A stretch of 64,000 bases of DNA from Desulfosudis oleivorans Hxd3 (GTDB lineage Bacteria > Desulfobacterota > Desulfobacteria > Desulfobacterales > Desulfosudaceae): the NCBI RefSeq assembly GCF_000018405.1, contig NC_009943.1, positions 685,001 to 749,000 on the forward strand, given 5' to 3'. The notes beneath the pieces are model-generated. The model was not told the origin of the DNA and did not search any database. It saw nothing but the letters and a program-made list of their open reading frames with translations. The translations under genes were made by a program, and so were the position numbers. Below, one piece after another: positions 1 through 64,000 of the stretch; within the stretch, counting starts at the first letter, position 1, and each line of letters starts with the position of its first letter.

Positions 1-1132
<1,132 letters not shown>

Positions 1133-1199
1133 AATCTTTTGCCATATTTTCACTATGAACGTTTTACTGTGTTCATATTCTACTTGAATTGCTGTGATT

Positions 1200-1317
<118 letters not shown>

Positions 1318-1326
1318 ATTTTTTAT

Positions 1327-1366
1327 AAGCCCGGTGTCAGGTTTTTCTGGCACCGGGCTTTTTTTG
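1327..1366 (+). terminator. Rho-independent terminator of the rRNA operon
   Basis: A 14-bp stem (1327-1340 with 1347-1360, one G-U pair) encloses a 6-base loop and is followed by a run of T. It begins 9 bp after the 5S gene, where the end of an rrn operon is expected. Confidence 0.9.
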
Positions 1367-1448
1367 TTTTCCAGCCGCAGGATTTACGATACGTAAGAGG
1401 ATGCCATATCTTTCATGTCAAACAATGCGAGACCCGGGGGGCCGGTAG

Positions 1449-3872
1449 ATGAACAACGATGCTCATGGATACGCCTTTAAAACAGGAAGGGTTGATCTTC
1501 TGAACCGGTGGTTTGAACGTATCGGCGGCGGGGCGTATCATTACCGGTGGGCCGTTCTTTTGTTGTGCGCCGTGCTCCTCTGTTGCGGGGCCTGGGCCGC
1601 TTCCCTCGTCCGGTTTGACAACAGCTTTAAATCCTATTTTGACCAGAACGATCCGGCCTACAAGGCCTTTTTGGAGTTCCGGGAGGTGTTCGGATCGGAT
1701 GAAATCTCTTATATTCTCTACCAGGCCCCGGATGCCGCCCATGGCATATGGAACATGGAGGTAATGCAAAAGATAAGGGACCTCACCCGGCGGCTGAAAC
1801 AGGAAGTGCCGTTTGTAAAGGAGGTCACCTCCCTTGCCAATGCCGAATTTGTTGAAGGGGTTGAAGGGGATCTGCTGGTGCATGATGTGCTGGAAGATTT
1901 TCCTGAAACCCAGGCGGCCCTTCTGGCCATTCGGCAGAAGATTTTAAACAAGCCGATATATATCAACGGCCTTGTCAGCCGGGACGGTACATACGGCGCG
2001 ATTCTGGTGGAAATGGAAAAGGCCAGTGTCGACGCCCTGGAGGAGATACGGTTCGATCCCGGCAAGGGGGACGCCCTTGAGAATCTTTATCCCCAGGTCA
2101 CTTATGACCGGATTGAAACGATTCTGGCCATGCCGGAATATGAGGGCATCCGGTTTTACCATACCGGTGATGTGCCTCTTAATGCCGCTTATAACCGGAT
2201 CTCCCAGCAGGAAAGCACCCGGCTGGCCATCATTTCGTTTGCCGTGATCGGAGGGGTGCTGCTCTTTTTTTTCAGAAGCGTCCGGGGGGTTGCGGGCCCG
2301 CTGGTGGTGGTGCTGTGCGCCATGCTGGCAAGCGTGGGGTTCATGGCGGTTTTTTCATGGGACATGGACCTGATGTTTATCATGCTGCCGGCCCTGCTGG
2401 TGGCTGTTGGCGTGGCCGATGCCGTTCACGTCCTTTCCGAATTCAATATTTACTACCAAAAATACGGCGACAGAAAGGCGGCGGTCAAAAAGGCCCTCTT
2501 TCTTGTGGGCGTGCCGTGCCTGTTTACCAGCCTGACAACCATGGCCGGTTTTGCCTCCATGAGCATCTCTCCCATCAAGGCCATCAAACATTTTGCCATT
2601 TACAGTGCCGTGGGCGTGGGGGCCGCGTTTCTGCTCAGTGTAACGATGCTGGTGGTGTTCCTTTCCTTTGGCAGAAGAAGGAAAGAACCAGGCCGGCAGG
2701 ACAGGCAGAACCGGGTATCCCATCTCGCGGCCGCTTTTCTGGGGGGGCTGGCCCGGTGTAATGTGCGATATAAGACAACGATCCTCGCCGGTTTTGCCGT
2801 CATCTTTGTACTTTCTCTGGCCGGCATGACACGCCTGCAGGTGGACTCCAACTTTATTTCCGAGTTTTCAAAAAGAGCCCCGATCCGGCAGGTCACCGAG
2901 CATGTGGACAGCGTCATGGGCGGATCCACCAGTTTCAGCTACGTGTTTGATTCCGGAACTCCGGACGGTGTGACGGATCCGGCGTTTTTGAAACGGATTG
3001 AAGCACTGCAACGGGCGGCAGAGAAAAAGCCGGTTGTCATGAAAGCCTACTCCGTGGTGGATATGATCAAGGATATCAACAGGGAGTTTCACAACGGCGA
3101 TCCGTCATACTACCGGATTCCGGATACACAGGAGGAGGCTGCCCAGCTGCTGCTGGTCTATGAAATGTCCGGTGGCGAGGAACTGGACGATTACCTTTCC
3201 GGTGATTTTCAAAAGGCCCGCCTGGAGCTGCGATGCCAGGCCGTGGCCACCAGTCAATACAAAAGCATGGTGGATGAACTGGGCACGTTTCTGGTGTCGT
3301 CCGGCGCGGAAAAAGAGGACCTGCCGGTGCTGGCCGGCATGGGCACCCTGTGGCTGACGCTGCTGGACTATATTACCAAAAGCCAGATTATCGGCTTTCT
3401 GGTGGCCTTTTCCGTGATCGCCGGAATGATGTGCGTGGTGCTCGGTTCGGTTCGTGTGGGCCTGTTGTCGATGGTCCCCAATCTTACGCCGGTTGTCATT
3501 ACCCTCGGCCTTATGGGGTGGGCCGGTATTCCCCTGGATTATGTGAAACTGCTGATCGCCAGCATTGCCATTGGTATCGCCGTGGATGACACGGTTCACA
3601 TGGTCATCCGCTATCGTCATGAGTTCGCGCGGCACCGCAACTATCAGGAGGCCCTTCTGGCCGCCATGCTGGGGGTGGGCCGGGCCCTTCTTGTTACATC
3701 GGTGGTTCTTGTGGCCGGTTTTCTGGTGTTTACCGGTTCCATCATGCAGACCCTTTCCGACTTCGGCATCCTTGTGGCCTGCACCATTGCCGTGGCCCTG
3801 CTGGCCGATTTTTTACTTCTGCCGTCGCTGGTACTGACGTTAAAGCCCTTTGGCGAGGAAAACACAGTCTGA
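1449..3872 (+). CDS. RND/MMPL-family transporter (HAE3-like), 807 aa
   Basis: This is an inner-membrane transporter of the RND superfamily, MMPL/HAE3 type, expected to be proton-driven and to move hydrophobic compounds. The two-fold repeat is visible: each half has an early TM helix, a large extracytoplasmic loop and a block of TM helices. TM1 lies at about residues 33-52. The signature helix appears twice, LLVAVGVADAVHVL in the first half and IAIGIAVDDTVHMVIRY in the second, with the acidic residues used for proton relay. The length fits HAE3 proteins (about 750-900 aa). The gene stands alone between the rRNA terminator and the tolC leader. A 13-bp palindrome, TTACG-ATA-CGTAA, lies at 1383-1395 upstream and could be an operator. 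No adaptor is adjacent, and whether it works with the downstream TolC is unknown. Confidence 0.85.
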   Translation: MNNDAHGYAFKTGRVDLLNRWFERIGGGAYHYRWAVLLLCAVLLCCGAWAASLVRFDNSFKSYFDQNDPAYKAFLEFREVFGSDEISYILYQAPDAAHGIWNMEVMQKIRDLTRRLKQEVPFVKEVTSLANAEFVEGVEGDLLVHDVLEDFPETQAALLAIRQKILNKPIYINGLVSRDGTYGAILVEMEKASVDALEEIRFDPGKGDALENLYPQVTYDRIETILAMPEYEGIRFYHTGDVPLNAAYNRISQQESTRLAIISFAVIGGVLLFFFRSVRGVAGPLVVVLCAMLASVGFMAVFSWDMDLMFIMLPALLVAVGVADAVHVLSEFNIYYQKYGDRKAAVKKALFLVGVPCLFTSLTTMAGFASMSISPIKAIKHFAIYSAVGVGAAFLLSVTMLVVFLSFGRRRKEPGRQDRQNRVSHLAAAFLGGLARCNVRYKTTILAGFAVIFVLSLAGMTRLQVDSNFISEFSKRAPIRQVTEHVDSVMGGSTSFSYVFDSGTPDGVTDPAFLKRIEALQRAAEKKPVVMKAYSVVDMIKDINREFHNGDPSYYRIPDTQEEAAQLLLVYEMSGGEELDDYLSGDFQKARLELRCQAVATSQYKSMVDELGTFLVSSGAEKEDLPVLAGMGTLWLTLLDYITKSQIIGFLVAFSVIAGMMCVVLGSVRVGLLSMVPNLTPVVITLGLMGWAGIPLDYVKLLIASIAIGIAVDDTVHMVIRYRHEFARHRNYQEALLAAMLGVGRALLVTSVVLVAGFLVFTGSIMQTLSDFGILVACTIAVALLADFLLLPSLVLTLKPFGEENTV

Positions 3873-4073
3873 CCTGTTTTTCTTCGCTCTGCCGATATTC
3901 TTCGGTTTGTAAATAACAAGCAGTACTGTTTTGTGCTGCAAAGAGAGGGATATCTTTTTTTGATGATTTTTCTGCCAGGTAAGGGGTTTTTACTCGTTTT
4001 TTCGGCAGATTTTCATCGTTTTGACAAACAGGTAAAAACAGGGGGCTCCTTTATATATATAATATTATATTTA

Positions 4074-4102
4074 TTGACATTGCGGCCTGATTTAGGTACT
4101 GT
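4074..4102 (+). promoter_or_regulatory. Candidate sigma-70 promoter for the leader, tolC and giant gene
   Basis: TTGACA at 4074-4079 is a perfect -35 box. A 17-base spacer leads to TACTGT at 4097-4102, which matches only three of six positions of the -10 consensus. The AT-rich tract just upstream could serve as an UP element. Transcription would start near 4109. Confidence 0.4.
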
Positions 4103-4310
4103 TTTTTCTGCGACAACACCCACCCGATCGATGCTGTGAGCTGACCTTTTGATTTGACCGTCTCTTACGGTTTTGTTTCGCGGATTTTGTAATTAAATAT
4201 CAAGAGCCTTTCCTGTTGTGAGGGCAGAGGCGGGAACATGTATTTGCAGATACATCAGGTCTCTGGTCAGCGACCATTTTTATTTTTTGATCGGCTTGAT
4301 TTTGTGGTTT

Positions 4311-4350
4311 AAAGGGGGGAAGGCCCGGGGCGGGCTTTCCTCCCTTTTTT
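4311..4350 (+). terminator. Strong intrinsic terminator or attenuator in the tolC leader
   Basis: A 17-bp stem (4311-4327 with 4331-4347, two G-U pairs) closes a GGG loop and ends in six T. It lies about 100 bp before the tolC start and about 240 nt after the candidate promoter, with no gene between them. It may end a small RNA or attenuate the operon. Confidence 0.7.
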
Positions 4351-4452
4351 GTTTCTGACATTTCGGTGCCGGCTCCGGTATTGAGCCGGGCGTTGAACGA
4401 AAAAACCGGCAACATGTTAATATTCGGTGGAGCAGGAGTTGAGGGGAACATT

Positions 4453-5847
4453 ATGGAAAAAGCCGTAAGTGCCAGACGCTGTGTTCGAAGAAAGATTGTC
4501 TCTGGAATCACAACAGGTGCATTGACTGTGGCGTTGTTGTGTTTAGCCGGAGTGCCGTCCGTTCTGTATGCCGCCGATCTTATGACGGTGTTCAACCAGG
4601 CATTGGAGAACGACCCCCGTTTCGTGGGTATGCGCCACGAAAGAGACGCGGAGCAGGAGCGGCTGCGCCAGGCGTGGGCCGGGGTCCTGCCCTCCCTGTC
4701 CGCGGAAGGGGTCCACAAGGAAACCGCCCAGGACATCGTCAGTTCCGATAATACGGTTTTTGGATCCGGCAGTTCTGATTTTCCCACCACTGAATATACC
4801 CTTTCCCTTACGCAGCCCCTGTTTAACCTTTCCTCCTTTATCAACATTCGTCGCGCCAGCGCCCTTGTCAGGGGTGCCGACCTGGAACTGGAGGCGGCCC
4901 GCCAGGAGCTGGCCGTGCGTGTGGCCCAAGCCTATTTCCATGCGCTGGCGGCCCGGGACCGGCTGACGGCCACGGCGGCCGAGGAGGCCGCGGTGGGCGG
5001 TCATTACGAACTGGTGAACGAACGGTTCAACCGGGGGCTCTCCACTCGAACGGAATATTATGACGCAAAGGCCCGGCTGGCCGATATAATGGCCAGGCGC
5101 CTGACAGCGGAAAGCGACCTGGATGATGCTTACCAGGCCCTTGCCGAAATTACCGGTTCTCCGGTGGAGGATCTTTCTCTGCTGCACGAGGAACTACCCC
5201 TGGTCTCGCCCGATCCCGTTGATGCCGACGCATGGATTGAGGCGGCGGTCAGGCAGAATCCGTCACTGGAGGCCGTGCGTCAGTCCGTGGCATCGGCCCG
5301 GCAGGAGGTCCGGCGCCAGCGGGCCGGCCACTACCCGAACGTGAACCTGGAAGCCAGCCACAACTGGCGTGAAACCGACGGTACCCTTTTCGGCGGCGGC
5401 AGCGAGGTGGAAACGTCCGAAATTCTGTTCCGGCTGAACGTGCCCCTCTACCAGGGCGGCATGGTGAACTCCCGCACCCGGGAGGCGATTTGTCGCATGA
5501 ACGCCTTACTTCAGGAGGAATCGCGGCAGACCCGTGCCCTTCAACGTGAAACCCGGGCCGCCTTTTACGGCGTGGACAACGCCATTGAACGGGTCCGGTC
5601 CCTGAGAGATGCGGTAGAGGCCCAGCAACTGGCCCTGGAGGGAAAAAAGGAGGGGCACCGGTCCGGACTCTTTACGGTTCTGGCGGTTCTGGACGCGGAG
5701 CGGGATCTGTCGCTGGCCCGCCAGAACTATGCCATGGCCAGATACGACTACATCATCAACAGCCTGGTGCTCAAAAAAACCGTGGGTACGCTGGATGATG
5801 CCAATATTGCCGGCGTTAACGGCTGGCTGAGGAATGTTTCCGAGTAA
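4453..5847 (+). CDS. tolC: TolC-family outer-membrane efflux/secretion channel
   Basis: This is the outer-membrane channel of type I secretion or tripartite efflux. The chosen ATG follows GAGGGGAAC and gives a clear signal peptide: a basic N-region (RRCVRRK), a hydrophobic stretch (ALTVALLCLAGVP) and a likely cleavage at LYA-A. The mature protein starts with DLMTVFNQALENDPRF, typical of TolC/OEP repeats. The two OEP repeats follow, with the characteristic YFHALAARDRL and ARQNYAMARYDYIINSLVLK helices and the LNVPLYQGGMVNSR segment before the second beta hairpin. Its 464 aa match the family (about 430-490). It lies 24 bp upstream of the giant gene and is almost certainly cotranscribed with it, so it is probably the exit channel for that protein. 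Confidence 0.9.
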   Translation: MEKAVSARRCVRRKIVSGITTGALTVALLCLAGVPSVLYAADLMTVFNQALENDPRFVGMRHERDAEQERLRQAWAGVLPSLSAEGVHKETAQDIVSSDNTVFGSGSSDFPTTEYTLSLTQPLFNLSSFINIRRASALVRGADLELEAARQELAVRVAQAYFHALAARDRLTATAAEEAAVGGHYELVNERFNRGLSTRTEYYDAKARLADIMARRLTAESDLDDAYQALAEITGSPVEDLSLLHEELPLVSPDPVDADAWIEAAVRQNPSLEAVRQSVASARQEVRRQRAGHYPNVNLEASHNWRETDGTLFGGGSEVETSEILFRLNVPLYQGGMVNSRTREAICRMNALLQEESRQTRALQRETRAAFYGVDNAIERVRSLRDAVEAQQLALEGKKEGHRSGLFTVLAVLDAERDLSLARQNYAMARYDYIINSLVLKKTVGTLDDANIAGVNGWLRNVSE

Positions 5848-5860
5848 ACAGACGACTTAA

Positions 5861-5889
5861 AAGGAGACCTTTTGGGGTCTCCGGGGATG
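5861..5889 (+). promoter_or_regulatory. Hairpin overlapping the ribosome binding site of the giant gene
   Basis: A perfect 7-bp inverted repeat, GGAGACC (5863-5869) and GGTCTCC (5876-5882), has a six-base loop TTTTGG. The left arm contains the Shine-Dalgarno AAGGAG, and the TTG start (5872-5874) lies in the loop. If it folds, the binding site is hidden. The next possible start, ATG at 5887, lies just past the right arm but is 20 bases from AAGGAG. Confidence 0.55.
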
Positions 5890-8800
5890 GACGCAATGCC
5901 GCGAATCAAGGTCGGTAGCAAGGCAGGGGAGAAGGACAAAAAGAAAAAACGCCGCGCAGCCCGCAAGGAGCGGCCCTTTCAGTTCGAGGCCCTGGAACCG
6001 CGGTTGTTGCTTTCCGCGGAGATGGGCATTCCCCCGGCAGACCCTGAGAACTTGACGGCCACACCCGCGCCGGTGGTGGAAAATGTGGACCGCTTCAACG
6101 ATGTGACCACTACGCCTGCGGCAGACGGTATCAAGGATGACGGGGAAGTAAAGACCGTTGCGGACAATGGAGAAAAAGAAGGGCCCGCCGCTCCGGAAAA
6201 GCCGGACCCGTCGCATGCCCTTACCGCAAACGATGTCGTGGATGCCGAACCCGCCCCCGGCACAACGCTTTTTTCCGACACGGTTGACAAAATTACCGCG
6301 GAAAGGGCATTGCGTCAGGTGGTGGTCATTGACCCGGCGGTTGTGGATACCAATCATCTGCTGACGGCCATTGACGGCTCCCGGCAGGATGCCCGCATCA
6401 TCAATCTTGCCGGCAACGCGGACCTGCCGGCGGATACGTCCGCCGGTTCCCTGCTGGATATCTACCTTCTTGACGGCAGCCGTGATGGCGTCGCCCAGTT
6501 GACGGACATACTGGAAAATTACGACACCCTGGACGCGGTACATATTTTTTCCCATGGCGATACCGGCGCGGTCTACCTGGGCACCACCCCTGTTACCGGT
6601 GAGAACCTGGCCGACCGGCAGAATGACCTGACCGCCTGGGGGGCAGCGCTTGCGCCTGATGGAGACCTTCTTCTTTACGGATGTGATGTGGCCGCGGGTG
6701 ACGACGGTGTCGCCTTTGTGGAGACACTGGCCGCTTTTACAGGGGCTGACGTGGCCGCCTCCACGGACAGGACCGGCCCTGTCGACCTGGACGGAAACTG
6801 GGACCTGGAATTTCAGACCGGGCCGGTAGAGACCCCCGTTCTTTCGAATGCCACAACCGGCTACTCCCATCTTCTGGAGACCTTTGTCAGCACCGGTGAC
6901 AACGAGACCTTTGAAGGCACTGGTGCCAACGACATCTTCAGCTTTGACGACAACTGGGGCAGCGATACCATCGTCAACGGCGGTGGCAGCAATACCGTTA
7001 ATTTTTCGGCGGTGTCGGCCGATCTCATCTTCACCTTCCACGCCGACGGCACCGTGTCGGCCACGGACGGTGAAAATGTTCTAAACCCCGCCGAGGGCAT
7101 CAGTACCATTATTGCCGGTTCCGGCGACAACCGTTTTGTCTTTGAACGGGGGGCCGTCTTTTCCGGTACCATCAATGCGGCCGCCGGCGCCACCAACACC
7201 CTGGATTTTTCAGGTGTGGCACCGGTGATCGACCCTGTTGACGAAGATGCGCCGGACCGTACCGGTCTGGACCTTGTTTTTACCGTTCATGCCGGCGGCG
7301 CGGTGTCCGTGTCCGCTGACGGCTCCGCTATCCTCGGCTCCACCGCTTCCATGGATGCGATTATTGGGGGGGGCGGCGACAACCGCTTTGCCTTTGCAGA
7401 CGGCGCGGCCTTTGCCGGCTCCATCGACGGCGGCGAGGGGGGGAGCACCACCCTGGATTATTCTGCTTATACATCGGCGGTTGCGGTTGATTTGACCGCT
7501 GGTACGGCCACGGGCGTTACCGGGGGCATCAGCAATTTTTCCAACATCGTGGGCGGCGCCGGCAACGACATTCTGACCGGCGATGAATATGCCAACGAGA
7601 TTACCGGCGGGTCGGGCAGTGATATCATCGACGGCGGCATCGGGGACGATACCCTGACCGGCGGCATTGGCAACGATGTCTTCCGGTTTTCAGACGACTG
7701 GGGCTTTGATGCCATCACCGACGGCGATGTGGGCGCCAATACCCTGGATTTTTCAAATGCCACCGCCGACCTGGAGGTGATCTTTGCCGCCGACGGCACC
7801 CTTTCCGTTGATGACTACACCAGCCTTCTTGAAACCGGCGGGAGTGTAGCGGCCATAACCACCGGCACCGGCGACGACAATTTTGTGTTTGAAAATGCGG
7901 CTGCCTTCGACGGCACCATCACCGGCGGGACAGGCACCAACACCCTGGATTTTTCCGCCTACCAGACACCGGTCAGGATCGACCTGGGTGCCGGTACCGT
8001 GGACATGGGCGGTTTTGTCAATGACGCCGGGGTCATGGAAGGCATGACAGCGGACATGCCCCTGGCCTATCTCAACAGCGGTGATGGTGTGGGCGTGGCG
8101 GGTATCACGGACGAAACCCTTCTGGCGGACCTGAACGACAGCGCCGGGGTGGGCTTGACCGTTGAATTAACCACGGCCACGCTTCTGGCCGATCTTAACA
8201 ACGGTGCCGGTGTGGGGATCGCCCCCGCGCTGATCGCCACGACACTGCTGGCTGATCTGCATGACGGCGCCGGAATCGGCGTAGTGGACGGCGATGATAT
8301 CCACATTACCCTCACCAACGGTGACACGGTCGATATCGACCTTGACGGCTGTGCAACCCTGGAAGATGTGCTGACCGCCATTTCCGCCGCCGATGCACGA
8401 CTGGGCGCGACAATCAACGCCGACGGTAACGGCATCAATATCACCGACACGGCAGGGGGCGCCGGCGATCTCGCGGTCTCGACCCTCAACTATTCGTTGG
8501 CCGCGTCGGACCTGGGTATTGAAGGTGCCGGTACCGGCAACCTGCTTGAAGGTTCCATGATCATCAACGGCCTGGGCATTGTCCTGACCGACGGCACACG
8601 GGTGAACGCCGACCTGTCCGGGGCCGTCACCGTGGCCGATGTGCTGGCCGCCATCAATGCCGCCGGCGGCGGCAAGCTCTCCGCCGAAGTCAACGCCCTG
8701 GGCAACGGCATCAATATCACCGACACGGCAGGCGGAGAGGGCGACCTGCGGGTGGCCGGCCTGGCCGATTCACCGGTGGCCGCAAACCTGGGCATTGACG

Positions 8801-11800
8801 GGTACGGTCTTGACGGTGTGCTGGAAGGGTCAGCCCTGATGCATGACCTGCGCGTTACCCTGACCGACGGCACAGCCGTGGACGTGTCCCTGGCCGGCGT
8901 CGAAACGGTGGGCGACGTGCTGACCGCTTTGAACAGTGTTGATATCAGCCTCTATGCCGTTATCAACGCGGCCGGCAACGGCTTTGAACTGTATGATGAT
9001 GCCGGCGGGGCCGGTGACCTGGCGGTCTCGGCCCTCAACGGGGGTACTGCCGCTCCCGGCCTGGGCATTACCGGCACCGGTACCGGCGACACCCTGACCG
9101 GCACAACTCTGGTATATGATATCAGCATCACCCTGACCGACGGTACCACTGTAAACGTGGCCCTGGGCGGCACCGCCACCGTGGGAGAGGCCCTGGCGGC
9201 CATTAGCGCGGCGCATCCCGCTCTTTCCGCCGTCATCAACGGCACGAACAACGGCATCAATATTTCCGATACGGCCGGCGGGGCCGGCAACCTGACCATC
9301 GCGGACCTGGGGACTTCCACGGCCGCCGCTGATTTGGGCATCGCCGGAACCGGCGCCGGGGCACTGGTTGCCGGAACGGTCCTGGTCGCTCCGGTTTCTA
9401 CCGCCCATTTTACAGGCATCAGCAACGCCGCCGGCGGCGCCGGCGCCGACCTGCTTATCGGCAACAGCCAGGATAATGTGTTAGATGGCGGCGGTGGTGG
9501 CGACACCTATCGTTTTGCCGCCGGCTGGGGCAGCGATAAGATCGTGGATTACGGTACCGACGGCAGCGACGTGCTTGATTTTTCTGCGGTTGCGTCCAAT
9601 CTGGCCGTGACCGTTCATGCTGACGGCACGGTCTCCGTGACAGACGGTGCCAGTACCCTGGACAACGCCGACATCATTGAAGGCATTGTCGGCGGGTCGG
9701 GCAGCAACACTTTTGCCTTTGAAGACCAGGCCGATTTTGCCGGGTTTATCGACGGCGGCACCGGCACCGGCAATACACTGGATTATTCGGCCTACACCAC
9801 CGGCGTGACAGTGGGCCTGGCCGATGTTACGGCCACCGGCACCACGGGTGTAGACAATATCCAAAACATCACCGGCGGCAGCGGAGACGACACCCTGACC
9901 GGCGATGACCAGGCCAACACCATCACCGGCGGCGACGGCAACGACACCATTACCGGTGGCGGCGGGGCGGACACGCTGTCCGGCGGGGCCGGGGATGACA
10001 CCTATGTGATGACCAATGACGGCGCTACCGTCACCATCACGGAAGCAGCCGCTGCCGGCACCGACACTCTGGACTATTCGGAGTGGGGCGCGCCCGTTAC
10101 GGTGAACCTGTCCACCGGCACGGCCCCGGGCACATCCGGTGTAAACAACATTGAACAGGCCATCGGCACCCGCTTTGCTGATACGCTTGCCGGCACCACC
10201 GGGGATGACACCTTTGTCTTCCATGATGGCTGGGGTACCGATACGGTTACGGACCCGACCGCGACTGACAGCGACACCCTTGATTTTTCAGCCGTCACCG
10301 CGGCCCTGACCTTTACCTTCACCGGCACCGGCGCCGTGTCGGTTTCCGATGGTACAAGTGCACTCAACAACGTCGCTAACATTGAAAACCTGACCGGCGG
10401 CAAGGGAGATGACCATTTTGTTTTTGCGGACAACTGGGGCAACTACACCATCACCTCCGCCGGTGACGTGGATAATGACACACTCGATTTTTCGGCTGTC
10501 ACCGCGAACCTGACATTTACCATCCATAGCGACGGCACGGTCTCCGTCACCGACGGCACCAATACACTGGGCGCTTCCGGCGGTATCGACAACATTGTCG
10601 GCGGGTCCGGTACCAATACCTTTGTCTTTGAAGACCAGGGGTTTCTGAACGCATATATTGATGGCGGCACCGGCACCGCCATTCTCGACTATTCAGCCTG
10701 TACCACGGCAATTGCCGTTGACGTCTCCAACATGGACGTGACCGTGACCCGGACCGTGGACGGCGCGGCTGTGACCACCACCCTGATTGGATCCGCCTCG
10801 GGCCTGAAAGGTATCAACCGGATCGATGCGGTTATCGGCGGGACGTCCGCCGGTGATACCCTGACCGGATTTGAGGAGGATACGGCCTGGACCCTGTCCG
10901 GTGAAAATGCCGGTTCGGTTGCCGGCGGAACCACACTTCGCAACATTACATTCTCCGGTTTTGAAAACCTGGCCGGCCATGCCGATCATGATGACACGTT
11001 TACCATTCAGGCCGCCGGATCTCTGGACGGCGCCCTGATCGGCCATCCCTATGGCCCGGCCACCGGCACCGACACGGTGCGCATTGCAAACGGCGCCTAC
11101 ACCACTGTGACCCTGGCCAGTGCCGGCGAAGATGCCGGCTGGATCGACCGGGACGGTGACCAGATCCGGTATATCGGCATTGACAGGGTGGAAGACCTTT
11201 CCACCGCCACCACCCGCACCGTTGCCAGCGCCGCGGACCGCACCGCCGAGGTTTATCTCGCCGGCGATCCCTACGAAAAGGACCAGGAATGGATCCTGAC
11301 CGTGGACGGCGTGGATTACGTGCATACCGTTGCCAGTGACAACGAAGTGCTGGCCGATGTCATCGCCGACTGGGTCGGCCTGCTTCAGGGGGCCGGGTAT
11401 GTGGCCATTGCCCGGAACAGCACCCTGCAGGTGACCGGACCGGCCGGGACCACGCCGGTTGTTACCGCTACCCTGCCCGATGGAATTTTGTTTCTGGTGG
11501 ACGACCCGGAGACCCGCGACGCCGATATCCGGCTGGAGAGAGACAGCGGCACGGGCCGGATTACCGTTGTCAGTGGCAGTGATTCGTTTGTCGATTTTGA
11601 ATTTGTCGAGCCGACCACAAATCTGAACCTGGAGACCGGCGCGGGCAACGACCGCGTCACCGTGGGTACCGGGTTCTCGCCCACCACAGCCGCGGTGACC
11701 ATTGACGGCCAGGCCGGTGCCGACCACGTTGCTTACGAGGTGACGGGTATTGCCGGTACGGCCCAGACCATCACCCACGCGGCCAATACGCTCAGCAACA

Positions 11801-14800
11801 GCGGCACGGCGATTTTTACCTACACCGCTGATACCGAGTATGCAAAAGATATTACTGTTTTCGGTACTGCCGGCAACGACCAGATGGCCATGGCGGACGG
11901 TGCCGGCACCACCTATGTGGTCAGCAGCACCACCGCCACCTTTGGTGATATCACCCTTGACGATCCCGGCGCCGGCGGGATCCTGACCCTCAACGGCGGA
12001 GATGGAGACGACACCATTACCGTGAACGTGACCGGTCTGGCCGCCGACCTGGTGCTTCAGGGCGGGAAAGGAGACAACACCGTCACCGCCGTCAACGGCA
12101 CGTTTGCCACCCTGAACCTGGGCGGGGATTTTACCACCATGAACGCCGCCGGCGCCACGGTGACCGATTTTGTTTTTGACGCCCGCCCGTCAATCGCCAA
12201 CCGGGTCACCGTCTCCCGGGTGGGCGGGCAGATTCAGATCGTGGATGAGACCGACATCGGTACCACCACGACCACCATCAATGATCCCACCGGGTCCCTG
12301 ACCATTAACACGGGTTACAACGCGCCGGAAACAACAGAGTATATCCATCTTGGGGCACTGACCCTGGACGCCGACCTGATCCTGGATGCCGGCAGCCTGA
12401 ACCGGAACTCGGACGGAGGGGACACGGTCCTCATTCAGGGCGATCTTGTCCTGGGCGGCCACTCCCTGGAGATCAAGGCCGACACGATCACCGTTGAAAG
12501 CGGCGTTACGGTTAATACCGGAGACGCCTCCGGCACCACTGCCGGCAATATCACCCTTGAGGGCCACGACATCACCCTGGAAACCGGTGCCAGCCTGCTG
12601 GCCGCCGACGATGTCAATGGCGACATCACCATTCTGGCAGTGGACAACACCGCCCTTTTCGTGCCCCTGATCGATATCGATATCAGTCATGTCAGCTTTA
12701 CCATGAAGAGCGGGGCGGCGATTGAGGGCGGCAACGTGGAGATCATCGCTTCCGCCAGCAACCAGCAGGTTTTTGAAAACAACGAAGAGGGATTTGGCGG
12801 CAAGGCCCTGGGCCTTCTGGAGAGCGCCCTGGGCGTGGTGGAGGACCTGAATTTCTTTATTACCGTCAGCTACGTGGAATCCACCGCCAAGATCGACATT
12901 CAGGACGGATCGGTTATCACCGCTGAGCAGTTTACCGCCTATGCCAACACCTATGCCGACGTCAGGGCCAAGCTCATCAAGTCCTGGGGCGTGGGCGGCG
13001 CCGCCGGCGTGGCCATCAGCGAGGCCAGCGTCACCCTTGCCGGCGAGCTCAACGTCACGGGCAATGTCACCCTGCGTTCCCTGGCGGACATCACCATGGA
13101 CGTGGTGGCCACACCTTCTCCGGTCAAGGGCGTGGCCGTGGCCGTGGGTATATCGGTGATCGACTCCGAATCCACGGTGCATGTGACCGATACGGCAGAG
13201 CTCACCATCGGCGGCGATCTTTCCATGCGGGCCGAGACCATTGAGCACAGCCGCGTGCTGGCCCAGTCCACCAGTGGAAAAGACGGGGCCGTGGGCCTGG
13301 CGTTTGCCATTACCGTGGAACAGGGCAGCACCAACGCCTGGATGGACGGACAGGCCGTGATCGGCGGCGATGTACTGGTCTCCGCCGGCATGGTGCAGGA
13401 GATGATCGAGGTCAAGAAGCTTTATTTTCTGCCCTCCACCACCATCGGTACCGGCGCCCAGGCCGGCGTGGGCAGCAATTCCAGCGGCGATGTTCTGGAC
13501 GACGTGAAGTCATCCGCCCAGTCCGCCATTCTTGCCAAGGTGATGAGCCCGGTTCAGGGCAAGATCGACAAGGTCACCAAGTGGTTCAAGACCAAGCTGG
13601 GCATCAGCGATGAGCCTTCCAAGGAGCCGCCCTTTGACGTGGCCGGCGCCGTCTCTTTTGTATATGACAGCAATGAAACCTCGGCCCGGATCGGCGACGG
13701 CGACGACGCCACATTTGACGGCGCCCTTGATGCCGGCGGCTCCGTGCTGGTGATCAGTTCCATCGCGTCATGCCCCTATGTCAGCGCCAATGCGTCGGCC
13801 AGCAACAACGACTCCACCCAGCCGTCAGGCGGCAAGGCGGACAGCAAGTTCTCCGGTTCGGCCGCCATCTCCATCGGCATTTACAAAAACGATGCCGAAG
13901 CGGTTATCAACGACGGGGCCGTGGTGGATGCCGTGGACGATATCAACGTCTGCGCCGCGGCCTTGAACGACTATGTGTTTGTCTGGGGCAGGAATCTCTA
14001 TGATGTCTGGGTCCAGGAGGCTGATTACACCACCGATGACGCCGGCCCGGTGACGGTCCTGGAGGGCCAGACCGTGGAAGTGACCTCCGGTTATACCGGC
14101 AACGGTGAGGAGGGCACCTGGTACAAGTATCTCGGCGCGGCAGACCTGTCCGTTGATGACTGGTCAACGGTTGATTTTTCGGACGAAGCCCTCTGGGAGG
14201 GGATCAATCCGCTGCACAAGAAGGGCATGGATTTTGTCACCAACCTGACCACCTATCTGAGCGGGGATTTCGGCATGTCGGCCTGGCTGGGCAATTCCTG
14301 GACCCAGGCCACGGCCGAGGGTGACACCCTGGCCATTGCCGGCGCCGTCACCTATCTGGACATGGCCAACAACGCCGAGGCGGCCATTCGAAAGGACGCG
14401 CAGATCAACCAGAATGACGGCGGCGACGGGTTCGGCGACGTGGTGGTCCAGGCCGTCAACCTCAACGAAACAGTCAACCTGGGCGGCAACATCAACCTGC
14501 CGGGGATATCCTCGGAACCGGAAGAAGGAAAGACGCTTCCCAAGCTGTCGGCCCAGTACAAACCCAAGGACCTGCTCGGCACCAAGGCCGAGGACGGCAA
14601 GGGGGCTGTGGGCGCCACGGTCATGATTTACAACTATAAGGACACCACCGAGGCTGTTATCGAAGACGGCGTAATCCTTTCCGCCGACAGCCTGCTGGTG
14701 GACGCCCAGACCGGAACCATGGGTGTCAATGTGGGGGCCTCGGGCGGCCAGGGCGGCAAGGTTGGGTTCAACGGCGTGGTCATCGTCAATGTGGTTGATA

Positions 14801-17800
14801 ACGAAACCACGGCCCGTATCGATGCCGGGGCCGACATTGCCGTGGGCAGCGGCCTGGTGGTGGATGGCGTTGCCTTTGATCCTGAGGATGCCATCAGCCT
14901 TATCGGCGACTGGATCGATCTCGGGGGCTATTACGGGCTTAAGGCCGGGGACTCGCTCGTTTATGACAACGGCGGTGGAACCAGCATCGGCGGGCTGACC
15001 CAGGGAGAGACCTACTATGTGGCGGCCGTGTCCGGCACGAAAATTCGGTTGGCGGACGCCTCGGGCAACGCCATCGGCCTGGATAAGGATTCCGCCACCG
15101 GTGCCGATCACAACCTGACCGGCATAAATTCCCTGGTGGTCAACGCCCGGGACGATCTTTTTCTGGTGGATGTGGCCGGTGGTGTGGCGGTGTCCAGCGA
15201 GGTCGGTATCGGGGCCTCAGTCAATGTCAATATCGTCAATCGGGATACCCAGGCCCTTATCGGCGATTTGCATGATACCGATGCGGCGGACCAGACTGCC
15301 GTGGGTGACCGCGGGACAGTGACAGTGGCGGGCAACACCGCGGTCAGCGCCGTCAATGACGGTTTTATCGGCGGTTTTTCCGTGGCCGGGGCCGTGGCCA
15401 AGAGTTCCCAGAAAGCACCGGGCAGCGGCGGTGGCACCAGCTCCAACCGGGGCACCGGCGGCACCCAGGGCTCTGATGGCAGCGTGACAAGTAACGACGC
15501 CCTGTCTTCCTGGCAGAGCAAGTGGGCCTCGGTCCTTGGTGAGGGCAAAGACAAGGGCAAGCTTTCCGGTGATGTGGCCGGTGATACGTCCAAATCCACA
15601 GACCAGACCGCCCAGTCCAAGTCGGGGTTTGCCGTTTCCGGCGCGGTGGTGGTCGATGTGGTTGACGACAACGCCCGGGCCTATATCTTCAATGCCGGAG
15701 CCGTGACCTTGACCAGTGACGGATCCCTGAGCGTTTCGGCCGGCAATGACACCGATCTGGGTTCCTTTGCCGGGGCCGTGGCATATGCCAAGGGCAGCGG
15801 CACCGGTTCCGGCACCGCCGTGGGCGGCGCCTTTGGCGTCAATGTGCTGTCCGGCGCCACGGAAGCATTTATTGAGGACGCCGTCAGCCTGACGGCGAAC
15901 GATCTTTCCATTGTGGCGGACCGCGAAGGCCTGAACGTGGCCATCGTGGCCGGCGTCGGTATCGGTATGGGCCAGAAGGGCGTGGGCGTGGCCGGATCGG
16001 TCAGTGTTAATATCGCCCTGTTCACCGTGGAAGCGGCCCTGCGCGATATCACCGGCCCGGTCCAGGTGAATACCCTGTCCGTCACCGCTGATGACGATTC
16101 CACCCTGATCGCCATTGCCGGTTCAGTGGCTTTTGGCGGCAAGGCCGGGGTAGGCATTGCCATGGGGTTTTCCTGGACGGAAACCGATGTGTCCGCTCTG
16201 GTTTCAAACGTCAGCAACCTGACCCATACCGGCGATTTTACCGTTGACGCCACGGCCGACGGCCTGATCGTGGCGGTCACCGGTTCGGTGGGTATTTCCG
16301 CGGGCCAGGCCAAGGGGTATGCCGGGGCCGGCACGGTTTCCATCAATTTTTTGAAAAACACCCTGGAAGCGAAGATTGTCGACACGATCGTCACCGCCGC
16401 TTCCACAGGCGACATTAGCGTTGACGCCGACGACAGCACCGGCATTTACTCTTTTGCCGGCGCCCTGGCCGCCGGCAAGACCGCCGGTCTGGGCGCGGCC
16501 ATTGCCGTAAACTCGCTGGACAACAGCGTCACCGCCCTGGTCGATGGCTCAACTCTGGAGACTTCCGGCGATTTTTCCGCCACGGCCGAAGAAACCGGCA
16601 CCGTGGTCACCGTGGCCGTGGCCGGGGCCGGTTCGACAAAGCTGGCAATTGCCGGTTCCGTGGCCATCAATATTTTTGACAACGATATTACAGCCAGGGT
16701 GGTCGACAGCGCCATTTCCGCCAACGCCGTGGCCTTTACCGCCGAAGACCGGTCCACCAGCGTGGCCGCGGCCGGCGGGATCGCCATTTCCACGGGCCAG
16801 GCCGGGGTCGGCGCGGCCGTGGGCGTGAACCTGATCTTCAACAACGTCACGGCCCGGGTGGAAAATTCGGCCATTGACGCAGCATCGGCCATTGACGTGA
16901 GCGCCGGTGCCGAAACCCTTCTGGTCAGTGTTACCTTGGGCGGCGCCGGGGGCGAGAAGTTCGCCCTGGGTGGGTCTTTTTCCGCCAACGTGGTCATGAA
17001 TACCGTTACCGCCGATATTATCAGCGGCTCGACGCTGGATGCGGCCGGAGATATCGGCATTGCGGCATCCGACACCACCACGGCCGTGATCGTGGCCGGC
17101 GGGTTTGCCGGATCGGGTAAGGCGGCCGTTGGTCTTTCCTTTTCCCAGCTCTATATGGAGAACCAGACCACGGCGGTCATTGACGACGCTACCGTTACAT
17201 CCACCGGTGGAAGCATCGGCCTGGCCGCCGGCATCGCGCCGCCGGCCAGCAAGGCCGAGCTTTCCGATGTTCGCATGATGACCTACGGTGTCGACCTGCC
17301 CGACACCAACAGCTCCTCGATTTTTAACCTGACCGTGGCCGGGGCCGGGGCCGGAAAAGTGGCCGCCGGTTTTGCCCTTTCCGTGAATAACATCAACAAC
17401 ACCATCACGGCGGAAATCCGAAACGGATCCGTGGTGGACGGTTCTGCCGGCGTGGCCCTGTCGGCCATTGACGCGTCCGTTATCGATGCCATCGCCCTGG
17501 GCGTGGCCGGTGCCGGAGACGTGGCCGTGGGCGGGGCCGTTTCCGTGAACACCATCACCAACACCATCGGCACGGCTATCAGCGAGTCAACCGTTCGGGC
17601 CGGTGTCAACGCCACTGGCACCGTGCTGACCAATGCCGATGCCGCCGTGACCCTGGATTCGGCGTCATCATCCATCATTCGCGCCCTGGCCATCGGGGTG
17701 TCCGGCTCCGGCAAGGTGGCCGTGTCCGTTACGGCCCTGGGCAATGCCGTGGCCAACGATGTTTCCGCTGAGATCATCGGTTCCACGGTCATGGCCGGCG

Positions 17801-20800
17801 GTGATATTTCGCTTACGGCCTCCGATATTGCGCCGGCCCTCATTCCCGGCATGGAACTCGCCGCCGAGGACCAGGACCGGCTGGATGACAGCCTGGCTGA
17901 TTCGCCCGTTGACCCCCAGGGCAATATCCTGTCCTTGATGATCAGCGTGGCCGGTTCCGGCAAGGTGGCGGTCAGCGCCGCCCTGGCAGGTAATGTGATC
18001 AACAATACCGTAACGACCCTTGTTGATGATGCCACCGTGCTGGCCGGCATCAACGCCGTTACCGGGGATGTGATCAACGCCGCGGCGGATGTCACCATGG
18101 CGGCCCTGTCCAAGGCCGGCATTGTGGCCGTTACCGTGGGCGTGGCCGGCGCCGGCAACGTGGCGGTCCAGGCCACCGGTTTTGGTAATGTGATTACCAA
18201 CACCGTGGCGTCGTCCATTCAGGGCAATGCAACGGTCTCTTCCGGCCATGATTTTTCTCTGACAGCCTACGATCAATCCACGATCCGGTCCCTGGCCATC
18301 GGCGTGGCCGCCTCTGGCAGCGCGGCGGTGTCCGCCCTGATCGGTGCCAACGTTGTCACCAACACGGTGACGGCCCAGATCGCCGGATCCGAAGCGTCCA
18401 GCGGTGGCGCCCTGACCGTGGACGCCCAGAACAGTTCCGCCATTTACAGCTTTGCCGGCGGCGTGGCCGCCTCCGGCTCGGTGGCGGTTCAGGTAAGCCT
18501 GGCCGCCAACGTGGTGGCCAACCGCACGGAAGCCTCCATCAATGACCGCACCTTTGACGAAGACGGTGATCTGGTGGAAGGCGTGACCGTGGCGTCCGTC
18601 GTGAATGCCGGTGGCTCCCTGTCGGTTACAGCGGATGACACCTCCAGCATCGACGCCATCGGCATCGGCGTGGCCGGGTCCGGCTCCGTGGCCGTGGGCG
18701 TGGCCCTGTCGGCCAACGTTATTGCCAACAGCATCCTTGCCTCCGTCGAGGGGTCCACCGTGGACGCCGGCGGGTCCGTGGGCCTGGCCGCTGAATCCGA
18801 AGCCATTATCCGGGCCATTGCCATCGGCGTGTCCGGTTCCGGCACCGTGGCCGTGCAGGTCACGGCCATGGGCAACGTCATCACCAATACCGTGTCCGCG
18901 ACCATCACCGATGCCACGGTGACCGCGGCTGATAACGTGACCCTTGAAGCGTCCGATATCGCGCCCAGCGCCATTCCCGAGTGGATGGTTTCAGCCGAAG
19001 ACATGGACAGCATCAACGGATCCCTGGAAGATTCGCCCATTGATATGGATGCCAGTATTCTGGCGATCAATATCAGCGTGGCCGGCTCCGGCGCCGTGGC
19101 CGTCAACGGGGCTTTCACGGGCAATGTCATCACCAACACCGTTGTTTCTTCCATTGAAAACGCCACGGTAACTGCCACGGCCGGAGAAGTGATTCTGGCC
19201 TCGGATTCAAAGGCCCGTATTATCGCCGCCACCGTGGGAGTGGGGGCCTCGGGCGCGGTGGCCGTGAATGTCACCGGCTTCGGCAACGTCATTGTGAACC
19301 AGGTGGAAGCATCCATCACGGACGGCGCCGTTGTGACCACCGGGGCGGATGTCCTGCTATCGGCTGTCGATGATTCTTCCATCAGTTCCATCGGCCTGTC
19401 CGTGGCCGGTTCCGGGGCCGTGGCGGTATCGGTCATCGTCGGCGCCAACGTGATCACCAACCATGTCACGGCCGGGATAAACGATGCCACCGTGGACAGC
19501 GGCGGGGCCATCGGCCTTATCGCTTCGCAGGAAGCCGCCATCTTCAGCTTTGCGGGCGGCGTGGCGGCAACCGGAGCGGTGTCGGTCCAGGTGAGCCTGG
19601 CCGCCAACGTGATTACCAATACCACGGAAGCGTCCATTGTCGAATCCACCGTCGACGCTGATGGCGATGTTTTTCTGGCCGCATCCGACAGCTCCAGTAT
19701 CGACTCTTTTGCCTTTGGCGTGTCCGGTTCCGGGGCCGTGGCCGTGGGCGTGGCCCTGTCGGCCAATGTCATCGCCAACACGGTGACCGCTTCTATTGAA
19801 GACGCCACTGTCACGGCCGGCGGCGCGGTGAGCCTGACCGCGACCTCTGAAGCGATCATTCGGGCCGTGGCCCTTGGCGTATCCGGTTCCGGCGCCGTGG
19901 CCGTGCAGGTGACGGCCATGGGCAACGTGGTGACCAATCATGTCCTGGCCACGATTACCGATTCCACGGTCACGGCCGTGAACGATGTCACCATCGAAGC
20001 GTCCGATATCGCGCCCAGTGCCATTCCCGCCTGGATGGTGCCGGCCGACAAGATGGACGAGATCAACGAATCCCTGGAAGATTCGCCCATCGACCTGGAT
20101 GCCAATATCGTGGCCCTGAATATCAGTGTGGCCGGTTCCGGGGCCGTGGCCGTCAACGGGGCACTGACCGGCAACGTGATTGCCAATACGGTTTGCGCGG
20201 ATATCGACGCCTCCACGGTCCGTGCGGGCGTTGATATCAATGACGTGGTCATCAATACCGCCGCTGCCGTGGGCCTGCTGGCCTCTTCCCGGTCCCGGAT
20301 CATCTCCATATCGGTGGGCGTGGGCGGCTCCGGGGTGGTGGCGGTCAATGCCACCTGCTTTGGCAACGTGATCACCAATACCGTGGAGACGTCCGTAAAG
20401 GGTGGTTCAGTGATAAAGGCCGGCGGCAATGTCGATCTTGACGCCACGGACAGCTCCTCCATCAGCTCCATCGGCCTGTCCGTGGCCGGGTCAGGGGTGG
20501 TGGCGGTCTCCGTGATCGCCGCGGCCAACGTGATAACCAACACCACGGTGGCCCAGATCGCCGGTTCCACCGTGGAAGCCGGCGGCAACGTGACCCTTGA
20601 CGCCATACAGAACGCTGTTATCTACGGTTTTGCCGGCGGTGTGGCCGCCTCGGGCGTGGTCAGCGTCCAGCTCTCCCTGGCGGCCAACGTGATCACCAAT
20701 ACCACCGAAGCATCCATCACCGACCGGGTGTTTAACGAGGACGGCTCGATAAATGAAGGCGCGTCCGCGCCGTCAACGGTCACCGCCGATGGCGACGTTG

Positions 20801-23800
20801 CCCTGCTGGCAAAAGACAGCTCCAGTATTGACTCTGTTGCCTTTGGCGTGTCCGGTACCGGTGGCGTGGCCGTGGGCGCGGTGTTGTCAGCCAATGTCAT
20901 CACCAACGACATTGCCACGGCCGTTACAGGTTCCACGGTTGCCGCCGGCGGGGCGGTAAGCCTGGATTCAGAATCCTCGGCCGTGATCCGGTCCCTCAAC
21001 CTGGGCGTGTCCGGTTCCGGGGCCGTGGCCGTGACCGTCAATGCCATGGGCAATACCGTTGTCAACAGCGTGACCGCTGATATCACCGACGCCACGGTAA
21101 CCGCCGGAACCGACGTCAGCCTGGCCGCTTCGGACATGGCGCCGGACACCGTGTCGGCATTGAACGTTCCCGCCGACAGGGAAGATGAGGTGACCGCTGC
21201 CTTTGATGATACCGAATCCCCCTTTGGCGCGGACTCCTTTACTGACGCCAACATTCTGGCGATGAACATCAGCGTGTCCGGCTCCGGCCTGGTGGCCGTG
21301 GATGTAAATCTCACCGGCAACGTCATTATCAATACCGTGTTGACTACTATCGACAACTCCACGGTAACGGCCACCGGCGGCAATCTGAGCATGACCGCCG
21401 AATCCAGGGCCGTGATTACTTCCCTTTCCCTGGGCGTGGGCGCGTCCGGCGCGGTCTCTGTGGGGGCCGTGGCTTTCGGTAACGTGATCACCAATACCGT
21501 GGAGTCTGTCATTCAAAACGGCGCCACGGTAACGGCCGGCGGTGCACTGGCCCTGGCCGCGGCGGACCGTTCCGCCATCGGCTCCATTGGCCTGAGCATA
21601 TCGGCTTCCGGCGGCGTGGCCGTCTCCGCCATTGTGGGCTACAACGAGATTGACAACACCATTTCCGCAAAAATCGACGACGCCACCGTGGAAAGCGGCG
21701 GGGCCATGAGCCTGACCGCCCTGTCCGATGCCGATATCTTCAGTTTTTCCGGCGGCGTGGCCGCCTCCGGCGTGGTGTCGGCCCAGGTCTCCGTTTCCAT
21801 CAACACCATCGAGAACGAGGTGACCGCTGCTGTCAGCGATGCCGATATTACGGCGGGCGGGCTCTCTCTTTTCGCCCGGGATCTGTCCACCATGGATTCC
21901 GTGGCCATCGGCGTATCGGCGTCGGGTTTTGGCGCGGCCGGGGCCGCGGTTTCCAAGAACCTGATCGATAACAGCGTGCAAGCCACGATTACCGCTTCCA
22001 CAATAACGGCCGGCGCCGGCGGCGTTTCGCTGACCGCCGAATCCCCGGCCCTGATCCGCTCCTTTGCCGCGGGTATCGCCGGTTCAGGGCTGGCCGCCGG
22101 CCAGGCCTCGGTGACGCTTAACGAGATTACCAACACCATTACAGCCAAAATCGATGATTCCGACATTCACTCCACCGGCACGGTTTCTCTGCTGGCCTCG
22201 GACGAGGCGCCGGATGCGATCCCCGATTTTCTGGGTGACATGATGATCCCCACCGGTATCATTGATACGGCCACCGACAACCTCGATGGCGAGAGCGTGG
22301 ATCAGGCCGCCAATATCGTGTCTTTTGCCGCTACCATCGCCTTGTCCGGCGGTGTGGCCGGCAGCGCGGCCGTGGCGGAGAACACCATTACCAACACAGT
22401 GGTGGCCCGGGTGATCGATTCCGACGTGACGTCAACCGCCGGTGGTATTACTTCGGAGGCCCTGTCGGGATCACGCATTTCCACCCTGTCGGCGGGTATC
22501 GGCGTGGCCGGAGGGCTGGCCCTGAACGCCTCTGTATCCGTTAACACCATAGAAAACACGATCCAATCCTCGATCACCGGCACCGGTGAAATTTCGGCCC
22601 ATGGCACGGTGGGCCTGACCGCGGTCGATGATTCCCGTATCGACGCCCTTACCTTCAGTGTGGCCGGCGCCCTGGCCGCCGCCCTGGGCGGGGCCGTGGT
22701 CACCAACACGGTGGACAATGATGTGTCCGCCTTTATTCAAGGTACTTCCGGCACCGATAAAATTCAGGTATTTTCAGCCGGCCAGGTGTCCCTTCTGGCC
22801 GATGCCCGGCAGATCATCGGGGGCCGCAGCATCGGCGCCACAGTGGGCGCGGTGGCCGCGGGCGCTTCCGTGTCCGTGGGCACGGTGAGCGGTTCCACCA
22901 AAGCCTATATCGGCAATTATGTCGAGGTGGGCATGGCGGCGGGCAATACCGTGGGGGGGATAACCATTACAGCCGAGGCTGATGCGCGGGTCAATTCCGA
23001 TACCACAGCCATTTCCGCGGGTATCGGGGCGGGGTCGGGCAATGATGGCCGGGCCATTATCACGTCCCCGGTGGAGGCCTATATCTCCGGTACCGGTACG
23101 GGTGTGGTTGTGACGGACGATATCATCGTGAGCGCGACGGTCCGGCCCAAGGCCGTGGCCGATACCTGGGGTGTGAACGCCGGTGCCCTGGCCGTGGGTG
23201 TTTCCCTGTCCGAGGCCACGGTGACCTCTACGGTGAATGCCTATGTGGGCGGCAGCATCACCGCCGGCAGCCTGACGGTGAGCGCGGCCCAGGATCTGCC
23301 GCCAAGTGGCGATTCGGCCAAGGCCGAGGCCACCGGCTCTGGCGGCGCCCTGGTCGGCGTGGACGCCACCGTCGCCACCGCTACCAGCGACGCCACAGTG
23401 AAGGGGTATGTGCTGGCCAATACCACCCTGAATATCGCCGGCGCTACTGTTATTAGTGCCGATACCGAGACCCGGCAGCGGGCCGAGGCCGACAGCAACG
23501 TGGGTGGCGTGGTGGCTGTGGGCGTAAGCAGTGCCACGGCCTCGTCCGACACCGAGACAAAAGCCTGGCTGGGCAGCGGGGTCCAGCTTACCGGCGGCAG
23601 CCTGAGCATCACGGCCACCGGCCATGACGATAACCTGGCCGACACCACGGCCGGTGCCTTTGGCGGCATTCCCGTGTCATCGGCCACGGCTGTCACCGAC
23701 AATACCAGCACCACCACGGCGGAGATTAAAGACGGCGTGGTCGGCAGAAATATCGACCTGACCAGCGGCGGCACCGGCGAATTTCAGATTGTGGCCGACC

Positions 23801-26800
23801 ATACCGCCACCTTTGACAGCATGGTCAGCGCCATTGCCGGCGGCCTTTTCGGCGGCACCGGCGCGGAAATCGACAACACCGTCACCTCCACGGTGGATGC
23901 CAGGGTGGGGGACAGTGTGAATGTCACGGCCACAGACATTCTCATGGACGCGGTCAACCGGGCCCGCAAGAACGAAGACGGCACGGCCAATATTGACGGC
24001 GAGGCCGGCGGCGCCATTGCCGGCGGCGGGGCCGACAGCGATACCACCATCGATTTCAAGACCCGGGTAACCATCGGCAATGGCACATCCCTGGCGGTGA
24101 CAGGCGACATGGCCTCACCGGGTGATTTTGCGCTGCGGGCCTTAAACGACCTGGTGGTCAAGGACAAGATTAATTTTTTCGCCGCCGGCGGGCTCTCGGG
24201 CCTGGGGGCCTACTCCAGCATTGAAACGTTAAACGACCTGGCCCGGGTGACCGTGGGCGACGCCGATCTTATCAGCGTGGGCGCCATCAATATTTCGGCC
24301 CGGGGCACCGGAGATGTCTCTTCTGTTGTCAACGCTCAGGCCTATGGCGCGGGGACCCTGATTCTCGGCGACGCCGTGGCCAACGTCTGCCCCACCAACG
24401 AGGTGATCATCAACTCCGGCGCCCATATTCAGGCACTGGGGGACCTCAACATCTCCACCGGCACCAATACCAATTTTGTTCGGGACGACTACGCGGTCGA
24501 AGCCACCCTGGACACCTTTGCCGGCAGCGCCATTCCCATTGAGGATGTGGACGCCAGTGCCTATCTGTTCCAGGAAAACACCATCACCGTTGCGTCCGGA
24601 GCACTGCTGGAAACCGCCCGGAGCGTCAGCCTTCATGCTGAAAAATACGGGTTCGGCGAGATGACGGGCCGGGCCAAGACCGTTAACTGGGTCAGTTCCA
24701 TCGCGGACGCCTTAAACGGGGAGGCCGCCGAAGAGATGGTGGGCGGCACGGTCCGTACGGAGAGCCACGCCGTGGTCACCGTCGACGGCACCATCCGCAC
24801 GGGAATCATGCGGAGCTGGTCATTGACCCTTGACGGTTGGGATCGCGAGACCGGAGAAATTACGGCCAGCGGCACGGTCAACGGCACTGACCAGAAGATC
24901 GGGTTTACGGTCACCCAGGAGGTATTGACCTCCGACCTGGTGAACGAACTGATGAATGCCCAGTCCCAGCTGGCGCTTTACCAGGATAAGGGCAATGCCA
25001 CGCTTATTACCTATTACGAGAGCGAGATCGCCCGTCTTGAAGACCTGCTAAGGGAGGAGGGGCTGCTGGAGGGTGAAGACGGCGAATACGCCGCGGTGCA
25101 GCAGTATGTGATGACCGTCAACCTGGATCCGGTCTGGGCCGAAGCCGGTATCATCGATATTCGCGCCGATCAGCTTAAAGGGGATGGCTCCTTTGACGCG
25201 CCGGGTGATGCCAGCGTCACCGTTCTCAACCATACACCGGCCTTTCTCCGGATCAACGGAATCACTATTCCGGAGAAAAACGGCGGACTGTTCTTTAACG
25301 GCCTGGAGATGGCCGACAACAGCACCATCAACACCATCAACGACAACAATGCCGATCTGGACAACCAGATCAATGATCATGAAGGCAATCGCCTGCCCAC
25401 GGGGTGGAGTGCGGTAGTCGGCGGCGGGGCGGCATTTGCCGCCATTCCGGACAATGCCCTGTCCGAGCCGTCTGTTTACGTGGAAAACGATTTTGTGGCC
25501 GGAACGGTCGCCCCGGACGAGATCTATCCATGGCCGGACATTATCGTGGACGGAGCGGTCAGCAACATAAACGGGTCGGCTACCTTTAAAACCCTTCAGG
25601 CCGGTGACGGGAATATTGTTTTTAATGCCTCGGTCCGTGCCAAGGACATGACCGTGATTGCGGGCGGAACGGTCTATATTGACGGGGTGTCCTCCTATTC
25701 GGTGGGCGGTGAGGCCTATTCCCTCTGGAACAGTTACACGGACGAGGGTACCGAATCGGCGACTTCGTCTGACATCAATACGATCCTGGGCATGGAGCCG
25801 GGCGACAAGGTCAACCTTTTCGGGGACAAGATTTTCATCAACGCCGAATACCTGAACATCAACGGGGTCATGCAGAGCGGCAAGGAGGCCTACGTTCTTG
25901 AGCTGGATCAGGATACCATTGATGAAATCAACTCTCTCTCCGCTTCCCAGAAGGGGCTGGTAGTCTTAAAAACCGCTTCCCAGGACGATTTTATCGTGCG
26001 TTTCGATACCACCACGCGGCAGATCATCGTGGATGAGATGAGTGTAAGCGGCGGGCATATCGAACTGACCGGTCATATCCTGAACACCGGGGCAGGTGAG
26101 ATCCGTGTCCTGGGCGGGTATGCCACCGTGGAGATCACCAACGAGACCGCCTATGACCTGGTGATCAACCGCCTGGATGCCTCCCAGCGGGGCGGCGGCA
26201 CCCTTTTTATTAACGACACGGCCACGGACCTGGTGACCCTGTACCGGATGTCGGGCAGTGAAGTGATCCGTACGATAGATGATGGCACAACGGTGCAGGT
26301 TGACGCTCTTGTTCGTACCTTTGACGGCACCGCCTACGCGCCTGTCGATACCTATACCCCCGACGACGGCTGGCGCTACGGCTGGACCATGCTTCAGCAG
26401 GAAGGCATTTTATATACCAGCCATGTGCAGAAGAGCGCCTGGCTGGGTATTGACGCGCTGGCATCCGATCCGGCGGTGGAGAACAATAAGCATTCCGAGC
26501 CCCTGGGCCAGCCGACCATCACAGGAACGGGGCCCTATTTTTACAAGGATACGGATATTACTGATGATTACACCTATCTGCACACCCAGCAGACCATCGC
26601 CACCGAGGACTGGAAGCTGACAGATAAACGGGTGGACAGCACCTGGTACGGTGAGAAAACCTATCATACCTGGTGGAAAAAGGAAGAAACAGTAGAGCAC
26701 ACCTACACTCACACTATTTCCGCCGACCGTCCCTTTGATATTACCTTCCTCGGTCATGACCAGGGCCAGGTTACCATCGATTCCCACGGGGACGTCGTTT

Positions 26801-29800
26801 TCCAGGGGCCGATCCTGAACCCTTCGGGCACCACCCGGATTGAGACCGACGGCGTGATTCAGCAGGCCGGGGACAGTGCTTACGTGAATGGCCTTCGTGT
26901 CGAGCTGGACGCGGAAAAAGGTATCGGCAGCAACACGGCACTTAACACCAACCTGGCCGACGGCCCCGTGTATCAATATACCTCTGTTTATACCGGATAC
27001 CCCGACGACTACGCGGACGAGAGCAAGCGGGGAATGACCACCCTTACCACCAATGACCGGGTAAAACTGGCCGCGGATTATGCCGGCGGTGGCGAGCCGG
27101 GCGCGGTTTACCGGTATACCGGGGATCCGGCCGACCGGGATCTGCGGGTCCAGGATTACAGCGACACCAGCCTGTGGGAGAAGGTCGACCATCGGCCCAG
27201 TCTCAGCGCTGTTACCACGTCCGGGAAAATTCAGATCAACGAGATCATCGGCGACCTGTTTGTCGATCAGGTTCAGACCGGCCACGATGCCATGGGCTCG
27301 GGAAGCAATGTGGCCCTGACGGCCCAGGGCGGTATTTATGTGGCCCAGACCCCTGAAGGCGGCTGGTATACCGGCCTGGTGCAGGGCGGAACAATTGAAC
27401 TGACGGCGGGAAACGGCGGCATCGGCAACAGCGCCAGCCATCCCCTTACCCTTGATTCCGGCACCCTGCTGAAAGATCACGTGGCGATTTCCACCGTGGG
27501 CGATGTTTACCTGAAGGAGGTTTCGGGGGATCTGCGGTTAAAGAAAATCGATGCATCGGGCAAGAATGTCTATATCGAGGTTGCCAATGGTTCCCTGCTG
27601 GATGTCAACCAGGACGCGACAAGGGACGAGCGGACCTACAACGAGCTGAAGGATGGGGTTTGGAGCGACCTTGCGCTGACCGACAGCACCGGGGCCCAGG
27701 GCAAGATCGACAATATCGTGCTCTCGTTTCAGATGACCAGGCAGCAGGAATATCAGACCTACTGGATCTATCGTAACACGCAGCCCGATCCTTCCGTCTA
27801 TGATTCGAATCATACTGTAACCCTGTCCGCGGCGGACGAGGCCGCGTATCGGGCATTTTACGCCGACCTGGGAAAGACGGAGGCGGAAATCGACGACGCC
27901 ATCACCACACTGGAAAACAGCCGCACCACCCAGTACCATACCCTGCACACCCAGTTTGACGACTATTTTTCCGACCGGGGACAGGCATTCCCCGCCAGTT
28001 ACGATTCGGGCTTTGTCTATGAACTGAGCCCCGACGAGGAGAGCACCCTTCGCGGGAGCGTCAAGGTCTGGACCGAGGAGGAACTGCTTTACGCCATCGG
28101 GGCCGGGCTGCTGAAGCCGGTCTCAGATACCCAGGCCACTATTGAGGATCCCAATGTGGTGGGCGCTGATGTGACCCTTATCACCACGGGTGGTGTGGGC
28201 AACGCCGGCGGGCGGATCGTCATTGATCTGACCAGCGGCGATTTTCACCTGACATCCGACGAGCGGGTGGCCATGGCCGCGGCCGAGCGGGATGACGTGG
28301 CCTACTGGGGTGAATCCGCCACCGCCACCGTCAAGTTTGTGGATGCCGGCACCGCGGACCAGATCGTCCGGACCGACGGCCAGACATGGACCGGTTTTGC
28401 CGAGGGCGACCGGATTCGGGTCACCGGCAGTACGGATAATGATGATTACTACCTGATCACGGAAGTAAATGGCGCTACGATCACCCTGAGCGCCGATGAT
28501 GCCCTGGTCAACGAGACCGGTGCCACCGTGAGCTTTCAGCACGAGGTGCTGGATCCTCTGGACACCTCCCTGGTCAAGGAGACCATCACCATCGACCAGA
28601 AGGAAGACGTGGACGTGGAGGCTTCCGGCGAGATCAACATCACGGCCGGCGGTAACGTCTACCTGGGGTCGGAAAGCAACCTCAACCTCGACACGGTCCG
28701 GGCCGGGGAGACGGTCCGCATCAAGGGCAGCCAGGGCATTTACAATGTGGCCCTTTCCGGTGAGACCAACGTGATCAGCGGGGACCTGGTCCTGGAAGCG
28801 GCCGCGGCCTCCGTCGGAACCGGCGATAATCCCATTACCGTGAACCTGAACGGCGAGGCCACCACCACGGCCCGGGCCGGTACGGATATATATATCAACA
28901 GCGTCGGCGACACCCTCTACGTGGGGACCATGTATGCCAGGACCGGCGGGGTGTACTTGCAGGCCGACGGTTCCATCGTGGACGGGTTTAATTCCTATTT
29001 TGAGAACATTCGGGCCAACGTGGTGATTCTTACCGCCGGCGGCGGTATCGGTGAACCGGGCGACTACCTGGATGTGAATATCCTGGGAACCGGGACGTTG
29101 ACGGCCACGGCTGGGGGCTCTATTCGAATTGCCGAAACCGACGGCAACATGTATGTCAATCGGGTCACCTCCAGCGGGGGTGACGTAGATCTGAAGGCGC
29201 ACCAGTCCATTCTGGACGCCAATGAAGACATCGCGGTGGATGTGACCGGCAACACCATCTCTTTGACCGCGGAAGTCGGCGGCATCGGCGTGTCGGGCAA
29301 CGACCTGGACATCGACAGCGCCCACTCCGGTCCCGGCGTGGTGAACGCATCCAGCCTGCTGGGCAATATTTACATCATTGAACCCGACGGCGATCTTTCT
29401 CTCGGGCAGGTGGGCACAGGAGATGCCTATACCGCTTTTATAACCGTGCCCATGGGCAGTATCTTCAACGGCCTGACCGGCGACGGCACCAACATCACCT
29501 CCGGCAAGACCTACCTGGTCGCAAAGGACCATATCGGACAGGAGGGTGCGTCCATAACAACCGCGGTCGGCAACCTCGAGGGACTGGCCACCACCGGCAG
29601 TGTCTGGATCGCCAACCTCGGCGCCCTGACCGTGGGCGGCGTTGTGGAGGAGGAAAAGCCAGGTATCCTCAGCGGCGGGTCGGTGACCGTCGGCGCCGGC
29701 AGCCCGGTTTACCTGCAGGAATCCATCACCGCGGCAAGCGGGAACATCACAATCACATCCTATGACGATAATGACGATGATGGCACCTATCCCTGCGGCC

Positions 29801-32800
29801 TTGCCAGGACAGACGACATCTATGTCCCGGAAGGTGTATTCCTGAATGCCGAGGCCGGAAACGTCATTCTCAGGGCCGGGGACGATCTGTTTATTGACGG
29901 TACAGTGTCGGCGGCGGGTGATGTCATCATGTATATCGATTTTGGCAATGCCGATCCCGGCGTGGGGGGCACGGTCCACATCTCCGCCGTTGCCACTGTC
30001 ATTGGCAGCCAGGCCTTTATCTACGGCGACAGCGATGACGACCACTTTCCAATGATTGAACCGCTGTATGACATTGCCGGCGCTGTTACCCTGACCGGTT
30101 TCGGCGGCAGCGATCTGTATGAAATCGAACTGTACGGCATTGGCGCGGCCCTGTTCAATGTGTATGACGAAAGCCCCGCGGCCGACCTGGGCAATGACAG
30201 CCTGCGGATTTACGCCACGGATGAGGCCGATGTTTTCCTGTTCCGTCCCGGCGCCATCATCAGCCTGGAAATGGACGAAAACCGGGTGCCGGTGGAAAAC
30301 GGCGTGGTGGAACGGGTCAACTACAACGGCGACATCAATGCCGGGGTGTATGTATTCGGCCGCGACGGGGACGACACCTTTGTGTTTGACGACACCAATT
30401 CACCTGTCACCGTCTACGGAGATGCCGGAGACGACACCTTCCAGGTGGGCCAGATGTTTGAGTCCCCCCGGGCCGCCAATGCCGGCCTGGCCCCTGAAGA
30501 CTGGTTTGACACCACCCTTACCACCCAGGGGTATTTGTCCAACGGCATCAGCTTTCCGGCGACGATGTACGGCGGTGTCGGCGAAGACACCTTCACGGTT
30601 TATCGCAACCTGGCCGAGCTTTCCCTTTATGGGGAGGAGGACAACGACACCTTTATCGTCCGGGCGTTTGTGAAGGTGGATCCCAACGATCCCAAGGCGC
30701 CCTTTACCAATATCAACGGCGGCCAGGGCGCGGATTTTATCTCCTATACCGTCAACGCGCCGGTCAACATCGAAGGGGGTGACGGCACCGACACCCTGAC
30801 CGTGGTGGGCACCGAGTTTGGCGATGATTTTGTGGTGACCGACAGCGGCGTCTACGGCGCCGGTCTGTTTGTCCGGTACGGCGGTATTGAAGAGGTGGTG
30901 GTCAACGCCCTGGAAGGCAACGACACCTTTTTTATCGCCTCCACCAGTGAAGATGTGGCGGTATCCCTTATCGGCGGTCTGGGCAGTGATGACTTTAACG
31001 TGGGCGGCGGTACCGACGGCGAGCCGATTTCCGTGGTGAGCAATGACCTCTTGGGCCACAGCGGCCTGATCGACCTGCTGGTAAACAGCGATCTCGCCGA
31101 TTCTGACTATGCCGGGGTTTTTGCCCAGGACGTGGCCGTTAATGTGATGGATGCCGATGCAGCGGGCGTTACGGTTCGTCTGCTGGAGGGCTCTTTGCGG
31201 GTTTTTGAGGACGGAACGGCACCCGCGGGCCTGGTCATGGCCCAGTATGCCGTGGCCCTGACGCGGCCGCCGGAAGAGGATGTTCGGGTTACGGCCAGCG
31301 CCACGCTGCCCACGGAGGCCGATATTGAAGCCGGGGGGCAGGGCATTGCCCTGAATGGAAACGAGCAGGGGGTGACGCTGCTGTTTGACGACAGCAACTG
31401 GTATGTTGAGCAGATTATCACCGTCACCGCACCGGACGACGCACTGACCGAGGGGTTGCGGACCTATGAGATCAAGCACAGCGTGGTCCAGGGGCGCTCT
31501 GCCGAGGACGGCGATGCGTACGATGGCCTGGCCGTACGCAGCCTGACGGTGGAGGCGGTTGATAATGACGCGCCCGGTGTGGTCATTGCCCAGCAGGGCA
31601 ATGACACAGTGGTGTTTGAAAAAGAAGAGATTCGGGCCTCTGATAAGTACACGGTGGTGTTGACATGCGCGCCGGAAACCGACGTAACCATCAATATCAG
31701 CGACCTGTCCGGCGGCCAGATCGACATTGTCAATGCCGGCGGCACGGCGATTGATCACCTGGTTTTCACGGTCGATAACTGGGACATTCCGCAGGATGTT
31801 TATGTCCGGGCCGTGGATGAGGGTGTGGCTGAGGGCACCCATTTTGCCAGGATCGTCCACGAGATCGTCACCACGGCGGGCACAAACTACGACGGCGTGG
31901 GAGTGTCGCAGCTGGATGTGAGGATCATTGATGGTATTCCAGGGGTATACGTGGAGCAGACCGGCGGATCCACCGATGTGGTGGAGCCCACCGATGACGT
32001 GCTGCTGGGGGTCGGGCAGGTCAGCCAGCCGGCGAATGTCGATGACACGACTATTGTCGCGGATTTCGGAGCCGCCGTGATCAATGAAGCCGCCGGCAAC
32101 AACGCCTTTCAGATGCCTCAGGATCTGGAGCTGGGAGGATGGGGGATCAATTACAGTGACGAGATCGGCGACAGGGAGGACAATACTTCTTTGACCCGCC
32201 CCCACATCACGGTTCAGGCGACCGGAGACGACACGGTGGACTATTTTTCCTTTGAGGTCACCCAGGCCATGCTTGACACCGCCGGTGGTGCCGTTGCCGT
32301 GACCCTTGATATCGACCATGGTTTCGAGGCCGATTTTGTTGCCGGGGAATACGATTCGATCTGGTGGATTTCCACCCTGGCCCTTACCGGCCCGTCGGGC
32401 GATACCGTTTACGGCGCGATCAGCAATCCCGCCTGGGGGCAGGCCGGCAGCAGCACGTTCTATGATGCCTATCTTGAGACCGCGGTGTCTGAAGCCGGCA
32501 CCTACACGATTAAGGTGGGAGACCTGCTGGGCCTGATTCTGGGTACCGGCGAAGGGCTCCCCTTGGGAGCCGATTATGACCTTCACGTATCGGTGGAAGC
32601 CCATGACGTGGATACCTTCACCTATGAGGCCCGGCCTCAGTTCGAGGATGAAAAGGGCAACAATACCGGGCAGTCCATTGAAGATACGGACTACTGGTAC
32701 ACCTATTTTAACCCCGATATCGGGGACCAGGAAAACCCGGCCGGCGGCGTCATCGATTCCAACACCGCCTACACCTCGATCATCGGTGATGGAGACGGCT

Positions 32801-35800
32801 CATGGGACAAATATACCTTTGAAGTCACCCAGGCCATGCTGCTCCCGGGAGCCGGCCTGGTGAGCGGCATTGCGGACAGCAGCCAGTATTACCTGGATGC
32901 CGGCATTCGGCTCAACGGCGATGTGATGGCAAACGATGTCTGGACCATCACGATCAACGGTCAGGATTACGCTTATACGGTTCAGGATACGGACACCACC
33001 CTGGCCGATATCATCAGCGGACTGGCCGGTGAGATCAATGACCTGGCCGATGATTCTGCGGATGACTACTACAGCGTTACCGCGGCCCTGAACAGCACGG
33101 ACCCGGCGGTCCTGGACCTTTCAGATCCCAACGGGTTTATTTTTAACGGATTGACCCAGACGGTTCAGGCGGCCGGCCGGGTCACCCAGACCCTTGATAC
33201 CGGCGGCGTTTATTTTACCTCGGCCGATATTGTTTTTGACCCGGCCGCTGTGATTACGGCCGGTGATGTCTGGTCAGCAGTGATAAATGGCACGACCGTC
33301 GATTACGAGGTACAAACCGGTGACACCCTGGCCACGGTGATTGACGAACTGGTCGGCGACATAGACGGGACGTATGCGCCGGAGCGGATTGGCGACGCCA
33401 CCCTGCGGCTGACCGATGCCACGGGCTTTACCCTGAACTTTGCGCAGGCCGGGGCCAGTCCGGAAGCAACGGCTGTGATTACCGGAACAGTGATGGACGC
33501 CGAGGCCGAATCCGTTTCCTGGCAGACGGTTACGCTGGATCTGACCGGTACGCCTGTTTACGGACAGACATGGACCCTGACCTTTAACGGCAGCGCGGAC
33601 GCCGCGTACACGGTGGACGACGGCGACACGCTTGCGGATATCGCCGCGGGGCTGAAAGCGGACGCCCCGGCCGGCTACACGATCCTGGCCAACGGCCGTT
33701 CTGTAACGGTGAGCCGGCTCAATGGCGACAGTTTTACCGTGGACCTGGAGATCACCCAGTCCCCGGCGGACATGCCCGGCGTGGTGGACGGAGACGCCAG
33801 CTACTGGTCCGAGGCAAAGGTGGTGTTTGCCGGGCCGGTGAATGTCGGAGAAACCTGGACAATGACCCTGACGGACACCAGCGGTGCTGCCACTGTTTAT
33901 TCGTACGATGTTCAGGACGGTGATGATATCGATGATGTCGGAGACGCCTTTGAGGATCAGATTGCCTCTGCCTCCTATAGAAACCGCAGCAACACCCTGA
34001 CGATTACCGAGGCCGGGGGTGTGAGTGTTGCGCTGGACATTACCGCGGCTTCGACCGCCCAGGGGACCATGACGGTAAGCGCTACGAACAGCATTGCGGC
34101 GTTGACCGCCGTGGATATCGACCTTTCCGGCACTTCCCTGACCACGCCTCCCGCGGAGAAGTGGGAGCTGACCCTGGATGGGGTCACTTATGAATATTCC
34201 GCCGGTTCCGACGACACCGTGGATACGGTGGGGCAGTGGTTTGAGGACAACGAGGCCATCGCGAATGCGGGCTTTGCGGTTACCTATGATGATACAACGG
34301 ATACGGTCTCGGTTTCCAGGACGGATACGGGAGTGTTTACCTGCGGTTTTTCCGTGGGCGGCAGTGGTTCGGCCACATTCGATACCACTGAAAGCACCAG
34401 CCATTATGCCCAGGCGGTCTTCGACCTCGGCGGGTCGGCCCAGGTCGGTGAGATATGGACCCTGACCCTGGACGGTGTGGATTACACCCGTGAGATCAGT
34501 GGGCTCGTCTATACCGTTGACAATGTGGGGCAGCGGTTTGACTGGAGCTCGACGATTTCTTCCGCGGGGTTTGATGTCGACTACAACACGCGGACCAACA
34601 GGCTTACCGTGACGCGGGAAGACGGCCGGGCCTTTACCGCCTCGGCGTCGGTAAGTCCGCCGCCGGTGACCGGCACGGCAGTTGTGGATCTGGACAACAG
34701 CAGCGCCAGCCATTACACCCGGGCCGACATCGACCTGAACAGGCCGGTTGCCGCCGGAGAGACCTGGGAATTAACGGTGACGCAGTTGGACGGCACCGAA
34801 ACCACCCACACTTATGTGGCGGGCGATGAGACGGGTGACGGCACCGTTGACGCCGATGATGTAGGCGCCTGGTTTGCCGGTCAGCTGGGAGCCGCCGCCT
34901 CTTATGACGCTGATACAGACACCCTGACGATCACGGATGCTGACGGGGTACAGGTCGCTTTTTCGATTATTGTTAACGGCAGTGCCGTGTTCAGCGGCAC
35001 GCCCGATGCCGGCTGGAGCGCCGATATTCAGATCAACGGGTCGTTCGCGGCCGAAGATCAGTGGTCTCTGACCCTTGACGGCACCCCTTACGCACCTTAC
35101 ACGGTTGATGCCGCCGATACCGGCCTGGATGATGTGGCAAGCGGGCTGGGCGATATCGTGGACGCCGATTATACCGTTGACGTGACCGGTAACACCCTGC
35201 ATGTGACAAACGCCGATGGGTCGGCTGTTCTGGTGAACCAGGTGGCGCAGCTAAGGACGGTCGCCGGTGCGCAGGTGGCCGGCGGCACGCAGGACGGCCT
35301 GGAACACTGGATCGATGTCACTATCACCCTGCAGAAGGAAGGCCCGCTGCTTGAGGGCGAACTGTGGGCCGTGACGATTCACGGCGTTACCTATGAATAT
35401 ACCGTCCAGGAAACCGGGGAGACACTGGCGTATGTGGCCTCTCAATTGAAGTCCGTCCTGGAGGCCGCCCCGGAACTGGCCGGCGCCACCATTAGCGCCA
35501 GCAGCGGGGTAATTTCCATCACCGGGCTCAATGGCGACACGGTTGATGCATCCCGGGGGAACGGCACGGTGCTGGGGATTTTCGACATTGATTACGGGAG
35601 TGTGCTCAAAAACGTTCTCTATGAGCAGACGTATATCACCACTGATCTGCCCTGGGGTGGTTCCGCAACGTTTCCGGGGCCGCTTGTTCCCCATGATATC
35701 ATGACCAGTTTTTATCTCCGGCTGGTGGATGTTGACAGTGACGAGGTGCTGGCCACGAGCACCTATGCCGACTGGGTGGACAAGGGCAGCACCACCCCTG

Positions 35801-38800
35801 CGGACCCGTTTCTTTCTTACCTGTTTGAAGAGGACGGTCTTTACCGGATCGAGGTGGGTACTTACGCCGACTCCCTGGACGGTTATGTGGCCGACATGAT
35901 CCGCGGGGTGAAGAAGGGGCTTTCCTACCAGCTCAACGTGTCTTTGCAGAACCACGCGGTCAATCCGGACGTGATCAGCCTGGAAGGCAGGACCCTGACG
36001 ATCACCGAAGGGGCGGGAGCGGGCCAGTCCTTTATTATCGATGGTTATGACCCGGCAACCAGCACGTTTACCCTGGACAGCGCGCTTGTTGCAGCGGTGG
36101 ACCGTACCAGCCGGTTCGAGGTCTCATACGACATTCTGGATTTTACTGCGTATGCCGAAACCACGGACACCTTCACAGTGGTACTGACGGCACCGCCGGC
36201 GGATGGGGAAACAGTCACGGTGGATGTGGCCTCCGTTATTACCCGGACCTACAACTCGGACCTGGCCTTTGTGGACGAGGCGAACAACGGGGAGCGGGAG
36301 GACTATCAGGTTTATGTAAACGGTGTCCTGAGTGACGTTCTGACATTTGACGCAAGTAACTGGTACCTCCCGCAGGATGTGACCGTTACGGCCATTCACG
36401 ACAACGTGGTGGACGGCAGCGACGCCCAGATCTTCCCGGCCATGGAAGAGCGGGTGGCCTATATTCGCGGACCGCTCACCATTAACGGTGGCGAGGTGAC
36501 CAGCGAGGAACTGATCCTGGAAGCACCCTACATGCTGCCGGGCGAAACCAACGAGCTGATACCGGACGGCGATATCGAGTCCGCCGGTACCAACGGCAGT
36601 GGAAAAGCCACGCTGACGGATAGCGATATCACCCATTATGACCCCCAGTACGGGCAGGTGGGCGGATTTGATCCACGAATGAACGACGCCCTCTACCAGG
36701 TGAAGATTCTTGACGGCGATCTGGCCGGCACCATCATGGACGTGGAATCGGTGGACGGGAACACCATTACGTTTGTTCAGGACTGGCCCGGCGGCGTGGC
36801 CCCGGCAGCCGGGGTCCATTATTACTACATGCCGGTCAATCCCAACATGCGGGTGAATGAGGCCGACCAGGTCGATACCCTGAATGTGTTCAACGGTGAC
36901 AGCCCGTCGAACGACACGGGCGTGTTAACAGCGGACCGGCTTTACGGCCTGGGCATGGGACCGGACACGGTCATTGCCGGCGAGGAAGTGCCCGGCGGCA
37001 TTCAGTATGCCAACCTGGAGGTGTTGAACCTGGAGCTGGGGTACGGCAGCGACACCCTGACCATTGAGTCGACCCACCAGGGCGCTACCACGGTTTCCGG
37101 CGGTGACGGAGACGACACCATCACCGTCAGAACCATCGCCGGCCACACCGTTGTGGATACCGGCGACGGTGCGGACACCGTCTGGGTCGGCAGTGACGAC
37201 GGGGTGGCAGACCAGATCAACGGTCTGCTGACCCTCGTGGCCGGTGGAGACGGGGACGCCGTTTATATCGACGACAGCCAGGATGCCAGCGACAATGCCG
37301 GCACCCTGACCCAGACCACCCTGACCGGACTGGATATGCCCTCGGTGGCGGATGTTCAGACTGTCAGCGTGCGTGCCGAGAGCGGCAGCTACCTTCTGAC
37401 CACGGCCGGCTTCGGGACCGCCGCCGGTCTGGCGGATTCGGCCAATGTTACGCGGACCCCCGATGCGGCTACGGTGACCATTGATTTTGATCTGTATACT
37501 GATGATACCGACCTGGTCCGCCTGCGGCTGGAGGAACTCTACGGGGTGTCCGGCGGTATCCAGGTGACGGAAACGGTTGATGGCTTCACCAAGACATACA
37601 CCATTGTGTTTGCCGGGGATCTGGCAGGGCTCGATCTGCCCCAGCTGGTCTGGGCCGAGACCCTGGATACCACGGACCTGGTTGTGGGAGATCCGGACAG
37701 CTCAGTCGATGTGGAAACCGGGACGGTTCAAAACGGCACCACGGCTTCCCTGCTTAATACCGTTCAGGCGCTGACCGTGGATGCCGGTGCTGATGCCGGC
37801 GGCACCTACCGGATCGGTCTGCGCGGGTTTGAAACGGTCTACAATGCGAGACGGGACTGGACAGATTACGTTTACACGGGGAATCCGGACCTGGTCGTGT
37901 GGACCGACCCCATCGCCCACGACGCCGATGCCGAGGCGGTGTACGCCGCCCTGGCCCCGATCCTGAATCCGAACAACAGCCGTGACGACCTGCCATGGAC
38001 CCATAACGTGGCGGTCCGCAAGATTGATAATGTGCTGTTTGTTACCTTCCAGGGTGAATATGGCGACCTGGAGATCGCACAGGAAGATATCGATACCACC
38101 GGCCTGACCGGCACGGTGGATATCGGACTGGATACGCGCGTCAATGGAATCAACTATTACGGCGTGGAAACCCTGAACATTGACCTGGGCGCCGGCAACG
38201 ACCGGTTCAATATCAAAGGCACGGTGCCGGAAAGCCGGCTCAACCTTACCCTGGGCGCCGGAGATGATACGGTCAATGTGTATGACGATGCCCGGTCCCT
38301 GGACGCGATTCAGGCCGAGGTCAACATCGACTTCATGGCCGGCACCAACACCCTGAACGTGGACGGCTCAGGTGATACGGCACCGGATGACAGTATCATT
38401 ATTACCAATGGTTCTATTACCGGCCTGGCGCCGGGGGATATCAATTACCAGAGCACCGGCGGCAACATGGCCGGGGGCATAACGATCTGGAGCGGCACCG
38501 GCGGAGACACCATAGCGGTTGACAGTACCCATCGCACCGACGGCGTGCGGACCATAACCACCCTGAACACCAACGAGGGGAATGACAGCGTCACGGTTTT
38601 GCTTGATGCCGATACGGACGGATTCTTTGTGGTCAATGCGCAGGCCGGGGATGATACCGTGGACGGTTCTGCCTCCAGCCGGTCCCTGGTAATTTTTGGC
38701 GGAGACGGCGCGGATGAAATTTACGGGGGCAGCGGTGATGACATTGTCTTTGGCGACCAGGGCCGGGTCTACTATCGAAATGAAACCGGCGAAGTGGTCA

Positions 38801-41800
38801 CTTCCCTTGGCAATGGTACGCCGATTGCGGGCAATACGGTTGAAGTAACGTCTACCTGGGATTTTTCGGCAAACACGGACCCGCTGACCAGTTCCCGGGT
38901 AATCCGCCTGGACGGCGGCGCTGAAAACGGCGAAACATGGTCCGTTGGTATAAAAGAGAACGGCACAACCCTGGTCTCGGTTGCCTGCACGGTTGTCGAT
39001 GACGTGGCTGAGACCCCTGAAACCATTGTTGCACAGCTTGCCCTGCTGCTGGAGGCTGAACTGGCCGCCCAGGGCCTTGCCGGTTATACGGTTGATGCCC
39101 AGGGCAGCAACCTGATCATCAGCAACACCAACGGGTTTTTGAAGTTTTCGGTGACCCATGGTGTTATCACGGAAGATCGGACCGACGGCGTGGCCCGGAC
39201 GCCTGTGAATATTTTCACGGTTGATCCGGGTATCGGCGGCATGGATACGATTGATGCCGGTGACGGTAATGAAACCATTTTTGGCGGGTTCGGCGCGGAT
39301 ACGATCACAGCCGGTGCCGGGGACCACGTGGTAATGGGCGATAACGGCGTTGTTGAATACGACACCGACGGCGCGCCCATGGTGCTTGAGACTACGGACA
39401 CGGCCGGCCATCCCGAATACGGCGGGGACGATACCATCACCATCACCGGTGACGGGAACAACCATATTCTGGGCGGCATGGGCAGCGACACCATTGGCAC
39501 GGAAGCCACCACCGCCGGGACCACGGACGTGATCCTGGGTGACAACGGCCGGGTGACCTACGCGGGCGATACCGGCGCACTGGAACTGTCTGAGATCGTG
39601 TCCGCCGAGACCTCCACCGGCGGAGACGATCAGATCACCACCGGCGACGGTGACAAGCACATCTTCGGCGGTTATGGAGTCGATACGATCACGGCCGGAG
39701 CCGGAGACCATGTGGTAATGGGCGACAACGGCGTTGTTGAATACGACACCGACGGCGCACCCCTGGTGCTTGAGACCACGGACACGGCCGATCATCCCGA
39801 GTACGGCGGGGATGACACCATCACCATCACCGGCGACGGGAACAACCATATTCTGGGCGGCATGGGCAGCGACACCATTGGAACGGAAGCCACCACCGCC
39901 GGCACCACGGATGTGATCCTGGGCGACAACGGCCGGGTGACCTACACGGGCGCAACCGGCGCACTGGAGCCGTCTGAGATTGAGTCCACCGAGATATCCA
40001 CCGGCGGAGACGATCAGATCACCACCGGCGATGGAGACAAGCACATTTTCGGCGGTTATGGAGTCGATACGATCACGGCCGGGGCCGGAGACCATGTGGT
40101 AATGGGCGACAACGGCGTTGTTGAATACGACATCGACGGCGCGCCCCTGATTCTTGAGACCACGGATACGGCTGACCATCCCGAGTACGGCGGGGATGAC
40201 ACCATCACTATTACCGGTGACGGAAGCAACCATATCCTGGGCGGCATGGGCAGCGACACCATTGGAACGGAAGCCACCACTGCCGGCACCACGGACGTGG
40301 TCCTTGGCGACAACGGCCGGGTGACCTACGACGGTCCTGTAGGCGGTCTTGAGCTCTCCGGTATTGAGTCCACCGAGATATCCACCGGCGGAGACGATGT
40401 GATCACCACCGGCGACGGTGACAAGCACATCTTCGGCGGTTATGGAGTCGATACGATCACTGCCGGTGCCGGGGATCACGTGGTAATGGGTGACAACGGC
40501 GTTGTGTCATACGACACCGACGGCGCACCCATGGTGCTTGAGACCACGGATACGGCTGACCATCCCGAGTACGGCGGGGATGACACCATCACTATTACCG
40601 GTGACGGAAGCAACCATATCCTGGGCGGCATGGGCAGCGACACCATTGGCACGGAAGCCACCACTGCCGGCACCACGGACGTGATCCTTGGCGACAACGG
40701 CCGGGTGACCTACGACGGTCCTGTGGGCGGTCTTGAGCTCTCCGGTATTGAGTCCACCGAGATATCCACCGGCGGAGACGATGTGATCACCACCGGCGAT
40801 GGAGACAAGCACATTTTCGGCGGGTTCGGCATTGATACGATCACTGCCGGCGCCGGGGATCACGTGGTAATGGGTGACAACGGCGTTGTTGAATACGACA
40901 CCGACGGCGCGCCCAGAGTTCTTGAGACCACGGATACGGCTGACCATCCCGAGTACGGCGGGGATGACACCATCACCATCACCGGCGACGGGAACAACCA
41001 TATCCTGGGCGGCATGGGCAGCGACACCATTGGAACGGAAGCCACCACTGCCGGCACCACGGACGTGATCCTTGGCGACAACGGCCGGGTGACCTACGAC
41101 GGTCCTGTGGGCGGTCTTGAGCTCTCCGGTATTGAGTCCACCGAGATATCCACCGGCGGAGACGATCAGATCACCACCGGCGATGGAGACAAGCACATTT
41201 TCGGCGGGTTCGGCATTGATACGATCACTGCCGGCGCCGGGGACCACGTGGTAATGGGCGACAACGGCGTTGTGGCATACGACACCGACGGCACGCCCAG
41301 AGTCCTTGAGACCACGGACACGACCGACCATCCCGAGTACGGCGGGGACGATACCATCACTATTACCGGTGACGGGAACAACCATATTCTGGGCGGTATG
41401 GGCAGCGATACCATCGGCACGGAAGCCACCACCGCCGGGACCACGGACGTGATCCTTGGCGACAACGGCCGGGTGACCTACGACGGTCCTGTAGGCGGTC
41501 TTGAGCTCTCCGGTATTGAGTCCACCGAGATATCCACCGGCGGAGACGATGTGATCACCACCGGCGATGGAGACAAGCACATTTTCGGCGGGTTCGGCAT
41601 TGATACGATCACGGCCGGCGCCGGAGACCACGTGGTAATGGGCGACAACGGCGTTGTGGCACACGACACCGACGGCACGCCCAGAGTCCTTGAGACCACG
41701 GACACGACCGACCATCCCGAGTACGGCGGGGACGATACCATCACCATTACCGGTGACGGAAGCAACCATATCCTGGGCGGCATGGGCAGCGACACCATTG

Positions 41801-44121: not shown

Positions 44122-44174
44122 AGCATGATGATAATGGTCCGATTCGTTGCAGCAGCGCAGACAGCAGGCCGTTT

Positions 44175-45302
44175 ATGAGTGGGGCTGGTCCCAGAGAACG
44201 CTATGCCCGGGACACCCGGATCATTGAAACCCGGGAGGAGATCACCCTCTGTTTCGGCGCCGTCGGCCGGTCCACCCCAGGCGATTCGGAACCGGTCATT
44301 GACACGGCCACACACGTTATTCTTACCCCGCCGGCGGCCAAGCGGCTTTCCCAGGTGCTCATGGCGGCCCTGGCCCGCCATGAGTCCCTCTACGGCGTCA
44401 TTGATCCGCCGGTCCCGCCCCGGATAAAGGAGCCTGATGCCACGGCTCTTGCCGGGGGGGCCGGGCACTCGCCGGGCGTGGACCGGCTGCTTCGCCTGGT
44501 GGAAGGCCTCGGTGTCTATTCCGCGCTGGAACGCTCCTTTAAGCTTTTTCCCGGTGTGATTCTGGGAGACCGGGTTCTTGTGGGGTTTAACACCGATGCC
44601 CTTGCCGTCGATGACCGGGACGACCGACTGCTTGGCGTCTGCCGGAACCTCGGCATGCCGGAGCGGTTTGAGAAAATCTATCGCGAGCGCCTGCCGGAGT
44701 CCAACGTCATCCTTTTCGGTTACGAGGGAAATGAAACCGGTGGCGGCACCTGCAAGGCCTACCTGGAGTTCAGCGGACTGTACATAACAGCGGCAACAAA
44801 GGACCCGGACACGCCGCCCTCCGCACTGCTTCACCTGGGATTTAAATGGGATGTTGCCGACAGCCGGAAGGCGGCCCTGGCCCGTTATACCTCCCATGTC
44901 GGAATGTCGTCAGAAGAGATGCTCAAAAGGGTGGCGCAGCGGTTTTACGCTTCCGAAGCCACGGCGTCTTATGAAATCGTCCGCGGCATCGTTCAACACG
45001 CCGCCGGGACGATGGCACCCGAGGACTTTTTGTATCTGGAGGTGGAAGAGGAGGGCAATCCCCGCCGGTCTTACGACATCAACATGTATCGGGCCGGGTT
45101 CACGTTGAAGGACCTCTACCCCTGGCTGCGGGAGGCCTGTCGTATCAACGGCATCGGCCCGGAGACCTTTCACCGGTTTTACGAGCCCATGAAGCACCGG
45201 TTGTTCGGGCATGTTTCCGGCGGGCAGGACAGGGAGGGCAGGGACTTTCTTACTTTTTATTACGGTGTGTCGGGCGGCACGGAGCCGGCGGAAGAACGAT
45301 GA
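44175..45302 (+). CDS. DUF3467-like domain fused to an unrecognised C-terminal domain (375 aa)
   Basis: Residues about 10-75 match the DUF3467 pattern seen again in the small protein at 48267: YA...TREE(I/F)T..FG, then D....(I)IL.P.AAKR....L, then E..YG.I. DUF3467 proteins are small and of unknown function. Residues about 100-375 form a second domain I do not recognise, with LGDRVLVGFNTDALAVDD, NVILFGYEGNETGGGT, LHLGFKWD and a C-terminal HRLFGHVSGGQDREGRDF, then YYG. This end resembles that of the unknown protein at 46215-47078. I chose ATG 44175, 53 bp after the giant gene's stop; the frame is open from 44103. It overlaps the radical SAM gene by 4 bp (ATGA), so the two are translationally coupled. 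No terminator separates it from the giant gene. Confidence 0.8.
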   Translation: MSGAGPRERYARDTRIIETREEITLCFGAVGRSTPGDSEPVIDTATHVILTPPAAKRLSQVLMAALARHESLYGVIDPPVPPRIKEPDATALAGGAGHSPGVDRLLRLVEGLGVYSALERSFKLFPGVILGDRVLVGFNTDALAVDDRDDRLLGVCRNLGMPERFEKIYRERLPESNVILFGYEGNETGGGTCKAYLEFSGLYITAATKDPDTPPSALLHLGFKWDVADSRKAALARYTSHVGMSSEEMLKRVAQRFYASEATASYEIVRGIVQHAAGTMAPEDFLYLEVEEEGNPRRSYDINMYRAGFTLKDLYPWLREACRINGIGPETFHRFYEPMKHRLFGHVSGGQDREGRDFLTFYYGVSGGTEPAEER

Positions 45303-46225
45303 CGAGGGACCGTGTTGACCTGAAAGATTATGTCGTTGTTTCCCTGTGGTTCGGCTGCAACAACGATTGCACCCTCTGCATGCTGGCCGGGCTTCGGCAG
45401 AACCTGCCGCCCATTGGGTTTGACCGGTTTCGGGAAGTGATCACCGCGGTCCGCCGGCAGGGGCGGTACAGGAACCTGATCCTGTCCGGAGCCGAGGTGA
45501 CCACCTTTGAGGAGCTGCCGCAATATGTGAAATTTGCCGCTTCCCTGGGGTGGTTCAAAAAGATACAGGTGCAGACCAACGGCCGGCGCCTGGCCGACAG
45601 GGCATATCTTCAGGCCCTGGTGGACGGCGGGGTAAACGAGTTCTTTGTCAGCATTCACGGCACCGGGGCCGTGCATGACACCATCACCCGGCGCCCCGGA
45701 TCCTACCATGAAACCATGCAGGGGCTTCGCAACCTGGCCGTGTTGAATGTGAATGTCATCACCAACACGGTCCTGACCACGGCCAACTGCCATGACCTTG
45801 AGAACATCATGGCCGTGCTGTCCGCGGAGCGAGTCAGCGAGTTTCATCTGTGGAATTTTTTCCCCATGAGAAAGACGGACCAGAACAGCCTGGTCGTGGA
45901 CCTGGAAACGGTTGTCGGCCTTATTCCAAGGCTGCGGGAGATGCTGGGACCGGTTGCGCGGCCCCTGGTGCTAAAGGCCTTTCCCCACTGCCTGTCCGCC
46001 GTGCCGGGCGTGGTGTTTGACGGCCGGTTCCCGGAGACGGTGCTGCCGGCAGCCTTCTGGCGGGCCTTTGACAAGAGCCGGTTCGGTTTGTGTGTCCATC
46101 GGCACCGGTGCGCGGACAACCTGTGCTGGGGCCTTTCGGATGCCTACCGGTCCCGGTTCGGAGACGAACAAGACCGGCTTTTTCCTCTGGCCGGCCCCGG
46201 AAAAGAGAGTTCCCATGAAGCGTGA
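45299..46225 (+). CDS. Radical SAM protein
   Basis: The cluster-binding motif CNNDCTLC (Cys20, Cys24, Cys27, CxxxCxxC) follows the first strand, as in radical SAM enzymes. The SAM-binding strand follows, with LSGAEVTTF in the place of the GGEP motif. The next strands (QVQTNGRRL, FFVSIHG, NTVLTTAN) complete a partial TIM barrel. The C-terminus holds Cys265, Cys271 and Cys276, followed by WGLSDAY and an FGDE stretch. That resembles the C-terminal cysteine motif of radical SAM proteins that bind a second cluster, but it is shorter than a SPASM domain. It sits inside a four-gene overlapping block beside a methyltransferase, which suggests post-translational modification. The substrate is unknown; the giant protein or a partner is my guess. 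Confidence 0.88.
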   Translation: MTRDRVDLKDYVVVSLWFGCNNDCTLCMLAGLRQNLPPIGFDRFREVITAVRRQGRYRNLILSGAEVTTFEELPQYVKFAASLGWFKKIQVQTNGRRLADRAYLQALVDGGVNEFFVSIHGTGAVHDTITRRPGSYHETMQGLRNLAVLNVNVITNTVLTTANCHDLENIMAVLSAERVSEFHLWNFFPMRKTDQNSLVVDLETVVGLIPRLREMLGPVARPLVLKAFPHCLSAVPGVVFDGRFPETVLPAAFWRAFDKSRFGLCVHRHRCADNLCWGLSDAYRSRFGDEQDRLFPLAGPGKESSHEA

Positions 46226-47078
46226 TGCTGAATACATTGGCCCCGAAGATGTTTTTTACGATTACTGCCTTCATGCGTATACACCGCCTGTGCCGGCGCA
46301 AGGAAAGCTCCGTTCCGTCAACCTGCTGCGCCATTCCTTTGCGGTGCAGGGCGTGGGCGAGGCCATGTACGATCTTGTGGAGGGGCTTCGCCATACCGTC
46401 GGCACGGGCAACACGGTCTGGGGACTGAAGATGGCGGGAACGGCCATCGCCTGGGAGTACTATTTTTACGATTACCGGCGACGGGACCGGGAGCGGTCCA
46501 TGTCCCGGGTGCTTCAGGCCATGCGGCCCTGGGTAACCCCCCGGGTGGTGCCCAATGAAAACCTGCACTATTTCATGTTCTCCATCGACATCACCGACGA
46601 CCTGCTGGGCGGGGACGGTTACCTTGACCGGGTTCACATGTATATCGGCACGCCCGGCAGCACGGTGTCGGCCGGTATCTGCTACGCCCTCACCGGAAAG
46701 GGGGCAGCACTGGAAAATCTCTACTATTTTTTTCGGCCCGCTGACCAGATGGATGAAATCGCCTTCAAGATCGCCTGTTCGGCCCATGTCGACGACCTGC
46801 GCATTGCCCTGGACGCGATCCTGTGGCCGGAGCTGCGGCAATGTCGCACCATCTGCTGTGCCAACAAGTCGGAATGTGACTGCATCTATTTTTCAGGCAT
46901 CACGGTGGATCAGTTTCTCTTTTTTCTTGAGAAAATGGCATATCCGGATTCCATCATCGCTTTTGTCAGGAAGAACCGGGACCGGCTGGACCACCTGCTG
47001 TTTGACGTGGGAATCGATTACCGGATGGAAAACGGCCGGCTGGTGATTCCCAAGAGCGGGTACTATGGCACCTTCTAA
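46215..47078 (+). CDS. Protein of unknown function in the modification cassette (287 aa)
   Basis: I do not recognise this family. I chose ATG 46215, which follows AGAGAG and overlaps the radical SAM gene by 11 bp. The protein is soluble-looking, with no signal peptide or membrane segment. Visible stretches include NTVWGLKMAGTAIAWEYYFYD, a SIDITDDLLGGDGYLDRVHM segment, CxxxCCANKSECDC (a cluster of four to five Cys near residues 213-222) and a C-terminal LFDVGIDYRMENG, then GYYG. The layout (VWGLKM.GTAIAWE ~ VLVGFNTDALAVD; the HxxxxDVGxDY...YYG end) resembles the C-terminal domain of the protein at 44175-45302, so the two may be distant relatives. The Cys cluster could bind a metal. Overlap with both neighbours points to a shared process. 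Confidence 0.75.
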   Translation: MKRDAEYIGPEDVFYDYCLHAYTPPVPAQGKLRSVNLLRHSFAVQGVGEAMYDLVEGLRHTVGTGNTVWGLKMAGTAIAWEYYFYDYRRRDRERSMSRVLQAMRPWVTPRVVPNENLHYFMFSIDITDDLLGGDGYLDRVHMYIGTPGSTVSAGICYALTGKGAALENLYYFFRPADQMDEIAFKIACSAHVDDLRIALDAILWPELRQCRTICCANKSECDCIYFSGITVDQFLFFLEKMAYPDSIIAFVRKNRDRLDHLLFDVGIDYRMENGRLVIPKSGYYGTF

Positions 47079-48105
47079 CCCGGATAACACGGCCAGGGAC
47101 TATCTTGTGGTGGACCGCTTCATGGGCACCATGATCCATGCAGAGGCCCTGGCCACGGCCTTTGAGATCGGCGTGGTGGACTGTCTGATCAGCCGGGGCC
47201 CCGCATCCTCCGGGGTGCTTGCGGAGCGGCTTTCAGCAACGCCGGACGGCATGGCACTGCTGCTGGATATTCTGATCGAAAGCGGGGTCGTGGCGGAGAA
47301 GGACGGCGCCTGCGCACTGGCGGACAGTTTTTTAAAGGCGCTCTGTTTTCGGGACCTGATGGAGGCCAGGCTGTTCATGGCCCGCATGGCGGCCCAGGAT
47401 CTGCTGGGCGGTTTTGCCGATCTGGTGACGGACCGGGCCCGTTTTATGGACCGGGCCCGTTTTCACCGGCTGTTCGCCTATGACCGCTGCTTTGGTACGG
47501 ATGCGGCGGACCGCCGGGCCACTGCCCGGTGGATGCGGATCACCACGGTCCTGACCCGGTATGAAGCGGCGGTGTGCATGGCGCACCACGATTTTTCTCC
47601 CTATCGCCGCCTGCTTGACGTGGGCGGCAACAGCGGCGAGTTCGCCCTGCGCCTGTGTCGGCGTCATACCCGCCTGCGGGCCACGGTGTTCGATCTGCCC
47701 CTGGTCTGCGAGACGGGCATGGCCCATGTCGGCGGCGAACCCGAGGCGGACCGGATTGCCTTTGTAAAGGGCAACGCCCTGGCCGATGCTTTTCCCGCCG
47801 GTCATGACCTGGTGGTTTTCAAGTCCATGCTGCATGACTGGCCGGACGATGAGGCCCGGCAGCTTATTCAAAAGGCGGCCCGGGCCCTGTCTCCCGGTGG
47901 ACGCCTGTTGATTTTCGAGCGAGCACGCTACGTTTCCGGCAAACAGCGGCTGAGCCATGCCGTGCTGCCGTTTCTGATTTTTTTTCACAGTTACCGGGCA
48001 CCGGCGGTTTACGCGGACTTCATGAAGGCCGCCGGGTTTTCAGATATTCAGGTTGACAGCATCGACCTGGAGATGCCGTTCATGCTGGTTACCGGGCGGC
48101 TGTAG
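47065..48105 (+). CDS. SAM-dependent O-methyltransferase-like protein
   Basis: This belongs to the plant-type/AcnD-like O-methyltransferase group, with an N-terminal winged-helix dimerisation domain (residues about 15-100: ALATAFEIGVVDCL, then LAERLSATPDGMALLLDIL) and a Rossmann SAM-binding domain. Motif I is LLDVGGNSGEF (residues 183-193), followed by ATVFDLPLVC, FVKGNALAD and FKSMLHDWPDDEA. The His of HDWPDD corresponds to the catalytic base of this family. Its 346 aa are typical. It overlaps the preceding gene by 14 bp. The C-terminal end lacks the usual long tail, and no substrate can be read from the sequence. Confidence 0.85.
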   Translation: MAPSNPDNTARDYLVVDRFMGTMIHAEALATAFEIGVVDCLISRGPASSGVLAERLSATPDGMALLLDILIESGVVAEKDGACALADSFLKALCFRDLMEARLFMARMAAQDLLGGFADLVTDRARFMDRARFHRLFAYDRCFGTDAADRRATARWMRITTVLTRYEAAVCMAHHDFSPYRRLLDVGGNSGEFALRLCRRHTRLRATVFDLPLVCETGMAHVGGEPEADRIAFVKGNALADAFPAGHDLVVFKSMLHDWPDDEARQLIQKAARALSPGGRLLIFERARYVSGKQRLSHAVLPFLIFFHSYRAPAVYADFMKAAGFSDIQVDSIDLEMPFMLVTGRL

Positions 48106-48178
48106 CCCGCAGTTTGACGCAGAGACTGCGGGAAAAGGCCATTTATGGATGGAAACTAAGGAATATCGAAGGTTTCCG

Positions 48179-48207
48179 TTGACACCCCCTGCCGGATGCG
48201 GTATGTA
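48179..48207 (+). promoter_or_regulatory. Candidate sigma-70 promoter before the small DUF3467 gene
   Basis: TTGACA (48179-48184), a 17-base spacer and TATGTA (48202-48207) lie 60 bp upstream of the start codon. Just after the methyltransferase stop there is a 7-bp inverted repeat (CCCGCAG 48106-48112, CTGCGGG 48126-48132) without a T-run. Confidence 0.5.
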
Positions 48208-48266
48208 GACAACACAGCAGGCAGGTGGTTTTTTCTTACGACATTTTCATTTCGGGAGGTATGCAG

Positions 48267-48620
48267 ATGGTACAGAAAAAAGATGGTGACACGGGCAAAG
48301 GCAACCCAACGGCCGGCGTGGACGAGAAAAAGACCACGATCAAGTGGGACGTGGCTGGAATGCAGACCAGCTATGCCAACGTCTGCAACGTGTCGAGCAC
48401 CCGCGAGGAGTTCACGATTCTGTTCGGGATCAACAAGACCTGGAATCCCGAGCAGCGCGAGCTGACCGTTGACATGAGCGACCGGATCATCCTCAATCCC
48501 TTTGCCGCCAAGCGCATGGCCATGCTGCTGTCCAACGTGATCCGTCAGTATGAAGACCGCTACGGCGAAATCGCCCTGGATCCGGCGGAGAAAATTCCGG
48601 AGACCCAGGGAAACGCCTGA
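48267..48620 (+). CDS. Small DUF3467 protein
   Basis: This 117-aa soluble protein is nearly all DUF3467 domain: YANVCNVSSTREEFTILFG, then DMSDRIILNPFAAKRMAML, then YEDRYGEI. I chose ATG 48267 because GGGAGG lies 7 bases upstream; ATG 48261 is too close to it. The first ~25 residues are polar and lysine-rich. The family has no established function. It is the second copy of this domain within 4 kb, the other being fused to a larger protein at 44175. It has its own candidate promoter and terminator, so it may be made in larger amounts than its neighbours, as a chaperone or regulator would be. Confidence 0.85.
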   Translation: MVQKKDGDTGKGNPTAGVDEKKTTIKWDVAGMQTSYANVCNVSSTREEFTILFGINKTWNPEQRELTVDMSDRIILNPFAAKRMAMLLSNVIRQYEDRYGEIALDPAEKIPETQGNA

Positions 48621-48651
48621 TCGTCTGAAGGCTGTTTTTACCGCTGTGCCA

Positions 48652-48681
48652 CATGGGGCGTTATCGCCCCATGCTGTTTTT
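48652..48681 (+). terminator. Intrinsic terminator after the small DUF3467 gene
   Basis: A perfect 9-bp stem, CATGGGGCG and CGCCCCATG (48652-48660 with 48665-48673), has a TTAT loop and is followed by CTGTTTTT. It begins 31 bp after the stop codon. Confidence 0.7.
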
Positions 48682-48875
48682 CCGGCAGCCATTGCCGGGA
48701 ATGCCGGGGGCGAATGCGAACCTTTTGTTAATGACGTCTTCCGGCAGGGACGTAACGTGGCTCAAGCGGCCTATAACAGTTCGTGCTTTTTTAAAAAACG
48801 GCCGAACTTTATACAACAGGCTGTGCTTGATATGAATACCTATCCATCGAAACACTTCATGAAATATTCAGGCTA

Positions 48876-50723
48876 ATGGGACCTCATGCCGACCCACAGA
48901 CCACAGCCTCTCAACAGGGCCAGACCCTCTGGTCCGGCCTGGTCGCAACGGACCGGGAGACATTCTTTTCTTCATGGCTTGCGATTCAGTGCTCTCTGAT
49001 TCGGGAATGCCGCCAGGCGGTCCTGGTGCTTGGCGAACCCGGTACCGGGCAGTATCTTCCCGTAGCGGCATGGCCTGAAGGCGGAAACGAGGGGGAGCGC
49101 CTGGCCGATGTTCTGGACCAGACCCTGGCCGAGCAGGAAGGTATGCTGGTCGGACTTGAGCCCGTGGAGGGCGTTGCCTGTTACGGACTTGCCTATCCCA
49201 TAAAGGTGGATGGCGAATGTGTGGGCGCCGTGGCCGCCGAGGTGGCGGCAACCCGCGAAGACCGGCTTCGTCCTGCCATGGAGAGCCTTCAGTGGGGGGC
49301 GATCTGGATCGAGAACTGGTACCGCCGGCGCCGCAACCTGGAAGACGGTGATATTCTCACCCGGCTCAAGGGAGCGGTGGATATTCTGGCCGGCGTACTG
49401 GCGGAAACCCGCTTTGACGGTGCCGCCATGGCCTTTGTGACGGCGGTTGCCACGCGGCTCAACTGCGACCGGGTCAGCCTCGGCCTGATTCGGAAAAAAT
49501 TTGCCCATGTGGCGGCGGTCTCCCACTCCGCCGTGGTGGGCCGGAAGATGAACCTGCTTCGGGCCATCGGCGCGGCCATGGACGAGGCGGTTGCCCAGCG
49601 CGCCGAAATTACCTACCCCCCCCCTCCCGAGGCCCAGCCCTTTGTTCTGCGCGATCACGAACACCTGGCCCTCAAGCACGGCACCCAGGCCATCCTTACA
49701 ATACCGCTTCACGGCGGGGACCGGTACTACGGCGCCGTCACCCTGGAGCGACAGAAAGACCGGCCTTTTACCGCCGATGAACTGGCCTATGTTAAAAGCA
49801 TTGCCGCGCTTTCCGGGCCGGCCCTGGAAAGCCGGCACCACCAGGACCGGCCTGTGGTGGTGCTGGCCTTCCAGGCCCTGAAGCGCCAGGCGGCCAGATT
49901 GCTGGGTGCCGGGTACACCGGCAGAAAGGCAGTGGCGGCGGCCCTGCTGCTGACGGCTCTGGTGCTTACCTTTGCCAGGGGGGATTACCGGATTTCAACG
50001 GATATGGTGCTGGAGGGGGCCGTGCAACGATCCGTGGTGGCCCCTTTTGACGGGTTTATCGCGGCGGCACCGGCCCGAGCCGGAGACGTGGTGGTGGCGA
50101 ATGACCTGTTGTGCGCCCTGGACGACCGGGATTTCCGGCTGGACCGAATTCACTGGCTGGGCCGGATGAATCAGTACCGCCGCCAGCTTCAGGACGCCGT
50201 GGCCCGTGGCAACCGGGCCGAAGCCAACATCATTCAGGCCCAGCTGGATCAGGCCGCGGCCCAGCTGGAAATGGCGGAAACCCGTCTTGAACGTGTCGGC
50301 CTGCGAGCCCCCTTTGCCGGCGTGCTGCTCAGCGGCGACCTGACCCAGCGGCTGGGCGGAGCCGTTCGCCAGGGAGAGGAGCTTTTTCAGATCGCCCCCC
50401 TGGACGCCTACCGCGTGATTCTCAAGGTCAATGAACGCCGCATTACCGATGTGGTCGAAGGGCAGTCCGGCACCCTGGTTCTTTCGTCCCTGCCGGAAGA
50501 GACCTATGGTTTTACGGTGACAAAAATTACGCCCGTGACCACCCCCGAGGAAGGCAACAACTATTTTCGCGTGGAAGCCGCTTTGGACTCGCCGTCGCCA
50601 TTGCTTCGTCCGGGCATGGAGGGGGTGGGTAAAATTCACGTGGACCGGCGGCTTCTGGTGAGCATCTGGACCCGGCCTCTTTTTGAATGGGTGCGGATCA
50701 AGATATGGTCCTGGTGGCCCTGA
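48876..50723 (+). CDS. GAF-domain membrane-fusion (HlyD-type) protein
   Basis: The N-terminal ~330 residues are cytoplasmic: a possible degenerate GAF domain (about 25-150) and a clear one (about 165-315, with FVTAVATRLNCDRVSLGLI and ILTIPLHGGDRYYGAVTLE). A TM helix follows at about 347-365 (AAALLLTALVLTFA). Residues about 375-605 are a periplasmic adaptor: VVAPFDGFIAAAPARAGDVV is the first lipoyl half, a coiled coil follows, then LRAPFAGVLLSGDLTQRLG is the second half, and a beta-barrel domain ends with PGMEGVGKIHVDRR. Adaptors of this shape join an inner-membrane exporter to TolC. The start has a weak ribosome binding site. The next gene begins 12 bp downstream and also carries an HlyD part. 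Confidence 0.82.
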   Translation: MGPHADPQTTASQQGQTLWSGLVATDRETFFSSWLAIQCSLIRECRQAVLVLGEPGTGQYLPVAAWPEGGNEGERLADVLDQTLAEQEGMLVGLEPVEGVACYGLAYPIKVDGECVGAVAAEVAATREDRLRPAMESLQWGAIWIENWYRRRRNLEDGDILTRLKGAVDILAGVLAETRFDGAAMAFVTAVATRLNCDRVSLGLIRKKFAHVAAVSHSAVVGRKMNLLRAIGAAMDEAVAQRAEITYPPPPEAQPFVLRDHEHLALKHGTQAILTIPLHGGDRYYGAVTLERQKDRPFTADELAYVKSIAALSGPALESRHHQDRPVVVLAFQALKRQAARLLGAGYTGRKAVAAALLLTALVLTFARGDYRISTDMVLEGAVQRSVVAPFDGFIAAAPARAGDVVVANDLLCALDDRDFRLDRIHWLGRMNQYRRQLQDAVARGNRAEANIIQAQLDQAAAQLEMAETRLERVGLRAPFAGVLLSGDLTQRLGGAVRQGEELFQIAPLDAYRVILKVNERRITDVVEGQSGTLVLSSLPEETYGFTVTKITPVTTPEEGNNYFRVEAALDSPSPLLRPGMEGVGKIHVDRRLLVSIWTRPLFEWVRIKIWSWWP

Positions 50724-50735
50724 CAGGGGGCGTGC

Positions 50736-52883
50736 ATGGGTGAGAAAAATCTTTACAGCAGTTCCTGGTACCGGGTCGCCGGACTCAAACCCTTTCTGCG
50801 GAGCCATGCCCAGATTCACCGCCAGACCTTCAGGAACCGGATTTGGTACGTGCTTCAGGACCATTCCACCGGACGGTTTCACCGGTTTTCGGCCCAGGCC
50901 TATTTTCTCATCGGCCTGATGGACGGCACCCGGACCCTGCAGGAGATCTGGGAGGCGGCCTGTGCTCACCTGAAAGATGACATGCCCACCCAGGAGGAGG
51001 TCATCACCCTGCTGTCTCAGCTGCACCAGGCCGATGTGCTCCAGTCGAACATGGCGCCGGACATCGACCACCTGCTGCATCGAAGCCGCAAGGATCAGCA
51101 AAGCCGGTTCTGGGGCCGCCTTCGGTCTCCGGTGGCGCTGCGTATTCCCCTGATCGACCCCGATCGGTTCCTGGACAGGACCATCGGTGTGGTGGCTCCC
51201 CTGTTTTCCGTTTTCGGGGCTGTGGCCTGGTGCGCCCTGGTGATCACGGCGGTGGTGCTGGCCTTTCTGAACTGGGGCGAGCTGACCCGGAACCTGGCGG
51301 ACCGCGTACTGGCCATGGAAAACCTGGTGCTGCTCTGGCTGATCTATCCCGTGGTCAAGACCTTTCATGAGTTCGGCCATGCCTGGGCCGTGAAACGGTG
51401 GGGAGGCGAGGTTCACGAGATGGGCGTCATGCTGCTGGTGTTCGTGCCGGTGCCCTACGTGGACGCTTCCACGGCCTCGGCCTTCCGGGAAAAACGACGA
51501 AGAATGATCGTGGGGTTTATCGGTATCGGCGTGGAGATGGCCATTGCGGCGCTGGCCATGTTGCTCTGGGTGAACCTGGGGCCCGGCGTGCCGCGGGCCC
51601 TGGCCTTCAATGTCATTCTTATCGCCGGAGTCTCCACGATCTTTTTTAACGGCAACCCCCTGCTTCGTTTTGACGCTTACTATATTCTGGCGGACTACCT
51701 GGAGATTCCCAACCTGGGCGCCCGGGCCAACCGCTACCTGGGTCACCTGGCCCAGCGCTACCTGGTTCGAAACGAAGAGGCCGTCTTTACCCTTGCCGAC
51801 CGCCGGGAAGCGGTGTGGCTTGTCGTTTACGGCATTGCCGCTTTTGTATACAGGATATTTATAAGTATTCGCATCGCCCTGTTCGTGGCGGGAAAGTTCT
51901 TTTTCGTCGGTGTGCTGATTGCCGCATGGGCGCTGGTCGGGCTGGTGGCGGTCCCCCTGTTTCGTCTGGTCCGGACCGTTTTTTCCGATCCCGGGCTTTA
52001 CAGGCGTCGGGTTCGTATCGCGGGCATGGCCGCGGCCGCCGTCTGCCTGGTTGGTCTTTTTGTTTTCGGCGTCCGCCTGCCCGCCACCACCCTGGCCCAG
52101 GGTGTGCTCTGGCCGGGCGAACAATCCCGTGTGCGGGCCGGCACAGACGGTGTGGTTCATCGGTTTGTGGCCCGGCCCGGCGCCATCGTCGGCCGGGGGG
52201 ACCCTCTCCTGATCTGCGAAAATCCGGATATTAAGGGTGAAGAGCGGATTCTGGAGGCCAAGCTGAGGGAGTACCAGGCCCGCCATCTGGTGGCCATGAC
52301 CACGGACCGGACAGAAGAGCGCATTCTTGAAGAAGAGATCGCCCTGGTTGAAAGCGAACTGCGCCACGCCAGGGAGCGACGGGAAGCCCTGGTGGTGAGA
52401 AGCCCGGCGGACGGGCGATTCATTCTGCCCGATGCCGAAGATTATCCCGGCCGTTTTGTACGGCGGGGAGACCCTTTGGGATACGTGGTGGATTCAGGCC
52501 GCATTACCGTGCTGGCGGCCATTCCCCAGGTGCATGTGGGCCGAATCCGGCACAGTGTCCGGTCTGTGTCGGCCCGTGTCGCGGACCGGATTTTCGATCC
52601 GGTTCCGGCCCGTCTCATACGGGAAGTGCCGGCCGCTTCCAGCGACCTGCCCACGGCCGCCTTCTCCCTGGAAGGCGGGGGCCTCTTTGCCCTGGATCCG
52701 AGGGAGCAGATGGGCCGGACCTCTTTTGAAAAACTGTTCTATTTTGAAGTGGCCCTGGATGAGCACCTCAGGGATCGGCTGGGCGCCCGGGTGTTTTTGC
52801 GGTTCGAGCATGAGGCCGAGACCCTGGCCAGCCGGTGGTACAAGGTGTTGCGTCGGGTTTTCTTGAGGGTGTTCAACCGGTGA
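50736..52883 (+). CDS. PqqD-like / M50 metalloprotease / HlyD fusion protein
   Basis: This 715-aa protein has three parts. Residues about 15-105 resemble PqqD-type peptide-binding domains (YVLQDHSTGRFHRFS, then GLMDGTRTLQEIWE). Residues about 150-460 are a multi-pass membrane M50 (site-2-protease-type) domain with HEFGH (His211, Glu212, His215) and the second metal motif NPLLRFDAYY (Asp313). Residues about 485-700 are an HlyD-like periplasmic adaptor with RPGAIVGRGDPLL and a coiled coil. The layout recalls the YydH group of peptide metalloproteases, known from bacteriocin operons with a radical SAM partner. Here it could bind, cleave or pass the giant protein's N-terminus, which is an inference. 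Its stop overlaps the start of the SecA-like gene (TGATG). Confidence 0.85.
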   Translation: MGEKNLYSSSWYRVAGLKPFLRSHAQIHRQTFRNRIWYVLQDHSTGRFHRFSAQAYFLIGLMDGTRTLQEIWEAACAHLKDDMPTQEEVITLLSQLHQADVLQSNMAPDIDHLLHRSRKDQQSRFWGRLRSPVALRIPLIDPDRFLDRTIGVVAPLFSVFGAVAWCALVITAVVLAFLNWGELTRNLADRVLAMENLVLLWLIYPVVKTFHEFGHAWAVKRWGGEVHEMGVMLLVFVPVPYVDASTASAFREKRRRMIVGFIGIGVEMAIAALAMLLWVNLGPGVPRALAFNVILIAGVSTIFFNGNPLLRFDAYYILADYLEIPNLGARANRYLGHLAQRYLVRNEEAVFTLADRREAVWLVVYGIAAFVYRIFISIRIALFVAGKFFFVGVLIAAWALVGLVAVPLFRLVRTVFSDPGLYRRRVRIAGMAAAAVCLVGLFVFGVRLPATTLAQGVLWPGEQSRVRAGTDGVVHRFVARPGAIVGRGDPLLICENPDIKGEERILEAKLREYQARHLVAMTTDRTEERILEEEIALVESELRHARERREALVVRSPADGRFILPDAEDYPGRFVRRGDPLGYVVDSGRITVLAAIPQVHVGRIRHSVRSVSARVADRIFDPVPARLIREVPAASSDLPTAAFSLEGGGLFALDPREQMGRTSFEKLFYFEVALDEHLRDRLGARVFLRFEHEAETLASRWYKVLRRVFLRVFNR

Positions 52884-54889
52884 TGCATCTGAGCGTAGCC
52901 AACTGGCCCAGGGCCGATCACTTTACCCGCCCGGAAAAAAAGGAGCGGCGGCGGACCGTCCTGGACCGCCTGGCCTGGGAGGCCGCCGGCGTGGTGGCGC
53001 GGCCGCTTCTGGAGCGGATGTCACGGTTTTCCCGGGTCGTGAATGCCGCGGCCCTGGCCGGGGAGTCCCTGACCGGTGAAACCGACGAGGCCCTTCGGCA
53101 CCGCAGTGTGAACCTGCGGCGCCGGCTTCGGGTCGACGGGTTTGCCTTTCCCCTGGTGGCCGAGTCCTTTGCTCTGATTCGGGAAGCAGCCGGCCGGGTG
53201 CTGGGCATGCGCCATTTTGACTGCCAGCTGGTGGGCGGCTACGTTATTCTCAGCGGACTGCTGGCGGAGATGGAGACCGGGGAGGGCAAGACCCTGGTGG
53301 CCACCCTGCCCGCCATTACCGCGGCCCTGGCCGGCATTCCCGTTCACGTGATCACGGTAAACGATTACCTGACCCAACGGGATGCCGATCTGATGGGAGC
53401 GCTTTACCGGTTTTTCGGTATCACCGTCGGGTGCGTGATCCACGACAAGACGCCTGCCCAGCGCCGGGCCGCCTATGGTTGCGACGTGACCTACTGTACC
53501 AACAAGGAGGTGGTGTTTGACTACCTGCGGGACCGCATTGTCCTGGGCCACGCACCCGGGGCCCTTCACCTGCATGCCGAACATCTTTATAATCGTTACG
53601 GCAGAAGCGAACAGCTGCTGCTGCGGGGCCTTCACTACGCCATTGTGGACGAGGTGGACAGTGTGCTGGTGGATGAGGCCCGGACCCCCCTGATTATTTC
53701 CCGAAGCGATGCCGGCCAGGGGGAGGAGGCGGAGGCCCGGCAGGCTCTGGCCCTGGCCGGGGAACTGAAAGAATCGGTGCACTACCGCATCGATTATGAG
53801 GTGGACCAGGGCGTAAACACCATCACGGTGACGGAGCAGGGCCGGGAGGCGGTGGGCTTGGCGGCCGCATCCATGGGAACGGCCTGGCAGAGCCCCATCC
53901 GGCGGGAGGAGCTGGTGCGAAAGGCCCTGACGGCCCTTTACCTTTACCGGCTGGATGAGCATTACCTGGTTCAGGACGACAAGGTTCAGATTATTGATGA
54001 GTTTACAGGCCGGGTTATGCCGGACCGCTCCTGGGAGGGGGGGCTGCATCAACTTATCGAAGTCAAGGAGGGCTGCCCGGTGACGGGCCAGCGGGAGACC
54101 GTGGCCCGGATCAGTTACCAGCGGTTCTTCCGGCGGTACCTGAAGCTGGGAGGCATGACCGGCACCGCCAGGGAGATTCGGCGGGAACTCTGGGCCATTT
54201 ACGGGCTGCCGGTGGTGCGCATACCCACCAACCGGCCCCTTCAGCGGCAGATACCACCGGACGAGATTTTCCCTACCCTGGCGGAAAAGTATGCCGCTGT
54301 TGTGCAGCGCGTGGAAGCGCTGTACCGGCAGGAAATCCCGGTGCTTCTCGGTACCCGAACCGTGGCGGTGTCGGAATACTTTAGCGGTCTGCTGGCCCGG
54401 CGCGACATTCCCCACCAGGTACTCAACGCCAAGCAGGACGCCGAAGAGGCCCTGATCGTTTCACGGGCCGGTGAGCCGGGTCGTATCACCATTGCCACCA
54501 ACATGGCCGGCCGGGGCACTGACATCAAGCTGGCCCCTGAGGTCGCCCGGCGTGGCGGACTGCACGTTCTCATGACCGAACGGCACGAGTCCGGCCGCGT
54601 GGACCGTCAGCTGGCCGGCCGATGCGGCCGGCAGGGGGATCCGGGCCGGTGCGAGGGGTTTGTCTCCCTGGAAGATCCCCTTTTCAAGGACGGCTCCCCC
54701 GGGCTGGCCGGTCGCGCGGCGTTGTTGCTGGAAAAAAGAGGGGCCGGGCTCTGGAAACCGCTGGGGAAAAAGGCTATAACAAGGGCACAGCGAAAACTGG
54801 AAAAGGTTCATGCCGGGGCTCGGAAGCGGTTACTGCGATATGACGAGAACCGGAGTGACACCCTTTCTTTTTCCGGAAGAAGTGAATAG
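52883..54889 (+). CDS. SecA-like ATPase, truncated after the motor core (668 aa)
   Basis: The protein follows SecA from NBD1 to the start of the helical scaffold. The Walker A METGEGKT (Lys136), VDEVDSVLVDEARTPLII (Walker B, residues 255-272), a preprotein cross-linking domain (about 220-370), GMTGTAREI, ATNMAGRGTDIKL and GRCGRQGDPG are all present, so ATPase activity is likely. The helical scaffold begins (KAITRAQRKLEKVHAGARKR) but the protein ends about 30 residues later. The rest of a ~850-aa SecA is missing: the helical wing, the two-helix finger and the zinc tail. No continuation lies in another frame before the next gene. It starts at ATG 52883 in TGATG overlap with the M50 gene, so it is part of that operon. 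It is probably not the housekeeping SecA. Confidence 0.88.
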   Translation: MHLSVANWPRADHFTRPEKKERRRTVLDRLAWEAAGVVARPLLERMSRFSRVVNAAALAGESLTGETDEALRHRSVNLRRRLRVDGFAFPLVAESFALIREAAGRVLGMRHFDCQLVGGYVILSGLLAEMETGEGKTLVATLPAITAALAGIPVHVITVNDYLTQRDADLMGALYRFFGITVGCVIHDKTPAQRRAAYGCDVTYCTNKEVVFDYLRDRIVLGHAPGALHLHAEHLYNRYGRSEQLLLRGLHYAIVDEVDSVLVDEARTPLIISRSDAGQGEEAEARQALALAGELKESVHYRIDYEVDQGVNTITVTEQGREAVGLAAASMGTAWQSPIRREELVRKALTALYLYRLDEHYLVQDDKVQIIDEFTGRVMPDRSWEGGLHQLIEVKEGCPVTGQRETVARISYQRFFRRYLKLGGMTGTAREIRRELWAIYGLPVVRIPTNRPLQRQIPPDEIFPTLAEKYAAVVQRVEALYRQEIPVLLGTRTVAVSEYFSGLLARRDIPHQVLNAKQDAEEALIVSRAGEPGRITIATNMAGRGTDIKLAPEVARRGGLHVLMTERHESGRVDRQLAGRCGRQGDPGRCEGFVSLEDPLFKDGSPGLAGRAALLLEKRGAGLWKPLGKKAITRAQRKLEKVHAGARKRLLRYDENRSDTLSFSGRSE

Positions 54890-54959
54890 CCCGGGGATTT
54901 TGTGAAAAGGCATTTTTTGTTTATTCTGAACAATAGGGATCCGGGATAGGAGGCCAGCC

Positions 54960-55697
54960 ATGAAAACAGTTGCCATGATCGGAAGTTTGGTGTGCCTCTG
55001 CATGTTTGCGAGCGGGCATGGGATTGCCGGGGAGGGTGAAGCGGTGCTTCACCGGGGACTGGTGGTACCCAGCGAGGTAGTCGAGATCAGCAGCCAGGTG
55101 CCGGGAATCATCGAGAAGGTGCCCGTGGAACGGGGTGACCGTGTCAAGGCGGGGCAGGTGGTGGCCATGCTCAAGGCGGGCCTGGAAAAGGCCCAGGTTG
55201 ACCTGGCCCTGGCCCGGCTGGATTTTGGCAAAAGAAAAATGCTGCGCAACGAGGAGCTCCACCAGAAACAGCTGATCTCCATTCATGAAAAGGACGAGAT
55301 GGAAACCGAGGTCCGTATCATGGAGATTCAGCTTCAGGAAGCCCAGGCAAATCTGGATCTGCGCACCATTTACAGCCCGGTAAACGGTGTCGTGGTGGAA
55401 CGCCATCTGGGACCGGGCGAGTATATCGGTGAGGGGTCGGTCATGACCATCGCCTGCGTGGACCCGCTCAACGTTGAGGTGGTGGTGCCGGCCGCGCTTT
55501 ACGGCACCATTCAAGAGGGGATGAAGGCCCAGGTTATGCCCGATGATCCGCCGGGCGGGTCATACCAGGGAAGGGTAGTGATCGTGGATGGGGTGATTGA
55601 TGCGGCCAGTGGTACCTTCGGGGTCCGGGTCCGGCTATCCAACCCCGGCTACAGGCTGCCCGCCGGGGTGAACTGCCAGGTGCGGTTCTTTAACTGA
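54960..55697 (+). CDS. Periplasmic adaptor (HlyD/RND membrane-fusion type)
   Basis: This 245-aa protein has a signal peptide (MKTVAMIGSLVCLCMFASGHGIAG) and the core of a membrane-fusion protein: VVPSEVVEISSQVPGIIEKV (first lipoyl half), a short coiled coil (about 70-125), then IYSPVNGVVVERHLGPGEYI (second half) and a beta-barrel. It lacks a long C-terminal domain and is short for the family. AGGAGG lies 10 bases before the start. It sits 70 bp after the SecA-like gene with no terminator between them and is most likely the last gene of the export operon. It is the third HlyD-like part encoded within 7 kb. Confidence 0.85.
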   Translation: MKTVAMIGSLVCLCMFASGHGIAGEGEAVLHRGLVVPSEVVEISSQVPGIIEKVPVERGDRVKAGQVVAMLKAGLEKAQVDLALARLDFGKRKMLRNEELHQKQLISIHEKDEMETEVRIMEIQLQEAQANLDLRTIYSPVNGVVVERHLGPGEYIGEGSVMTIACVDPLNVEVVVPAALYGTIQEGMKAQVMPDDPPGGSYQGRVVIVDGVIDAASGTFGVRVRLSNPGYRLPAGVNCQVRFFN

Positions 55698-55816
55698 CCG
55701 TTGCGCGCATAACATCGGGACTGCCCCGGTGTTTTCTTCTCGATGTACTGAGGGATGCTCTGTGCCTGCCCCGTTCGTCGGTCCCGGAGTCCTTTCCTTG
55801 CTGGACAACATCGCGA

Positions 55817-56539
55817 CTACGCTTCGGGGTGCGGGGTGAATACGTATCCCACTGACCGCATGCTTTTAAAAAATTTCGGTTTTCTGGGGTCGTCCTCGAA
55901 ATATTTTCGAAAGCGCACAATGAAGTTGTCCACGGTGCGGGTGGAGGGATCGCCGGTATAGCCCCAGCCGATCTCCAGCAGGGTTTTTCTGGCCAGGGGC
56001 CGGTTCTGGTGGGTGATAAAGAGTTTTAACAGCTTGACCTCCTGGTCGGTGAGTTGAATAGTGCCCTGGCGGCAGACCGCCTGGGACAGTGAAAAATCGA
56101 TTTGGTTGTTGCCGAAGGTGTAGCGGGTGGGTACCAGACTTTCCGCGCTTTTCTTGCTCCAGGAAGCCCGGGTCAGGAGACGGTCCACGCGCAGCAGAAA
56201 TTCTTCCAGGTCAAAGGGCTTGGTAAGATAGTCGTCCACCCCGTAGGTCAAGCCCTTTCGCTTATCGATCGGCTCTTTTTTGGCCGACAGGATAAGGATG
56301 GGGATCTTTTCATCCTCCAGCCGAATATGCTGCAACACGGAAAGCCCATCCATGCCCGGCAGCATGATGTCCAGCACGATCAGGTCCGGGTTGTGCGCCT
56401 TCCAGGCCGCCAGGCCGCGGCTGCCGTTTTCGGCAACCATCACATCGTATCCTTTCAGGGAGAGGTTCAGTTGCAGCCCCTGGGCGATATGGGCTTCATC
56501 CTCAATAATCAGTATTTGTTTTCTGTCAGGGCTGTTCAT
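55817..56539 (-). CDS. OmpR/PhoB-family response regulator
   Basis: The N-terminal receiver domain starts with ILIIEDE and has the phosphorylated aspartate at Asp57 (LIVLDIMLPGMDG) and the conserved Lys of KPFDLEEF. The C-terminal winged-helix DNA-binding domain (about 140-238) ends with DNFIVRFRKYFEDDP, then VGYVF. It overlaps the kinase gene by 4 bp (56536-56539), so the two form a coupled pair. The target genes are unknown; the export genes next door, read convergently, are one possibility. Confidence 0.93.
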   Translation of the reverse strand: MNSPDRKQILIIEDEAHIAQGLQLNLSLKGYDVMVAENGSRGLAAWKAHNPDLIVLDIMLPGMDGLSVLQHIRLEDEKIPILILSAKKEPIDKRKGLTYGVDDYLTKPFDLEEFLLRVDRLLTRASWSKKSAESLVPTRYTFGNNQIDFSLSQAVCRQGTIQLTDQEVKLLKLFITHQNRPLARKTLLEIGWGYTGDPSTRTVDNFIVRFRKYFEDDPRKPKFFKSMRSVGYVFTPHPEA

Positions 56540-57507
56540 GCCGGATCCTTTGGTTTTGTCACCAGGGGCAGGGAGACGACAAACACGGACCCCGTTTCAC
56601 CGGGACGGTCTTTCACCCATATTTTCCCCTTGTGCAGGCGCACGATGTTGGCCACCAGGTAGAGGCCCAGGCCGCTTCCCTTGGCTGACCGGTCATCGGC
56701 CCGGCCGGCCTGGTAGAACTTTTTAAAGATGTTTTTCTGCTCCGACGGGTCAATGCCGATGCCGTTGTCCGCCACGCGGACCAGTACTTTGTTCTTTTTC
56801 CGTTCAAAGGTGATATGGATTTCCGGTGTGCCGGCGCTGTTGTATTTGATGGCGTTGGTGGAAAGGTTCATCAGCAGCATCTCAAACAGGTGGGGGTTGA
56901 GGCGGCACACGAAAGATCCATCAGGCGGTGCCGAGACGGTGATGGCGCAGTTTTTGAACAGGTGGCGGGTTTTCTGGTAAAACTGCCGGATCAGAAAAAC
57001 CAGGTCGGTTTCGACAAAATCCCCGGCATAGGTCCGGCCTTCGATTTCCGCCAGGTCCAGAATACTGCCGATGGTGGACTCCAGGCGGTTGACATCAGAG
57101 ATCATAGTCTGAATGTGCTTTACCTGTTCTTCCCTGGGCAGGTCATGTTTTAAAAAGGTCGCCAGAAAGAGGCGCAGGGAGGTGACCGGTGTTTTCAGTT
57201 CGTGGGTAAAGTTGTTGATGAAGTTGCGTTGCAGTCGGAAGAGCTGAAAGGTTTTCAGGTTGTAAATAAAAATAGTGAAAAGACCCAGCAGGATGATCCC
57301 CACCAGGATGGACAGGACGGTGATCACCACCCATGTGTGGGAGGCCAGAATGTCCACCGCGTTCAGGTCGAACCGGTCCACCAGCCGGTTGAGTCCCGCC
57401 CGCACCTTGATGTACCAGTAGATGTAGAGAAACAGGGAAAATCCCAGGGCCACGCAGGAGGAGACAAAGATCAGGATCAGGGTGATCAGCCATTTGGTTC
57501 GGTTCAT
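56536..57507 (-). CDS. Sensor histidine kinase
   Basis: Two TM helices (about 7-30 and 60-82) flank a short periplasmic loop of about 30 residues. The dimerisation domain carries the H-box NFTHELKTPVTSL with His102. The ATP-binding domain has the N-box LLMNLSTNAIKYN, the G1 box VADNGIGIDPSEQ, the F-box IFKKFYQ and the G2 box GSGLGLYLV. Its 323 aa are short, with no HAMP or PAS domain visible. It is transcribed ahead of the response regulator, with a 112-bp gap to the next gene upstream. Confidence 0.93.
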   Translation of the reverse strand: MNRTKWLITLILIFVSSCVALGFSLFLYIYWYIKVRAGLNRLVDRFDLNAVDILASHTWVVITVLSILVGIILLGLFTIFIYNLKTFQLFRLQRNFINNFTHELKTPVTSLRLFLATFLKHDLPREEQVKHIQTMISDVNRLESTIGSILDLAEIEGRTYAGDFVETDLVFLIRQFYQKTRHLFKNCAITVSAPPDGSFVCRLNPHLFEMLLMNLSTNAIKYNSAGTPEIHITFERKKNKVLVRVADNGIGIDPSEQKNIFKKFYQAGRADDRSAKGSGLGLYLVANIVRLHKGKIWVKDRPGETGSVFVVSLPLVTKPKDPA

Positions 57508-57619
57508 GTGGACGTCTTCTCTTTATGGCTGCCGGAACAACAGCCGCAGCTGATGGTTTTTAAAACACTTTTATCGTCACGATATTAAAGCGGTGTGGCT
57601 GTATGTCAAGCAACAATCG

Positions 57620-58099
57620 TCATGGCGCATCAATCAGCCGGTTCAGGATCAGGCCGTAAAACGATGCGCCGGCAGTCGTGTAGTACCAGCCGAGATGGCT
57701 CATGCATCCGCTGCACACCGCCACCTGCCAGGCGTAGCCGTCAAACCAGGTGAATTCAAGGGTCGGTGAACCGGCATGACCACATCCCGGCGCCCCGCGA
57801 AAACACCCGATCTCAAAAATCATCCCCCCGGGGTTGGCAAAAACATGGGAGTGGCGGCCATTGACGGTTGTTTGCTCTTCCCGTCGCGTGATGGGGTGCA
57901 GGCACCGGAAACAGCGCAGGGCCTCCTGCTTTTCCGGGGCTTTTTCATCCTCGCTGCCGGTGCGGGTGGCGGCCGACGGCGGCGTCAGCAGGTTGTTTTC
58001 AATTTCTGTTTTCAGGCACCGTAAAGGCACGCGGCCGATGATCGCGGGGAAACGGCTGTGTTCAGTGAAAGCGGTGGTATGGTGATCATGGCGTTGCAT
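57620..58099 (-). CDS. Single-domain CULT (cereblon-type) protein
   Basis: Residues about 60-155 match the CULT domain of cereblon: two zinc-binding pairs, Cys63/Cys66 (CFRC) and Cys129/Cys132 (CSGC), and the three tryptophans of the aromatic cage, Trp118, Trp124 and Trp138, in EFTWFDGYAW and SHLGWYY. Human cereblon has the same spacing (SWFPGYAW, then CxxC, then SHIGW). The His of cereblon EHSW is Phe116 here. CULT domains bind uracil-like and glutarimide ligands such as thalidomide, and single-domain bacterial versions are known (Magnetospirillum). The natural role in bacteria is unknown. The first 58 residues are polar and lack a signal peptide. It follows mltG by 24 bp and is likely cotranscribed with it. 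The start has a weak ribosome binding site, so the N-terminus is uncertain. Confidence 0.85.
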   Translation of the reverse strand: MQRHDHHTTAFTEHSRFPAIIGRVPLRCLKTEIENNLLTPPSAATRTGSEDEKAPEKQEALRCFRCLHPITRREEQTTVNGRHSHVFANPGGMIFEIGCFRGAPGCGHAGSPTLEFTWFDGYAWQVAVCSGCMSHLGWYYTTAGASFYGLILNRLIDAP

Positions 58100-58123
58100 T
58101 TTATCGTCCGAACCTGCTTTGGT

Positions 58124-59140
58124 CTATTTTTTACGCCGCCTTCCCAGTTGATATGTCTGAACGGCCCGGTTGTGCTCTGCAAGGGTGGCGGAAAAGTGGT
58201 GGGTGCCGTCGTTTTTTGCCACAAAATAGAGATAGCCGGTTTGGGCCGGAAAAAGGGCCGCGTAGAGCGATTCTTTGCCCGGGCTGGCAATGGGCCCCGG
58301 CGGAAGACCCCGAATCCGGTAGGTGTTGTAAGGGGTTTCCTGTCGCAGATGGGCACGGGTGATATTGCCGTCAAAGTCGGGAATGCCGTATATCACCGTG
58401 GGGTCGCTCTCCAGCCGCATTCTTTTTGCCAGCCGGTTGTGGAACACCGACGCGATCACGGGCCGTTCGTCCGGGTGGGCCGTCTCTTTTTCAATGATCG
58501 ACGCCAGGGTCACGATCTGGTGGACCGAAAATCCCTGTTGTGTGGCGCGTGTTTTCCACTCGTCGGTGAATACGGCGTTAAAGCGGTCCACCATGGCGGT
58601 CGCCATTTTTCGGGGAGTGGCGGTTGCCGGAAAATAGTAGGTCTCGGGAAACAGGTATCCTTCCAATGTGTCGGCCGGAATGCCCATCTCTTTTGCAAGC
58701 CCGCTGTCCCTGGCGGCAGCGGCAAAAGCCTCGCTTGTGGCCAGCCCGGCCTGGGCCACTGCGCCGGCAATCTGGTCAATGGCGAAACCTTCGGGAATGG
58801 TTACCCGGTAGAGCACCACGTCCCCGGAAAAGAGCCGGTCCAGGATGTCCGACGGCGGCATGGCCGCCGACACCCGGTATTCTCCTGCCTTGATGACGTG
58901 TCTGCCCCGGGCTGTTCGGGCAAAGAGCCGGAACAGATCCGGGTGATGGATAATCCCGGCCCGGTGCAGCAGGGTCGCCACGGCGTTGATGCCCATGCCC
59001 GGGGCAACTACCAGTACCTGTTCATTGCGGGCACCGGGATCGGCGGGTGTGGCGCCGTACCGAAGCAGACCGAACCATGCCCCTGCGCCGGCGACGGCCA
59101 GTATGACAACAAGAATAAGGATGCGTTTGGGTGCCGGCAT
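58124..59140 (-). CDS. mltG: Endolytic transglycosylase MltG
   Basis: MltG cleaves nascent peptidoglycan strands at the inner membrane. The protein has an N-terminal TM helix (about 6-26), a LysM-like subdomain (VVAPGMGINAVATLL) and the YceG catalytic domain. The catalytic Glu is Glu217 in LASIIEKET, matching Glu218 of E. coli MltG. The conserved TPYNTYRIRGLPPGPI and NPG-type SPGKESLYAAL regions are present, and the protein ends in the usual FVAKNDGTHHFSATLAEHN. I chose ATG 59140, preceded by AGGA; an upstream start (59224) would add 28 residues with no clear binding site. Its 338 aa are normal for the family. Confidence 0.95.
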   Translation of the reverse strand: MPAPKRILILVVILAVAGAGAWFGLLRYGATPADPGARNEQVLVVAPGMGINAVATLLHRAGIIHHPDLFRLFARTARGRHVIKAGEYRVSAAMPPSDILDRLFSGDVVLYRVTIPEGFAIDQIAGAVAQAGLATSEAFAAAARDSGLAKEMGIPADTLEGYLFPETYYFPATATPRKMATAMVDRFNAVFTDEWKTRATQQGFSVHQIVTLASIIEKETAHPDERPVIASVFHNRLAKRMRLESDPTVIYGIPDFDGNITRAHLRQETPYNTYRIRGLPPGPIASPGKESLYAALFPAQTGYLYFVAKNDGTHHFSATLAEHNRAVQTYQLGRRRKK

Positions 59141-59275
59141 TTGTCCTGCTTTCAACCATGGGTAAACGTGTACGGTAAGGTGACGGGCACTTGTCACCGG
59201 AGTCGCTCCTGCCAAGTTTACCATTGCCCACGATTCGGCCGCAAGGCAAAACAGGTGGGCCGGTGGATACGCCTA

Positions 59276-59305
59276 TTGACACTCACCCCCCGGCTGGCAT
59301 AGAGT
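59276..59305 (+). promoter_or_regulatory. Candidate promoter for the acyl-CoA dehydrogenase-pyrK operon
   Basis: TTGACA at 59276-59281 is followed by an 18-base spacer and TAGAGT at 59300-59305 (four of six consensus positions). It lies 61 bp before the GTG start. Confidence 0.5.
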
Positions 59306-59365
59306 CAATTTTTCCGGAACGGTTCTTTAATTTTAATAAAAACTTTTCAAAAAAAGAGGTGTGAT

Positions 59366-60526
59366 GTGAACCCACTTTCCGGTCCCCCCTGCCAGGCCTA
59401 TTTTTCGGCGGAGCATAACATGCTGCGCAGCGCGTTGCGGGAGTTTGTCAAAAAAGAGATCACGCCCTTCGTGGATGAGTGGGAGCGAGCCGGAGAGTTC
59501 CCCCGGGACCTTTACAGGAAGATGGGTGATCTGGGATTTCTCGGCATCGGTTTTCCGGAGGATTTCGGCGGCAGCGGCGGGGATATTTTTTCCACCATCG
59601 TTTTAAATGAGGAGATGATGCGGTGCGGCGCCGCCGGTATCGTGGCCGGCCTGGGCTCCCACGGCATCGGCCTGCCGCCCATTGCCATGAAGGGTACCCC
59701 GGACCAGGTCGACCGCTTTGTGCGGCCGGTGCTGGCCGGAGAAAAAATCGCGGCCCTGGGCATCACCGAGCCCGGTGGCGGGTCGGACGTGGCCAACCTT
59801 CAGACCACGGCGGTGCGGGACGGCGATGACTATATCGTCAACGGCTCAAAGACTTTTATCACCAGCGGCATTCGGGCCGATCAGCTCACCTGTGCGGTCC
59901 GCACCGGCGACAAGGGGGCCCACGGCATCAGTTTTCTGGTCATTGAGGCCGACACGCCGGGCTATGCCACGGGCAGAAAGCTTGAAAAGATGGGGTGGCT
60001 GGCCTCGGACACCGGCGAAATCTTTTTTGACAACTGCCGGGTGCCGGTGGCCAACCGTATCGGCGAAGAGAACTCCGGGTTTTACACCATCATGGAGAAC
60101 TTCCAGATGGAACGGCTTCACCTCTGTGTCATGGCCAACATGACGGCCCAGTTGGCCCTGGAGGAGTCTATTAAATACGCGAAGCAGCGGCAGGCCTTTG
60201 GCAAGCCCCTCAAGGGGTTCCAGGTGACCCGCCACAAGCTGGTGGACATGGCCACCCTGGTGGAGGCCAGCCGGGAGTTCACCTACCGGGTGGCGGCAAA
60301 AATGAACGCCGGCCAAAACCAGGTCAAGGAGATCTCCATGGCCAAGAATTTTGCCTGCCAGGTCAGCGACAAGGTGACCTATGACGCGGTCCAGATTTTC
60401 GGTGGCTACGGCTACATGAAAGAATACATGGTGGAGCGGCTCTACCGGGACAACCGGATACTTTCCATCGGCGGGGGAACCACCGAGATCATGAAAGAGA
60501 TCATCGCCAATTTTGTGGTGGGGTAG
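59366..60526 (+). CDS. Acyl-CoA dehydrogenase (LCAD/IVD-like)
   Basis: This flavoenzyme oxidises an acyl-CoA to the 2-enoyl-CoA and passes electrons to ETF. The three family domains are present, with the FAD/substrate stretch LGITEPGGGSDV (about 133-144) and the CoA-binding middle domain. The C-terminal catalytic Glu of MCAD-type enzymes is replaced (SIGGGTTEI in place of IYEGTSEI). A Glu at position 249 (MERLHL) sits where LCAD and isovaleryl-CoA dehydrogenase have theirs. The end, GGGTTEIMKEI, also resembles LCAD. GTG 59366 is preceded by AGAGG. The pyrK-like gene follows after 6 bp. Confidence 0.9.
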   Translation: MNPLSGPPCQAYFSAEHNMLRSALREFVKKEITPFVDEWERAGEFPRDLYRKMGDLGFLGIGFPEDFGGSGGDIFSTIVLNEEMMRCGAAGIVAGLGSHGIGLPPIAMKGTPDQVDRFVRPVLAGEKIAALGITEPGGGSDVANLQTTAVRDGDDYIVNGSKTFITSGIRADQLTCAVRTGDKGAHGISFLVIEADTPGYATGRKLEKMGWLASDTGEIFFDNCRVPVANRIGEENSGFYTIMENFQMERLHLCVMANMTAQLALEESIKYAKQRQAFGKPLKGFQVTRHKLVDMATLVEASREFTYRVAAKMNAGQNQVKEISMAKNFACQVSDKVTYDAVQIFGGYGYMKEYMVERLYRDNRILSIGGGTTEIMKEIIANFVVG

Positions 60527-60532
60527 CAAACG

Positions 60533-61345
60533 ATGATGCAGCACAACGCAAGGGTTCTTGAAAACCGCCGGATTAACGACACCTGCCTGCAACTGGGCCT
60601 CTCCTGCCCGGCATCATGGGCCGCGGCCGTTCCCGGCCAGTTTGTCATGCTTCGTCTGCCTGCCGCCGGCATTTCCGCCACTTTTCTGCCCCGGCCTTTT
60701 TCCATTTACCGGGTGACCGGCGACGGCCGGCTGGATATTCTTTACCGGGTGGTGGGCCGGGCCACTTGCGCCATGGCCGCGCTGGGTCCCGGCGATGGCC
60801 TGAATGTACTGGGGCCTCTGGGCAACGGGTTTTCATTCGGCCCTGATCTGAAGCAGGCGTTTCTGGTGGCCGGCGGCATCGGTGTGCCGCCGGTGGCTTT
60901 TCTGGCGCAGCACCTGGCCGGGCGGAAGGGCACGGCGGTGGACTGCACCGTGTTTCTGGGCGGGGCCACGGCTTCTGATATTTTGTGTGAAGCGGATTTC
61001 TCCTCCCTCGGCATGACGGTCTGCATTGCCACGGAAGACGGCAGCGCCGGCACAAAAGGCCTGGTCACCGACATTCTGGCCCCGGCCCTTGAAAACCAGG
61101 CCCCGGACGCGGTGTTTGCCTGCGGGCCCCCTGGCATGCTGCGGGCCGTGGGCAGCATGGCGACAACCCGCAAGGTGGCCTGCCAGGTCTCCATTGAAAC
61201 CATGATGGCCTGCGGCATGGGCGCCTGTATGGGATGTGCCGTCCGGTCCGCTGATAATCAGGCGGCTTATAAACATGCCTGTACCGACGGCCCGGTGTTT
61301 GATTGCAGCCGCATCGATCTGTGCGGCCCGCTTCTTTCCGGCTGA
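60533..61345 (+). CDS. pyrK: PyrK-like dihydroorotate dehydrogenase electron-transfer subunit
   Basis: The protein has the ferredoxin-reductase layout of PyrK. It starts with a beta-barrel FAD domain (RPFSIY at 54-59), followed by an NAD-binding domain (LVAGGIGVPPVAFLA) ending in the CGPPGML motif. Four Cys (227, 232, 235, 250) in CGMGACMGC and KHAC hold the [2Fe-2S] cluster. In most genomes pyrK lies next to pyrD, but no pyrD is present here. It follows the acyl-CoA dehydrogenase closely, so it might instead serve as an NADH-linked electron carrier for it. Which role it has cannot be told from the sequence. Confidence 0.85.
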   Translation: MMQHNARVLENRRINDTCLQLGLSCPASWAAAVPGQFVMLRLPAAGISATFLPRPFSIYRVTGDGRLDILYRVVGRATCAMAALGPGDGLNVLGPLGNGFSFGPDLKQAFLVAGGIGVPPVAFLAQHLAGRKGTAVDCTVFLGGATASDILCEADFSSLGMTVCIATEDGSAGTKGLVTDILAPALENQAPDAVFACGPPGMLRAVGSMATTRKVACQVSIETMMACGMGACMGCAVRSADNQAAYKHACTDGPVFDCSRIDLCGPLLSG

Positions 61346-61455
61346 GGGCGGTCCAGTGGACCACCGGGTTCCAGCAGGGCATTGGCGGCGATATTCGTTT
61401 TTATTACAGCAGATTAAGAAACCGGTCCGCTGGGCGTGATTTTTTTGAAAACATG

Positions 61456-61485
61456 TTGACTTGTTCACGCCCCCTATGCTAGTAA
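61456..61485 (+). promoter_or_regulatory. Candidate promoter for the ATP synthase F0 genes
   Basis: TTGACT at 61456-61461 and TAGTAA at 61480-61485, with an 18-base spacer, lie 25 bp before the first atp gene. The stretch between the pyrK stop and this point (61346-61455) shows no gene. Confidence 0.4.
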
Positions 61486-61510
61486 TACCGTTTTAATTTG
61501 ATAATTTGGC

Positions 61511-61750
61511 ATGAAAGAAGACACACGACGATCTTTAAGAGAGCTCGCTTATTACAGCAGTCTGGGGCTCTCCATTGTCCTGGCCATATTTATCGGGCTT
61601 TTTGTCGGCGTGTGGCTCGACAGTAAATTCGGCACCCAGCCGGTGTGGACCTTTGTATTTCTGGGGCTGGGTATTGCCGCCGGGTTTCGCAACATTTTTC
61701 ATGCCATGCGGAAACTGCAGAAAGCGGATAAGGCAGACAAGGGTGAATAG
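61511..61750 (+). CDS. atpZ: AtpZ/AtpI-type small membrane protein of the ATP synthase operon
   Basis: This 79-aa protein has two TM helices (about 18-35 and 45-62) joined by a short loop with VWLDSKFGTQP, the usual pattern of AtpZ (AtpI_AtpZ family). The family is thought to help c-ring assembly or magnesium/calcium transport at the synthase. It overlaps the next gene by 8 bp. Confidence 0.85.
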   Translation: MKEDTRRSLRELAYYSSLGLSIVLAIFIGLFVGVWLDSKFGTQPVWTFVFLGLGIAAGFRNIFHAMRKLQKADKADKGE

Positions 61751-62138
61751 CAACGTCAGCATTGAGCAGCACATTTTAAATTTTGTGACCCGCAGCAACT
61801 GGGTCCTGTTTTTCTGCCTGGCCGTGCCGGGCGCGATATACCTTCCCCGGCTGGTTTCCGGGTTTATCTGCGGGGCACTGATTGTGACGATCAATTTTCA
61901 TCTGCTTGTCCGGACCCTGAGAAACGCGTTTGTGCCGGACCGCGTGGTTTCCAAGAATGCTATTCTGGCCAAGTATTATTTACGGTTTTTTGTCAGCGGC
62001 CTGCTGCTGTTTGTGCTGATCGCCGGTCGCCTGGTGGACCCCCTGGGGTTGATCGCCGGGCTCTCCGTTGTGGTGGCAAGCATGTTCCTGGCAACCCTTT
62101 TTGCGATAAAAAAACTCATCTTCAAGGAGGCGATATAA
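61743..62138 (+). CDS. atpI: ATP synthase subunit I (AtpI-like)
   Basis: This protein has four hydrophobic helices and no other clear motif, which is usual for the poorly conserved subunit I, an assembly helper of the c-ring. I chose GTG 61743, overlapping the AtpZ stop by 8 bp with AAGG upstream; it gives 131 aa. Earlier starts in this frame would lie deep inside atpZ. The gene ends with AAGGAGG, the binding site for atpB. Confidence 0.75.
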   Translation: MNSNVSIEQHILNFVTRSNWVLFFCLAVPGAIYLPRLVSGFICGALIVTINFHLLVRTLRNAFVPDRVVSKNAILAKYYLRFFVSGLLLFVLIAGRLVDPLGLIAGLSVVVASMFLATLFAIKKLIFKEAI

Positions 62139-62139
62139 G

Positions 62140-62829
62140 GTGGAGCATCCCTATCTGTTTTTCGTAAAGCTGTTTGAGGCCCTGGGGTTTGAGCATTTTG
62201 CTCATACCAGCGTACACATTATTTACACATGGGTGGTCATGGCCCTGCTGATCACGCTGGGTGTTCTGGGGGCGCGCAACATTCAGATCGTGCCCACGAA
62301 AATGCAGAATTTTCTCGAGGTGTTGATCTCCGGCATCGAAGAGTTCATGGTGAGCGTTACCGGCGAAGAGGGCCGGTGGTTTTTCCCGCTGGCAGGGACC
62401 ATTGCTATCTTCATTGCCGTTTCCAACCTGATCGGCCTGGTGCCGGGCTTTTTCCCGCCCACGGCCAGTATTAACACCCCCCTGGCCTGTGCTATCGTGG
62501 TGTTCGTGTTTACCCATTTTATCGGCATCAAGTATCATGGCCCCAAGTATATCAAACACTTTCTCGGGCCGGTCTGGTGGCTGGCGCCCCTGATCTTTCC
62601 CATTGAAATCATCGGCCATCTGGCCCGGGTGCTCTCCCTGACCTTCCGTCTCTTTGGCAACATGATGGGCCATGAGTCGGTGCTGGTGATTCTGTTCATG
62701 CTGGGCGGCGCCTTTTTCGCGCCCCTGCCCATCATGGCCCTGGGTATTTTTGTGGCCTTTGTGCAGGCATTCGTGTTTTTCCTGCTCTCCGTCATGTATT
62801 TCGCCGGCGCCATGGAGCATGCCCACTGA
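62140..62829 (+). CDS. atpB: F-type ATP synthase subunit a
   Basis: Subunit a forms the proton or sodium half-channels beside the c-ring. The essential Arg is Arg170 in LSLTFRLFGNMMGHE, and the conserved region of the last helices (FVAFVQAFVFFLLSVMYFAGA) is complete. The GTG start at 62140 is preceded by AAGGAGG (62124-62130). Its 229 aa are typical. Confidence 0.95.
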   Translation: MEHPYLFFVKLFEALGFEHFAHTSVHIIYTWVVMALLITLGVLGARNIQIVPTKMQNFLEVLISGIEEFMVSVTGEEGRWFFPLAGTIAIFIAVSNLIGLVPGFFPPTASINTPLACAIVVFVFTHFIGIKYHGPKYIKHFLGPVWWLAPLIFPIEIIGHLARVLSLTFRLFGNMMGHESVLVILFMLGGAFFAPLPIMALGIFVAFVQAFVFFLLSVMYFAGAMEHAH

Positions 62830-62923
62830 TTATTTGAAGTCTGTGAACAACAACTCGGTTGTTTTCATATCGGCAAAAGGAAGAAGCAATTATCAATCGT
62901 TATTTTGAAGGAGGAAAGAGGAA

Positions 62924-63214
62924 ATGGAAGCTGAAGCCTTAAAATTTTTTATCGCGTGTGTGACAGCGGCTGGTTTTGGAATCGCCATCGCGGCGTTTGG
63001 TTGCGGCATCGGCCAGGGTCTTGGCCTGAAGGCGGCGGCCGAAGGCGTTGCCCGCAATCCCGAAGCATCCGGTAAGATCACCGTGACCATGCTCATCGGT
63101 CTGGCCATGATCGAGTCGCTCTGTATTTACGCGCTGGTCGTTGCCCTGATCCTGATCTTTGCGTCCCCCATGACGGCAACGGTTACCGGTCTGCTGACAG
63201 GTGCCGGTCACTAA
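62924..63214 (+). CDS. atpE: F-type ATP synthase subunit c
   Basis: This is a 96-aa hairpin of two TM helices with the loop ARNPEA. The ion-binding Glu64 lies in MIESLCIY in helix 2. Gln31 (GIGQG) in helix 1, Ser65 and Tyr69 occupy the positions of the sodium-binding residues of the Ilyobacter c-ring, but the usual Pro of helix 1 is Cys27 and Thr67 is Leu66, so coupling ion is uncertain. It has a strong GGAGG site (AAGGAGGAAAG) before the ATG. It ends with a terminator, so subunit b and F1 are transcribed elsewhere. Confidence 0.95.
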
Positions 63215-63242
63215 GCAGTAAGCAGTAAAGTTTTAAAAACAA

Positions 63243-63273
63243 AAAAGGGCCGCGCGTTTCGCGCGGCCCTTTT
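63243..63273 (+). terminator. Intrinsic terminator after atpE
   Basis: A perfect 14-bp stem, AAAAGGGCCGCGCG and its complement (63243-63256 with 63260-63273), has a TTT loop. The T-rich end can serve transcription from either side. It ends the F0 gene block. Confidence 0.92.
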
Positions 63274-63285
63274 GCGTTTGTTCGT

Positions 63286-63528
63286 GTACTTTTCTTTAGA
63301 AGAAAAGTACCAAAAGAATCGCCCCTGGCAGCTTGGCCACGCCAAAGCGTGGCTTCCCTGGCTCAAATAATTTTTCGGCGCGAAAATGAACTCACTCGCC
63401 TTCGGCTCGTTCAAACAGCATTGCCGCTTTTTCCGAAAAATCATTCTCGCTTCAGCGGCGCTGCAATGGGGTATACAGCAGGTATGCGTCCCTTTTTGCG
63501 GGTGACACTGGCAGCTCGTCTGCCAGTG
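63286..63528. repeat. Palindromic intergenic element(s)
   Basis: GTACTTTTCTT and its complement (63286-63296 with 63300-63310, loop TAG) form a perfect 11-bp stem. About 195 bp further on, CACTGGCAG and CTGCCAGTG (63506-63514 with 63520-63528) form a second one. Sequences like the first palindrome followed by CCAAAAGAA occur scattered in many proteobacterial genomes, so a dispersed repeat is likely. Confidence 0.55.
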
Positions 63529-63671
63529 CCCGAAGGGCAAGAGGCCTATTAGATTATCCTGGGCAATGCGAACAAATCAACGTGCTGCCTCTTGTGCTGC
63601 GCACCTCGGCCCTTTTGCGTTTTATGGATAAGAGGCATTGAGGAGAGAAAATAATCCGAAATCAAAATCCG

Positions 63672-63780
63672 CTTCGTGTTCTTCCAAATCTTCGTGATCT
63701 TCGTGTTGAAAAACCCTGTCGACGCCATCGGCCGGCCGCTTTTTAACACGAAGAACGCGAAGGGCACGAAGCACACGAAG
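63672..63780. repeat. Inverted CACGAAG-repeat element
   Basis: The left arm (63672-63707) has CTTCGTG three times and the right arm (63745-63780) has CACGAAG three times plus one altered copy (CGCGAAG), so the arms are inverted to each other and separated by about 37 bp. Elements of this look are found between genes in several environmental bacteria. It sits 8 bp past the uvrA stop. Confidence 0.6.
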
Positions 63781-63787
63781 GAGGAAG

Positions 63788-64000
63788 TCACAGAACTTTT
63801 TTCAGGAACTCTCCGGTGTAGGATCCCTTGATCCGGGCAAGCGCTTCGGGCGGGCCGCATCCCACCACCCGGCCGCCGCCGTCTCCGCCTTCGGGGCCCA
63901 GGTCGATAATGTAGTCCGCGTGTTTGATCACGTCCAGGTTGTGCTCGATGACGATCACGGTGTTACCGGCATCCACCAGCCGGTCCAGCACCCCCAGCAG
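63788..64000 (-). CDS. uvrA: UvrABC excinuclease subunit A, C-terminal end (partial)
   Basis: The last ~70 residues of UvrA are seen. [20 protein letters not shown] holds the D-loop and H-loop region of the second ABC ATPase, followed by [17 protein letters not shown] and the usual ending [11 protein letters not shown]. The 5' part lies beyond the window's right edge; the frame is open to base 64000. The GTG at 63991 is internal and not a start. Confidence 0.95.

Follow-up and report, generated by a model that had tools for sequence, protein, structure and literature searches.

The window, a stretch of 64,000 nucleotides from Desulfosudis oleivorans Hxd3, encodes on its reverse strand a protein of the bacterial single-domain CULT family, as the preliminary description of this DNA had proposed. 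Sequence searches, the predicted fold, and the zinc-binding and cage residues all agree on this assignment, and both the zinc site and the tryptophan cage are complete. The protein is a genuine but ordinary addition to the published family (Lupas et al. 2015), and does not represent a new kind. We tentatively propose that it functions as a zinc-stabilised, cytoplasmic binding protein that reads cyclic imides, a reading to which we assign a probability of about 0.45. The invariant residue His85 and the co-conserved pair Cys99/Cys106 are possibly new details.

The CULT domain is preceded by ~58 N-terminal residues, which are weakly kept among the homologues and in which no hydrophobic segment was found. 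No Pfam family matched the protein above its cut-off, and NCBIfam gave no match. With this poorly conserved N-terminus and no other family above cut-off, the protein counts as single-domain, made up of CULT alone. An Rfam scan of positions 52000-64000 of the window returned no matches.

A phmmer search gave an end-to-end alignment of residues 59-159 to MsCI4, the cereblon isoform 4 of Magnetospirillum gryphiswaldense, with an E-value of 1.3e-25, and a best E-value of 6e-12 for the cereblons. A family profile built from 59 bacterial relatives recovered MsCI4 at 2e-34 to 2e-32 and cereblons at 1e-22 to 2e-19, compared with only 0.013 for Yippee-like 5 and 1.6 for MsrB. In turn, the Hxd3 protein scored 170 bits (E 3e-50) against a CULT profile from which it and its closest relative had been excluded; judged by sequence, its similarity to the CULT family is far above chance level. 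The Yippee/Mis18 proteins (PF03226), distant β-tent relatives, show a weak similarity near the second CxxC motif, and an assignment to this family was rejected at 19.7 bits, below the Pfam curated cut-off of 26.6. A clearly better match to Yippee/MSS4, which would have spoken against a CULT protein, was therefore not found, and this alternative is refuted by the far better profile scores of MsCI4 and cereblon over Yippee-like 5.

Structure prediction of residues 57-159 by AlphaFold2 (AF2) yielded a model with a mean pLDDT of 95.6 and a pTM of 0.87, which presents the predicted β-tent fold with its inserted hairpin. Structural similarity search with Foldseek and VIA-align ranked the MsCI4 entries first and cereblon next. 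Superposition by VIA-align gave a Z-score of ~20 and an RMSD of 1.0-1.5 Å at ~44% identity for MsCI4, and a Z-score of ~18 at 33% identity for cereblon.

Table 1. Features of the CULT locus, in positions of the window; residue numbers refer to the CULT protein, and conservation to 122 bacterial homologues
Feature	Position	Strand	Remarks
CULT protein ORF	57620..58099	-	intact, ATG start, 159 aa; homologous ORF in 121 further loci
CULT domain, residues 59-159 + stop codon	57620..57925	-	phmmer, AF2, Foldseek/VIA-align
First zinc CxxC, C63/C66	57902..57913	-	conserved in 122/122
N89-P90 of cage-closing hairpin (= MsCI4 N50-P51)	57830..57835	-	N 100%, P 99% conserved; phmmer alignment
Cys99 to Cys106 pair, β-hairpin mouth	57782..57805	-	co-conservation; AF2 model
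F116 (human His378 / MsCI4 Phe77 position)	57752..57754	-	residue counts and backbone contact
Tri-Trp cage W118, W124, W138	57686..57748	-	100% conserved
Second zinc CxxC, C129/C132	57704..57715	-	100% conserved
Y140 (MsCI4 Tyr101 position)	57680..57682	-	Phe 77/122, Tyr 44/122
mltG	58124..59224	-	24 bp upstream of CULT gene; PF02618 1e-94, TIGR00247 above cut-off
Promoter-like TTGACA-16-TAATAT between CULT gene and kinase	57582..57609	-	consensus scan 10/12; pattern match only
Sensor histidine kinase	56536..57507	-	112 bp downstream of CULT gene; HisKA, HATPase_c
OmpR-type response regulator, overlaps kinase gene	55817..56539	-	Response_reg, Trans_reg_C

The two zinc-binding CxxC pairs and the three cage tryptophans match those of cereblon in order and spacing, as had been noticed previously. 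According to the phmmer alignment and published equivalences (PMC8900816), W118, W124 and W138 correspond to W79, W85 and W99 of MsCI4 and to W380, W386 and W400 of the human protein, and the alignment also places the NP loop in register with MsCI4. Residue counts over the 122 homologues revealed that G92, F119, F147 and H85 are likewise invariant where aligned. The alignment confirmed that the position of cereblon His378 is occupied by a phenylalanine, F116. The suggestion that this substitution may change the ligand preference did not survive the comparison: phenylalanine is the bacterial norm (97 of the 122 homologues, with Trp in 12 and His in 6) and is present in MsCI4, which binds both thalidomide and uridine. 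Moreover, the glutarimide is contacted via the backbones of Phe77/His378 and Trp79/Trp380, with hydrogen bonding (PMC8900816). Because phenylalanine is the commonest residue and the contact runs through the backbone, F116 is ordinary and by itself unlikely to alter the choice of ring, though it may still influence the form of the pocket rim. The members found with His belong to the divergent sequences of the phylum sample, most of which also lack the cysteine pair. At the position of Y140, the hydroxyl group of MsCI4 Tyr101 provides a third hydrogen bond to the ligand (PMC8900816).

Both Cys99 and Cys106 are kept in 101 of the 122 homologues (Fisher p 6e-4, uncorrected for phylogeny). They correspond to positions 43 and 50 of the AF2 model, at the ends of the predicted strands 38-44 and 50-57. 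In the phmmer alignment, MsCI4 keeps the first cysteine and lacks the second. Together with the invariant His85, the pair could form a disulfide, metal or redox element. His85 itself, invariant in bacteria, is presumably absent from human cereblon (CRBN).

Of 291 genomes sampled from the order, 181 carry the CULT gene, nearly always in single copy and usually solitary; among the 173 of good quality the number is 116. It occurs in all three genomes of the family and in 40 of 395 genomes of a phylum-wide sample. A contig scan with the single sequence recovered two close relatives alone, and the larger set came from the genome search. Phages, plasmids and viral contigs yielded no mobile or viral copies, the viral scan being for one peptide pattern.

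Genomic neighbourhoods were compared over the 122 loci, with approximate gene calls from a simple codon-usage script. No recurrent neighbour emerged apart from lineage-specific synteny and common two-component genes, which occur at the background rate. The longest CULT ORFs were tested for fusions, and none carried another recognisable domain. A stand-alone binding protein fits this absence of fixed neighbours and recognised fusions, which in turn give no lead to a partner. As an example of synteny, in one lineage (L075, L078, L079 and L073) the CULT gene lies directly 3' of hemC and uroporphyrinogen-III methyltransferase-like genes, with an overlap of ~41 bases in three loci as called.

The preliminary description had placed the gene in a likely operon with mltG, linking it, perhaps by chance, to cell-wall work. 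Locally this holds: mltG, the identity of which is firm, is read in the same direction and ends 24 bp before the CULT gene, and the two genes are probably co-transcribed at the Hxd3 locus. However, a survey of mltG-CULT neighbourhoods revealed no conservation, with mltG adjacent to the CULT gene in 0 of the 121 other loci; the family's two other genomes do not have it beside the gene either. In one distant locus (L156), mltG lies two genes off on the opposite strand. The adjacency thus looks accidental, and a role in cell-wall remodelling with MltG as operon partner is extremely unlikely. Similar reasoning applies to the two-component system encoded downstream, of which the CULT protein might be an input or regulator. 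In the closest relative (L085, CULT identity 69%), an orthologue of the kinase (60% identity) follows the CULT gene at a gap of 114 bp, against 112 bp in Hxd3, and the gene upstream of CULT is divergent. A different kinase lies upstream of CULT in the other family member, and further kinases abut the gene in L086, L059, L104 and L182. This linkage, promising in the closest relatives, was rejected once the enlarged sample was compared with the background: histidine kinases make up 6/238 of the genes beside CULT, a share no higher than that at the other positions of these loci (40/1140). In addition, a promoter-like site of its own lies ahead of the kinase gene and would allow transcription separately from CULT. 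Coupling to this system is therefore very unlikely.

Two further explanations concern the chemistry of the domain. An enzyme similar to the β-tent relatives MsrB and GFA, acting via His85 or Cys99/Cys106, would suit the presence of His85 in 122 of 122 homologues and of the cysteine pair in 101 of 122; against it, MsCI4 retains the histidine without the second cysteine, and the cited literature reports no catalysis by a CULT domain, making such an activity highly unlikely. It is possible, albeit doubtful, that the protein senses or carries a free metabolite, namely uracil, uridine or a cyclic ureide or imide resembling them, and signals to a partner through ligand-induced folding. MsCI4 binds thalidomide and uridine at low micromolar concentrations, folds upon ligand binding, and is stabilised by uridine, unlike thymidine or cytidine (PMC4449219); the authors of the family preferred a widespread ligand over a linear motif. 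This documented binding of uracil and uridine suits a metabolite sensor equally well as an imide reader. On the other hand, no pyrimidine genes recur beside the CULT genes at the 122 loci, and the C-terminal cyclic imides that cereblon recognises as a degron offer a physiological alternative (PMC12117711). No natural ligand of bacterial CULT proteins is established in the cited literature, and no protease or ligase partner is linked to the gene; both points count against the imide-reader view.

Taking cyclic-imide reading as the preferred function, we propose by analogy with MsCI4 that the side chains of W118, W124 and W138 would cage a cyclic imide of the glutarimide, succinimide, dihydrouracil or uracil type, with hydrogen bonds from the F116 and W118 backbones and, probably, from the hydroxyl group of Y140. 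The Hxd3 protein would accordingly be expected, from the same analogy, to bind glutarimide and uracil-type rings and to fold upon the ligand. In the cell, it might recognise damaged proteins or peptides by their C-terminal cyclic imides (cyclised Asn or Gln), in the manner of eukaryotic cereblon, which is a weaker extrapolation. It would do so with no ubiquitin ligase attached, perhaps through a downstream partner, and the gene would act alone, outside any mltG cell-wall unit. It is unlikely that CULT in this order represents a ubiquitin-free C-terminal cyclic-imide reader ancestral to the degron recognition of cereblon, in which Cys99/Cys106 would be a redox or metal element specific to the lineage.

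Elsewhere in the window, a cluster on the forward strand (48876-55697) encodes a GAF+HlyD protein, a protein with PqqD, M50-like and HlyD segments, a SecA-like ATPase and a second HlyD-type adaptor. The PqqD-containing protein resembles the model of the daptide intramembrane metalloprotease below cut-off, and the SecA-like ATPase (684 aa) has no more than a trace of a wing/scaffold domain. The cluster is possibly a dedicated peptide or protein export system or a RiPP-related one. At positions 62924-63214 (forward strand), an ATP synthase c-subunit (PF00137) carries a Gln in its first helix and an E-S...Y pattern in its second; we take this combination to resemble the signature for sodium binding in Na+-type c-subunits.

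Thalidomide-type drugs and degraders use cereblon as their main receptor, and bacteria lack its ubiquitin ligase. What a CULT protein does in bacteria is a moderately interesting question, which the Hxd3 locus alone does not settle. As the gene is frequent in the order (181/291) and mostly single-copy, knocking it out in a culturable sulfate reducer could prove informative.

Compared to eukaryotic CRBN, the Hxd3 protein lacks the LON domain, for which neither Pfam nor NCBIfam gave a match in its 159 residues, and the DDB1-binding region, and hence is not a cereblon proper; it also carries Phe for His378 and Gly for His353. Nevertheless, it shares the fold, the zinc site and the cage with the CULT (thalidomide-binding) domain of CRBN. 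The closest known counterpart is MsCI4 (MGR_0879; PDB 4V2Y), a solved protein that likewise consists of a single CULT domain. The two differ at Gly91 (Ala52 in MsCI4), at Val126 (Ile in MsCI4) and at Cys106, the second conserved cysteine, which is Leu in MsCI4, and they have in common the zinc-binding cysteines, the tri-Trp cage, the Phe at the His378 position and the Tyr at position 101.
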